NCBI GenBank assembly: GCA_944329425.1 | Contig: CALVIG010000008.1 | Span: 1 to 48,611 of the forward strand | DNA length: 48,611 bases | Origin: an uncultured Bacilli bacterium | Lineage (GTDB): Bacteria; Bacillota_I; Bacilli_A; RF39; UBA660 | Direction of reading: 5' to 3' | In this document: positions 1 through 48,611 of the stretch, one piece after another | How the letters are laid out: each line of letters begins with the position of its first letter | How positions within the stretch are numbered: the first letter of the stretch is position 1 | Translations under genes and position numbers: made by a program | The notes under the pieces: generated by a model | Database searches by the model: none | Told to the model about the DNA's origin: nothing | What the model saw: only the letters and a program-made list of their open reading frames with translations

Positions 1-451
1 TGAAATGGCACGAAAGTGGCTTTGTCATTATTCATAACTTCCTATATATCTTGTCATAAACAAGATATGGAAGCTAAGGTTTACCACCTTAGAAACCGTA
101 TTAATTTAACACTATCGCCACTTTCATTGAACAATGTTCAACAAAACGTGTTATCAGACAAAAATTATTATCAGACAATTTCGGAAGAAAGTTTTGATTA
201 TTCAATAAATTATCTAACTTTTTGTCTGATAAAATTTTAGTAAATATTATATTTGAATATTGAATTTATTAATAACAAAGCATAATTTCGCGATTATAAT
301 TGATAAATTTACTAATTTTAACAATATTTCCTATTGATAGTCAGAAAATATTATCAGACAAATTATTAACTATAAATATTGTTTTATAAGGGGAAAAATC
401 AATTTTGCCCGATAATACGAAAAGTCCGATAAAACGTGCCACGTTTATAAA
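1..451. other. AT-rich gene-free spacer at the end of the recombinase element
   Basis: No convincing gene lies here. The stretch carries several copies of the 9-12 base motif TTATCAGACAAA: direct copies near 151, 168 and 351, an inverted copy near 221, and two degenerate CCGATAA versions near 412 and 427. A 7-base inverted pair, TGGCACG at 6-12 and CGTGCCA at 435-441, brackets the region. It sits directly downstream of a serine recombinase, so element-end or recombinase-binding sequence is a reasonable inference but is not proven. Confidence 0.45.
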
Positions 452-2296
<1,845 letters not shown>

Positions 2297-2311
2297 TCAA
2301 CTCCTTTTACT

Positions 2312-2364
2312 AAAAAAAGAGGAGTCAAAAGTATCTAGTAAAGTCTAAATACTACTGACTCCTC
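2312..2364 (-). terminator. Terminator/attenuator hairpin in the recombinase leader
   Basis: Arms GAGGAGTCA (2319-2327) and TGACTCCTC (2356-2364) pair perfectly, with an inner AGTAT/ATACT pairing, and on the minus strand are followed by seven T. The hairpin lies between the tiny ORF at 2335-2412 and the recombinase ribosome binding site. It looks like an intrinsic terminator that recombinase transcripts must read through. Confidence 0.7.
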
Positions 2365-2412
2365 ATTAAATTCAATATTATATATTTTAATTTTATCTTT
2401 GCTTTTTATCAT
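2335..2412 (-). CDS. 25-aa leader peptide candidate upstream of the recombinase
   Basis: A short frame starts at ATG 2412 with a very good GGAGGT site six bases upstream and ends at TAG 2335-2337, inside the terminator hairpin. It encodes a 25-residue charged peptide beginning MIKSKDKIKIYN and ending VVFRLY. An in-frame ATG at 2448 would extend it by 12 residues but has little leader before it. No family is recognised. Its position (promoter, peptide, terminator, recombinase) fits either a free-standing small gene or a translated leader that controls attenuation. Both readings are inference. Confidence 0.5.
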   Translation of the reverse strand: MIKSKDKIKIYNIEFNEESVVFRLY

Positions 2413-2457
2413 CGGTGTACCTCCATTTCTAGAGAATACCTCTTTCATTGGTTATAT

Positions 2458-2502
2458 ATAATATCATTTTTTTGAAAAATGTCAATTCCCTCTATAGGGA
2501 AT
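2458..2502 (-). promoter_or_regulatory. Promoter with overlapping palindromic operator for the recombinase leader
   Basis: On the minus strand TTGACA (2485-2480) and TATTAT (2463-2458) are separated by 16 bases, a strong sigma-A type promoter. A palindrome with arms ATTCCCT and AGGGAAT and a 4-base centre covers 2485-2502 and abuts the -35 box, so a repressor bound there would block polymerase. The regulator is unknown. The 90-aa protein just upstream is an untested candidate. Confidence 0.65.
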
Positions 2503-2511
2503 ACATAGTAT

Positions 2512-2784
2512 TTAATTAGTTTTTAAGTAATCTTCTAATTCAGATAATTTAATTTTGTTAGATAAGTTTTCAATAAATATCTCATTAGAATAATTAAAAG
2601 CAAGAAATGTTATATCATTAATTATTATTCTATGTGGTTCAACATAGGTTAAGTTAGTTCTGTCAATTTTTCTTATACTACCGTTTATTATTTTTAGAGT
2701 AGTATTTGAAAATTCACATATTAGTTCTAACTTCTTTTTTAATGATTCTTCAATAACAACTTCTTGCTTAATAATATTTACCAT
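2512..2784 (-). CDS. Uncharacterised 90-aa protein next to the recombinase
   Basis: This is a 90-residue protein starting MVNIIKQEVVIEESLKKK. I do not recognise a family. It looks like a small soluble alpha/beta protein without membrane segments. A longer in-frame reading reaches 2970 but would run through tRNA-Gly and its terminators, so it is not credible. ATG 2784 lies about eight bases after an AAAGGA site. The alternative ATG at 2793 sits directly on that site and is less likely. It lies between the tRNA terminators and the recombinase operator, in the same orientation as the recombinase, so it is probably an accessory gene of the same element. It could be a regulator, but no HTH motif is visible. 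Confidence 0.6.
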   Translation of the reverse strand: MVNIIKQEVVIEESLKKKLELICEFSNTTLKIINGSIRKIDRTNLTYVEPHRIIINDITFLAFNYSNEIFIENLSNKIKLSELEDYLKTN

Positions 2785-2853
2785 AAATACCATCCTTTCT
2801 TTGTAGCATAGTCTTTGTATTCTTCCAAGCTTGACACGTGGAGTTCGATAAAC

Positions 2854-2881
2854 AAAAAAACTAACCCAAATTGAGTTAGTT
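2854..2881 (-). terminator. Second terminator downstream of tRNA-Gly
   Basis: Arms AACTAAC (2859-2865) and GTTAGTT (2875-2881) pair, with a 7-base T run on the minus strand. Confidence 0.75.
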
Positions 2882-2886
2882 GTATT

Positions 2887-2909
2887 AAAAAAGCTCGAAA
2901 AGTTCGAGC
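2887..2909 (-). terminator. First terminator downstream of tRNA-Gly
   Basis: Arms GCTCGAA (2893-2899) and TTCGAGC (2903-2909) enclose a 3-base loop, followed by six T on the minus strand. It forms a tandem terminator pair with the hairpin at 2854-2881. Confidence 0.8.
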
Positions 2910-2920
2910 GTATTTCCTTA

Positions 2921-2995
2921 TGGAGCAAGTGATGGGAATCGAACCCACGTCTCAGCCTTGGCAAGGCCACGTACTAGCCGTTGTACTACACCTGC
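2921..2995 (-). tRNA. tRNA-Gly (anticodon GCC)
   Basis: A full cloverleaf can be folded. The acceptor GCAGGTG pairs with CACTTGC with one G-U, the D stem is GTAC/GTAC, the anticodon loop TTGCCAA carries GCC, and a T arm contains TTCGAAT. The 3' CCA is encoded (2921-2923). It is the second gene of a tRNA pair behind tRNA-Cys and is followed by two terminators. Confidence 0.95.
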
Positions 2996-3003
2996 ATATA
3001 AAT

Positions 3004-3078
3004 TGGAGGGGCCAGCCGGATTTGAACCGGCGATCGTGGAGTTGCAGTCCAATGCCTTACCAGCTTGGCTATAGCCCC
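3004..3078 (-). tRNA. tRNA-Cys (anticodon GCA)
   Basis: The acceptor GGGGCTA pairs with TGGCCCC, the D arm has GCC/GGC, the anticodon loop CTGCAAC carries GCA, and the T stem is GCCGG/CCGGC with TTCAAAT. CCA is encoded. The outermost anticodon-stem pair (27-43) is a T-C mismatch. Eight bases separate it from tRNA-Gly, with which it is presumably cotranscribed. Confidence 0.95.
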
Positions 3079-3088
3079 GTGTAAGGAA

Positions 3089-3118
3089 ATTATATCATAA
3101 CAAATGATTAAATATCAA
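3089..3118 (-). promoter_or_regulatory. Promoter of the tRNA-Cys/tRNA-Gly unit
   Basis: On the minus strand TTGATA (3118-3113) and TATAAT (3094-3089) are separated by 18 bases, ending about 10 bases before tRNA-Cys. Confidence 0.65.
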
Positions 3119-3158
3119 GTATTATTCCTTACATTTTATGTAAATTAATAAATAAATA

Positions 3159-3593
3159 TTATTTTAAACCATATTTATTTACTAAAATTTTAATTAGTTT
3201 ATCAACTAAATGATAAGTAATAACTAAAAATGCAATAAGTACTATTATTGGTAAGAAAAAATCAATTAAAGTAAACACGAATAGTAACCCAAATAAAATA
3301 ATTAAAACAATTATACCAACGGTTACATAACTACTATTAATCCATTTTTTATCAACACTATTAACATTTTGATCTGAAATGTTTAAAACGACTAATAAAC
3401 ACAACAAAACTATTATAACAATACTATATATTATTATGGTCTTTGATTCCCTTAAATCAAATAATAAAGAGTAAAAACCACCATCAATACAATAAATTAA
3501 AGTCAAAATAATTCCTATTAATAAACAAAGAAATTTTATTACTTTGCTACTTTTTTCTAAAAATTCTTTTTCTTTGTTTTTCTTTTTAATCAT
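3159..3593 (-). CDS. Small multi-pass membrane protein, unknown function
   Basis: This 144-residue protein opens with a lysine/glutamate-rich cytoplasmic stretch (MIKKKNKEKEFLEK) and has about four hydrophobic segments at roughly 18-36, 52-70, 88-108 and 110-132. No family or catalytic motif is recognised. ATG 3593 has a GAGGTG site nine bases upstream. It is on the same strand as the PH-domain protein but is separated from it by a weak hairpin and about 60 bases. Confidence 0.7.
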   Translation of the reverse strand: MIKKKNKEKEFLEKSSKVIKFLCLLIGIILTLIYCIDGGFYSLLFDLRESKTIIIYSIVIIVLLCLLVVLNISDQNVNSVDKKWINSSYVTVGIIVLIILFGLLFVFTLIDFFLPIIVLIAFLVITYHLVDKLIKILVNKYGLK

Positions 3594-3647
3594 TAACTAA
3601 AACACCTCGTAAAACATTATATAATGAATTATTTTTTTTGTAAATAA

Positions 3648-3671
3648 AAAGAACCCTAATTAGAATTCTTT
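3648..3671 (-). terminator. Weak hairpin at the end of the PH-domain gene
   Basis: AAAGAA pairs with TTCTTT around a 12-base loop that contains the start of the stop-codon region, and T-rich sequence follows on the minus strand. The stem is short. Confidence 0.35.
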
Positions 3672-4108
3672 GTATTGTTATTTAAATATTTAAGTTTTTC
3701 ATCAACTAAGTATTTAGATAAAGCATCTTCAATCTTTGGTAATGCCCTCTTATCTAAACACCCTATTGTAAAATGTTCTTTTACAGTATCAATTTCTACT
3801 AAACCAAACAAAATATTTGATCTTATTTCAAAATCATTTAACATGTCGGGAGTAATAGAAGTATAAAAATATCTTCCAAGCATTCTTTTTCTACCTAGTA
3901 ACATTCTTTTATTAGTAAAAACTACCACAGTAGTATAAAAAGGCATCGTCCACTTAGTATCTTTTTGGCCTACAAACGTAAATAAAACAACTTCATCCTC
4001 ATTTATATGCTGTTCTACTACTTTAGAATGCCATTTTATGTTCCATGCTATTGTTTTGGGATATTTTTTTAAAAAATCTTTACAACTTTGATATACAATC
4101 CCAGTCAT
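3656..4108 (-). CDS. Bacterial PH-domain-like protein
   Basis: This 150-residue soluble protein has a central stretch (about 35-125) with the pattern of bacterial PH (bPH) domains: alternating beta strands with VVVFTNKRMLLGRKRM, a Y-F-Y-x-S-I strand, and a C-terminal helix at about 120-140. Such domains usually act as binding or scaffold modules. No catalytic residues are visible. Only two bases separate it from the membrane thioredoxin-like gene upstream, so the two form an operon. The ribosome binding site is weak (GGTGA), which suggests translational coupling. The family call rests on pattern only. Confidence 0.55.
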   Translation of the reverse strand: MTGIVYQSCKDFLKKYPKTIAWNIKWHSKVVEQHINEDEVVLFTFVGQKDTKWTMPFYTTVVVFTNKRMLLGRKRMLGRYFYTSITPDMLNDFEIRSNILFGLVEIDTVKEHFTIGCLDKRALPKIEDALSKYLVDEKLKYLNNNTKNSN

Positions 4109-4110
4109 TT

Positions 4111-4695
4111 TTATTCACCATACCCGTTAGCTTCAAAAAATGATTTAATTGTATTTAAGTCCACATAACCACTATTAACCGCAACCGTTTGCCCATTTTT
4201 AACTATAAGTACTAAAGGTGTTCCCCATTCCTCAGTATTTAAATAATCCAAAGAACTATTAAAAGTTGTCCAATCTTCGTTAGTAAATTTATCTGTGTCA
4301 ATGTAATTTATGGTTAACTTCATATCATCCATAGCTTGTTTTAAAGTTGGAGTAAATAACTCACAATAAGTACATGTTGGTCTTGCAACCAAAATAATGT
4401 TTTGTTCATCTTCCTTTATTAAGCTTAAATATTCATCTAAGGTAACCTCGTTAAAACCAGCTGTTTCTAACGTAACAGTTTCTTCACTACTTGCACTATC
4501 ATCTTTCATGTATGATACTCCAATAGCTCCACCTATTACTATAAGAATTAACAATATTATTCCAATAATTTTAAGAACCTTACCTACTATTTTTTCAGAC
4601 TTAGTATATTTAGTTAATATAACCGTACCTACTACCGAACTTATTACGGTAATTAAAGACATAACACATATAGCAATTATTAAAACATTAATCAT
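4111..4695 (-). CDS. Membrane-anchored thioredoxin-like protein
   Basis: This 194-residue protein has two N-terminal hydrophobic segments (about 3-28 and 41-63) followed by a thioredoxin-like domain with the redox motif CTYC in ARPTCTYCELFTP and a strand-turn WGTPLVLIVKNGQ that supplies the cis-proline. It probably acts outside the membrane or at its face as a thiol-disulfide protein. Length is short compared with DsbA-type proteins. It resembles the thioredoxin-like proteins found near bacteriocin genes, but no bacteriocin genes are nearby. GGAGGG lies just before ATG 4695. A terminator separates it from prs, and it forms an operon with the PH-domain gene. Confidence 0.75.
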   Translation of the reverse strand: MINVLIIAICVMSLITVISSVVGTVILTKYTKSEKIVGKVLKIIGIILLILIVIGGAIGVSYMKDDSASSEETVTLETAGFNEVTLDEYLSLIKEDEQNIILVARPTCTYCELFTPTLKQAMDDMKLTINYIDTDKFTNEDWTTFNSSLDYLNTEEWGTPLVLIVKNGQTVAVNSGYVDLNTIKSFFEANGYGE

Positions 4696-4730
4696 AATTC
4701 CCTCCTATATGTATACATTATACTACAAAA

Positions 4731-4756
4731 TAAAAAGAATTAAAATATTAATTCTT
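4731..4756 (-). terminator. Terminator overlapping the 3' end of prs
   Basis: Arms AAGAATTAA (4735-4743) and TTAATTCTT (4748-4756) pair, with T-rich sequence after them on the minus strand. The prs stop codon (4748-4750) lies inside the stem. Confidence 0.7.
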
Positions 4757-5851
4757 ACCTCTTTTTTTATCAAGCATTTCTATGATTTTTTGCTTACCAT
4801 TTTTTAGTTCAGATATCGATCCACTAGAATTTAAGGTATCTATTATGTCAGATGCATAAGATGAACAATCAACCATTTTATACCAAGGCATTTTAGTTAC
4901 TTCAGAATCAACATAAGTAAGATTGGTTGAATAAAGTTTATCAAACAATCCAGATTTAAACGCTTCATTAAATTTATCAAAACCATTTGTAAACATAGCA
5001 AAAGTTGAAATCAAGTATACTTTTTGAGCGCCACGTTGTTTAAGGTCATTTGCAACATCTAACATAGAACCACCAGATGCTATCATATCATCAACAACTA
5101 TTGCGGTTTTACCAGTTAAATTTCTACCTAAATATTCATGTGCAACAATTGGGTTCTTTCCGTCTACTATTTTACTCAAATCTCGCCTTTTATGAAACAT
5201 TCCAACATCAGCCTGAAACATGTTTGCATAGTATCTTGCCCTGTCCATAGCACCCGTATCTGGACTTATAAATATAACATCCGAAGAAACAAAATCCTCA
5301 TTTTTAATAAATTCTTTTAAAATAGTGTTTGTAGGATAAAAATTTTCAAAAGACATACTATTTGGAACGGCATTTTGTATGTTAGGATCATGAACGTCAA
5401 AAGTAACAATAGTACTAACTCCTAAGCTTTGTAATTCCTGTAAAGCTAAGGCACAATCCAAAGATTCTCTTCCTTTTCTTCTGTGTTGTCTAGATTCATA
5501 CAAAAGTGGCATTACAACAGATATTCTATCAGCCTGTCCTCTTATTGCAGAAATAACCCTTTTTATATCTTGATAATGGTCATCAGGTGACATATGATTA
5601 TCATAACCAAACATTTTATAGGTTTCACTATGATTACCAACATCAGATAGTATGTATAAATCTTTATCTCTAACACTATCCTTTATAACAACCTTTCCTT
5701 CTCCATTATTAAATCTAACTTGTTCAATAGGAATAATAAAGCTTTCAGATATTTGTCTTTTTTCCATGATTTTACTATCAATACTCTTCCCAAAATTTTC
5801 ACAATTCTTCATTACTATAAGGCCTAATTCATCCTTATATTTACTACTCAT
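4748..5851 (-). CDS. prs: Ribose-phosphate pyrophosphokinase (PRPP synthetase)
   Basis: The enzyme makes PRPP from ribose 5-phosphate and ATP for nucleotide, NAD, His and Trp synthesis. The PRPP-binding loop VVDDMIASGGS is at 252-262. The FDVHD segment at 151-155, the catalytic flexible loop KRRDLS at 221-226 and the residues around SPDTGAMDRAR at 196-206 fit the family. At 367 residues it is longer than the usual 310-320, with an N-terminal extension and an insertion that suggest a divergent subfamily. ATG 5851 has a strong AAGGAGG site. It is bounded by terminators on both sides, so it is probably monocistronic. Confidence 0.9.
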   Translation of the reverse strand: MSSKYKDELGLIVMKNCENFGKSIDSKIMEKRQISESFIIPIEQVRFNNGEGKVVIKDSVRDKDLYILSDVGNHSETYKMFGYDNHMSPDDHYQDIKRVISAIRGQADRISVVMPLLYESRQHRRKGRESLDCALALQELQSLGVSTIVTFDVHDPNIQNAVPNSMSFENFYPTNTILKEFIKNEDFVSSDVIFISPDTGAMDRARYYANMFQADVGMFHKRRDLSKIVDGKNPIVAHEYLGRNLTGKTAIVVDDMIASGGSMLDVANDLKQRGAQKVYLISTFAMFTNGFDKFNEAFKSGLFDKLYSTNLTYVDSEVTKMPWYKMVDCSSYASDIIDTLNSSGSISELKNGKQKIIEMLDKKRGKN

Positions 5852-5870
5852 ATATACCTCCTTAAATACA

Positions 5871-5902
5871 AAAAACTAGCACAAAATAGTGTTAGTTTTT
5901 TC
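5871..5902 (-). terminator. Hairpin terminator between the tiny membrane ORF and prs
   Basis: AACTAGCAC (5874-5882) pairs with GTGTTAGTT (5889-5897) with one G-U. T runs occur on both strands, so it can work in both directions. It encloses the stop codon of the 32-aa ORF. Confidence 0.7.
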
Positions 5903-5974
5903 GTCAATAATATTAAAAGAAACAGATAATAATAAAAAAGTAATCAAAATTATTGTAACAACATAATTTACCAT
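5876..5974 (-). CDS. 32-aa hydrophobic peptide, single membrane segment
   Basis: A short frame begins at ATG 5974, about seven bases after an AGAGG site, and ends at TAG 5876-5878 inside a terminator hairpin. An alternative ATG lies at 5980. The peptide starts MVNYVVTIILITFLLLSVSF and ends with a short polar tail finishing in Cys. The first 20 residues form one transmembrane helix. The hairpin position mirrors other genes in this window, which supports a real gene. It could be a small regulatory membrane peptide or a type I toxin-like peptide. No antitoxin RNA is obvious. Confidence 0.45.
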   Translation of the reverse strand: MVNYVVTIILITFLLLSVSFNIIDEKTNTILC

Positions 5975-6020
5975 ATCCATACCTCTTATAAATAAATTAT
6001 AACAAATATTTTAAAACATG

Positions 6021-6593
6021 TTAACTTAAATTCCATTTTTTATTAATTTCTTTATTCTTATTAATTAGTTTTTCGTATCTTTCTTCCTCACTAAATACAC
6101 AACCACAGTATTTTTGCATGTATAAACCAATTTCTCTTGCTTTATTTTGACCATATCTAAAACCTGGTCTAAAATCTTTATATAAAAACTTTATATCATA
6201 CTTCTTGGAAAGCATTTCACCAGTTCTTTTTAACAATTCATGATCTTGATAAGGACTTATTAAAAGAGTTGTTGAAAAAGCATCAAAGTTATGTTCTTTA
6301 GCATATTTAGCAGTTTTTTCCAAACGACATAAGTAACAGTAACCACAACGATTATCTAATTTATCAACAACGTTTTTACAAAATTCCCTTAGCCCATAAT
6401 AATCATCTATAATTAAAGGAATTCCTATTTTCTTATCATAATCCTTTAAACATTCTAACCTAGCTTCATATTCCTTGTATGGATGGATATTTGGATTATA
6501 CCAAAAACTAGTTATATCTATGTTTTCTTTTTGTAATTCTTCAACGCAATACACGCTACAAGGTGCACAACACGTATGTAATAATAGTTTCAT
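6021..6593 (-). CDS. queH: Epoxyqueuosine reductase QueH
   Basis: QueH catalyses the last step of queuosine synthesis, reducing epoxyqueuosine in tRNA anticodon position 34, and is the cobalamin-independent alternative to QueG. The 190-residue protein starts with the family signature HTCCAPCS (C8, C9, C12), then FWYNPNIHPYKEYEAR, CGYCYLCR (C83, C86, C89), the STTLLISPYQ motif and CGC near the C-terminus (C163, C165). These cysteines bind the iron-sulfur and metal cofactors in the family. It begins two bases after the Fic gene ends, so the two are cotranscribed. No other queuosine gene is in the window. Confidence 0.92.
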   Translation of the reverse strand: MKLLLHTCCAPCSVYCVEELQKENIDITSFWYNPNIHPYKEYEARLECLKDYDKKIGIPLIIDDYYGLREFCKNVVDKLDNRCGYCYLCRLEKTAKYAKEHNFDAFSTTLLISPYQDHELLKRTGEMLSKKYDIKFLYKDFRPGFRYGQNKAREIGLYMQKYCGCVFSEEERYEKLINKNKEINKKWNLS

Positions 6594-6595
6594 TT

Positions 6596-7486
6596 TTATT
6601 TTTCCTTCTTTTGGGCATTTAAATCAGCATCTTCATATGATAAATCTTTTTTAATACTTATATCTAATGCCATTATAGAATCACATATCTTAAAATAATA
6701 AAAATTTATAATATCACTAAAATCATCTTTTACAAGTGCATTATTCATTGCCTTTTGATATTTTTCTTTTTCTTTATTTTCTACATAAATTGGTGGTATA
6801 TTTGCAAGTCTAAACAGTAAATTAATAAAAGCTCTGGTCGCCCTGCCATTACCATCCTCAAAAGGATGAATCTTTATGATTTTACATTTAAGTTTAACAC
6901 AATCATTAATATAATCAATCAAATTATTAACATCTATATTTTCACCTAATTTTATTCCTCTTTTTACTAACTCATCAACAACGGGTTTTAACGCATTCAT
7001 CTCGTGGGTAATATCCCAATAGGGACATAATTCTACACTTCCGGTATTTAACCCATTTTGTGAATTACCCAACAAATATATTTCTCTTTGACGATATTTT
7101 CCACCAAATTCTGGAAACGGTGTTTTTGAATACAAAGCTTCATGAATATAAGATAAATCATATATATTTATATTTTCCAAATCTTTTTTTGTTTGAATAT
7201 AGTTATAAACACATGCTAAACCATCTTTTTCTTCTTTTGAATGTACCTGCTCTAATTTGCTTTCATTATATATGTACCTTCTCTTGAAATTATAAACTAT
7301 TTGGTCAAAGCACTGCTTTTCAACAAAACTGTAATATGTCTTTATTATGATTTCAGGTACTCCATCATGAACGTATAATCTTTTTTCTTTTTTTCTCATT
7401 TCATAACCATCGAATAATAAAGATATATATTTCCTTGCTTCTTCGTTGCTAAAGCCAGAAATACCGTAAAAGTTTTGCTTATCCAT
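6596..7486 (-). CDS. Fic-family protein (probable AMPylase/nucleotidyltransferase)
   Basis: Fic proteins transfer AMP or other groups from nucleotides to protein hydroxyls. The active-site motif HPFEDGNGR is complete at 207-215, including the catalytic H207 and the phosphate-binding DGNGR. The flap KYRQREIYLLG at 130-140 precedes it. The N-terminal part (about 50-100) is helical. A degenerate ESKLEQ stretch near 75-80 sits where an inhibitory helix may be, but lacks the standard S/T-x-x-x-E-G/N form. The protein is 296 residues. ATG 7486 follows AGAGGTGA. No antitoxin partner is visible beside it, and it is coupled to queH downstream. Confidence 0.88.
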   Translation of the reverse strand: MDKQNFYGISGFSNEEARKYISLLFDGYEMRKKEKRLYVHDGVPEIIIKTYYSFVEKQCFDQIVYNFKRRYIYNESKLEQVHSKEEKDGLACVYNYIQTKKDLENINIYDLSYIHEALYSKTPFPEFGGKYRQREIYLLGNSQNGLNTGSVELCPYWDITHEMNALKPVVDELVKRGIKLGENIDVNNLIDYINDCVKLKCKIIKIHPFEDGNGRATRAFINLLFRLANIPPIYVENKEKEKYQKAMNNALVKDDFSDIINFYYFKICDSIMALDISIKKDLSYEDADLNAQKKEK

Positions 7487-7538
7487 AATATCACCTCTTA
7501 CGGCAATATGCTATCATTTTTTTATAATTTAGTCAAAT

Positions 7539-10148
7539 TTACACGCTTCTATCCTTACCATATTTTTTACATATTTTTTTTCTAAGTACATCCACCGGAA
7601 CAACAGTAAATGAAAGCAAAAGCATAATAATAAATTCTTTTACACTTAAAGGAACCGTTCTAAAAATAGAACCACCATAATAAATCATTATTATTTGAAC
7701 TACTGATATAAATGATATTACAATGATAAACATTTTATTTTTTAATAAATGTGCTAATATGTTCATTCTAGATGTATGAGCGTTAAAGCAGTTAAATATT
7801 CCTGCAAAAATAAACAACCCAAAAAACGCCGTCATAAATGAACTTTGGTTTGAAAACTGATTTCTTATTACTGGAAGTTTTAAAAACAAAACACAAAGGA
7901 TGGTAGTATAAATGCCAGTTATTAGTATTTCATTTAACATGTAGCCATTCATTATGTTTTCGTCTTTTTTCTTTGGTTTTTCCTTCATGTATTCTTTAAG
8001 CGGTGGTTCAAAAGCAAACGCAAGCCCCGCCAAAGTATCCATAACCATGTTTATCCATAGCATTTGAATTACGGTAACCGGAGTATCAACTCCTATAAAA
8101 GGTCCTATTATAGAAATACTAAGTGCACATAAATTAACGGTTAACTGAAAAATTATAAATTTTCTAATACTTTTAAATATCGTTCTACCAAACAAAACCG
8201 CTTTACTAATTGATAAAAAGTTATTATCTAATATCACTATATCACTAGCTTCTTTAGATACTTCACTACCAGAACCCATGGCAAAACCAACATCCGCGCG
8301 CTTTAAAGCAGGAGCATCATTTACCCCATCACCAGTCATTCCAACTATTAAATTCATTTCCCTAGCAACCCTAACAAGCCTACTTTTATCTTGCGGTAAA
8401 CTTCTAGCAACGATTTTAAGCTTTGGAATTATTTTTTTTATTTGTAAATCTGACATTTCATTTAACTCATCAGAAGTTAATACAACGTCATCACTTCCGT
8501 TAACAATTCCCATTTCGCTTGCAATGGCAACGGCGGTATCCTTATTATCACCAGTTATCATAACGGTATTAACACCTGCACTACTCACCATCGATATTCC
8601 TTCTATCGCATCTTTTCTAATCTCATCTTTAATAATTATAATTGCTACTAAACAAAGTTCTTTAAAATCTTTTTCATTTAAATTATTACTAATGGCAAGT
8701 GCAAGTACCCTAGAGCCTTTTTTAGTATGGTATTCTACTTGCTTTTGAAGCATTTTTTTATCTTTTAAAGGCATTTTAACAGCATCTTCGTTATAATAAT
8801 AATTACAATTTGGAATTATTTTTTCTGGTGCTCCTTTAATTAAGTTTCTAGCTTTCTTATCGTCTAACACGGTTATCATATACTTACTTTTACTATCAAA
8901 TGGAATCGTTTTTATTTTTTTTACGTAATCAAAGTTACAAGGCCGCAAAAATTCCAATAAACACCTATCAGTAACGTTACCCCCTACCACCTTATCTTCA
9001 TCATAATAGGACATGTTATTAACAACCATTGATACCCTAAGCAAATCATAATACCGTTTTTTATGAATTATTTGGTTTTCGTTTTTATATTCGTTCAAAC
9101 TCCCATCAATAATACCGGTAACCTTTAATTTCCCAGTAGTTAGGGTCCCGGTTTTATCACTAAACAAAATATTTATATTCCCCGCTGTTTCAATCCCTAC
9201 TAATCTTCTTACCAATACGTTATTTTTTAACATCCTTCTCATGTTTGATGATAAAACAAGGGTTATCATCATAGGAAGACCTTCCGGTACGGATACTATT
9301 ATTATGGTAACACTAAGGGTTAAGGCATAAATAATATGTTCCATCATAACAGGAACGTTAGTGACGGTATCTATTATTTTTTCTAACATAAAGGAATTAT
9401 TAACCACAATAACCGAAAAAAGATATGAAACCGATGCTAAAAAAGCACCAATATAACCAAAGGTACTAATTATCTTAGCTAAGTTTCTAAGTCTTATCCT
9501 AAGAGGACTATCATCGTTTTTTTCTTTAAGTTCACTTGCAATTTTGCCATAAAAAGTTTTATCCCCAACCAAAGTAACCTTCATTATTGCGTTACCGGAA
9601 CACACTAAAGTTCCCCTAAATAACTTATTCTTTGGTTTTACGTTACCCACTTTAAAAGATTCTTTATGAATTTCTTTTGATTCTCCGTTTAGCGATGATT
9701 CATCCACTGATAATTCTCCTTTTATAAGAACACCATCAGCGGGAATTTTATCTCCATACTGTAAAATAACCAAATCATCTTTAACAATTTCCTCTATGGC
9801 TATTTCTTTTATCTTTCCGTTTCTTTTAACTCTACACTTTAATTTTGAAGACTCTTCTTGCAACCTTTTAAAAGCTTTTTCGGAACCATACTCTGAAATG
9901 GTAGATATAAATGATGCCAAAAATATTGCTATTAATATTCCCAATGTTTCAAACCAATCAAAGTTTCTAAATAAAAATACCGTTTTTATCATCAAAGCTA
10001 TCAAAAGTATCTTTATAATGGGATCTCCCAATGACTCTATTAACATTGATAAAAAAGTATTTGTCTTACTTTTTTTTATTTCGTTAGTACCATACGTTTT
10101 TCTTGATTCTACAACTTGTTTTTCATTTAAACCATTATAATTATCCAT
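7539..10148 (-). CDS. P2-type Ca2+-transporting ATPase (PMCA/SERCA-like)
   Basis: This 869-residue P-type ATPase probably exports calcium. It has an actuator motif LNGES (153-157), a PEGLP ion-binding segment (288-292), a phosphorylation motif SDKTGT with D331, a nucleotide-binding KGAPE (438-442), and the hinge motif TGDGVNDAP (605-613). The sixth-helix sequence NMVMDTLAGLAFAFEPP is close to the PMCA (type IIB) pattern. The C-terminus carries the usual four membrane helices. ATG 10148 has a GGGAGG site. It stands alone, divergent from the M3-like gene. Calcium is inferred from family resemblance, and other divalent cations are possible. Confidence 0.92.
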   Translation of the reverse strand: MDNYNGLNEKQVVESRKTYGTNEIKKSKTNTFLSMLIESLGDPIIKILLIALMIKTVFLFRNFDWFETLGILIAIFLASFISTISEYGSEKAFKRLQEESSKLKCRVKRNGKIKEIAIEEIVKDDLVILQYGDKIPADGVLIKGELSVDESSLNGESKEIHKESFKVGNVKPKNKLFRGTLVCSGNAIMKVTLVGDKTFYGKIASELKEKNDDSPLRIRLRNLAKIISTFGYIGAFLASVSYLFSVIVVNNSFMLEKIIDTVTNVPVMMEHIIYALTLSVTIIIVSVPEGLPMMITLVLSSNMRRMLKNNVLVRRLVGIETAGNINILFSDKTGTLTTGKLKVTGIIDGSLNEYKNENQIIHKKRYYDLLRVSMVVNNMSYYDEDKVVGGNVTDRCLLEFLRPCNFDYVKKIKTIPFDSKSKYMITVLDDKKARNLIKGAPEKIIPNCNYYYNEDAVKMPLKDKKMLQKQVEYHTKKGSRVLALAISNNLNEKDFKELCLVAIIIIKDEIRKDAIEGISMVSSAGVNTVMITGDNKDTAVAIASEMGIVNGSDDVVLTSDELNEMSDLQIKKIIPKLKIVARSLPQDKSRLVRVAREMNLIVGMTGDGVNDAPALKRADVGFAMGSGSEVSKEASDIVILDNNFLSISKAVLFGRTIFKSIRKFIIFQLTVNLCALSISIIGPFIGVDTPVTVIQMLWINMVMDTLAGLAFAFEPPLKEYMKEKPKKKDENIMNGYMLNEILITGIYTTILCVLFLKLPVIRNQFSNQSSFMTAFFGLFIFAGIFNCFNAHTSRMNILAHLLKNKMFIIVISFISVVQIIMIYYGGSIFRTVPLSVKEFIIMLLLSFTVVPVDVLRKKICKKYGKDRSV

Positions 10149-10206
10149 GATTCCTCCCTACTAAATGTTACTTACGAATAATTATAATTATTATATTTTT
10201 TAACCG

Positions 10207-10244
10207 ACAAAAGATTTACTTATTTTTATATTTATGTATAATAT
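10207..10244 (+). promoter_or_regulatory. Promoter of the M3-like gene
   Basis: TTTACT and TATAAT are separated by 16 bases on the plus strand, about 20 bases before an AAAGGA site. Divergent TATAAT-like boxes for the Ca2+ ATPase lie in the same intergenic region near 10170-10195. Confidence 0.5.
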
Positions 10245-10264
10245 TACAAAAGGAAAAAAACATT

Positions 10265-10945
10265 ATGAACCATGTAGAACTTGCTAACAAAATATTATTA
10301 TTAAAAGAACAAGAAACACAGTTTAAACCCACATTTTTAAGTAATGAACTTGCTTTTAAAATGTCAGAAAATTTTTATAAAGATACTTTAAATCAAAACG
10401 AAAAAGAGCTTAAAGGAAAAATAAAATACGTTTTTTCAAAAGAACTTATGGAATATAATGGCAAATGCATGATTACAAGCATTGGTTATGATGGTTCTAA
10501 AAAAGTAACAATCGTTCTTCCTGAAGAACAAACCGTAAGAAAAATTATAACTTTAAGTCACGAAAAAGCGCATGCTTACCACATGTTAAAAGGTTATGAG
10601 ACTTCCGAATTTATTCCTTCTTTTATGGATATATTAAACTCCATTTATTTAGATAAAGAATATCCCGGAATAAAAGTGGATAACTTAAATTATAAAATTA
10701 GACAAGCTCAAAAAGCCGCAAAAGTATATTTGCGCTATTATAGAAGAAAAAACGTTGAAGATCAGGTTAATTACATGACTGATTTTCTTAATTCTTTGTA
10801 CTTAATACAAGCATATTTATCAAAAAAACAATCACAAGTAATAAATGAAGTATCATTACAGCTAAACAAAGAACAAAAAGTAAAACGAATTTATACAGAT
10901 GATTTTGAGGTGGAAAAAGCAATAGAATTCATAATAAAAAAATGA
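10265..10945 (+). CDS. Small HExxH protein resembling the M3 peptidase catalytic core
   Basis: This 226-residue protein has LSHEKAHAYH at 97-106, a zinc-binding HExxH motif (H99, E100, H103), followed by YETSEFIPSFMDILNSIYLD at 111-130. That pattern recalls oligoendopeptidase F/M3 enzymes, where HExGHAYH is followed about 25 residues later by a glutamate ligand in an E-P-S-type segment. The usual glycine is replaced by Ala (HEKAH). M3 enzymes are normally 550-700 residues, so this would be a minimal or decayed relative. The third ligand could be E112 or E115, but the spacing is short. There is no signal peptide. It is transcribed from its own promoter, ahead of feoAB. Confidence 0.6.
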   Translation: MNHVELANKILLLKEQETQFKPTFLSNELAFKMSENFYKDTLNQNEKELKGKIKYVFSKELMEYNGKCMITSIGYDGSKKVTIVLPEEQTVRKIITLSHEKAHAYHMLKGYETSEFIPSFMDILNSIYLDKEYPGIKVDNLNYKIRQAQKAAKVYLRYYRRKNVEDQVNYMTDFLNSLYLIQAYLSKKQSQVINEVSLQLNKEQKVKRIYTDDFEVEKAIEFIIKK

Positions 10946-11021
10946 ATTCTTTTTTTGATTACCAAAATAATTTTTAATCATAGACTAATATAGATATTAA
11001 AATAAGAAAGTGAAGTGAACT

Positions 11022-11285
11022 ATGAATATAACTTTGGATAAACTACCAGTTAATAAAACTGGTAAAATAATTAATTTAAACGTAAATAATAATTTAAAAA
11101 GAAGGCTTTTAGATTTGGGTTTAATAAATGGTGCTTCAATAAAAAAACTATACAAAAGTCCTCTTAATGACCCATGTTCTTATTTAATAAAAGGAAGCGT
11201 TATAGCACTTAGAAACAACGACACAAAAAAAATACATATTGCGTATGATAAAACAAAAAAAGAAGGTAACATTAATTGGGATTAA
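11022..11285 (+). CDS. feoA: Ferrous iron transport protein FeoA
   Basis: FeoA is a small cytosolic SH3-like protein that supports FeoB. The 87-residue sequence has the family pattern: LDKLPVNKTGKI, then RRLLDLGLINGASIKKLYKSPLNDP, and a conserved small-residue turn SYLIKGSVIALRNND. Its stop overlaps the feoB start by 10 bases, so the two are translationally coupled. No convincing Fur box was found upstream. Confidence 0.9.
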   Translation: MNITLDKLPVNKTGKIINLNVNNNLKRRLLDLGLINGASIKKLYKSPLNDPCSYLIKGSVIALRNNDTKKIHIAYDKTKKEGNINWD

Positions 11286-13375
11286 ATAAAACTTCTACTG
11301 GTAAAAACATTATTAAAAATAATGCAAAGCCTAACCAAGAAGATTACGTAATCGCACTAGTAGGAAACCCTAACGTTGGAAAATCAACCATATTTAATGC
11401 ATTAACAGGACTAAATCAACACACTGGAAATTGGACTGGAAAAACAGTAGAAAGCGCATTTGGAACATATACTTATAACAAAAAAAAATACATGGTTGTT
11501 GATTTACCTGGAACTTATTCACTTTTTCCAAGTTCTAAAGAAGAAGAAGTTACAAGAGATTTTATCTGCTTTGAAAAGCATGATCTTACCGTTATCGTTG
11601 TTGATGCGACAATGATTGAAAGAAACCTTAATTTAGTAGACCAAATAATAGAAACAGAAGACAACGTTATAGTTTGTGTTAATTTAATGGATGAAGCTAA
11701 AAAAAGAAATATAAAAATAAACATTAAAGAATTAGAAAATGTATTAAAGGTACCAGTTGTTGGCACCAGTGCAACGAATAAAAAAAGCTTGGATAAATTA
11801 ATAGAAACTATTGAAAAAAAATGCTATAACCAAAATCATGAGCATATTAGAATAAATTATGATAACAAAGTAGAAGACGTAATAAATAAACTAACAAAAA
11901 CCTTAAACAGGTATGATAATAATATAAAAAACAGATTTTTTGCAATTAAATTAATTGAAAATAACGAAAACTTTAATAATAAAATATATGAATATTTAAA
12001 TTTAAAAAATTCGGATATTTTAAATATTAAAAAAAGTATTGAAAGTTGTCTTACTTATTTAAAAAATAACGGAATAGAAGATTATCAAAGCAACATAATA
12101 AATGCAATAATGAAAACAAACCTTGAAATAACGAATAAAATCTGTAAGCAAACTGATTTTAAAGTACCCAAAATAGATAAATTTTTAACATCAAAATTCT
12201 TTGGTCTTCCAATAATGGTTATCTTTCTTGCAATAATATTATGGTTAACGATTACTGGTTCTAATTACCCATCTACTTTACTATCAAACATTTTATTTAA
12301 GTTTAACGATATTATATCAAATTTCTTAATATCCATTAACACACCAATTATAATACATGACATTATAGTTAATGGTGTACTAAAAACGTTATTTTGGGTA
12401 ATTTCGGTTATGTTACCACCTATGGCTATTTTCTTTCCACTATTTACCCTTCTTGAAGATTCAGGCTTTCTTCCAAGGATAGCTTTTAACTTAGATAAGT
12501 TTTTTAATAAAGCAGGGTGTCACGGGAAGCAAGCTCTTTCCATGTGTATGGGGGTTGGTTGTAACGCTTGCGGAGTGGTTGGTTGTAGAATAATAGATTC
12601 TCCAAGAGAAAGATTAATTGCAATTTTGACAAACGCATTTGTTCCTTGTAACGGAAGATTCCCGGGGTTAATTGCCTTAATAACCATGTTTTTGGCCGTA
12701 GGAAGTTTTAGTAGTCTAAAATCCGCTTTTATTTTAACTTTAGTAATTATAATCGCCATTATGGTAACACTAATGGTTTCTAAAATTCTTTCAAAAACAG
12801 TATTAAAGGGAATGCCATCATCTTTTGTTCTTGAAATGCCACCTTATAGAAAGCCTCAAATAAAAAAAGTAATAATAAGATCATTATTAGACCGAACATT
12901 ATTTGTGTTAGGAAGAGCAATATGCGTAGCAGCCCCTGCTGGTTTAGTAATATGGGTAATGTCAAACGTAAGTATTAACGGAATAAGTATTTTAAGTCAT
13001 TGTACTAATTTTTTAAATCCCATAGCAAATGTTTTTGGTTTAGATGGAACAATACTTATGGCTTTTATTTTAGGCTTCCCAGCTAATGAAATAGTAATTC
13101 CAATAATGATTATGTCATACATGAAAACCGCTAGTTTAATGGATTACGGTAGTTTATTAGAATTAAAAACATTATTTATAAATAATGGTTGGACGATTAC
13201 AACCGCAATTTGTACTTTAATCTTTATGTTGTTTCATTTTCCTTGTAGTACAACTATTTTAACGATTAAAAAAGAAACAAATAGTAAATTATGGACCATA
13301 TTAGCGTTTTTGTTACCAACAATTACTGGGTTAATCATCTGTTTAATTATAAATACGCTTATGTCATTAATATAA
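11276..13375 (+). CDS. feoB: Ferrous iron transporter FeoB
   Basis: FeoB is the membrane Fe(II) transporter with an N-terminal GTPase. The 699-residue protein shows G1 GNPNVGKS at 30-37, G3 DLPG at 76-79, G4 NLMDE and a G5-like SATNKKS, then a helical spacer and two Gate domains. The first Gate contains the cysteine-rich GVGCNACGVVGCR and the FVPCNGRFP segment, and the second carries GFPANEIVIP. The start is TTG 11276, inside feoA, placed 8-9 bases after AGAAGG. No later Met could start before the P-loop. A shared bidirectional terminator follows the stop. Confidence 0.96.
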   Translation: MGLNKTSTGKNIIKNNAKPNQEDYVIALVGNPNVGKSTIFNALTGLNQHTGNWTGKTVESAFGTYTYNKKKYMVVDLPGTYSLFPSSKEEEVTRDFICFEKHDLTVIVVDATMIERNLNLVDQIIETEDNVIVCVNLMDEAKKRNIKINIKELENVLKVPVVGTSATNKKSLDKLIETIEKKCYNQNHEHIRINYDNKVEDVINKLTKTLNRYDNNIKNRFFAIKLIENNENFNNKIYEYLNLKNSDILNIKKSIESCLTYLKNNGIEDYQSNIINAIMKTNLEITNKICKQTDFKVPKIDKFLTSKFFGLPIMVIFLAIILWLTITGSNYPSTLLSNILFKFNDIISNFLISINTPIIIHDIIVNGVLKTLFWVISVMLPPMAIFFPLFTLLEDSGFLPRIAFNLDKFFNKAGCHGKQALSMCMGVGCNACGVVGCRIIDSPRERLIAILTNAFVPCNGRFPGLIALITMFLAVGSFSSLKSAFILTLVIIIAIMVTLMVSKILSKTVLKGMPSSFVLEMPPYRKPQIKKVIIRSLLDRTLFVLGRAICVAAPAGLVIWVMSNVSINGISILSHCTNFLNPIANVFGLDGTILMAFILGFPANEIVIPIMIMSYMKTASLMDYGSLLELKTLFINNGWTITTAICTLIFMLFHFPCSTTILTIKKETNSKLWTILAFLLPTITGLIICLIINTLMSLI

Positions 13376-13404
13376 AAAACAATGCATTAATTATGCATTG
13401 TTTT
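13376..13404. terminator. Bidirectional terminator between feoB and the FIVAR protein
   Basis: Twelve-base arms AAAACAATGCAT (13376-13387) and ATGCATTGTTTT (13393-13404) with a 5-base loop serve two convergent genes. The stop of the minus-strand gene (13391-13393) lies in the hairpin. Confidence 0.85.
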
Positions 13405-16400
13405 GCTTTTTATATTTATATCTTTCCTGGATAAATTTAAATATTCCAGATAAAACCGCTAAAACCATAACAAGAATTATAATAACTTTAATGTCTACTG
13501 AACCTTTTTTCTGAACGTTTAACGTATATACCCTAACGTTTCCATCAGCCGATTCTACCTCAATATATACTTTACTTCCATTTTTTATGTTTTTATTACC
13601 TTTTATAGTAACTTTTGCGTTTTCATCTTCGGTTATTGCGGATAAGTCTAATTTATCAGTATTTTTATCAACCTTTATATTATATTCTTGTTTTGTTTTG
13701 TTAAAGTCTATTTCGCCTTGTGCTACCTTTAAATCTGATAAATAATCACTGGTTGTACTTCTGTTAATAATTAACCTATAAGTATATGTTTTACCTTGGC
13801 TGGTTGTAATAATTATAGTTATATTATTTTCACCTGGAACCAAAACCTTACCACCATAAATTTTAACGGTACTACTTTTAGATGCTACCCCAACTTCAAT
13901 ATCAGCACTTGAAACATCATAACCAGCATTATAAGTAAATGGTGATAAATTAATGTTAACATCAGAACCGTTTACCTTTAGGTAACTCAAAATAACTTCT
14001 TTTGAATCATCAGAATCATCTTTACTTGGAATCTTATTAATTACCGTTTCAAATTTGTTTACTAAATTATCTATTCTATATTGTTCTTCAAACGTTAAAT
14101 TAGAAGGCAAGGCTTTAGCTTCTTTAAGAAGTTCTTCTATCTCAGCTTGAAGTTCTTTATCTAAATTTGAATAATCATTAGGTATTTTTGAAATAAGTTC
14201 TTCAAGTTTAGAATAATCAGCTAACTTCTTTCTTAAACTAGAAATGGCATTATTAATTTGTGTTACATAACCATCAACAACCGATTGTTGATCCCAAGTT
14301 AAGTCATAATTAATACCATTTATAATCTTTTCTAATTGTAAATAATTTGAATAATTATCTTTATCTTTTTCATATTCCTTTGCTTTTTCTAACACTTCAT
14401 AAAGCTTTGAATAATCAGCTTTTATTTTAATTAAAGAATCATAAGCTGCCCTTAAATTATTATACATTTCATCAACCAAACTTTGTTCATTAGCCTTTTT
14501 ACCATATACAATATCTTTTAAGGCTTTTTCAACAACGTTATAATTCGTATATTTACTACTGTCTAATTGTTCTATAATTGCTTTTAATGAATCAATTTGG
14601 GAATAATCGGCATCTTTTAATATTAATTTATCCATAGCTTCATTTAATTTTTTAGTTGCTTCATCAACTAAATTTTGTTCATCAATTTTAAGCCCCATAA
14701 CTTTTTTAGCATCTTCTATTGCTAAACGCAAACTAGAAAAATCTACATAATGACTTGGTGAAAGGCTAATTGCTTTATCATAAGCTTTATTAAATTCTGT
14801 ATAATCAGCATCCTTTAATACTAAATTATTTATTGCGTCTTTTAAAGCCTTTGTTTGTGCATCAATTTTATCTTGTTCATCTAATTTTAAATCAAAATCA
14901 ACGTTTGATATCGCAATCATTAAATCATTTAAATCTTCATAATAATTAGTGTTTATGTTTAAAGCTTGCTCGTAGTAGTAACATAACTCCTCATAATTAC
15001 CTGGTTTCTTTTGAATACTTGTGTCAATCATAACTTGTAAATAATATAAAGTAATATCAAATTCTTCTTGCTCTGCTATGGTATACTTGTATACTTCACT
15101 ATCAGGATTATTAAGTTCAGCTAGTATCTGATCTATTACCTCAATAGATTCTTCAGTGTAATATTGCTTTTCCAAACTATTAAAATATTTTACGTAAGAT
15201 TCAAGTGACATAACTCCTAAACTTTCTAATTTATCATAGTTATCAGAGTCATAATATCCTAAAGCTCTTTTTAATTCTAACTTATTTAATAGCTCTAGCA
15301 ACCCGTTATACCAGTTATCAACGATTTGTTGTTCCGTTACATCCTTATCATAAGTTATTCCATTAATATAGTTATCAACCACAGTTTTAGTTTCTTCAGT
15401 ATACCAATCATTAATGTATCCATAACTACTTTTATATTCATTTATTATTTTTAACAATTGTTCATAATCAGCTGGTGCAATTTCAAGAGATTCAATTGCA
15501 CTTAGTATGTTTTGCGCATACTTATCAACTAATTGCTGTTCATTTATTTTCTTACCACGAACAACACTATTTAAGGCACTTTGGAGCCTATTCCAACTTT
15601 CTTTAGTATAAAGTTCTTTTCCTTCAGACGTTTCATTTACGTATGTTTCAGCTTTCTTTATAGCTTCATCCACCTTACTATAATCCGCATCAAGCATTTC
15701 AAGATTGTTATATAACTCAGTAAGTTTAGTGTTCAAGTTATCTATTTTTATTTGATAATTGCTTGAAAGATCTTCCTCATATCTTTGTAATAAAGCATCT
15801 ATTTCATCCATAGATTCTTTAGAATAATAATCTTTATTTAAAGTTTTTATTTTAGCTATAGTGCTATCTAATTCAGCATAATTAGCCACTGGGTTCATTT
15901 CAACTTTTAAACCATTAATCGTATTAACCGCTTCATCTATTTGAGCTTGTGTAACATTTCTTTTTACATAAACTTCTTGGGCGTTTTGAATAACGTTATA
16001 AGCAAAATTTATAAAGCTTTCCTTGTTACAATTTTCATCACTTAAATCTTTCATTTTTTCAAAAGCATTTTCTATGGCTTCTTTAAGTTTAGTTTTATCA
16101 TAAACAGTAATCGTTAAATTAGGTACGTCATTAATGGTATAAATCCCTTCTTTATCAGATGGATAATCAAAGCTTCCATCCTCACTGTATTGTCTAAAAT
16201 AGAATCCTGGAATAATCGTTACGTTTTCAAAAGTTCGTTTAGGTTTACCAACTAGTGAAAAAACCAAAGCATCATCTTTATCTGCAGGTACCACTTTGCC
16301 ATCAACTATGGTTAAACTATCCCCCGTGGATAAATTTCCAGAACCAGATTCGTTCGTTTCAACATATGAAAAATCAAAATACTCACTTATGTTAGATTTA

Positions 16401-17188
16401 TTTTGCTCCCCAAGCATACTATTAGTTAAAGCTTCTTTAGATTGTGGATGATAAAATTGCCAGCTAGACTCAGCGTTTAAACCAATAGAATAATATACTC
16501 CGATCTCAGCTAAATCTTCAGAAATATCCATTTTTAATCCACCGTCATTTTTAAAAGTTGACACCATCATATTAACTTGAGAAATTTCTGGCAAAATACC
16601 GTTATTAAATTGAAACGTTGTTCCAGCTACGTAACTAGAAGCCGAAATATCATTTATTTTAAGAAATGAAGATGTATTTGGAATTGATAACATTGGAGTC
16701 ATTATGTTATAAACCTTATTATCCAAAACATACTGAACTCCTAAATCAAAAAATCCACTATCCGCAGTCTCAAAACCATCAGTTGAATCAATGTGCAAGT
16801 CATACGTATAATCAGAATCAGATTGAACTATGATAGGAGTATCTAGTGTTTTAAAATCTTTTGTTTCATAAGTACAATCAGTAACCCCATAGCAAGATTT
16901 TCTTGTTACTATCTTATTAATGGTAATTTCTTTATTAGAACCATTATATAATTTCAAAGGAATATCAAACGGATCAAAAGAACCATCTTCTTTTATATCT
17001 ATAAATACACCTAAATTAGCATCTAAAATAACACCCGTTTTTACTTCTTCATTAGTTTCGTTATCAATGGAGTTTATGTTACCTAATAAATTCCCTAACA
17101 TATTAGGCGAAAATGCAATTACACAACTACCTATTACTACAACAATAACAATAAAAATTATTGCAAGTATTTTATTTTTATTTTTCAT
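13391..17188 (-). CDS. Giant FIVAR-repeat cell-surface protein
   Basis: This 1,265-residue envelope protein is anchored at both ends: an N-terminal hydrophobic segment (about 7-27) and a C-terminal segment (about 1,232-1,250) followed by a basic tail, RYKYKKQNNA. The first third (30-360) looks beta-rich and exposed. From about 365 to 1,030 there are about nine FIVAR-type helical repeats with the recurring pattern ADYSKLxE...(Y/W)xxLxxAIxG, Q-x-x-V-D. After these comes a cadherin-like beta-sandwich domain (about 1,060-1,215). FIVAR repeats occur in large adhesins and glycan-binding surface proteins. No LPxTG motif is present. ATG 17188 has an AGGAGGAG site, and a TATAAT lies near 17235 within an imperfect CTATG/CATAG repeat. 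The likely role is adhesion or a wall-spanning spacer. Confidence 0.85.
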   Translation of the reverse strand: MKNKNKILAIIFIVIVVVIGSCVIAFSPNMLGNLLGNINSIDNETNEEVKTGVILDANLGVFIDIKEDGSFDPFDIPLKLYNGSNKEITINKIVTRKSCYGVTDCTYETKDFKTLDTPIIVQSDSDYTYDLHIDSTDGFETADSGFFDLGVQYVLDNKVYNIMTPMLSIPNTSSFLKINDISASSYVAGTTFQFNNGILPEISQVNMMVSTFKNDGGLKMDISEDLAEIGVYYSIGLNAESSWQFYHPQSKEALTNSMLGEQNKSNISEYFDFSYVETNESGSGNLSTGDSLTIVDGKVVPADKDDALVFSLVGKPKRTFENVTIIPGFYFRQYSEDGSFDYPSDKEGIYTINDVPNLTITVYDKTKLKEAIENAFEKMKDLSDENCNKESFINFAYNVIQNAQEVYVKRNVTQAQIDEAVNTINGLKVEMNPVANYAELDSTIAKIKTLNKDYYSKESMDEIDALLQRYEEDLSSNYQIKIDNLNTKLTELYNNLEMLDADYSKVDEAIKKAETYVNETSEGKELYTKESWNRLQSALNSVVRGKKINEQQLVDKYAQNILSAIESLEIAPADYEQLLKIINEYKSSYGYINDWYTEETKTVVDNYINGITYDKDVTEQQIVDNWYNGLLELLNKLELKRALGYYDSDNYDKLESLGVMSLESYVKYFNSLEKQYYTEESIEVIDQILAELNNPDSEVYKYTIAEQEEFDITLYYLQVMIDTSIQKKPGNYEELCYYYEQALNINTNYYEDLNDLMIAISNVDFDLKLDEQDKIDAQTKALKDAINNLVLKDADYTEFNKAYDKAISLSPSHYVDFSSLRLAIEDAKKVMGLKIDEQNLVDEATKKLNEAMDKLILKDADYSQIDSLKAIIEQLDSSKYTNYNVVEKALKDIVYGKKANEQSLVDEMYNNLRAAYDSLIKIKADYSKLYEVLEKAKEYEKDKDNYSNYLQLEKIINGINYDLTWDQQSVVDGYVTQINNAISSLRKKLADYSKLEELISKIPNDYSNLDKELQAEIEELLKEAKALPSNLTFEEQYRIDNLVNKFETVINKIPSKDDSDDSKEVILSYLKVNGSDVNINLSPFTYNAGYDVSSADIEVGVASKSSTVKIYGGKVLVPGENNITIIITTSQGKTYTYRLIINRSTTSDYLSDLKVAQGEIDFNKTKQEYNIKVDKNTDKLDLSAITEDENAKVTIKGNKNIKNGSKVYIEVESADGNVRVYTLNVQKKGSVDIKVIIILVMVLAVLSGIFKFIQERYKYKKQNNA

Positions 17189-17269
17189 AATACTCCTCCT
17201 ATATGTACACTACCTTACTATGCTACAAAAATTATAACATAGTTTTACCGTTTTATCCACAATTAAACT

Positions 17270-18622
17270 TTAATTTTTATTATCTTTTCTTATTTTAATT
17301 TGTTTATTAAATTTTAAAAGTTCTTTAATAAAAATAGATGGATTATCTTTAGGCGCAAATAAATAAACTTTTTTCTTACACCTAGTAAGAGCAACATAAA
17401 ATAAACGTCTTTCTTCTTCATAAGGGTAATATTCCTTATAATTATTAACGTATTTTAATATGGGATGATCAATATATTTATTAGGAAAACCATTAACGTT
17501 ATTATTCATATTAATAATAAATACATAATCTGACTGCAAACCTTTCGATTTATGTATGGTTAATTTTCTAAAATTAATATTCTTAAAATCATTTATTTTT
17601 ATTTTTTCTAAATCATAATTATTTCTTGATAAAATAAATAAATTATTAATGTTATTTTCTTTGATAACATTATTAATACTATAATTTAAATCATCATAAT
17701 AAATTATTTCTATAGGATTTTTTAATCTAAATTTAGATAAAAGTCTTTTTCTTAATTGAAAAGGATTTTTCATAATAAATTTTCCAGCTATCTTAATTAA
17801 TTCATAGGAATTTCTATAAGTATATTTTAATTTAATAATTTTAGCAAAAGGAAAATATCTTCTAAAATTAGTAATTATCTTTATATCTGAGCCAGTAAAT
17901 CTATAAATTGATTGAAAATCATCTCCTACTGCAAATAAATTTGCATTTGATAAAGAAATTAATTTTTTTATTAAATTTAACTTTGTAAATGAAGTATCTT
18001 GATACTCATCAATAATTATGTATTTATACCTAACATTACAATTATCTAATTTATCTATTGCAATGTTTATCATATCATTAAAATCCATTACGTTTTCCTT
18101 ATTTAAGTAAGATTCATAACATATGTAACACTTCATAATTTCTTTTAACAAAATTTTATCTTTAGCATCAGCTTTTCTTATAAAAGAATAAAACATATCT
18201 AAAGAATAATTATTAGACTTAAATAAATTTATAAATGTCTTAATTAAAACACATATATCTTGTTTTCCCATTTTATAAAGCCCATATAATTTATCATTAG
18301 AAAAGGTATTAAGGATAATATCAAATAACATATCTTCCGCTAATACATCTTTTTTTCTTCCTATTATTTTTAAAGCTAATTTATGAAAAGTTAAAACATC
18401 TATCTTTTCATCTTTAAGATCATTTTTTAACTTATCAACGGCATCATTAGTAAAAGAAATGCAAAGGATTTCCTTTGGATCAATGTTTAAATTATGTATT
18501 AAATACTTAACTCTAGATACGATAACAAACGTTTTTCCAGATCCTGCTCCTGCTAATACTAAGATGTTTTTTCTTTTACATTTAACTGCTTTTTTTTGAT
18601 ATTTATCTAATTTATCATTCAT
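17270..18622 (-). CDS. Compact UvrD/Rep-type superfamily 1 helicase
   Basis: This ATP-dependent 3'-5' DNA helicase is related to UvrD, Rep and PcrA. The Walker A motif AGAGSGKT is at 24-31. It is followed by motif Ia (CISFTNDAVDKL), the DEYQDTS Walker B, motif III (FAVGDDFQSIYRFTGSD), motif IV-like KLKYTYRNS, motif V (TIHKSKGLQSDYVFI) and motif VI (RRLFYVALTR). At 450 residues it is much shorter than UvrD (about 720), so the 1B and 2B insertions must be reduced. No nuclease domain is attached. Its role is probably repair or recombination, but the short form is not a standard housekeeping gene. Confidence 0.88.
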   Translation of the reverse strand: MNDKLDKYQKKAVKCKRKNILVLAGAGSGKTFVIVSRVKYLIHNLNIDPKEILCISFTNDAVDKLKNDLKDEKIDVLTFHKLALKIIGRKKDVLAEDMLFDIILNTFSNDKLYGLYKMGKQDICVLIKTFINLFKSNNYSLDMFYSFIRKADAKDKILLKEIMKCYICYESYLNKENVMDFNDMINIAIDKLDNCNVRYKYIIIDEYQDTSFTKLNLIKKLISLSNANLFAVGDDFQSIYRFTGSDIKIITNFRRYFPFAKIIKLKYTYRNSYELIKIAGKFIMKNPFQLRKRLLSKFRLKNPIEIIYYDDLNYSINNVIKENNINNLFILSRNNYDLEKIKINDFKNINFRKLTIHKSKGLQSDYVFIINMNNNVNGFPNKYIDHPILKYVNNYKEYYPYEEERRLFYVALTRCKKKVYLFAPKDNPSIFIKELLKFNKQIKIRKDNKN

Positions 18623-18668
18623 ATATAACCTCTAGTTAATTGTTATACATAAATAATAATTTCACCCA

Positions 18669-18702
18669 TAAAAAAACAATTAGATGTTTTTCTCTAATTG
18701 TT
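18669..18702 (-). terminator. Terminator overlapping the 3' end of gltX
   Basis: AACAATTAGA (18675-18684) pairs with TCTAATTGTT (18693-18702) around an 8-base loop, followed by T-rich sequence on the minus strand. The gltX stop (18680-18682) is in the stem. Confidence 0.8.
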
Positions 18703-20341
18703 CTATTCTTTTAATTATTCTTTCTTTACCAAATAATTTCATAATATCATATAAATTAGGAGTCATTGATTTAGTGGTTAATGCTACTCTAATTACCGTT
18801 GAAACATCTCCTACATGTCCTTTATAATTATCTGGATTTGATTTATATTCTTTTACCTCTCTTGCATACCCAAATTCTTCTGATAAGTCTTTTATTTTTT
18901 CAAACCAATCTTGTTGTTCATCTTTTTGGTCATAATACTTTTCAATATAAGTATTCATTAACTTAATAATTTCATCTTTATCTGTAATGTTAGTAAATTC
19001 ATAATTTTTTTCATGTTTATCAAACAACTCATCATACATATACCAAACAAGTTCTTTAACTTCACTAAAACAAGAGTAATCTTTTCTTGGCTTTTTTTGT
19101 TCTCTTTCTATATTTAATAATCCTATAGTAAAATCTTTATACTTAGTTATTAATTCATAAAATTCTTCATCATATTCCTTAGAATAATTAACTAACATAT
19201 CATAAAACTCAGTTGCCTTAATTCTTGATAAATAATTTTTTGAAATATTATGAAGTTTTTCTATATCAAATAAACCACCTGATTTACTAATTTTATTAAA
19301 GCTAAATTCAAAATCATCAATAGTTTTATCTTTATTAGCATCCATCCATTGTTCAAAATTAGTATTTGCAAGTGTCATTAAGTAAAGTTGGACTGCCTCC
19401 GTAGGAATACCTTTTTCATGATAATAACTCATTGCAGCTTCTGGATCTTTTCTTTTTGAAAGTTTTCTTTTTACTCCGTTTTCTTCTTTCATAATCGGAG
19501 ATATATGAGCATACTTAGGAGGTTTTACACCTAGCATATTAAATAACTGAACATGAGTTGGTAAAGATGATACCCATTCATCACCTCTAATAACATGAGT
19601 AGTTCGCATTAAATAGTCATCTACTAAATGTGCAAAATGGTATGTCGGAAGTCCATCTTTTTTCATAATAACGATATCTAAATCATTTTCAGGAAAAGAT
19701 ATATTTCCCTTTACCAAATCTTTAACAACAATTTTTTTGTTAAAATCACCTGGTGATTTTAACCTAATAATAAATTCTTCCCCGTTTTTAATTTTATTAT
19801 AAGCATCTTCTATAGGAATTTTTCTACACTTAGCATACCTACCATAATAACCGATTCTATCTTTTCTTTTTTCCTGTGCATTTCTTATCTCGTCTAATTC
19901 TTCTTTGGAGCAAAAGCAAGGATAGGCCATTCCGTTTTCTAAAAAATATTTTATAAATGCATCATATATTTCCTTCCTTTTACTTTGAATATAAGGTCCA
20001 TAAGCCCCTATTTCTTCCGTTTCACTTAAAGCACCTTCATCAATCGTAATACCAAAGTTTTTTAAGTCGGTTGTAATACCTTCTATTCCATTTTCAACTT
20101 TTCTTTCTTGGTCAGTATCTTCTATTCTTAAATAAAATACACCATTTGTATCTTTAGCGGCTTTTCTTTCAATAAAAGAAGCAAGTAAAGAACCCATATG
20201 TACAAAACCTGTTGGAGACGGCGCAAAACGTGTTACAACAGCACTTTCGGGTAAATTTCTTTTAGGGTACATCTTTTCATAATCTTCTATTGTTTTTGTA
20301 ATATTAGGAAATATTAAATCTGCTAAATCTTTATTAGTCAT
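18680..20341 (-). CDS. gltX: Glutamyl-tRNA synthetase
   Basis: This class I aminoacyl-tRNA synthetase charges tRNA-Glu (in many Gram-positives also tRNA-Gln, later amidated by GatCAB). The Rossmann signature RFAPSPTGFVHMGS (38-51) carries the HIGH motif as HMGS. KRKLSKR near 290-295 is the KMSKS equivalent. The 553-residue length is rather long because of a C-terminal extension in the anticodon-binding half. ATG 20341 follows AAAGGA. Genes for tRNA-Glu and tRNA-Gln lie 0.7 kb away on the same strand. Whether it also charges tRNA-Gln cannot be read here. Confidence 0.92.
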   Translation of the reverse strand: MTNKDLADLIFPNITKTIEDYEKMYPKRNLPESAVVTRFAPSPTGFVHMGSLLASFIERKAAKDTNGVFYLRIEDTDQERKVENGIEGITTDLKNFGITIDEGALSETEEIGAYGPYIQSKRKEIYDAFIKYFLENGMAYPCFCSKEELDEIRNAQEKRKDRIGYYGRYAKCRKIPIEDAYNKIKNGEEFIIRLKSPGDFNKKIVVKDLVKGNISFPENDLDIVIMKKDGLPTYHFAHLVDDYLMRTTHVIRGDEWVSSLPTHVQLFNMLGVKPPKYAHISPIMKEENGVKRKLSKRKDPEAAMSYYHEKGIPTEAVQLYLMTLANTNFEQWMDANKDKTIDDFEFSFNKISKSGGLFDIEKLHNISKNYLSRIKATEFYDMLVNYSKEYDEEFYELITKYKDFTIGLLNIEREQKKPRKDYSCFSEVKELVWYMYDELFDKHEKNYEFTNITDKDEIIKLMNTYIEKYYDQKDEQQDWFEKIKDLSEEFGYAREVKEYKSNPDNYKGHVGDVSTVIRVALTTKSMTPNLYDIMKLFGKERIIKRIEQLEKNI

Positions 20342-20405
20342 AAAACCAGTCCTTTCACAAGTAATTAAATTATATCATATATCCTTGTTTAAAGTTAAGT
20401 ATTAA

Positions 20406-20433
20406 TTGATTTTTAAAAAATATTGTGTATAAT
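20406..20433 (+). promoter_or_regulatory. Promoter of the unknown 193-aa gene
   Basis: TTGATT and TATAAT are separated by about 16 bases. The TATAAT overlaps an upstream in-frame GTG (20425), which shows that GTG is not the start. Confidence 0.55.
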
Positions 20434-20466
20434 ATGATACCGACAAATTGGAGGTTTAATCATATT

Positions 20467-21048
20467 ATGAAACATAATAAATATTATATACATGCAACCG
20501 GTGGATATCAGGGATTATACAACGGTGAAAAAAACATATTAAGAATATTAAAAAGTGGTGAAATAAAGCCTATTGGCGGAAAGGATATTTTCTTATGTGA
20601 TCCATCAAAAATCAACCATAGTTCAGATGGAATAAATCTAAAATCATCATTCAAACTTTTTGTTATGTGGGGACCTTCAATATTTTTAAATAGAAATATA
20701 GATACTTTCGAACCAAACTATTCCAATCACGTAAATCCTATGAATAAAACTACAGACTTATACGATGAAGTCAGAACTTTTAACAGCATTAATCTAGAAA
20801 AAGCTGCATTTATAACTTTTCCTATTCCAAATGATCATTTTTTAGAAAAAAACGTATTTTTCGATCCTTATACTAATAGAACTTTTATTAGAAATTATCT
20901 TAAAGAACTAACAATTTATAAAGAAATAATTGAAAAGATTAAAAAAACGTATCCATATATTCCAACAAAAGATTTATATACTGGGAAATATATAGATGAT
21001 GCCGAATTAATTGATGCACGTATTAGAATTTTAAAAAAAGGCCTATAG
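20467..21048 (+). CDS. Uncharacterised 193-aa soluble protein
   Basis: I do not recognise the family. The protein starts MKHNKYYIHATGGYQGLYNG and continues with ILKSGEIKPIGGKDIFLCDP, an early YIHAT strand followed by a helix and an FLCDP strand. That order vaguely recalls ADP-ribosyltransferase-like folds (H-x-T first strand), but no catalytic glutamate is clearly placed, so I assign no function. ATG 20467 lies 12 bases after GGAGG. A GTG at 20425 would sit in the -10 box and is rejected. The stop lies inside the terminator hairpin. It is monocistronic, convergent with the tRNA pair. Confidence 0.7.
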   Translation: MKHNKYYIHATGGYQGLYNGEKNILRILKSGEIKPIGGKDIFLCDPSKINHSSDGINLKSSFKLFVMWGPSIFLNRNIDTFEPNYSNHVNPMNKTTDLYDEVRTFNSINLEKAAFITFPIPNDHFLEKNVFFDPYTNRTFIRNYLKELTIYKEIIEKIKKTYPYIPTKDLYTGKYIDDAELIDARIRILKKGL

Positions 21049-21056
21049 GCCTTTTT
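21033..21056. terminator. Bidirectional terminator, 193-aa gene and tRNA-Glu
   Basis: AAAAAGGCC and GGCCTTTTT pair around TATA. The stop TAG of the plus-strand gene (21046-21048) is in the loop region. It also terminates the minus-strand tRNA-Gln/tRNA-Glu transcript. Confidence 0.8.
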
Positions 21057-21063
21057 ATATGCT

Positions 21064-21140
21064 TGGTGACCCGTACGAGATTTGAACTCGTGAATGTCGC
21101 CTTGAGAGGGCGATGTGTTAAACCCCTTCACCAACGGGCC
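21064..21140 (-). tRNA. tRNA-Glu (anticodon CTC)
   Basis: The acceptor GGCCCGT pairs with ACGGGTC, the anticodon arm is TCGCC-CTCTCAA-GGCGA with anticodon CTC, the T arm is ACGAG-TTCAAAT-CTCGT, and CCA is encoded. CTC reads only GAG, so another tRNA-Glu (TTC) must be elsewhere in the genome. Confidence 0.94.
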
Positions 21141-21149
21141 ATAATTTTT

Positions 21150-21224
21150 TGGTTGCCCTGACTGGATTCGAACCAGTGCATGTCGGGGTCAGAGTCCGAT
21201 GCCTTACCACTTGGCTACAGGGCA
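21150..21224 (-). tRNA. tRNA-Gln (anticodon CTG)
   Basis: It starts with U like other tRNA-Gln, the acceptor TGCCCTG pairs with CAGGGCA, the anticodon loop CTCTGAC gives CTG, and CCA is encoded. The anticodon-stem closing pair (31-39) is an A-C mismatch. Cotranscribed with tRNA-Glu, 9 bases apart. Confidence 0.93.
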
Positions 21225-21236
21225 ATTTGCTATTTA

Positions 21237-21265
21237 ATTATAATACTTTTTTTTAATTAATACAA
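21237..21265 (-). promoter_or_regulatory. Promoter of the tRNA-Gln/tRNA-Glu unit
   Basis: TTGTAT (21265-21260) and TATAAT (21242-21237) on the minus strand are separated by 17 bases, close to the tRNA-Gln 5' end. Confidence 0.7.
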
Positions 21266-21381
21266 TAATTTAAACATAATTTATCTTTATTTATGGGCTT
21301 TAAAAGTGTCAAGTTAAAACATATAAAATAAATTATATAGATAAAACTTTTTTTATCAGATATAATAGATAAGGTGATGAT

Positions 21382-22062
21382 ATGTCCAGAAGAAAAATAA
21401 AAAGGTTAAAAGAAACTTATTTAATACCCTTTTTATTGGTTATATGTAGTTTCTTTTTAGTATCTGTTACAAAAAGTAATTTTTTTAGTTTTTTAATTTT
21501 AATTTTCGGATTACTAAATGGTTGGTATGCAGGCCTTGGAAAATGGTATAATTACGTATTTGGAGCGGGTTTTGCACTTATGAACGCATACGTTTCTTGG
21601 AACGCACATTTATACGGAATAGCTTGTTTATCTGCGTTGCTATATTTTCCATTAGCAGTTCAAGGATTAGTTGATTGGCATACAAAGAAGAATAAAAATA
21701 ACGAGGTTAGGGTTAGAAGCTTTAATACTAAAATATCGGTTTTAATAACCATTTGCTGTTTTGCAGGAAGTTTATCTTTAGGATTTTTATTAAGAAAAAT
21801 TCCTGGACAACAATTAGCCTTTTTAGATGCTACTTCTAACGCAATAAACATATGCGCAATAATATTAATGAACCTTCGTTTTAGAGAATGCTGGTGGGTA
21901 CTATTAGGTAATAACGTTGCGGATTTAGCAATATGGATATTAAACTTTTTAAATGGTGTAAATAATTCTTTAATGATGTTAGTTGTTTCAATAGGATACC
22001 TAATTCTAAACATAATTGGCTTAATAAAATGGGAACGAATAAAAAACAAAAGAAGGTATTAA
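21382..22062 (+). CDS. pnuC: PnuC-family nicotinamide riboside/mononucleotide transporter
   Basis: PnuC proteins move nicotinamide riboside or related vitamins across the membrane. The 226-residue protein has seven hydrophobic segments and PnuC-like motifs: GKWYNYVFGAGFALMNAYVSW near 53-73, PLAVQGLVDW, and the late segment FRECWWVLLGNNVADLAIW typical of the substrate site. ATG 21382 follows AAGGTGA and a TATAAT close upstream gives a very short leader, so no riboswitch fits there. It is convergent with the YjdF-like gene across a shared terminator. Thiamine- or riboflavin-specific PnuT/PnuX relatives cannot be excluded. Confidence 0.85.
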   Translation: MSRRKIKRLKETYLIPFLLVICSFFLVSVTKSNFFSFLILIFGLLNGWYAGLGKWYNYVFGAGFALMNAYVSWNAHLYGIACLSALLYFPLAVQGLVDWHTKKNKNNEVRVRSFNTKISVLITICCFAGSLSLGFLLRKIPGQQLAFLDATSNAINICAIILMNLRFRECWWVLLGNNVADLAIWILNFLNGVNNSLMMLVVSIGYLILNIIGLIKWERIKNKRRY

Positions 22063-22092
22063 AAAAAAGTTAATCATTATTAACTTTTTTTT
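22061..22092. terminator. Bidirectional terminator between pnuC and the YjdF-like gene
   Basis: GTTAAT and ATTAAC pair around CATT, flanked by an A run on one side and a T run on the other, between two convergent genes. Confidence 0.75.
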
Positions 22093-22798
22093 CTGTTATT
22101 AATATTTTATCTAACCAGCCTTTTTTAAATTTAATTGAAATATATCCTAAAACACTCATGATAAATGCTCCTAATGAATCAACGATTAAGTCCTTCATGG
22201 TATCCATTAATGCTGCTCTACCAAGTAATCTAGAACCGTTTTCTAATGCAAATTTTTGCATGTTTAATCCTAATATGCCATCAAAGGAAAATTCATAAAT
22301 TTCCCAAAATACACCTATAGTAACCGCAAAGCAAAATGAAAATAAAGCTACGAAAAACGGTGATAAATTAAAATCTAATTTTTTTTCTTTATTAAGTAAA
22401 CTAACAACCGAAAATCCTAAAGCTCCTATACCCGCTCCGCTAAAGGTATGTAAAATGGTATCCCAGTGCGGGATTTTATAATAAAAAACCCTTACTTCTC
22501 CTAAAAATATCGCGGCATATAAAAATATAACATAAACAACGTACATACTACTTGGAATAACTATTCTTGCTTTTTTAGATATCATGCTAGGAATAAATAA
22601 TGCTACTATTCCTAAAATACACTGAATAAGCATCAATACGTAATCTGTTTTAACCTTAATATTTGCTATATGTTCCGGATTAGTTGTAGGAGAAACAACT
22701 ATTTTATAAATTATAAAGCCTAAAGGGATAACGAAGGAAGCAAAAACAAACTTAGTTATTATCCTTTTTACGTCTAGTTTTTTTCTTTTTGTTTTCAT
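22070..22798 (-). CDS. YjdF/VanZ-like multi-pass membrane protein
   Basis: This 242-residue protein has about six hydrophobic segments. The sequences HWDTILHTFSGAGIGALGF (about 107-125), FAVTIGVFWEIYEFSFDG and ALMDTMKDLIVDSLGAF match the histidine/aspartate pattern of YjdF (DUF2238)-like membrane proteins, whose biochemical role is unknown. Its start overlaps the end of the DUF5305 gene by 47 bases, an unusually long overlap that suggests tight coupling. It therefore belongs to the SipW/DUF5305 envelope region, where it may help process or anchor surface proteins (inference). Confidence 0.65.
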   Translation of the reverse strand: MKTKRKKLDVKRIITKFVFASFVIPLGFIIYKIVVSPTTNPEHIANIKVKTDYVLMLIQCILGIVALFIPSMISKKARIVIPSSMYVVYVIFLYAAIFLGEVRVFYYKIPHWDTILHTFSGAGIGALGFSVVSLLNKEKKLDFNLSPFFVALFSFCFAVTIGVFWEIYEFSFDGILGLNMQKFALENGSRLLGRAALMDTMKDLIVDSLGAFIMSVLGYISIKFKKGWLDKILITEKKVNND

Positions 22799-23864
22799 AA
22801 TCTAACTTTCCCTCTGAAATTATATATCTATACAATATATTATCTTTTATTATATATAACCAAGTTTCAGATCCCTTCATTACTTCGTAGTTCATGATTG
22901 GCAATAACAATTCCCTAGATAAATTTAAAATTTCCTTAAATTCTTCTATTTCTACTAATTTATACTCAGATATATCAATTATACTTGTGGTGTTAACTAT
23001 AACATCATCATAATTTTTTAAAATTTTACCTAATACTCTATCATATTCAGATTTGTTAGTAAACATAAATAGCTTTCTAAGTAAAACACATATTATGATA
23101 AACACTACTATGTTTGCAATCACAATATATCCCATAACGGTCTTATTGGTTTTTAACAAATCACTTTCATATACTTTATTTTCTTTTGGTTTAGTTTGAG
23201 AATTTTCAATTTTTATAACAGACTCACTTAAAGGTATTTTAATGGTATTTTCGTAACTATCTTCATACGTCGCTCCTCCAACGCTTCCGTTAAAACTTGT
23301 TTGGGAAGTAACTACTACGTAACCATCCACCGATATTTTAACCTGGTTTTGAAATTCCTGTAAAGTCTTTAAGTATTCATCTAAATATATATCATAATTA
23401 CCAATTAAATTATATGTTTTATCATCAAAACTAATAACTTTTTCGTCAATTACGTTTTCTTTTTTTAATATTTCTGGGTTCCCACTTTTATCACTTGATT
23501 CACGATAATAAATTACCAATTTAGCTACCGTTTTATTTATACCACTTACGTTGGTCTTTTCCGTTGAAGAAAAATTATATAATGAATCTATATGAACGTG
23601 ATCAATTAAATTTAATATATACGCTTCATCAGGCCCCAAATACTCACTATTTATAAACTCATTTGGTTTTAAGTAAACTTTATAATCATAATTACCACTT
23701 GAAGTATAACTCATTATAACGTTTGAATCATCTTCTTTATCATTTGGCGCTAATGATTTAAATAGATAGCTTAAAAAAGCAAATTGAAAAACTAAAGCAA
23801 TAACTAATAAACAAGCTATAAAAACCTTTTTTAAACTAACTTTATCAAACTTAATTTTAGCCAT
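22752..23864 (-). CDS. DUF5305 membrane protein of the SipW region
   Basis: This 370-residue protein has an N-terminal membrane helix (about 13-35), an extracytoplasmic domain (about 40-240) rich in beta strands, a second helix (about 250-270), and a cytoplasmic tail ending KKKKTRRKKDNN. The layout and the YKVYLKPNEF and YDIYLDEYLKTLQEF stretches fit DUF5305, a family often found beside SipW peptidases and their substrates. ATG 23864 has GGGAG eight bases upstream. An in-frame TTG at 23870 sits too close to that site. It overlaps the YjdF-like gene and follows a SipW-dependent surface protein by about 15 bases. Confidence 0.75.
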   Translation of the reverse strand: MAKIKFDKVSLKKVFIACLLVIALVFQFAFLSYLFKSLAPNDKEDDSNVIMSYTSSGNYDYKVYLKPNEFINSEYLGPDEAYILNLIDHVHIDSLYNFSSTEKTNVSGINKTVAKLVIYYRESSDKSGNPEILKKENVIDEKVISFDDKTYNLIGNYDIYLDEYLKTLQEFQNQVKISVDGYVVVTSQTSFNGSVGGATYEDSYENTIKIPLSESVIKIENSQTKPKENKVYESDLLKTNKTVMGYIVIANIVVFIIICVLLRKLFMFTNKSEYDRVLGKILKNYDDVIVNTTSIIDISEYKLVEIEEFKEILNLSRELLLPIMNYEVMKGSETWLYIIKDNILYRYIISEGKLDYENKKKKTRRKKDNN

Positions 23865-23879
23865 TAGCAATACTCCCTT

Positions 23880-24374
23880 CTATCCTTGGACGTAATTAAA
23901 TTTTATAAAAAAATCATAATTACCAATGTTATTATACAAATCCCGTGTCCACGAAACCTTAACATCAAAAGTTTGTTTATCTCCTGGTTCAAGAACTGAA
24001 TCAGTAACACCAATACCTGTATACGAAACACTAATAGCGGTGTTATTTCCTAATCCAAATTGACTAATAGAACGTAATTTAGCTGGTACTGTACCAACGT
24101 TTTTAATCGTAATAGGAATTTTAGCATAAGCACCTTTAACCATTAATTTTGGAACACTTATGGTTACTTTCTTTCCATCTTCTGAAATAACCGCGCTAGC
24201 ATCCATACTATTTATTTCTTCAATCTTACCAATTTTTACAAATATTACCTGTAAATCTTCAAAAACAGCAGTTCTTCCGTTTACCTCTATGTCAGTTCTA
24301 AAAATAGAATAACCCACTGCCATAGTTATTATACAAAGTACCAACAAAACAACAAACAAATTTTGCTTTTTCAT
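23880..24374 (-). CDS. SipW-dependent surface protein (TasA/camelysin-like), copy 1
   Basis: This 164-residue exported protein has a SipW-type signal: a hydrophobic stretch 6-24 followed by VGYSIFRTDIEVNGRTA, where the GYxxF region precedes cleavage. The mature part is a beta-rich domain with AKIPITIKNVGTVPAKLRSI and a C-terminal strand KFNYVQG. TasA and camelysin relatives form extracellular fibres or act on the surface. It is less similar to copies 2 and 4 than they are to each other. It heads an operon with DUF5305 and the YjdF-like gene, and is divergent from copy 2. Confidence 0.8.
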   Translation of the reverse strand: MKKQNLFVVLLVLCIITMAVGYSIFRTDIEVNGRTAVFEDLQVIFVKIGKIEEINSMDASAVISEDGKKVTISVPKLMVKGAYAKIPITIKNVGTVPAKLRSISQFGLGNNTAISVSYTGIGVTDSVLEPGDKQTFDVKVSWTRDLYNNIGNYDFFIKFNYVQG

Positions 24375-24444
24375 GATACACCTCTATCGTAGTAATTATA
24401 GCATTTAAAATTCCATTTTTCAATAAAAATAATATTTTAAAAAT

Positions 24445-24494
24445 CATACGTAAAATTTATGACAACATTATTTAAAGTAATGTTGTTTCGTATG
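24445..24494. promoter_or_regulatory. Long inverted repeat between divergent SipW-dependent genes
   Basis: ACAACATTA (24462-24470) pairs with TAATGTTGT (24478-24486) and an outer CATACG (24445-24450) pairs with CGTATG (24489-24494), separated from the inner stem by an 11-base bulge on one side. It is not followed by a T run and lies between two divergent start codons, so an operator shared by both promoters is likelier than a terminator. Confidence 0.55.
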
Positions 24495-24526
24495 GTTTAC
24501 ATTTTTTACAAAATAAATTAATTTAA

Positions 24527-24556
24527 TTGACTATATTTTAAAAAAAATGGTATTAT
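24527..24556 (+). promoter_or_regulatory. Promoter of SipW-dependent copy 2
   Basis: TTGACT and TATTAT are separated by 18 bases. AAAGGAG follows shortly before ATG 24588. Confidence 0.6.
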
Positions 24557-24587
24557 AATTATAGAAACTAGAGAAAGGAGTATTGTA

Positions 24588-25112
24588 ATGAAAAAACAAA
24601 ACATTGTGATAATTGGTGTAATTGTTTTTGCTTTAGCGGTTGCTGTAGGTTATGCGTTATTTAAACAAACATTAACGATTAATGGTACCGCAACTGCAAG
24701 AGGTAATTTTGATGTGGAATTTACATCTATTGGAGATATAATAAAAAGTGGATACACTGATGCAACTTCACAAAACGGTGCTAATATAGCTACTATAGAA
24801 GAGGGTAAAAAAACATTAACAATAAATGTTAATAAGTTAGATTATCCAGGAGCTTATGTTGAAATTCCAGTAACAATTACAAATAAAGGTTCTATACCAG
24901 CTAAATTAAAAAGTATTGAACAAACTGGATTAGATAACGATGAAGGGCCAATTAAAGTAACTTATAGTGGTATTGCATCTGGTGAAACACCAATAAACCA
25001 AAACGAAACACAATCAATGAAAATAAGAGTTGAATGGTTAGAAGCTTCAGAAGAAACTGCTGAAAGCGCTTCCTTTACCGTTAGGCTTAATTACGAACAA
25101 GTTTCTAATTAA
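24588..25112 (+). CDS. SipW-dependent surface protein (TasA/camelysin-like), copy 2
   Basis: A 174-residue exported protein. The signal stretch 7-20 leads into VGYALFKQTLTINGTATARG, nearly the same as copy 4. The mature domain carries YPGAYVEIPVTITNKGSIPAKLKSIEQTGL and ends RLNYEQVSN. It is the only gene of the cluster on the plus strand and has its own promoter beside a long inverted repeat. Processing by the SipW-like peptidase encoded 25 bases downstream on the other strand is a strong inference from the signal type. Confidence 0.85.
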   Translation: MKKQNIVIIGVIVFALAVAVGYALFKQTLTINGTATARGNFDVEFTSIGDIIKSGYTDATSQNGANIATIEEGKKTLTINVNKLDYPGAYVEIPVTITNKGSIPAKLKSIEQTGLDNDEGPIKVTYSGIASGETPINQNETQSMKIRVEWLEASEETAESASFTVRLNYEQVSN

Positions 25113-25114
25113 AC

Positions 25115-25139
25115 AAAAAAACGCTAAATGCGTTTTTTT
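25115..25139. terminator. Bidirectional terminator between copy 2 and sipW
   Basis: An A-run plus ACGC and GCGT plus a T-run pair around TAAAT between convergent genes. Confidence 0.8.
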
Positions 25140-26334
25140 AATTTGTTCTTCCTTTATCAACGATAACCGTATCCTCTACACCGGTATTTAATAACCTACT
25201 AAGCATCAAAGTTGGATAACCTAAATACGGGATATCAAATTTTATTACACCTGCAAATTGAGATTCTTTGACTGGATATAAATCTATGTCATCATTATTA
25301 TCTCCTTTTGTAATAAATACACGATCTCCATTATTATCTTCATATATGGTAACTACCCGGTGAACAACGTAATAGTTTTCCATTCTATATCTTATGATAT
25401 CTCCTTCTTTTACCTTTTTTACATCGGTATCTTTTATTATAACAATATCACCTTTATAAATTTTTGGTGCCATACTATTACTTGCAATTACTAAAGGTTT
25501 TATAGGGAACATACCTAAACCAAAACATACCATGAGTATAATAACACCCATCATAACTATCCAGCCCTTTAACCCTACGGTTTTTACTTCTTTTCTATCA
25601 AGAGTTTTATCTATTTTATTAATTAAATAATTTATGTATATATAAGTGAAAAAAGGGATTGCCGAATTTAATATTGCTAAGGTTGCCAAATCAACGTCTG
25701 GAAGAATTGGAAGTACGTATAAAGCAAGTTGAGGCAATAACAAATACATAATTGAAATTTTATAACCAGAAAAATAGCACAAATAAGTTAAAAATAAACT
25801 AGTTATTAACTCTGGCATAAATGTTTGAATAAAAAACTCAAACGTTGATAACGAATCTTTAAAATAAGTATCAAATTTATATATATTTAAATTTGTTAAA
25901 CAAAGTAGTAACGATATAAATAACGTCCACCATAATATTCTTTTTTTCTCACAATTATTTATCATGTAATACCTAGAATACTCTCTAACAATTATCATAG
26001 GTAAAAACGACCATATGTTGGTAATAATGCCTTTTAAAGAACTATCATATGGATTATACGCAAAACCTTTAATATAACCTAAAACAAAGTATATTAAAAA
26101 ATACACTAAAGTTGCTACCACAACCGTAAAATTCACATCTTTTTTATATTTTTTATTAACTACCACGTCATTTTTAAAAAATACAACCGCTATTATACCA
26201 ATAAATATCCATGTTAAAGGTTTTATAACATACGCATAAGAAGTTCCAAATTTTAAAGAAAGACCAGTAACTTCAAATAATAATGATAATAAAATAATTA
26301 ATGATAAAACAATCACCCTTAAATTTTTTTTCAC
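25138..26334 (-). CDS. sipW: SipW-type signal peptidase with large N-terminal membrane domain
   Basis: This signal peptidase I of the ER/archaeal (SipW) type should cleave the four SipW-dependent proteins around it. The catalytic part is C-terminal: the nucleophile S287 in IASNSMAPKIYKGD, the general-base His H325 in YYVVHRVV, and the GDNND motif at 344-348. A Ser-His pair replaces the usual Ser-Lys. About 250 residues precede it with roughly seven membrane helices, whereas classical SipW has only one or two, so this is a fusion or an extended form. The start is GTG 26334, after AGGGTGA. It follows the copy 3 surface protein by 14 bases in one operon. Confidence 0.88.
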   Translation of the reverse strand: MKKNLRVIVLSLIILLSLLFEVTGLSLKFGTSYAYVIKPLTWIFIGIIAVVFFKNDVVVNKKYKKDVNFTVVVATLVYFLIYFVLGYIKGFAYNPYDSSLKGIITNIWSFLPMIIVREYSRYYMINNCEKKRILWWTLFISLLLCLTNLNIYKFDTYFKDSLSTFEFFIQTFMPELITSLFLTYLCYFSGYKISIMYLLLPQLALYVLPILPDVDLATLAILNSAIPFFTYIYINYLINKIDKTLDRKEVKTVGLKGWIVMMGVIILMVCFGLGMFPIKPLVIASNSMAPKIYKGDIVIIKDTDVKKVKEGDIIRYRMENYYVVHRVVTIYEDNNGDRVFITKGDNNDDIDLYPVKESQFAGVIKFDIPYLGYPTLMLSRLLNTGVEDTVIVDKGRTN

Positions 26335-26348
26335 TTTATCACCCTATC

Positions 26349-26939
26349 TTAATGTGAATAATTTATTATAAAATAGAAATATCTTGGCTTATTTTGGTAC
26401 ATGTAAGTAACCGTAGCTTTAACTTCGTGTTCATAAAGTTCAGATAAAAAATCAAATTTTACTGAAAAAGTTACGTCAACACTCTCTCCTGGTGCAACGG
26501 TTGTTTTAGACAATGTTGCACTCGTACCTTTAATTCTTGAAAACGGGTTTTTTACTATTTCAGTACTAACCGTTCCATTTGAAAAACTAGTAGTGGTAGG
26601 ATTAGTAAAAGTTACCGTATAATTAATGGTTTTTTCACCCATTGTAATTCCTATCTTTTTTACGAAATAAAGTTTGTAAGTATCCCCTTCCCATGATTCA
26701 CTTTCGAAATCAACAAAAGATTTAGTATTATCCGCTGTATAATACCTATTGTAATAAGTATCTCTTATAACTGCCTGAGTTGGTAATTTAGTTCCTTCGT
26801 AATAATCAACCGTACTAGCTACACCACTTATAACTAGAGAATCCTTAAAAAAAGCATATCCAACAGATATAGTTAGTATGTATATAAGAATAATTATCGT
26901 TACTATAAATAACTTATTTTTTACAACGTTACTCATCAT
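26349..26939 (-). CDS. SipW-dependent surface protein, copy 3 (divergent)
   Basis: A 196-residue exported protein with a signal helix (about 10-26) followed by VGYAFFKDSLVISGVAS, again the GYxxF pattern. The mature domain has a longer N-terminal part with YYEGTKLPTQAV, then VTFTNPTTTSFSNG and a beta-sandwich ending FIINYSH. It is the most divergent of the four. ATG 26939 lies five bases after AGGTGA. A GTG at 26948 is inside that site. It is directly upstream of sipW, suggesting that it is the major cognate substrate. Confidence 0.75.
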   Translation of the reverse strand: MMSNVVKNKLFIVTIIILIYILTISVGYAFFKDSLVISGVASTVDYYEGTKLPTQAVIRDTYYNRYYTADNTKSFVDFESESWEGDTYKLYFVKKIGITMGEKTINYTVTFTNPTTTSFSNGTVSTEIVKNPFSRIKGTSATLSKTTVAPGESVDVTFSVKFDFLSELYEHEVKATVTYMYQNKPRYFYFIINYSH

Positions 26940-27012
26940 ATGCTTCACCTATCCTAATAATATTAACATATTATTTAACAAAAAACAATAATAATAATAC
27001 GTGCATAAAGTT

Positions 27013-27044
27013 AAAAAAGCTTCTTACATATAAGAAGCTTTTTT
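27013..27044 (-). terminator. Strong terminator after SipW-dependent copy 4
   Basis: Fourteen-base arms AAAAAAGCTTCTTA and TAAGAAGCTTTTTT pair around a 4-base loop, ending at the stop of copy 4 (27043-27045). Confidence 0.88.
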
Positions 27045-27543
27045 ATATTACTTGCTCATAATTAAGTTTTATGGTAAATTCAACGTTTGACGAACTTTCA
27101 ATAGAACTTTCATCCCATAAAACCTTAATTTTAAAAACCTGCTCAACACCTTGATTTATGACTTGGTTTTTTAATTCATCAAGACCAGAATAACTAATTT
27201 TAATAGAAGGATCTGAATCTAATCCTTGCTGCTCAATATTCACTAATTTTGCTGGAATTGTGCCATTATTGGTTGTTGTTATTGTGTATTCAACATACGA
27301 ACCAGGATATTCTAATTTTGGAATATTAATACTTAAAGTATTTTTATCCTCTGATATTTGAGCCGTAGCTCCAGTGCTTCCTATTTGGGTCGTTACATCC
27401 GCTGACTTAAATTCAACATCAAAATTACCTTTTGCGGTAGCTGTACCATTGATTGAAAGCGTTTGACTAAACAAAGCGTATCCTAACGAAACCGCCAAAG
27501 AAAAAGCCACTATCGCAATCATGATAAATTTACCTTTTTTCAT
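27043..27543 (-). CDS. SipW-dependent surface protein (TasA/camelysin-like), copy 4
   Basis: This 166-residue exported protein is closest to copy 2: the signal ends LGYALFSQTLSINGTATAKG, and the mature part has YPGSYVEYTITTTNNGTIPAKLVNIEQQGL and ends KLNYEQVI. ATG 27543 lies eight bases after AGGTGAGG. ATG 27549 is too near the site. It has its own terminator and is probably transcribed alone. Confidence 0.85.
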   Translation of the reverse strand: MKKGKFIMIAIVAFSLAVSLGYALFSQTLSINGTATAKGNFDVEFKSADVTTQIGSTGATAQISEDKNTLSINIPKLEYPGSYVEYTITTTNNGTIPAKLVNIEQQGLDSDPSIKISYSGLDELKNQVINQGVEQVFKIKVLWDESSIESSSNVEFTIKLNYEQVI

Positions 27544-27610
27544 ATCCATATCCTCACCTATCTTTAATTAGCATACATTTTATTTAAATCTAAGTCAAGG
27601 GTAAAACAAT

Positions 27611-28561
27611 CTAAATTTTCAAAATTTGTCCTGGTTTAATTAAGTTTGGATTATTACCTATAACGTCTTTATTTTTTTGATATAAACTTTGCCAATCAGT
27701 TCCATATTTATTTGCTATAGAACTTAAGGTATCGCCTTTTTTTACTACGTAAGTAACCGGATTTATGTTAGTAAGAGTTCCTGGGATTTTAATTATTTGA
27801 CCAATATAGATTTTATTAGGATCTTTTATGTTATTATAACTAGCTAATTTTTGATAAGTAGTGTTGTATTTATTAGCAATTTTAGTTAACGTATCACCTT
27901 TTTTTACCACATAATTTATTTCTTTAACTTCCTCTTTTTTAGGTTCTTCCGTATTTCCTGTTGCGCCATTTCCTTTTATTATTGATGGATAATCTTTATA
28001 TGATATATTAAGGTCTACGTTACCATTTATTCCAGGAACACTTCCTTTAGAAGAATATTGCCATATACCAAATGGTTTATTATAAGTAGGTTTACTTGTC
28101 CACTGCGCTAACCACTTATCATATCTATCTAACACGTTACTATTTAATTTATTATTAAAATAATCCAAGTTAGCATATATCATGGCATAGTATCCTGCCT
28201 CTTCAACCATTTTACAAAATACGTTTGCAATATCAACAAGCGTATCTTTTCTTACGTCGGCGGTTCTATCTGAATATTCTATGTCTATTACAACTGGATA
28301 AGTTGGGTTATAATTTTTTATTAAATTAATAAATGAAGAAGCTTCCTTTTTCGCTGTTTCAACGTCTGTTGCATATGAAAAATGATATAAACCATAAGGA
28401 ACGTTTATTTTTTCTAATCCCTTAATATTTTGTTTATACTTTCTATCTTCATAAAACGAACCATAACTAGTTCTTACCATGGCAAAATCTATGTTGCCTT
28501 TTAATTTTTCAAAATCTATATCTCCCTGATGATGACTTATGTCTATTCCCTTTTTTTCCAA
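27611..28561 (-). CDS. GH25 muramidase with two LysM domains
   Basis: A 316-residue peptidoglycan hydrolase. The GH25 lysozyme domain covers about 4-205, with GIDISHHQGDIDF at the front and the catalytic acid pair in VVIDIEYSDR. Two LysM modules follow (about 220-265 and 270-316), each starting YVVKKGDTL. The start is TTG 28561, seven bases after GGAGG. An ATG at 28579 precedes that site and cannot be the start. No signal peptide is present, so export is unclear. Cell-wall remodelling or lysis is the likely role, next to a polysaccharide deacetylase. Confidence 0.9.
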   Translation of the reverse strand: MEKKGIDISHHQGDIDFEKLKGNIDFAMVRTSYGSFYEDRKYKQNIKGLEKINVPYGLYHFSYATDVETAKKEASSFINLIKNYNPTYPVVIDIEYSDRTADVRKDTLVDIANVFCKMVEEAGYYAMIYANLDYFNNKLNSNVLDRYDKWLAQWTSKPTYNKPFGIWQYSSKGSVPGINGNVDLNISYKDYPSIIKGNGATGNTEEPKKEEVKEINYVVKKGDTLTKIANKYNTTYQKLASYNNIKDPNKIYIGQIIKIPGTLTNINPVTYVVKKGDTLSSIANKYGTDWQSLYQKNKDVIGNNPNLIKPGQILKI

Positions 28562-28626
28562 AATATTACCTCCATTCAATATATTAAATGTACTTAAAAA
28601 AAAAGGAAATAATTATAAAGCCAAAT

Positions 28627-28649
28627 AAAAAACGCAAAAATGCGTTTTT
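28627..28649 (-). terminator. Terminator downstream of the NodB deacetylase
   Basis: AAAAAACGCA pairs with TGCGTTTTT around an AAAA loop. Confidence 0.8.
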
Positions 28650-28654
28650 GGTTA

Positions 28655-30070
28655 TTAATTATTTATTCTTTGATGAACTACCGGGCTTTCCATGGTAAGT
28701 GGTGCAAACGTATATCCATTAGCTAACCCATATTCTATTATTCGTTCAACCGAATTGACGGTATATTCTTTTATGTCATGCATTAAAACGACGTTGATTC
28801 CATTTTCTTTTAAACTACCCGTTACGTTTTGGTATATTTTATTTGGATCTTTAGTATTACCCGCATCACCAGACATAATGGTCCAATCAAAATACCTAAA
28901 TCCAAGTTCTTCTACCTTACTTGCCAAGGTACTCATTATTCCCATTCTATACCTTCTACTTATGGTATTAGAACTACCACCAGGAAACCTAATTATTTTT
29001 GACTCATATCCAGTATAGCCTTTTACTTTTTCCTGAATTCTTAGTAAATCTTCCATATAAGCTTCAGTACTAGTATATATTAATCCATAATTATGAGAAT
29101 AGCTATGTAACCCAACGGTATGACCCTCGGCGTATTCTCTTGTTAACAAATCATTATACCTATTATCATAACCAGTTACAAAAAAAGTAGCTTTAACATC
29201 ATATTTTTTTAAAATATCTAACAACCTAGCGGTATATTTTCCAGGTCCATCATCAAAAGTTAAATAAATTGTTTTGTTAGAAACAACACCCGGTGTATAA
29301 TTATTTTTAGCGAAAACCTTAACCGTTCTTTTTACAATGGTTTCGTTACCAAAATCATCTTCAACGCTGTACTTTATTTCATAAGTTCCAGCCTTTTGCG
29401 TATTAACAGTACCATCTACCTTAACTTTTTCAGTTATGTTTCCATCACAATTATCAATTGCTACATACCCCGGCTCTACGTACTTAGTGTTTAATGCAAT
29501 ATATAAAGTACTATCATCATTTAATATTAAAGTTGGTTTTTCCTCGTCTTTTATGGTTACATCATACTCCTTTGTTGTAATGTTACCAGAAGAATCAGTT
29601 ACTTTATATATTATTCTATCACCATTTAGTTTATACTCTATTTTATCAGTTAAGTTACCATCATAATTATCAGTAGAATTATAAGTCACGTTATTAACCT
29701 TACCGTTTGGGCATACATTGTTAAAATCCCCCTCAACGATTAATTCAGGTGCTGTTTTATCAACAACTTCTACCCTTTTTTTCCTAATACTTACAATGCC
29801 ATTTTTTTCCGCTTCATACGTTATTGTATAAACTCCTATTTTTTGGGTATTAACTTTACCTTTAACGTTATAATCTATCGGTGTACACTTTAATTTATTA
29901 CCATAACAAACCTTTATCTTTTCTTCTTCATATTTACTAAAAACTTCTATTTTAGAGTATTCATCAAATTTTTGAAAGTAAATTTTTTTATTAAAATAGT
30001 TTAAATACGTTAAAATGCCTAATAATGCAACCGATAAAAATATAACTACTATTAATGCTTTATTCTTCAT
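28655..30070 (-). CDS. Polysaccharide deacetylase with Ig-like (DUF5011-type) repeats
   Basis: A 471-residue exported enzyme with an N-terminal membrane anchor (about 4-22), three Ig-like repeats (about 30-255) with the DNYDGNLT and IDNCDGNITEKVKVDGTVNT patterns typical of DUF5011-like domains, then a NodB deacetylase domain. It has the metal-binding TFDDGPG, the HSYSH motif, RFPGGSS, and the late catalytic LMHD. It should remove acetyl groups from peptidoglycan or another surface glycan. ATG 30070 follows GAGGT. An upstream in-frame ATG (30103) lies before that site. Confidence 0.9.
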   Translation of the reverse strand: MKNKALIVVIFLSVALLGILTYLNYFNKKIYFQKFDEYSKIEVFSKYEEEKIKVCYGNKLKCTPIDYNVKGKVNTQKIGVYTITYEAEKNGIVSIRKKRVEVVDKTAPELIVEGDFNNVCPNGKVNNVTYNSTDNYDGNLTDKIEYKLNGDRIIYKVTDSSGNITTKEYDVTIKDEEKPTLILNDDSTLYIALNTKYVEPGYVAIDNCDGNITEKVKVDGTVNTQKAGTYEIKYSVEDDFGNETIVKRTVKVFAKNNYTPGVVSNKTIYLTFDDGPGKYTARLLDILKKYDVKATFFVTGYDNRYNDLLTREYAEGHTVGLHSYSHNYGLIYTSTEAYMEDLLRIQEKVKGYTGYESKIIRFPGGSSNTISRRYRMGIMSTLASKVEELGFRYFDWTIMSGDAGNTKDPNKIYQNVTGSLKENGINVVLMHDIKEYTVNSVERIIEYGLANGYTFAPLTMESPVVHQRINN

Positions 30071-30116
30071 TCTTATTACCTCATAATTATTATAACACCT
30101 CATTTAAAAAGTATAA

Positions 30117-30145
30117 AGAAAAGAACGAATTATTAATCGTTCTTT
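30117..30145 (-). terminator. Terminator overlapping the Met-gamma-lyase-like gene
   Basis: AAAGAACGA (30120-30128) pairs with TCGTTCTTT (30137-30145) and encloses the stop at 30133-30135. Confidence 0.6.
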
Positions 30146-31386
30146 AAAAGGGTTTCAACAGCTTTCATAACCGCTATCTTACCATAAGAATAAGTTAAAC
30201 TACCTTGCTGATATGCTATAAATGGCGATCTTACTGGGCCATCGCAAGAAAGTTCAATTGAAGATCCTTGCGTAAAAGAACCTGCTGCCATAACAACTTT
30301 ATCTTCATACCCTGGCATGTCCCAAGGAAGTGGTTTTGAAAAAGAATCTATCGGTGATGATGATTGTATACCTGCGCAATATTTAACCAAATCCTTTTCA
30401 TTACCAAATATAATATTTTGAACAATATCCGCTCTTTTTTCATTATATTTAGGTTCTACTTCATAACCTAAACATTCTAAAACTTTACTAGTTAATATAG
30501 CGGTTTTTAAAGCAGAAGCAACAACGCTTGGTGCAAAAAATAATCCTTGTAATAAGTATCTATTAATTCCCAGGGTTGGTCCAACTTCCCTTCCCTCTCC
30601 AGGTAGTGTTAACCTTTCTCCTGCCAAATCAACCAAGTCTTTTTTACCCGCTATATAAGCTCCGTTAGGTGCTATACCACCACCTAAGTTTTTTATTAAC
30701 GAACCCACTATTATATCAGCACCAACCTCTAACGGAGTTTTATCTTCCACAAACTCACAATAACAATTATCTACCATTATGATAGCTTCTTTATCTACTT
30801 TTCTTATCTCTTCTATTACTTTTTCAACCTTATCAATAGTTATACTTTTTCTTGTTGAATAACCCTTACTTCTTTGTATTTCAATTAATTTAACTTTATT
30901 ATTCGTTAAATATTCTTTTATTTTTGCATAATCAAAATCATTATTAACTAAATCAATTTCATCATATTTAACACCAAATGATTTTAAAGAACTTTTATTT
31001 TCTTTTATTCCTATTACTTCATGAAGTGTATCATAAGGAGTTCCGGTTATGCTTAACATGATATCCCCCGGTCTTAAATACGCAAATAAAGCAACACAAA
31101 GCGCGTGTGAACCAGATATAAACTGAGACCTTACAAGAGCATCTTCTGCGCCTAATACTTCTGCAAAAACACGTTCTATAGCATCACGGCCTAAATCATC
31201 ATATCCATAACCCGTAGTACTCCCAAAATGGGTCTCTGATATGTTATTTTTATTAAATGCACTAAGCACCTTTAAACTATTCATATCACACATTTCATCT
31301 ATCTTTTTAAATTCTTCTTTTAAACTTTCTTCAGCATTTAATACAATTTTTCTTACTTTATCACTTATTCCGAAATTATTATACAT
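30133..31386 (-). CDS. Methionine gamma-lyase-like PLP enzyme (YnbB family)
   Basis: A 417-residue fold type I PLP enzyme of the Met-gamma-lyase/aluminium-resistance (YnbB) family. GYGYDDLGRDAIERVFA (59-75) and RSQFISGSHAL (86-96) form the substrate and phosphate region, D206 in IIMVDNCYCEF contacts the cofactor nitrogen, and the likely Schiff-base lysine is K232 in GSLIKNLGGGIAPNG. Length matches the family. The true reaction in this family is not well settled. AGGAGTAAG precedes ATG 31386. It follows the VanZ-like gene by 25 bases. Confidence 0.88.
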   Translation of the reverse strand: MYNNFGISDKVRKIVLNAEESLKEEFKKIDEMCDMNSLKVLSAFNKNNISETHFGSTTGYGYDDLGRDAIERVFAEVLGAEDALVRSQFISGSHALCVALFAYLRPGDIMLSITGTPYDTLHEVIGIKENKSSLKSFGVKYDEIDLVNNDFDYAKIKEYLTNNKVKLIEIQRSKGYSTRKSITIDKVEKVIEEIRKVDKEAIIMVDNCYCEFVEDKTPLEVGADIIVGSLIKNLGGGIAPNGAYIAGKKDLVDLAGERLTLPGEGREVGPTLGINRYLLQGLFFAPSVVASALKTAILTSKVLECLGYEVEPKYNEKRADIVQNIIFGNEKDLVKYCAGIQSSSPIDSFSKPLPWDMPGYEDKVVMAAGSFTQGSSIELSCDGPVRSPFIAYQQGSLTYSYGKIAVMKAVETLLKND

Positions 31387-31411
31387 AATTACTTACTCCT
31401 TTGCTTTTTTC

Positions 31412-32731
31412 TTATTCTTCTTTATATGATACGTTTAGATTTTCATCAACATTTACGTTAATCTTTTTTGTTATCGTTTTTGTTTTACCGTTTCCATCAG
31501 TTAGTTCAATGTTTATATTCATGGTTTTAGTACCATTTTTTATAGGTATTATATTAACTTCGTAATCTAAAACCTTATCTTTATTTGATTTATCTATTAT
31601 AACTAATTTTGCTATATCAGAATCCACGTAATCGATAAAAGATGAACTATCATTATTTGGGTTTTCTATTTCAATATTAAAATATGTATATTTATGTTCT
31701 ATCTCATAATCAATGTTATTATCATTCATGTTATATAACAATCTTTCAATATCATAATTATATTTAGAATTATCTAAAAAATCCTTTACACTAAATTTAT
31801 CTTTGTCATTAACCACTACATAAAAATAACTATTATCATAACATTTAAAATAATATTTATAAATTTCATCTTCATAAAAAGAATTATTATCCCCACAATT
31901 ATTATCATGTTCAAAAGTTATATTAGGATTATTTATACTGTTGTAATCATCTACGTTTTGGTTATACAATTTATTTCTATATACTATTATGGATAGACAT
32001 ACAATTATAATAATTAATATAAATGAAATTATTTTTATATATGATTTTTTACTAATCTTATTATGTTCTAATAAAAACACGTTATTTATTAAATCATTCA
32101 CCGATTTAATATTAAGTAGTAAATACATTATTACAGCACCAAATAAATTAAGTATTAAATCATCTATATCAAACCTACCAGAGGTTGTTATAAGTTGTAA
32201 TGATTCAATTCCTAATATAATAATAATCATGGTTATAATAAAATTTTTAAATTTACTTTGTTTTTTAAATAAAAGCGGTAAAAATAAAGCCATAGGCATA
32301 AAAGCACATATGTTTCCCAACAAATTAAACATTATTTGTCTTGTTGAATACATGCTATTAAATTCCTTTATATAATTTATTATCGTTTTAAAAGGAACCA
32401 AATTAACACTTTGTTTTATATAAACTTTAAAGTCTTTAATAGCAAAACCATTTCTGCCCCATGAACTATCAAATAAAGTAAGTGTTATTAATAGCATTAA
32501 ATAAAGCATAAAAAATATATATAAATTTATTTTCATCGGTTTATTGTTACCTAAATATTTTGATAATAATAAACCCCCAAAATACAAAAATAAACAACTA
32601 GTACATAATAAAATTAATCTAAAAAACTCTACCATTTCAATTTTAAAACTTGCTATTGCGTAAAATAATAAGATAAGAATAGCTACAACATACATTATAA
32701 TACTTGAAACTAAATTTATTTTTTTCTTCAT
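31412..32731 (-). CDS. VanZ-like membrane protein with C-terminal extracytoplasmic domain
   Basis: A 439-residue protein. The N-terminal half (about 10-215) has six hydrophobic segments and VanZ features: NLVPFKTIINYI, RQIMFNLLGNICAFMPMALFLPLL, and GRFDIDDLILNLFGAVIMY. A further helix at about 230-250 leads into a roughly 190-residue asparagine- and aspartate-rich outer domain with no family I recognise. VanZ in enterococci gives low-level teicoplanin resistance, but most VanZ-like proteins are uncharacterised. The ribosome binding site is weak. The gene is upstream of the PLP enzyme. Confidence 0.75.
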   Translation of the reverse strand: MKKKINLVSSIIMYVVAILILLFYAIASFKIEMVEFFRLILLCTSCLFLYFGGLLLSKYLGNNKPMKINLYIFFMLYLMLLITLTLFDSSWGRNGFAIKDFKVYIKQSVNLVPFKTIINYIKEFNSMYSTRQIMFNLLGNICAFMPMALFLPLLFKKQSKFKNFIITMIIIILGIESLQLITTSGRFDIDDLILNLFGAVIMYLLLNIKSVNDLINNVFLLEHNKISKKSYIKIISFILIIIIVCLSIIVYRNKLYNQNVDDYNSINNPNITFEHDNNCGDNNSFYEDEIYKYYFKCYDNSYFYVVVNDKDKFSVKDFLDNSKYNYDIERLLYNMNDNNIDYEIEHKYTYFNIEIENPNNDSSSFIDYVDSDIAKLVIIDKSNKDKVLDYEVNIIPIKNGTKTMNINIELTDGNGKTKTITKKINVNVDENLNVSYKEE

Positions 32732-32767
32732 TTTTAAAACCCGCTTTCAAATTAGTATTTATATTTT

Positions 32768-33508
32768 TTATTGATGATTACTACCACCATCTACCCTTAA
32801 TACTTCGTTATTTATGTAACTTGCATCATCACTTGCTATAAAATATATAGCTTTTGCAATCTCTTCTGGTTTTCCAAATCTTCTTTGATATATTTTTTTA
32901 CATTCTTCTTTTATATAATCCTCGTCCAACTCTTTATTCATCTCGGTATTTACCCATCCTGGTGTTACTGCATTTACCCTTACGCAAGGAGAAAACTCTA
33001 AAGCTAAATTATGAGTAAGCGAAATTAGTCCAGCCTTTGATGCATCATAATCAAGAGAGTATGTATAATAAGTATCTATACCATTAGTGGATGATACGTT
33101 TACTATGGAACCTTTTTTTTCATTTAACATATATTTCCCTACTTCTTTTGAAACTATAAAAGGTCCTATTAAATTAACGTCTAATATTTTCTTAAAATTA
33201 TCTATCGTCTTATCATGAAACGTTGTATCAATTGCAATGCCTGCGTTATTAACAAGAACGTCTATCTTACCAAAATAATTAATTATATTATTAACCATTT
33301 CTTTAACTTTTTTTTCATCTGATACATCACATTTAAAAAGACTTACATCAACATCATAGTTTTCCACAATAAAACTTTTTAATTCTTCTGCTTTTAAATC
33401 GTTTGATACATAATTAATTACTACGTTGTAATTATGTTTAGCAAACTCTAGTGCACACGCTTTTCCAATTCCCCTTGATGCGCCAGTTATTAATACCGTT
33501 TTTCTCAT
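32768..33508 (-). CDS. Short-chain dehydrogenase/reductase (FabG-like)
   Basis: A 246-residue NAD(P)-dependent oxidoreductase with the cofactor loop TGASRGIG (7-14), NNAGIA, the catalytic Ser in NVSSTNG and the YxxxK active site as YDASK, and PGWVNTEM near the C-terminus. It resembles 3-oxoacyl-ACP reductase, but no fatty-acid genes are adjacent, so the substrate is open. AAGGAGG precedes ATG 33508. Confidence 0.88.
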   Translation of the reverse strand: MRKTVLITGASRGIGKACALEFAKHNYNVVINYVSNDLKAEELKSFIVENYDVDVSLFKCDVSDEKKVKEMVNNIINYFGKIDVLVNNAGIAIDTTFHDKTIDNFKKILDVNLIGPFIVSKEVGKYMLNEKKGSIVNVSSTNGIDTYYTYSLDYDASKAGLISLTHNLALEFSPCVRVNAVTPGWVNTEMNKELDEDYIKEECKKIYQRRFGKPEEIAKAIYFIASDDASYINNEVLRVDGGSNHQ

Positions 33509-33560
33509 AAATACCTCCTTTTAAATCATTATAACACATTAATATTAAATTTTATTTTAT

Positions 33561-33591
33561 AAAAAAAGATATACTTATTTACAAGTATATC
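33561..33591 (-). terminator. Terminator overlapping the lipoprotein stop
   Basis: GATATACTT (33568-33576) pairs with AAGTATATC (33583-33591), with a T7 run on the minus strand. The stop at 33575-33577 is enclosed. Confidence 0.8.
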
Positions 33592-34006
33592 CTTGGGATT
33601 CTAGTTCTTTTTTCGTAGCGGCTTTAGTACCATATACATCTTCTAAATCTAGGTTTTTCTTTTGGTCATCTGTCATGTTTTTAACATCCATATCAATCTT
33701 TATGCTAATTTTATTATTTTCGCTATCAATATTTACCTTACCACCATTATCTGAGTAGCTTTTAAATTGTTCTTCAAGCATACTTTTCATAAAATCTACA
33801 TAACTTGAATAAGTTTCATCAACGTTAACATCAACATTCATGTTTATGTTAGTTACTTCGTTATCTTCAAACGTAATAACTGCTTTTTGATCCATTTTCA
33901 TTCCAGTTTCGCTTTGACTCATGGTGCAAGTTAACGTTTCAGTTCCACACCCCGTTAAAATAAATGTTAACGCTACTGCCGCTAATCCCATTAAAGCTTT
34001 TTTCAT
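33575..34006 (-). CDS. YehR-like (DUF1307) lipoprotein
   Basis: A 143-residue lipoprotein with a signal peptide MKKALMGLAAVALTFILTGC, where the lipobox LTGC gives the lipidated C20. The mature part has the pattern of small DUF1307/YehR lipoproteins: a first strand TLTCTMSQSETGMKM, a middle helix YVDFMKSMLEEQFKSY, IKIDMDVKNMTDDQ, and the C-terminal segment TKKELESQGYTCK. The function of this family is unknown. GGAGGAAAG precedes ATG 34006. Confidence 0.75.
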   Translation of the reverse strand: MKKALMGLAAVALTFILTGCGTETLTCTMSQSETGMKMDQKAVITFEDNEVTNINMNVDVNVDETYSSYVDFMKSMLEEQFKSYSDNGGKVNIDSENNKISIKIDMDVKNMTDDQKKNLDLEDVYGTKAATKKELESQGYTCK

Positions 34007-34085
34007 ACTTTCCTCCTATAATTAAAGTATACTAAAATTATAAGACGGTGACAACATATTTTGACAAATTTATGACAATACAATA

Positions 34086-36395
34086 TTAAAATTTCCAATT
34101 TCTAATTTCTTCTAAATCTTCTCCAAATTCAACTATATACTTTGAGTGCTTTTCTAGCTTTTCTTGCATATCACGAATTATGTTGTTCCCGGTTTCACCC
34201 AAGTTTAGATTATTTACGGCATCAATTACCAAATTAAATCTATCTATTTTATTTTTTACCCTCATATCAAAAGCGGTGGTAATGGTACCTTCTTCTTGAT
34301 AACCGTGAACGTGAATATTATGATTATGCCTAAAATACGTAAGTTCATGAATTAGGGTTGGATAACCATGAAAATTAAAAATGATTGGTTTATCAACGGT
34401 AAATAAATCATCATATGAATCATCATCTAATCCATGAGGATGTTTTGTAGTAGAATCAAGTTTCATTAAATCTACCACGTTTATAAACCTTATCCTTAAA
34501 TTAGGTAAATACGTTTTTAATATTTTAGTTGCAGCGATTGCTTCAATGGTTGGTGTATCGCCCGCACAAGCCATTATAATGTCTGGGTTTGAATCATTAC
34601 TAACAAAATCCCAAACACCAATTCCGTTAGTACAATGTTTTACCGCTTGTTCCATATTAAGCCACTGGTATGAAGGATGTTTTGAAGCAATTATAACGTT
34701 AACGTAATTTTTGCTTCTTAAGCAATGATCCATACAAGACAACAAACAATTCGCATCAGGTGGTAAATACATTCTTACCACATCAACTTTTTTATTTGCA
34801 ATGTGATCTAAGAAACCTGGGTCTTGATGAGTAAAACCATTATGGTCTTGTTGCCATACGTTTGAAGCTAAAAGAAAATTCAAAGATGAAACAGGTTTTC
34901 TCCAAGGGATTTCATTACATACTTTAAGCCATTTAGCGTGTTGTGCAGCCATCGAATCAACGATTCTAATAAAAGCCTCGTAACTAGCAAAAAAACCGTG
35001 TCTTCCGGTTAACAAATAACCCTCTAACATACCTTCACAAACGTGTTCGGATAACATTGAATCCATTACCCTTCCATCCTTTGATAAATATTCATCATTT
35101 TCCTTAATTTCTAACTGCCAATCACGGTTAGTCACATCAAACACATCATACAACCTATTAGACATTGTCTCGTCTGGACCAAATATTCTAAAGTTTTTAT
35201 TTTCTAAATTAAATTTAAAAACATCTCTTATAAAACTACTTAAAACAATCATATCTTGTTTTTTTATACTACCAGGAGAAGTTACGTCTACAGCATAATT
35301 TGTAAAATTAGGCATGATAAGGTCCTTTCTCAAATAACCACCATTAGTATACAAGCTAGAACCCATACGCTTGTCACCTTTTGGACAAACTGATTTAAAC
35401 ACTTCTTTTAAAGTGCCATTTTCATCAAATAATTCCTCAGGTTTATAACTTTTAAGCCATTTTTCTAACAATTCAACGTGCTCTTCCTTTTCCATTGAAA
35501 TAGGTACTTGGTGAGCTCTAAAAGACCCCTCAATTACTTTACCATCTACTTCTTTAGGCCCAGTCCACCCCTTCGGAGTTCTAAGTATTATCATAGGCCA
35601 TCTTGGCTGTTCTTCATCATTAGATTCTTTTATATTCTTAATGTCTTTTATAACAGCATCCATCGTTGCCATCATTTTTTTATGCATTAACATTTCATCA
35701 GAGCCTTGTACTAAATACGGTTTATAACCGCATCCATAGAAAAAGCTTGCAATTTCCTCATTACTCATTCTAGAAAATATGGTAGGATTACTTATTTTAT
35801 ACCCGTTTAAATGAAGAATAGGAAGGACAACTCCGTCAGTTTTTTTATTCAAAAACTTCGCTGCATGCCAACTTGTTGCAAGAGGGCCTGTTTCAGCTTC
35901 TCCATCCCCTACTACGCAAGCAGCAATTAAGTTTGGATTATCAAGCACCGCACCAAAAGCATGAGCAAGACTGTACCCTAGTTCTCCACCTTCATGAATT
36001 GAACCTGGTGTTTCTGGAGCCACGTGAGAAGGTACACCACCAGGAAAAGAAAATTGTTTAAACAATTTTTTCATACCTGCTTCGTCCTCAGTAATATTAG
36101 GATATTTCTCGGTATAACTTCCTTCTAAATAAGTATTAGCAATCATAAAGTTACCGCCATGCCCAGGCCCGGATATGTATATCATATCCAAATCATACTT
36201 ATTAATTATTCTATTTAAATGAGTATAAATAAAATTTTGCCCAGGAACGGTTCCCCAGTGTCCAACGATTTTCTTTTTTATATCTTCCTTGTTTAAAGGT
36301 CTTTTTAACAATGGATTGTTTAATAAATACAACTGACAAGCTGATAAATAATTAGCAGCACGAAAATAACCATCTAATTTTTCTAATTCCGTCAT
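34086..36395 (-). CDS. xfp: Phosphoketolase (xylulose 5-phosphate/fructose 6-phosphate)
   Basis: A thiamine-diphosphate enzyme that splits xylulose 5-phosphate, or fructose 6-phosphate, to acetyl phosphate plus a sugar phosphate. The 769-residue sequence has the family blocks [61 protein letters not shown] (read here in pieces) and [12 protein letters not shown] for cofactor binding, and the C-terminal [18 protein letters not shown]. It places a heterofermentative or bifid-type carbon route in this organism. Substrate preference cannot be read from sequence. It is monocistronic. Confidence 0.96.
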
Positions 36396-36444
36396 GTTAC
36401 CCTTCCTATTCTTTATATTATACTGTTATTATAACATAACATAT

Positions 36445-36473
36445 AAAAAATAAGATACCAAATGTATCTTATT
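36445..36473 (-). terminator. Terminator at the end of the kinase-like gene
   Basis: AATAAGATAC (36449-36458) pairs with GTATCTTATT (36464-36473), with T-rich sequence after on the minus strand. It overlaps the stop by two bases. Confidence 0.75.
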
Positions 36474-38253
36474 AAATATATTTTTTTATTATTCTATCAA
36501 ACTCTTCTTCTAGATTTTCTTTTTTTAAATAGTCATTAAATCCATCTTCTACATAATGTTCTTTTAAGGATTCTTTATTTTTATTTAACATAACAATAGT
36601 TGGAGTATTAAAACCTTTTTTAGCTTCCTGAAGTTTTCCTAATATTGCTAAAGCAGAAGTTTGTTTCATCTCATCTTCCAAGATAATTAAATCAAATACT
36701 TCACCATCTTCTACTCTTTGAACCAAATCATTTCCATGCATAGTTGTTAAAAACTCTATATCATACTTTGAAGCTAAAGTATTCATAGACTTTAAAATTT
36801 GCAAACTATCACTCACTGCTATTACTTTTTTCTTATTAAAAATATATTTACTATAATAAGGATCCTTTTCCTGTTTTATTTTTTGATCTAACACTATCGT
36901 AAAAGTACTGCCTTTATTTTCTTCACTTTTTACATTAATAAACCCACCCAATTTTCTTATTATCTTAAAAGCTAACTTTAAATCTACATCCAAACTATTT
37001 AACTTTAATAAATCAGTATCTTCTAAATCACTATTACTTTTTAATAATTCATTTAGTTTTTCAACACTCATTCCTTTTCCAGAATCTTCAATCTCAATAA
37101 TTAGTCTGCAAACATCATATTTAACGATTTCATTAGCACTTAATTCTATATAACCTTCTTTGGTGAACTTAGCAGCATTAAATAAAATGCTAGTTATAAC
37201 TTGTTTTAATTTAACAGAATCTCCATATAATTCCATAGGTATATTTTTACTTATATTGGTTCTTAAACTAACTTTAGAATTCATTTTCTTTTTTACATTA
37301 CTTAAAACAGTATTTAAAAGAGGATATATATTATAAGTTTCATTAGTAACAGCTAATTTACTAGAAGAAATACTAGATATATCAAGTACGTTATTAATGA
37401 TGTTTTTTAGTCCTCTAGCATTATTTTCTATAACTTTTAATCCAGTATCAATTGTCTTTAAATCCTTTTCATTTTCAAGCATCTTTTTAACTTCTAAAAT
37501 ATTTTCAATTGGTTTTTTAGTATCTTGTGACATACTAAATAAAAAGTTTGATTTTTCTTCACTCATACTTTCCAATAGTTTCTTATTTTTATTAAGTTCG
37601 TATATCATTTTTACATCAGGATTTTCAATCGTAAAGAACATGATTAAATCAATATAAGTTAATACTGCGGGTATGATTAACAAACTAGGATTAATACTTC
37701 TTACAATTAATAAAACAAACGCTAATAATATTAATGCTAATAATGGAATAAATTTTCTTCCCTTTACTCTTTTCAAATTAAATAATACACTTATTATTAT
37801 AGCTAAAAAATATAAAGCACAAATAATATATAATATATTTACTGCTTGACCAGAAGCATACATAATATTATTTTTAGTGTGAATATCAATTGGAGAGATA
37901 AATATTAATATTGAAATAACAATATTTATAAATATAACTATTTTAGGCATAATACTTTTCTTTTTCTTTCCAACTCTAAAGGTAATATTATAAAAATACA
38001 AAAAGAAAAATGTAGCCCAAAATAAATATTGTAAAAAATCAAGTTTATTTAAATAATATAAAGATTTACTATCGGGTTTTACATATGCTATATATATTAT
38101 CAATACCATTAAAATACTATCCAAAAAACTTGTAATTAATAATCCTGAAAATAATTTGGTTTCAGCGCTTTTTATTCTTTTTTTAGCAAAAAAAGTAACT
38201 ATTAATAAAAAGGAACAAAAAAGTGCACATATTGGAAAATAAAGATTTGCCAT
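36472..38253 (-). CDS. Histidine-kinase-like membrane protein lacking the phosphoacceptors (pseudokinase)
   Basis: A 593-residue hybrid-kinase-shaped protein. It has seven hydrophobic segments (about 1-210), a DHp-like helix pair, an ATPase domain and a receiver-like domain (about 475-593). The H-box reads FLFSMSQDTKKPIENIL, so the phosphoacceptor His is Gln (Q243). The N-box keeps N359 in FNAAKFT, and the G1 box keeps IEDSGKGMS (D390). The G2 glycine box is lost (SLDVDLKLAFKI). In the receiver, VSDS replaces VDD and DLIILEDEMK carries Glu (E526) where the phosphoacceptor Asp should align. The start is ATG 38253, just after AGGAGG. It is probably a sensor or scaffold without classical phosphotransfer. 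Confidence 0.85.
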   Translation of the reverse strand: MANLYFPICALFCSFLLIVTFFAKKRIKSAETKLFSGLLITSFLDSILMVLIIYIAYVKPDSKSLYYLNKLDFLQYLFWATFFFLYFYNITFRVGKKKKSIMPKIVIFINIVISILIFISPIDIHTKNNIMYASGQAVNILYIICALYFLAIIISVLFNLKRVKGRKFIPLLALILLAFVLLIVRSINPSLLIIPAVLTYIDLIMFFTIENPDVKMIYELNKNKKLLESMSEEKSNFLFSMSQDTKKPIENILEVKKMLENEKDLKTIDTGLKVIENNARGLKNIINNVLDISSISSSKLAVTNETYNIYPLLNTVLSNVKKKMNSKVSLRTNISKNIPMELYGDSVKLKQVITSILFNAAKFTKEGYIELSANEIVKYDVCRLIIEIEDSGKGMSVEKLNELLKSNSDLEDTDLLKLNSLDVDLKLAFKIIRKLGGFINVKSEENKGSTFTIVLDQKIKQEKDPYYSKYIFNKKKVIAVSDSLQILKSMNTLASKYDIEFLTTMHGNDLVQRVEDGEVFDLIILEDEMKQTSALAILGKLQEAKKGFNTPTIVMLNKNKESLKEHYVEDGFNDYLKKENLEEEFDRIIKKYI

Positions 38254-38283
38254 AACTCCTCCTACCATATCTATTATATACAA

Positions 38284-38312
38284 ATTATACCATATAATAA
38301 AAATAGTAACAA
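38284..38312 (-). promoter_or_regulatory. Promoter of the kinase-like gene
   Basis: TTGTTA (38312-38307) and TATAAT (38289-38284) on the minus strand are separated by 17 bases, overlapping the end of the acyltransferase gene region. Confidence 0.7.
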
Positions 38313-38321
38313 TTATAATTA

Positions 38322-39293
38322 CTATTTTCTATAACTATAACCTTTAATACCAGACTTAAATAAAAATTTTGCTTTAGGATTATCTTTTAATCTATCTAAA
38401 TGAGCAAAAGCTTCATCAGGAGAATCACCATCCTTATAAATGCAAGAAGCTTCAAAATTTCTATCAAGCCCTGGGCATTCTTCCCAAGCTTTTTCTTTTT
38501 CTTCTTTAAATTGTTTTCTTAAAATATCTTTTAAATTTTTTAATTGATTATAAAGTATCAATAAATCTTCCATTTTTGAATCAGGTAATTCCTCCCAATT
38601 ATCTGCTATATATTCTATTTTCTTTTTTAAAGTTTTGGCAGGATAAAAATCAGTTTTTTCTTCAAGGAAATCATGCAACATTGTAGCCATTATATCACGC
38701 AAATCATCTGATTGTTCACGAGAGCTTTTTTCTTTATTAACAATATATGGCTTTCCTATTACCACATAACATTTTCCACTTAAATAGATTAAAATTAGTG
38801 GCACAATATGTACATTGGTTTCTTTAGATGCATTTACTGCTCCATTAAAAGGTTTATTCATAAGTTTATTTTCTTTAACATTCCATGCTGCTTCAAAAAA
38901 AGTAAGTGTTGAATATCCATTTTTTTGAGCTAATATAATTTTTTCTTGAGTAGCTTGCCTACTTTCTTTTTTCTTCCTCCATATCCAAATTGGACCATTT
39001 AATAAAAATCCTATTTTTTGAATTAAAGTTAAACCTTCTTTAGCAATAACTACGTAAAAATGCTCTTTTACTGCTTTTCCTACAACGGGAATGTCATGAG
39101 AATTAGTATGATTTGCAATAAAATTTACAGGTTGCCCTTTAGAAAAATATTCCTTATCAAGAAAATCCAACATTTCTGGATTTACAACTTCAACCTTGAT
39201 TGGATCAACTTTATCAATTAGTTTCAAATAATTACTATGAAATTCTTTTCTAAATTTTGCAACAGTTTTATTAAACTTTATTTTTTTCGCCAC
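38322..39293 (-). CDS. PlsC-like lysophospholipid acyltransferase
   Basis: A 323-residue acyltransferase-fold protein. The HX4D motif is present as NHTNSHD near residue 60, the block usually reading FPEGTR is FFEAAWN, and IVPLILIYLSGKCYVVIGKPY matches the motif 4 region of the PlsC/AGPAT family. The C-terminal 100 residues are helical and charged, ending in a basic tail. It probably acylates a lysophospholipid or glycerolipid at the membrane. Loss of the usual Gly and Arg in FPEGTR makes the substrate doubtful. GTG 39293 is the best-spaced start after AGGGTGA. GTG 39302 overlaps that site. Confidence 0.75.
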   Translation of the reverse strand: MAKKIKFNKTVAKFRKEFHSNYLKLIDKVDPIKVEVVNPEMLDFLDKEYFSKGQPVNFIANHTNSHDIPVVGKAVKEHFYVVIAKEGLTLIQKIGFLLNGPIWIWRKKKESRQATQEKIILAQKNGYSTLTFFEAAWNVKENKLMNKPFNGAVNASKETNVHIVPLILIYLSGKCYVVIGKPYIVNKEKSSREQSDDLRDIMATMLHDFLEEKTDFYPAKTLKKKIEYIADNWEELPDSKMEDLLILYNQLKNLKDILRKQFKEEKEKAWEECPGLDRNFEASCIYKDGDSPDEAFAHLDRLKDNPKAKFLFKSGIKGYSYRK

Positions 39294-39381
39294 CAAAATC
39301 ACCCTTTTATTTATTTTTTACTGCTAAATACTACAACGCCATACATTTTACCATAATATAATGATTTTTGCAAAAAATAAT

Positions 39382-39408
39382 AAAAAAAACAGGTAACATA
39401 CCTGCTTT
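39382..39408 (-). terminator. Terminator downstream of hsp20
   Basis: GCAGGTA and TACCTG pair around TGT on the minus strand, followed by eight T. Confidence 0.8.
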
Positions 39409-39420
39409 TAGATTTACTAA

Positions 39421-39813
39421 TTATTTTATTTCGATGTATTTTTTGTTTTCTTCTTCGTCTTTTTTAGGAACGGTAATTTTTAAAACACCGTTGTTAAATT
39501 CTGCATTAACATTATCAGAATCTAAATCATGCAAGTAGAAAGATCTTTGGTACTTACCATAAGTCCTTTCACGATGAATGTAGTTTTTATCCTTATCTTC
39601 ATCATTTGTTTCGCTTGATTTTTCAGCTGTAATTGTTAAATAATCCTTTTTAGCTTCAATCTTAATTTCGTTTTTGTCAAATCCAGGAACATCCATTTCA
39701 ATATGGTAATCACCATCTTTTTCATAAATATCACATTTCATGTTATCTTCCCTACTTGTTGGCATGAAGTCATCAAAAATATCACCGAAATAATTTCTTG
39801 GTAATAAACTCAT
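39421..39813 (-). CDS. hsp20: Small heat-shock protein (Hsp20/alpha-crystallin)
   Basis: A 130-residue chaperone of the alpha-crystallin family that holds unfolding proteins. The core shows EKDGDYHIEMDVPGFDKNEIKIE and RTYGKYQRSFYLHDLD, then the signature NAEFNNGVLKITVPK (A-x-x-x-n-G-v-L), and ends with a short IEIK tail. ATG 39813 is preferred. ATG 39822 sits two bases after AAAGGA. Control is clear from the sequence: a CIRCE element overlaps the promoter. Confidence 0.93.
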   Translation of the reverse strand: MSLLPRNYFGDIFDDFMPTSREDNMKCDIYEKDGDYHIEMDVPGFDKNEIKIEAKKDYLTITAEKSSETNDEDKDKNYIHRERTYGKYQRSFYLHDLDSDNVNAEFNNGVLKITVPKKDEEENKKYIEIK

Positions 39814-39838
39814 ATATCTCATCTTCCTTTCTAATTAT

Positions 39839-39867
39839 GTTATACCACTATTTTTAGCACTTGTCAA
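39839..39867 (-). promoter_or_regulatory. Promoter of hsp20
   Basis: TTGACA (39867-39862) and TATAAC (39844-39839) on the minus strand are separated by 17 bases. The -35 box lies inside the CIRCE spacer. Confidence 0.8.
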
Positions 39868-39880
39868 GTTAAAGTGCTAA
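39854..39880. promoter_or_regulatory. CIRCE operator (HrcA binding site) upstream of hsp20
   Basis: TTAGCACTT and AAGTGCTAA are separated by nine bases. This is a one-base-per-arm variant of the CIRCE consensus TTAGCACTC-N9-GAGTGCTAA. It covers the -35 region, so HrcA should repress hsp20 until heat stress. Confidence 0.9.
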
Positions 39881-39926
39881 TTTTTTTAATTCTATTTTAT
39901 ATTATGTAAAACAACTTGTTTTATTC

Positions 39927-39958
39927 AAAAAAGACAAAGAAATTTTATTCTTTGTCTT
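39927..39958 (-). terminator. Terminator overlapping the ABC exporter stop
   Basis: AAGACAAAGAA (39931-39941) pairs with TTCTTTGTCTT (39948-39958). The stop at 39945-39947 is in the loop. Confidence 0.75.
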
Positions 39959-41693
39959 CGTTTTCATATAAAGTTTTATATACTTTACTCGTTTCAAGTA
40001 ATTGTTTATGAGTACCATAATCTGCTATTTTACCTTTATCAACCACGTATATTATATCAGCATCAACAATGGTTGATAGCCTGTGTGCAATTATTATTAC
40101 CGTATGATCTTTTACTAAATCATCGATTACCCTTTTAATATAGCTTTGTGATTCGTTATCAAGTGCACTTGTTGCTTCATCAAATAAAATTACCTTACTT
40201 TCCTTGGCAAGAGCTCTTGCTATTGATAATCTTTGTTTTTGACCACCAGATAAATTAACACCACCTTCTCCAAGCTTCGTATCATACTTATCAGGCAAAG
40301 TTTCTATATATTCATCTAAATATGCCATTTTACAATATTTTTTTACTTCTTTTAATTTAATGTTAGGTTTTACTACCTTAAAGTTTTCCATTATGGTTCT
40401 ATTAAATAAAAATGGTTCTTGTCTTATTACCGATATGTTTTTTCTTAAACATTCTTCAGACAAATCTTTTATATTAATATCATCTAAATATATATTACCT
40501 TGACTACAATCAAATATTCTCGTTATTAAATTAAATAACGTTGATTTACCTTGTCCTGATTTGCCTACTACCGCAATTTTTTTATTGGTATCAAACGTCA
40601 CGCTAAAATCTTTTAAAGTGGATTCTTCATTTGGATAATTAAAAGTAACGTTATCAAACCTTATAACACCATTTATTTTTTTAATATTAACAGAACCGTA
40701 AGTTTCATCTTTGTACAAAGTATTATCTATTATTTCATTTATTCTCTTTAAAGATACAAATAACCTTTGATACATTCTATTCATACTAGTCAAATTATCA
40801 ATAAGCCAAGTATATTTATATATATACCAAGTCATTGCCATAAAAAATCCAATGGTCGATCTTCCATAATATATTTCAATTAAACAAGTTGCAAAAACAA
40901 CGGTTTCCAAACAAAATTTAATAAACCACATAATAATCGAATAGGTTCTATGTAACGTTATGTCTTCAACATCTTTATTAAAAATAAGTTTTCTAAGTTC
41001 TTTTACTTCTTCAAGCAAATTACTTTTTATACCTAATGTTTTAATTTCTCTAATACCTCTTATAGATTCTGTTGATAGTGCCGTATATTCATCTTTTTTA
41101 GCTTTCAACTCTTTATTTATTTTTTTAATTTTAGGATTAAATATTTTTGTAATTAGAAGAATCAAAAGAAGGAAAACCGCTATTTCAACTGCTACAACCC
41201 AAGAATTAAATAAAATATAAATTAAAATTATAATGCAGCCTAACGAATTAATAAGAATTTGAATAATGCTATTAAAAGTATTAGATAATGTTTCCGTATC
41301 AGAAGTAATCCTATTAATAAGTTCACCACTTGTTTTTTCTTCAAAAGCGTATGATGGTAAATTAAGTGTTTTTTTATAAACCATAACGCTTAGTCTTCTA
41401 GATAAATTAGATTCTATCTTACTTGCAATCATAACCCCAATATTACTTATGACGTTATTAAATACTACCGCTAAAATAAAATAAATACCTAAAAACAAAA
41501 GAGCACTTTTAATGTTTAAAGCTATTATTGATTCGGTAATTTCACCTTGTAAATACCCGTTTGATATACTAAATATCGAGCTTATCAAAATACAAGTAAA
41601 TGCCGCAAAAATTTTCCATTTATCTTGCTTTGCAAAAACATATATTTTTTTTAACTCATTAAGAGTTTTTTTCTTTGGTTGTTCTTCTGTCAT
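39945..41693 (-). CDS. ABC exporter, fused membrane and ATPase domains
   Basis: A 582-residue half-transporter of the MsbA/multidrug exporter type. A six-helix membrane domain (about 25-310) is followed by an ATPase domain: Walker A GKSGQGKS (377-384), Q-loop IRQEP, signature LSGGQKQR near 483, Walker B VILFDEATSALD, and H-loop IIAHRLS. It works as a homo- or heterodimer. Substrate is unknown (lipid, drug or peptide), and no C39 peptidase domain is attached. Its start lies four bases after the transglutaminase-like pseudogene, which may once have shared its operon. Confidence 0.92.
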   Translation of the reverse strand: MTEEQPKKKTLNELKKIYVFAKQDKWKIFAAFTCILISSIFSISNGYLQGEITESIIALNIKSALLFLGIYFILAVVFNNVISNIGVMIASKIESNLSRRLSVMVYKKTLNLPSYAFEEKTSGELINRITSDTETLSNTFNSIIQILINSLGCIIILIYILFNSWVVAVEIAVFLLLILLITKIFNPKIKKINKELKAKKDEYTALSTESIRGIREIKTLGIKSNLLEEVKELRKLIFNKDVEDITLHRTYSIIMWFIKFCLETVVFATCLIEIYYGRSTIGFFMAMTWYIYKYTWLIDNLTSMNRMYQRLFVSLKRINEIIDNTLYKDETYGSVNIKKINGVIRFDNVTFNYPNEESTLKDFSVTFDTNKKIAVVGKSGQGKSTLFNLITRIFDCSQGNIYLDDINIKDLSEECLRKNISVIRQEPFLFNRTIMENFKVVKPNIKLKEVKKYCKMAYLDEYIETLPDKYDTKLGEGGVNLSGGQKQRLSIARALAKESKVILFDEATSALDNESQSYIKRVIDDLVKDHTVIIIAHRLSTIVDADIIYVVDKGKIADYGTHKQLLETSKVYKTLYENEDKE

Positions 41694-41697
41694 ACCA

Positions 41698-42191
41698 TCA
41701 CCTCTTTACATCATTTTCATTCAAGCTATTAATGTATAAATTAAATTCTTTATAAGTTAAACCCTTAGGAACATAATCGTATTTAGTCGTTGTCCTTCTT
41801 ACGTTTTGTCTTTTTATAATTATTCCTTTTTGTTTATATTCATTTAAGGTCATATCTTCATAATGTTTTACCAAAAAATCAAGTGCGGCTTTTTTTGATG
41901 TAAATTCATGAATTTTCTTTCTTTCTGGATCAGGGTGTTCTAATTGAAAAGTTTTTCCATTCATATATCCTTGTACAATAAGCTTCATTTTTAATTTTCA
42001 AACTATCAAGTAAAGATTTAATCAAAATTGATTGTTCTATGCACGCTCCTACGTGATATTTTAAGGTTTTTTCAATAGACATAGTTCTATAATTAAGCCT
42101 AAACCCATCCAATACCATTATTATTATCTACCCATCCATACTTAATATCATCCATAAATTTAAGTATATCATCTGGGGTCCTTATGTTCAT
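41698..42191 (-). pseudogene. Transglutaminase-like protein, disrupted by frameshifts
   Basis: Three overlapping frames make one broken gene. Frame one starts at ATG 42191 after a strong GGGAGG site and encodes MNIRTPDDILKFMDDIKYGWV before a stop at 42099-42101. Frame two (to 41930) has the transglutaminase-like core YHVGACIEQSILIKSLLDSLKIKNEAYCTRIYE, whose GACIEQ would hold the catalytic Cys. Frame three (from about 41960 to 41698) has FQLEHPDPERKKIHEFTSKKAALDFLVKHYEDM. A frameshift lies near 42100-42118 and a second, probably with a small deletion that removed the His-containing part, near 41945-41960. The original product was probably a small transglutaminase-fold protein of the LasD-like kind common in these genomes. 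Confidence 0.7.
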
Positions 42192-42234
42192 ATATTAATC
42201 CTCCCTTTAATTTACAAAGCAAAGATTTTTAAAA

Positions 42235-42263
42235 ATAAAAATCTTGCTATAAATAGCAAGATT
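42235..42263 (-). terminator. Terminator of the 21-aa minigene
   Basis: AATCTTGCTA (42240-42249) pairs with TAGCAAGATT (42254-42263) around TAAA, with TTTTTATTTTT after it on the minus strand. Confidence 0.85.
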
Positions 42264-42284
42264 AAACAAACACAAGTATAATAA

Positions 42285-42350
42285 TTAAAAATTATATGCG
42301 TGATTAATCTTGCAAAATATATTTCCTTTAAATAGTTTTACGTTTCTCAT
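42285..42350 (-). CDS. 21-aa minigene with strong ribosome binding site
   Basis: ATG 42350 is preceded by AAAGGAG and followed by a 21-codon frame (starting MRNVKLFKGN, ending INHAYNF) that stops at TAA 42285-42287. A TTGACA box lies near 42400 with a weak TACTTT about 17 bases on, and a strong terminator follows 22 bases after the stop. The result is a self-contained unit of about 150 bases. The peptide is basic and not hydrophobic. It could be a small regulatory peptide, or the RNA itself could be the product. Confidence 0.45.
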   Translation of the reverse strand: MRNVKLFKGNIFCKINHAYNF

Positions 42351-42435
42351 TTTAATCACGCTCCTTTGCATTTACTGTGTTTAAAGTAACATAACACATA
42401 TATATTGTCAACAAATATTTATAAAATTTATTGTT

Positions 42436-43218
42436 TTATAAATATTTTCTATCGTTATACCTAGTAATTTTATTACCAATTATATATATTATTACAAGTA
42501 AAGCACAAATTACAAAACAAATATATCCTGAATTAATGATTGAAGTTAAATTAATATTTTTTAAATCTTTTATAATTACAGATGGAAATATTAACGTTAA
42601 TAATAACCCATCCAATAAAAATGAGACAGATAAGTTATAAGTCCATCTATAATACGTTTTTTTCATAAAGGCAATTAATAAAACAAGTATAACGATAATG
42701 CTTACAAGCAAAAACCTAAAAGTAAAACTTGATATCTTATTATAAATAGAAATAAAACTAACTTTTTGATTCTCTTTAGCCATTTTTAAAGTCTTTTCTT
42801 TTACCCACTCTATCATCTTAGAATCTACCAGTTTTTGCACCATTTCTTGTTTTTTTTCGTTAGTAATTACTATTTCGTTTTCTTCTAATACATCTTGAAA
42901 TTCACCAATTAAATTAAGTAAATTTGTTTTTATGTTAGGGTTACTGCTTTCATTTATAATACTTTGAAAATATTTATTAGATATATTAATAATTTCACTA
43001 CTATTTTTAATATTTATTTTTATATCAGTTATAGCATCTTCTGATAAATCAGGATAAATAGTTTTAATTTCATCAACAACCTTATCAGTAATTTCGTTTT
43101 TAACAACGTAGTTTGATAACGTGTTTACGCAAACCTGCTTAATGTTAAAACTAAATATTAAAAAAATAATAAAAAATGATATTAAGATGGTACTTAAAAA
43201 TATAAAAACATGTTTCAT
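42436..43218 (-). CDS. Four-helix membrane protein with long extracytoplasmic loop
   Basis: I do not recognise a family. The 260-residue protein has an N-terminal helix (about 4-25), a 140-residue polar, helix-rich region (ITDKVVDEIKTIYPDLSEDAITDIK and further) that should lie outside the membrane, and three helices near 168-185, 198-218 and 228-248. The C-terminus is basic. The start ATG 43218 follows AGAAAGGT. A leader hairpin and terminator lie 64 bases upstream on the same strand. Confidence 0.7.
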   Translation of the reverse strand: MKHVFIFLSTILISFFIIFLIFSFNIKQVCVNTLSNYVVKNEITDKVVDEIKTIYPDLSEDAITDIKINIKNSSEIINISNKYFQSIINESSNPNIKTNLLNLIGEFQDVLEENEIVITNEKKQEMVQKLVDSKMIEWVKEKTLKMAKENQKVSFISIYNKISSFTFRFLLVSIIVILVLLIAFMKKTYYRWTYNLSVSFLLDGLLLTLIFPSVIIKDLKNINLTSIINSGYICFVICALLVIIYIIGNKITRYNDRKYL

Positions 43219-43281
43219 AATTTTTTACCTTTCTAATGAAATTATAACATAATATAATTTTTTATAACATGATTTTATGAC

Positions 43282-43313
43282 AAAAAAAGACCGCAGTGGG
43301 TATTTACGGTCTT
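43282..43313 (-). terminator. Terminator of the leader RNA/small RNA
   Basis: AAGACCG (43313-43307 read on minus) pairs with CGGTCTT (43293-43287), loop of 13 bases, with a T7 run at 43288-43282. Confidence 0.75.
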
Positions 43314-43346
43314 AGCAATAAGGGAAGTAAAATACTTGTACTTCCT
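43282..43346 (-). ncRNA. Candidate small RNA or attenuator leader (~65 nt)
   Basis: Downstream of a -35/-10 pair (TTGCAT 43379-43374, TATTAT 43357-43352, 16-base spacing), the predicted transcript has a first hairpin GGAAGTA/TACTTCC and then a terminator hairpin with U7. The unit has promoter, structure and terminator but no ORF. It lies 64 bases upstream of the four-helix membrane protein, so it may be a transcription attenuator or riboswitch-like leader, or a free small RNA. It does not match a class I recognise. Confidence 0.5.
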
Positions 43347-43351
43347 CTTTA

Positions 43352-43379
43352 ATAATACTATATTTATAGAAAAATGCAA
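43352..43379 (-). promoter_or_regulatory. Promoter of the leader RNA
   Basis: TTGCAT and TATTAT on the minus strand are separated by 16 bases. Confidence 0.6.
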
Positions 43380-43483
43380 GCATTTTTTTACTTTTTTCGA
43401 CTTTTTTTACAATATATAGTAAAACAATTATAATTTTTTAATTTTTATTATATTTTTATATGATTTTTTAATAATTATAAAAA

Positions 43484-44989
43484 TTATTTTCGTATTAAAC
43501 TTTCACCAGTCATCTCGATTGGTTTTTTTATTTCTAATAATTCTAACATAGTTGGTGCTATATCTGCTAACTTACCATCTTTTAACCTCATATCATTCCT
43601 TGTAATAATGAATGGTACCGGCATGGTAGTATGGCTTGTTACAGGTACATGATTTTTATCCCACATTATATCACAATTACCGTGGTCAGCGGTTATTATT
43701 AAAGTACCTTCTTTTTCAAGAATCTTATCATATAACCTTTTTAAACAAACGTCCAAATATTCAATAGCTTGTTTTGCAGCTTCATAATTTCCGGTATGCC
43801 CAACCATATCCCCGTTTGCATAATTAAGAATCACAACATCATAATAATCTTTATCAAGTTCTTTAATCAAGGCATCAGTTACTTCTTTTGCACTCATTTG
43901 TGGTTTCATGTCATAGGTTGCAACCTTTGGTGACGGTATAAGAATTTTTTTCATACCAGGATAACTTTCTTCCTTACCACCATCATAAAAATACGTAACG
44001 TGAGCATACTTTTCTGTTTCTGCAATTCTAAGTTGGTTTAAATTGTTTTGACTTAAATATAATCCCATTGTTTCGGATAAATCTTGATGGTTAAACGCAT
44101 GATTACATAACACCGTATTTACAACTGGCATCATGGTTAAAACACTTAAATTATTAAACTGTTTAGTTTCCATAGGGCTTTCTTTTGGATTAGTAATAGC
44201 GGTAAATAATTCTCTTAATCTATCTGGTCTAAAGTTAAAGGTTATAACACCATCATTATCTTCTAACTTACCATTATTTACTACGGATGGAACAATAAAT
44301 TCATCCGTGATTCCTTCATCATAATTTTTTTCTATAGCTTCTTTAGCAGTATTAAATTTAGGTCCATCGTTGTACACAATAGCATCATAAGCTTTTATTA
44401 ACCTATCATAATTATTATCCCTATCCATTGCATAATATCTACCGGATATGGTAACTATTTTACCAATACCATTTTTATTAATTTTATCTTCTAATGCTTT
44501 TATAAACGTATAACTACTTTTTGGATTAACATCCCTTCCATCTAAAAACAAGTGATAACATACGTTTTTAACATTGTTTTTATCTAGCATATCAATTAAC
44601 GCAAATAAATGATTTATGTGAGAATGAACTCCCCCATTTGATAAAAGTCCCATAACATGAAGCTTTGAATTATTTTTTTTAACATGTTCTAGAACTTCTA
44701 AAATCATTTTATTTTTAAAAAAGCTTTCATCTTTAATAGCTTTATTAATCAACTCCAAAGGTTGGTAAACTACCCTTCCCGCACCAATATTCATATGACC
44801 AACTTCACTATTACCCATTTGACCTTCTGGTAATCCTACATAATTTCCACTAGCTTCTAAAAGACTATGTGGATATTTATTCCATAGATAGTTAAACGTA
44901 GGTTTATTAGCGTTTTTAAAAGCGTTACCATCGCTTTCGTTTCTAATTCCACATCCGTCCAATATACATAATACCAAAGGTTTCTTCAT
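43484..44989 (-). CDS. gpmI: 2,3-bisphosphoglycerate-independent phosphoglycerate mutase
   Basis: The manganese-dependent enzyme interconverts 3- and 2-phosphoglycerate in glycolysis. The 501-residue sequence has the metal and phosphoserine site LCILDGCG and GQMGNSEVGHMNIGAGR (catalytic Ser in GNSEVGH), the substrate segment SGRYYAMDRDNNYDR, and the second metal set in NYANGDMVGHTG, TADHGNCD and SHTTMPVP. Length is exactly typical. A weak AT-rich hairpin follows the stop. It stands alone on the minus strand. Confidence 0.97.
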   Translation of the reverse strand: MKKPLVLCILDGCGIRNESDGNAFKNANKPTFNYLWNKYPHSLLEASGNYVGLPEGQMGNSEVGHMNIGAGRVVYQPLELINKAIKDESFFKNKMILEVLEHVKKNNSKLHVMGLLSNGGVHSHINHLFALIDMLDKNNVKNVCYHLFLDGRDVNPKSSYTFIKALEDKINKNGIGKIVTISGRYYAMDRDNNYDRLIKAYDAIVYNDGPKFNTAKEAIEKNYDEGITDEFIVPSVVNNGKLEDNDGVITFNFRPDRLRELFTAITNPKESPMETKQFNNLSVLTMMPVVNTVLCNHAFNHQDLSETMGLYLSQNNLNQLRIAETEKYAHVTYFYDGGKEESYPGMKKILIPSPKVATYDMKPQMSAKEVTDALIKELDKDYYDVVILNYANGDMVGHTGNYEAAKQAIEYLDVCLKRLYDKILEKEGTLIITADHGNCDIMWDKNHVPVTSHTTMPVPFIITRNDMRLKDGKLADIAPTMLELLEIKKPIEMTGESLIRK

Positions 44990-45048
44990 CTTATCATCTC
45001 CAGTTTAATTATAGCATTTATAAATTTAGAAGTAAAACTTAATATAAA

Positions 45049-45072
45049 AAAGAACCTTTAAAAAGGTTCTTT
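45049..45072 (-). terminator. Terminator downstream of the coiled-coil membrane protein
   Basis: AAAGAACCTTT pairs with AAAGGTTCTTT around AA, before T-rich sequence on the minus strand. Confidence 0.75.
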
Positions 45073-45075
45073 ACA

Positions 45076-45585
45076 TTAGTTATAACTTTTTTTACCCTTT
45101 ACCAAATATATTATGAAAGCACCCAACATAAACACACCTATAACACAAGCACCTATAATATAAGGTATCTCATATGTTTTAGGATCTACCTCAGTATAAT
45201 ATACAGAATAATTTCCTTTTTCTAAACTCCACTGTTCGCTCTCTAAATCAGTAATTTGAGAATCAATTTCACTTGCTTCTCTTTGACATTTTGAATGATC
45301 AGCAAACCAAGTACTAGTTCCCATTTCCATTGAATCACATTCTTGTTTTTTTTGTTCATATTGTTCTTTTAATGTCGATAATTCATTTTTTATCTCTTCA
45401 AGTCTTTTCTTTGCAGCATCTACCTTTGCTTGAGATTGTTTATACGCAGCTTGATAACGTTCTTCATTTATTCTTTTAGAATCTTGCTGTTTATAAAAAC
45501 CGAAAGCTATAAAAATAAAGCCTATAATTAAACCAATTATTAATATTAATATAGGTAAAGGTAATTTCTTTTTTTCTTTTTCCAT
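45076..45585 (-). CDS. Two-helix membrane protein with coiled coil
   Basis: A 169-residue protein with an N-terminal helix (about 10-28), a long heptad-rich charged region (about 35-115, including AAYKQSQAKVDAAKKRLEEIKNELSTLKEQYEQ in pieces), and a second helix (about 140-162). No family is recognised. It is the last gene of a three-gene operon with a small membrane protein and a YbjQ-family protein. AAAGGAG lies before ATG 45585. It may be an envelope scaffold. Confidence 0.7.
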   Translation of the reverse strand: MEKEKKKLPLPILILIIGLIIGFIFIAFGFYKQQDSKRINEERYQAAYKQSQAKVDAAKKRLEEIKNELSTLKEQYEQKKQECDSMEMGTSTWFADHSKCQREASEIDSQITDLESEQWSLEKGNYSVYYTEVDPKTYEIPYIIGACVIGVFMLGAFIIYLVKGKKSYN

Positions 45586-45612
45586 TTTATACTCCTTTTA
45601 ATTCATAAATTT

Positions 45613-45975
45613 TTAATTTATACTGCTAACTCCCTCATTTATACTACTATCCACACTATTTTTCACATTATCAAAAGAGCTATTTACTTTAAAAAAACCG
45701 CTTATTATTATAATAAAAACAAATATAAATATCAAAAATACAAATGCTAAAAAACTTAAATAAGCAATTCCTATTCCTTTTCCAACTCTTAAAACTTTTT
45801 TACCTGTATTTTTTATTTTTTGTTTATTTTCGTCTTTAGATAAATAATTTTTAGCAGATTTAACTCCATCTTTTAGTGTATCTTTGATTTCACTATTTAA
45901 GGTGTTATCCACATACGTTTCATTTTCTGGCACATATTTATCATCTATTCCTACATATTGCGCATTTTTTTTCAA
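45613..45975 (-). CDS. Small single-span membrane protein
   Basis: A 120-residue protein. A soluble N-terminal region (about 1-70) with repeated charged segments leads to one long hydrophobic helix (about 73-97) and a short outside tail. The start is TTG 45975, which overlaps the TGA of the upstream gene as TTGA, seven bases after GAGGAGG. The coupling with the YbjQ-family gene is therefore tight. No family is recognised. Confidence 0.65.
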   Translation of the reverse strand: MKKNAQYVGIDDKYVPENETYVDNTLNSEIKDTLKDGVKSAKNYLSKDENKQKIKNTGKKVLRVGKGIGIAYLSFLAFVFLIFIFVFIIIISGFFKVNSSFDNVKNSVDSSINEGVSSIN

Positions 45976-46313
45976 CTTTGATCCTCCTCTAATATAACCG
46001 CAGTTCCGCTAGCTGACACCATTAGCATAAGCGAGTTATTTTGTCCAACGCTAATAGATTCAACATCAATGCTTACACCTACAATTGCGTTAGCACCAAT
46101 TTTTTTTGCGCGAATCATCATTTCGTTAATTGCGTCTGCTCTGGCATTAACTAATTCTTCTTCATATTCTTCTGCTTTACCACCTATAAAATTAGTAATA
46201 CCTGCTGTAAAATCTTTTATAAAATCTATACCAATTATAGTTTCACCAAAAATCACGCCTCTATATTCTTTAATTTTTTTAGTTTCTAGATGTTCCGTAG
46301 TTGATATAAGCAC
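45972..46313 (-). CDS. YbjQ/UPF0145 family protein
   Basis: A 113-residue cytosolic protein of the YbjQ family (heavy-metal-binding-like, DUF74), which forms pentameric rings in known structures. Family features are ISTTEHLETKKIKEYRGVIFGETIIG, RADAINEMMIRAKKIGANAIVGVSIDVESI and the late strand VSASGTAVIL. The physiological role is unknown. The start is GTG 46313, after AAAGGAGGG. It is the first gene of a three-gene operon whose other products are membrane proteins, and it is divergent from an XRE regulator. Confidence 0.85.
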   Translation of the reverse strand: MLISTTEHLETKKIKEYRGVIFGETIIGIDFIKDFTAGITNFIGGKAEEYEEELVNARADAINEMMIRAKKIGANAIVGVSIDVESISVGQNNSLMLMVSASGTAVILEEDQS

Positions 46314-46363
46314 TTACTTCCCTCCTTTCACGAATAATATATCATAAAATTATTTTTATTTCA

Positions 46364-46384
46364 ATATATCTTAATAAGATATAT
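46364..46384. promoter_or_regulatory. 21-bp palindrome between the YbjQ operon and the XRE gene
   Basis: ATATATCTTA and TAAGATATAT are perfect inverted 10-mers around a single A. A further TTAAGAT half follows at about 46390. It is a good candidate operator for the adjacent XRE regulator. It may partly overlap the YbjQ operon promoter. Confidence 0.6.
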
Positions 46385-46463
46385 GTTATTAAGATTTAGA
46401 GGAATTAAATTCATTATTATAAAAATTTATAATTTATATATAAATAATAATAGGAGGTTTATT

Positions 46464-46727
46464 ATGACTTCAATGGAATTAGTAGGTTTAAACACAAAAT
46501 GGTATAGATATCAAAACAATATGACGCAAGAGCAATTTGCAAACAAAACCAAATTTAAAATGGCTTACATAAGTACGATTGAAAATGGAGATGCTAATCT
46601 TACGTGTAAAAACATTGATTTTATTGCAAAAGCTTTTAAAATAAAGCAAGAACTACTATTCAACACAGAAACAGCATTAAAAGCGAAAAAATTACCTAAT
46701 AGAGTTGATATGTATAACAAAAATTAA
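46464..46727 (+). CDS. XRE-family HTH transcriptional regulator
   Basis: An 87-residue protein that is essentially one helix-turn-helix domain (about 8-66): LNTKWYRYQNNMTQEQFANKTKFKMAYISTIENGDANLTCKNIDFIAKAF. It is DNA-binding by family. ATG 46464 follows TAGGAGG. An in-frame upstream extension to 46383 has no site. It is divergent from the YbjQ operon and has a palindrome upstream, so autoregulation and control of that operon are likely (inference). Confidence 0.85.
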   Translation: MTSMELVGLNTKWYRYQNNMTQEQFANKTKFKMAYISTIENGDANLTCKNIDFIAKAFKIKQELLFNTETALKAKKLPNRVDMYNKN

Positions 46728-46733
46728 ATATAT

Positions 46734-46763
46734 AAAAAAAACGTTTTATAAAAACGTTTTTTT
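46734..46763. terminator. Bidirectional terminator, XRE gene and ArsP_2-like permease
   Basis: Thirteen-base arms AAAAAAACGTTTT and AAAACGTTTTTTT around ATA between convergent genes. Confidence 0.85.
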
Positions 46764-46772
46764 AAGTTAAAG

Positions 46773-47621
46773 TTAAAATAACATTTGAATAATTTCTATT
46801 ACAATACCTGATAAAGCACCAATAAAATATAACGTTAATAATATTTTAACGTTTTCCTTAACGTTTTTATTTATTTTAAATAGTACTAATAAAGCAACGC
46901 CACTACCCGTTAGCAATCCTGATATAACTGAAGCAAATGATATAACGTTATTTAAGTATAATTCCGTTAATATAACGCTTGCACCACAATTTGGAATTAA
47001 CCCAATTAAACTTGATATAAAAGGGCTAAAAAAGCTGTCTTTTAAGAATAATTTTTCAATGCTATCATTTCCAAAGTAATAAAAACCAAGATTTAATAAA
47101 AGCGTTATAACAATAATAAATATTAATATGTTAAAAGTGTGTTTAATGGATGATTTAATAATTCCGTGTTCACAATCACAATGTTCTTCATCACAAAATT
47201 TCTTTATTTCATAATTACTAGATTTAGTTTTTTTTCTTATTATAAAATCAATTATAAAACCTGCTAACATGCCAATTAAAACCTTAATTAATAAAATCTT
47301 AATTATTATGCTAAAACTGCATTTTTGCGAAATTAAAATCGGAAGCATTTCATCTGACGTAGATAAATAAATAGAAATCAAAGTACCTAATGTCACTATT
47401 CTAGTAGCATATAAATTGGTTGCCATAACAGAAAAACCACATTGGGGTACAGCACCTAATAAGCTACCAAAGAAAGGACCAAGGTTACCTGTTTTTTTTA
47501 TTTTTTCCTTTCCTTTTTTTGTAAAACCGTGTTCAATATATTCCATTAATAAAAAAGTAACAAACAAAAACGGTATAATCTTAATCGCATCTAATAAAGT
47601 ATCTAATAAGACTTCTTTCAT
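46773..47621 (-). CDS. ArsP_2-like heavy-metal/metalloid permease
   Basis: A 282-residue membrane protein of the 10-TM heavy-metal exporter (ArsP_2, formerly DUF2899) type. Two halves are related to each other: the first has GSLLGAVPQCGFSVMAT with C61, the second SSLIGLIPNCGASVILT, so the P-x-C-G motif is duplicated. Between them a cytosolic loop FCDEEHCDCEHG (142-153) holds three Cys and two His, a probable metal-binding sensor or donor site. The metal is not known. Manganese and metalloid roles have been suggested for the family. GGAGGT precedes ATG 47621. Confidence 0.8.
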   Translation of the reverse strand: MKEVLLDTLLDAIKIIPFLFVTFLLMEYIEHGFTKKGKEKIKKTGNLGPFFGSLLGAVPQCGFSVMATNLYATRIVTLGTLISIYLSTSDEMLPILISQKCSFSIIIKILLIKVLIGMLAGFIIDFIIRKKTKSSNYEIKKFCDEEHCDCEHGIIKSSIKHTFNILIFIIVITLLLNLGFYYFGNDSIEKLFLKDSFFSPFISSLIGLIPNCGASVILTELYLNNVISFASVISGLLTGSGVALLVLFKINKNVKENVKILLTLYFIGALSGIVIEIIQMLF

Positions 47622-47733
47622 TTTATACCTCCAACAAGTAAAACGATAATATCACAATTTTTTACAATATGCAACAAAAATAATGTCTCTTAAAGTATGT
47701 TTATACATATTATATCTTGAAAGGAGTTTTTTT

Positions 47734-48611
47734 ATGAACAACAATCCTATTAATGAAAATGATTTCGAAAATAGTGAAATAGTAAACGAAGCGATAAGAG
47801 AAATGAAATGCAGAAGAAAACATTGTTGCCCAAGATATATACCGGGACCTACTGGGCCTACCGGACCAGCTGGGCCTACTACACTAACTGTCGGCACAAC
47901 AACTACCGGAGCTCCTGGTTCTAGTGCATCAGTTATAAATGAAGGTACATCTACAAACGCTGTGTTTGATTTTACAATTCCTGCAGGTGCCACCGGACCT
48001 ACTGGACCTACCGGACCTACCGGGCCTACTGGGCCAACTGGACTTAGCGTTACTGGGCCTACTGGTGCTACCGGAGCAACACCAAACTTAACAATAGGGA
48101 CTGTAACAACGGGCGCTCCTGGTTCTAGTGCCTTTGCAAGTATTACTGGAACATCACCAAATTTTATACTAAATTTAACTATTCCACAAGGACCTACTGG
48201 ACCTGCAAGTTCAGTATCCGGACCTACCGGACCTACCGGGCCTACTGGGCCAACTGGACTTAGCGTTACTGGGCCTACCGGTGCTGATGGTGCTACTGGA
48301 CCTACCGGACCTGAAGGCGCTACCGGACCTACCGGACCTGAGGGTGCTACTGGACCTACCGGACCTGAGGGTGCTACTGGACCTACCGGACCTGAAGGCG
48401 CTACCGGACCTACCGGACCTGAAGGTGCTACTGGACCTACCGGACCTGAAGGTGCTACTGGACCTACCGGACCTGAGGGTGCTACCGGACCTACCGGACC
48501 TGAAGGCGCTACTGGACCTACCGGACCTGAAGGAGCTACTGGACCTACCGGACCTGAAGGCGCTACCGGACCTACCGGACCTGAGGGTGCTACTGGACCT
48601 ACCGGACCTGA
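47734..48611 (+). CDS. Collagen-like GPT-repeat surface protein (5' part, runs off the window)
   Basis: A frame opens at ATG 47734 after AAAGGAG and stays open to the window end (292 codons so far). The N-terminus (about 1-35) is polar and contains [10 protein letters not shown]. Then come Gly-Pro-Thr collagen repeats, two related non-collagen inserts ([11 protein letters not shown]... and [11 protein letters not shown]..., each ending TIP(A/Q)G), and from about residue 187 a run of nine-residue units GATGPTGPE. Similar modules occur in exosporium, BclA-like and phage-tail fibre proteins. No signal peptide is evident. The C-terminal anchor or trimerisation domain lies outside the window. Base composition is much richer in G+C than neighbouring genes. 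Confidence 0.9.
48004..48062 (+). repeat. 59-bp direct repeat in the collagen-like gene, first copy
   Basis: The 59 bases here are identical to 48220-48278, exactly 216 bases (72 codons) further on. This is a perfect in-frame duplication inside the gene. Confidence 0.9.
48220..48278 (+). repeat. 59-bp direct repeat in the collagen-like gene, second copy
   Basis: Identical to 48004-48062. The two copies diverge immediately after, one into a [10 protein letters not shown] insert and the other into the 27-bp tandem array. Confidence 0.9.
48292..48611 (+). repeat. 27-bp tandem repeats (ATGPTGPEG units), about 12 copies, continuing past the window
   Basis: Units of 27 bases encode ATGPTGPEG with variation almost only at third positions (GAA/GAG, GGC/GGT/GGA, ACC/ACT). 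The array continues past the last base. Such arrays change length by slippage and recombination. Confidence 0.95.

Follow-up and report, generated by a model that had tools for sequence, protein, structure and literature searches.

A His-less pseudokinase maintained in a family of gut Bacilli, and the exchange of its GPCR-like sensor half together with an upstream acyl enzyme

The locus described here raises the question of what a hybrid histidine kinase can do once both of its phosphoacceptor residues are gone, and of what its seven-helix input domain might sense. The window, that is, the whole stretch of DNA that was analysed (48,611 nucleotides), corresponds to contig C8 in a draft genome of 1.11 Mb, most likely from the genus Candidatus Aphodocola of the GTDB family UBA660; nearly all of the results below rest on draft metagenome assemblies. 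The kinase gene begins with an ATG at 38253 and its frame is intact, as had been claimed, with 593 residues and no internal stop in the translation. In Pfam, the protein matched HATPase_c (2.5e-13) and Response_reg (4.7e-8), while a HisKA match (3e-4) fell below the cut-off. The structure model agreed with the proposed seven-helix input domain and placed seven transmembrane (TM) helices ahead of the DHp, CA and receiver domains. The gene and its parts are as follows.

36472..38253, minus strand: His-less hybrid pseudokinase gene, 593 aa (open reading frame, translation, Pfam HATPase_c and Response_reg)
37624..38253, minus strand: seven-TM (7TM) input domain, residues 1-210, predicted to fold like a GPCR; this half of the protein is the swapped one (AlphaFold model, fold searches, identity contrast)
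37615..37635, minus strand: FTIENPD junction at the end of TM7, residues 207-213, invariant or nearly so across alignments
37354..37614, minus strand: DHp (HisKA), residues 214-300, with Q243 replacing His (alignment, structure model)
36874..37353, minus strand: CA (HATPase_c), residues 301-460 (Pfam, alignment, fold match)
36475..36831, minus strand: pseudoreceiver, residues 475-593 (Pfam, alignment)

Alignment with the homologues bore out each of the catalytic losses in the original prediction. The H-box histidine is replaced by Gln243 (codon 37525-37527) and the G2 box, GTGLGLA in the relatives, reads LNSLDVDLKLA. In the receiver, one acidic pocket residue is Ser481, the second acid, Asp482, being kept, and the phosphoacceptor aspartate is Glu526 (codon 36676-36678). 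A further loss, missed at the time, is at the receiver threonine position, which is Leu556, whereas Lys578 is kept. Only two of the five residues of a functional receiver thus survive, and the kinase half falls short of a functional HisKA hybrid kinase, having no H-box His and a replaced G2 box but retaining Asn359 and G1. An alternative alignment that restores His and Asp, foreseen as one objection, finds no histidine to use: the only ones in the whole protein are residues 125, 506 and 566, and since none lies between residues 126 and 505, the DHp domain has no alternative phosphoacceptor. In the ATP pocket, the N box (N359) and G1 (DSGKGM, residues 390-395) are intact, so that nucleotide binding may persist; the loss of function concerns phosphotransfer and not necessarily nucleotide binding.

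The window-type gene was found in nine genomes of the genus, that of the window included, and the other eight copies were 62-72% identical to it. Gln243 and Glu526 were present in 9/9 of these orthologues, all of which also have Ser481, the motif LDVDLKLA where G2 would be, and an intact frame; the arrangement of intact homologues beside a frameshifted copy in the window genome was not found. For DHp and CA together, dN/dS was 0.03 in comparison with the nearest congeners and rose to 0.12 with more distant ones, and for the receiver it was 0.09-0.28 among congeners, figures that are rough because synonymous sites are near saturation. With the fold kept in the model and in fold matches, the losses conserved throughout the genus, and purifying selection indicated by dN/dS, the protein is, as judged from its residues, a pseudokinase.

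The proposed expression signals fared unevenly. The ribosome binding site, AGGAGGAG, could be read straight from the sequence. The promoter described as good did not hold up, since sites of this kind number 18 in the region and 18.6 in shuffles, and are therefore not above chance. For the terminator, a dedicated scan was negative, although the stop is followed by an AT-rich hairpin of 10 bp and a U run (z = -2.9), a possible terminator. The genes on either side are conserved.

38284..38312, minus strand: promoter-like TTGTTA-17-TATAAT with TG, 10/12, unproven (count against shuffles)
36445..36473, minus strand: AT-rich hairpin and U run just past the stop, possible terminator (z = -2.9)
34086..36395, minus strand: phosphoketolase (xfp), conserved downstream flank, 83-92% identical to congeners
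39421..39822, minus strand: Hsp20, conserved upstream flank, 77-93% identical to congeners

Elsewhere in the window (23880-27549), a cluster encodes related, secreted short proteins along with a membrane protein resembling a signal peptidase; by eye, the cluster looks TasA/SipW-like.

The homologue set comprised 143 distinct full-length proteins, mostly from the same bacterial family. On a quick tree without bootstrap, from which the catalytic columns had been left out, a single branch (SH-aLRT 100) separated 87 His-less from 56 His-bearing proteins. Gln occupies the H-box position in 70 of the 87 His-less proteins and Leu or Ile the receiver Thr position in 82, while the G1 Asp is kept in 83 and the N-box Asn in 71. 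Judging from this tree, His was lost to Gln once, in one ancestral event that was followed by diversification over many genera. The claim of a maintained pseudokinase as opposed to a decaying gene is upheld by the constancy of Gln and Glu within the genus, the low dN/dS of the core and the position of the 87 relatives on one side of the branch. The receiver Asp has a different history. It is kept in 60 of the 87 and lost in 27, and its state requires nine changes on the core tree, so that the window clade represents a second step in which Asp was lost later than His. Because sister proteins have D, K, S, N, A or T at this position, and those without Asp are thus not confined to Glu, the earlier idea that Glu mimics the phosphorylated state cannot be general.

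A His-less core was detected in 54 of 386 sampled genomes of the bacterial family, at a score cut-off set on known members; these occurrence counts are an estimate, as one known member scores below the cut-off. At the level of sequence, then, the His-less core is shown to be old, maintained and widespread in the family, and to be without the residues that His-Asp phosphotransfer requires. Most bacterial pseudo-histidine kinases on record are isolated examples, such as DivL and a ChrS variant, whereas here one loss of His led to a family found in roughly 24 of 150 sampled genera, and this family lets one ask why the kinase fold stays once phosphotransfer is gone.

The input domain was modelled alone with AlphaFold (pLDDT 89, pTM 0.87). 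Its N terminus is placed outside by the positive loops, and the loop between TM4 and TM5 contains a hairpin. The best 50 PDB entries for the model were all GPCRs or contained a GPCR domain, with VIA Z scores of 15-17 over 200-213 of 217 residues at 3.0-4.1 Å; the Foldseek E-values were modest (3e-3 to 4e-2), and a sequence profile of the domain gave only chance-level matches to PDB sequences. Helical bundles reach Z scores of about 13 without kinship, and the match is therefore read as a likeness of arrangement, not of descent: in the model, the domain is a set of seven helices in a GPCR-like arrangement. The helices are arranged as in GPCRs, but the output is a kinase core and not a G protein. 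Another candidate for the input domain, 7TMR-DISM (PF07695), which is the input domain of RetS, gave no match in the window's own genome or in the Pfam scan of the kinase protein, nor was it among the 25 families listed for 54 relatives. No Pfam or NCBIfam name was consistently assigned to the domain. In the literature that was searched, no GPCR-like fold linked with bacterial kinases was found, which is weak evidence.

Directly upstream of the kinase gene is a putative acyl enzyme.

38322..39302, minus strand: acyltransferase (PF01553, Pfam 4.7e-10) with the HX4D motif HTNSHD

This protein matched NCBIfam AGP_acyltrn at 3.8e-10, below the cut-off of that family, and shared 24-31% identity with its counterparts at this locus in congeners. 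An enzyme of this general kind was nearly always present. By Pfam, the gene upstream of His-less kinases encoded an AMP-binding protein in 32 loci and an acyltransferase in 8 (40/41), and upstream of His-bearing kinases the numbers were 10 and 11 (21/22); tandem kinases in the C1-type operon of the genus, which follow another kinase or the REC-HD gene, are not part of the count. Ligases and acyltransferases were told apart by Pfam and our own profiles, and the ligases look like long-chain fatty-acid CoA ligases, although none reached a curated cut-off. The gap between the enzyme and kinase genes is usually under 120 bp.

In four congeners, stand-alone 7TM proteins also have an AMP ligase directly upstream, which makes the enzyme and the 7TM domain the constant unit and the kinase core the optional part. 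These stand-alone pairs (L198:3276-6104, L199:4686-7472, L200:2005-4713 and L201:4015-6755) adjoin ligA, and a RelA/SpoT-like gene adjoins some of them as well. In other families of the class, homologous 7TM domains are fused to GGDEF, EAL or HD outputs, as judged by eye from the C-terminal sequence. Most of those loci read in other Bacilli had no enzyme directly upstream, and the domain can therefore sense without such a partner. A pairing of acyl-CoA ligases with seven-TM kinases was not found in the searched literature either, again weak evidence.

The comparison of the window with genome G005 suggested that the enzyme and the sensor half have a history of their own. Identity was 93% for Hsp20, 28% for the enzyme, 38% for the 7TM domain, 91% for the core and 85% for xfp, with a sharp step near residue 202 of the kinase. 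Other congeners are 71-98% identical to one another over the 7TM domain, so that it is the window that carries the odd allele. The replaced segment was delimited at the DNA level.

37658..39241, no strand assigned: replaced cassette of acyltransferase and 7TM domain (blastn against the congener locus L118)

Over this segment there was no continuous DNA similarity to L118, apart from a short 72% patch at the kinase gene start, while the flanks were 79-86% identical. The nearest relatives of the window 7TM domain (46-49%) were two His-bearing kinases, L151 and L152.

The same pattern was found elsewhere in the family. The kinases L115 and L114 share 99% identity in the core but only 41% in the 7TM domain and 34-35% in the enzyme. 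In their loci (L227 and L228, the loci of L114 and L115), DNA that is 94-96% identical on both sides surrounds 2.6 kb of unrelated DNA extending from the ligase gene start to the end of TM7; similarity stops 16 bp into the enzyme gene and resumes at about residue 206 of the kinase. The reverse case is the pair L140/L107, in which the enzyme (84%) and the 7TM domain (83%) are alike and the core is not (40%). Of 18 pairs, which are not all independent events, 17 have their change point within residues 198-216; in the eighteenth, L010/L011, it was at 254 with a weak contrast. The break points thus cluster at the FTIENPD junction and, in the best-resolved swaps, the replaced DNA ends on its outer side where the enzyme gene begins, with 93-99% identity in the gene beyond. 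Misassembly of the metagenomes was considered as a source of the swaps and is unlikely, given that the frames are intact, that both junctions lie inside contigs, and that the break points agree over many independent assemblies. The identity profiles show the 7TM domain and the upstream enzyme behaving as one cassette that is exchanged between His-bearing and His-less cores and breaks at the end of TM7. Two minor observations concern these loci. A PHP-like gene lies downstream of the kinase in G131 (L227:5126-6016) and is missing at the same place in G403. A closely related 7TM domain in another family, f16, is carried by a His-bearing kinase with two receivers (L221:586-3189), suggesting transfer between families.

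The statistics of co-variation agreed with this picture. For enzyme type, scored in 104 labelled rows, the 7TM tree needs 4 changes and the core tree 15. In partial Mantel tests, enzyme distance correlated with 7TM distance, given the core, at 0.70 and 0.79, and at 0.55 and 0.48 when close pairs were removed (permutation p 0.001); with core distance, given the 7TM domain, the values were 0.03-0.12. His state behaves the other way round: a single change explains it on the core tree, whereas the 7TM tree calls for 24, of which well-supported branches force at least 8. Sensors thus move freely between catalytic and dead cores. The rows are related, the trees are quick and adjacency alone would yield some correlation; the argument for a defined cassette is therefore carried by the flank data. 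Adjacent enzyme and receptor genes, an enzyme and a sensor half that co-vary, and a kinase half that stays constant are features that these loci share with quorum-sensing synthase-receptor pairs such as ComQXP and CqsA/CqsS.

The best explanation, to which we assign a probability of roughly 0.5, is an enzyme and a receptor that are matched to each other and feed into a kinase core that does not phosphorylate. The enzyme would make or modify an acyl- or lipid-type molecule recognised by its own 7TM domain, as in ComQXP and CqsA/CqsS (CqsA differing in being a PLP enzyme), and because of this recognition the enzyme and the 7TM domain would have to match. Binding of the ligand would reshape the pseudokinase core, which, with its N box and G1, probably still binds nucleotide. 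The core would then pass the signal on through contact; the most likely target is an active kinase or relay protein, which it would pair with or titrate in the manner of RetS and DivL, and Glu526 would lock the receiver in one fixed state. In the window genome, the candidate partner is an operon of hybrid kinases, HPt and REC-HD on contig C1. The cassette offers a direct guess, open to testing, at the ligand source of seven-helix sensors that have no Pfam name.

In the ComQXP system of Bacillus, the signal-making gene adjoins that of a membrane kinase with a conserved cytoplasmic part and a highly variable TM sensor half, and strains form communication groups (PMC4008528). ComQ, however, transfers an isoprenyl group to a peptide, and ComP is a catalytic kinase, whereas the window locus has an acyl enzyme (ligase or acyltransferase), a His-less core, and no peptide gene that could be seen. 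In CqsA/CqsS and LqsA/LqsS, an acyl-CoA-using synthase is matched to a multi-TM hybrid kinase and the specificities of the two correspond (PMC3285556). CqsS differs from the window protein in being an active kinase and in having six TM helices (PMC4821796). In the proposed model, we infer an output like that of RetS and DivL and an input like that of ComQXP or CqsA/CqsS.

A wider version of this reading, held tentatively and at somewhat short of even odds, is a polymorphic communication system in a family of gut Bacilli, consisting of an acyl-signal synthase and a GPCR-like receptor whose alleles move between live and dead cores. If so, the same set of signals could be read with or without phosphorylation. 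These uncultured gut bacteria would, if the enzyme does make the ligand, have a private chemical language with many dialects.

The strongest alternative, which we consider unlikely though worth serious weight, has no released signal: the enzyme and the 7TM domain would form a physical complex, or act on the same membrane lipid in one cell as part of lipid homeostasis, with the 7TM domain anchoring, sensing or regulating the enzyme and the two being swapped together since their parts must fit. The co-swap data speak for this too, the stand-alone 7TM-enzyme pairs do without a kinase, and the enzymes have relatives among lipid acyltransferases and long-chain fatty-acid CoA ligases. What it does not lead one to expect, for housekeeping control of lipids, is that near-identical genomes such as those of L115 and L114 carry unrelated alleles of both parts. 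Unrelated alleles in near-identical genomes are a pattern known from communication and recognition loci.

Physical linkage alone, in which stretches of DNA recombine, adjacency makes the enzyme and the 7TM domain travel together, and the core is held in place by its partners, would account for the short distances between the neighbours and for break points in the conserved FTIENPD stretch, a natural site for homologous crossover. It is rather improbable, as the outer end in the best-resolved cases falls at the enzyme gene start, with a nearly identical gene beyond it, and the enzyme and the 7TM domain remain paired at almost every locus, in both kinase clades, and in the kinase-free copies too.

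For the matched enzyme-receptor pair, the output side has parallels in known kinase-fold proteins that act on other kinases. DivL of Caulobacter has Tyr for His, a PAS input, and senses another protein (PMC4211667), RetS of Pseudomonas blocks the autophosphorylation of GacS (PMC4866733), and the dead kinase of a C. glutamicum ChrS variant can act via a live paralogue with which it pairs (PMC9491836). DivL and RetS resemble the window protein in keeping the histidine kinase fold without a self-standing phosphorelay output, but they have different input domains and no paired enzyme, and no report of sensor swapping was found for them in the literature consulted. Both were among the closest structures to the CA domain of the model (RetS, Z 18.2, 3.4 Å over 151 residues; DivL, Z 17.2, 2.9 Å over 138), tied with many active kinases.

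The search for partner kinases, suggested along with the original prediction, located a candidate relay operon on contig C1 of the same genome. It encodes HPt, REC-HD and two hybrid kinases, one canonical and the other with His and Asp but a degraded ATP site, and the HPt gene is present in all nine genomes with the window-type gene. The degraded ATP site (NTGHAM, DSVTLGL) of the latter kinase (L057:11337-13223, C1:116337-118223) was seen in 10/10 orthologues, and this protein, in tandem with the canonical kinase, is possibly a substrate-only partner. The REC-HD gene (L057:13246-14862, C1:118246-119862), which shares the operon with HPt and the two hybrid kinases, has an HD motif that looks diverged by eye; a c-di-GMP output was considered and set aside on account of these HD residues. 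Neither HPt nor a His-bearing 7TM kinase was seen in G015 and G017, which have only a His-less paralogue, so the relay is a candidate partner of the window protein and not a general requirement across the family.

The same two genomes weigh against the view, in our opinion highly improbable, that the His-less protein is a RetS-like decoy or brake that has no ligand of its own and only heterodimerises with a His-bearing 7TM hybrid kinase of the same genome. The shared architecture, the HPt relay operon in the nine window-type genomes, and the CA-domain likeness to RetS and DivL speak for it, but a pure decoy would have no need of sensor domains that keep being exchanged.

A pseudogene in slow decay could claim the loss of several catalytic motifs and a clearly broken relative in G014 but is already refuted by the sequence comparisons, in which the core dN/dS is 0.03-0.12, all frames of the window clade are intact, and most of the His-less relatives retain Gln. 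That relative, L079 (G014:C35:5983-6954), is a His-less gene with a 299-aa open frame and three stops; the family does decay in places, and the window locus does not.
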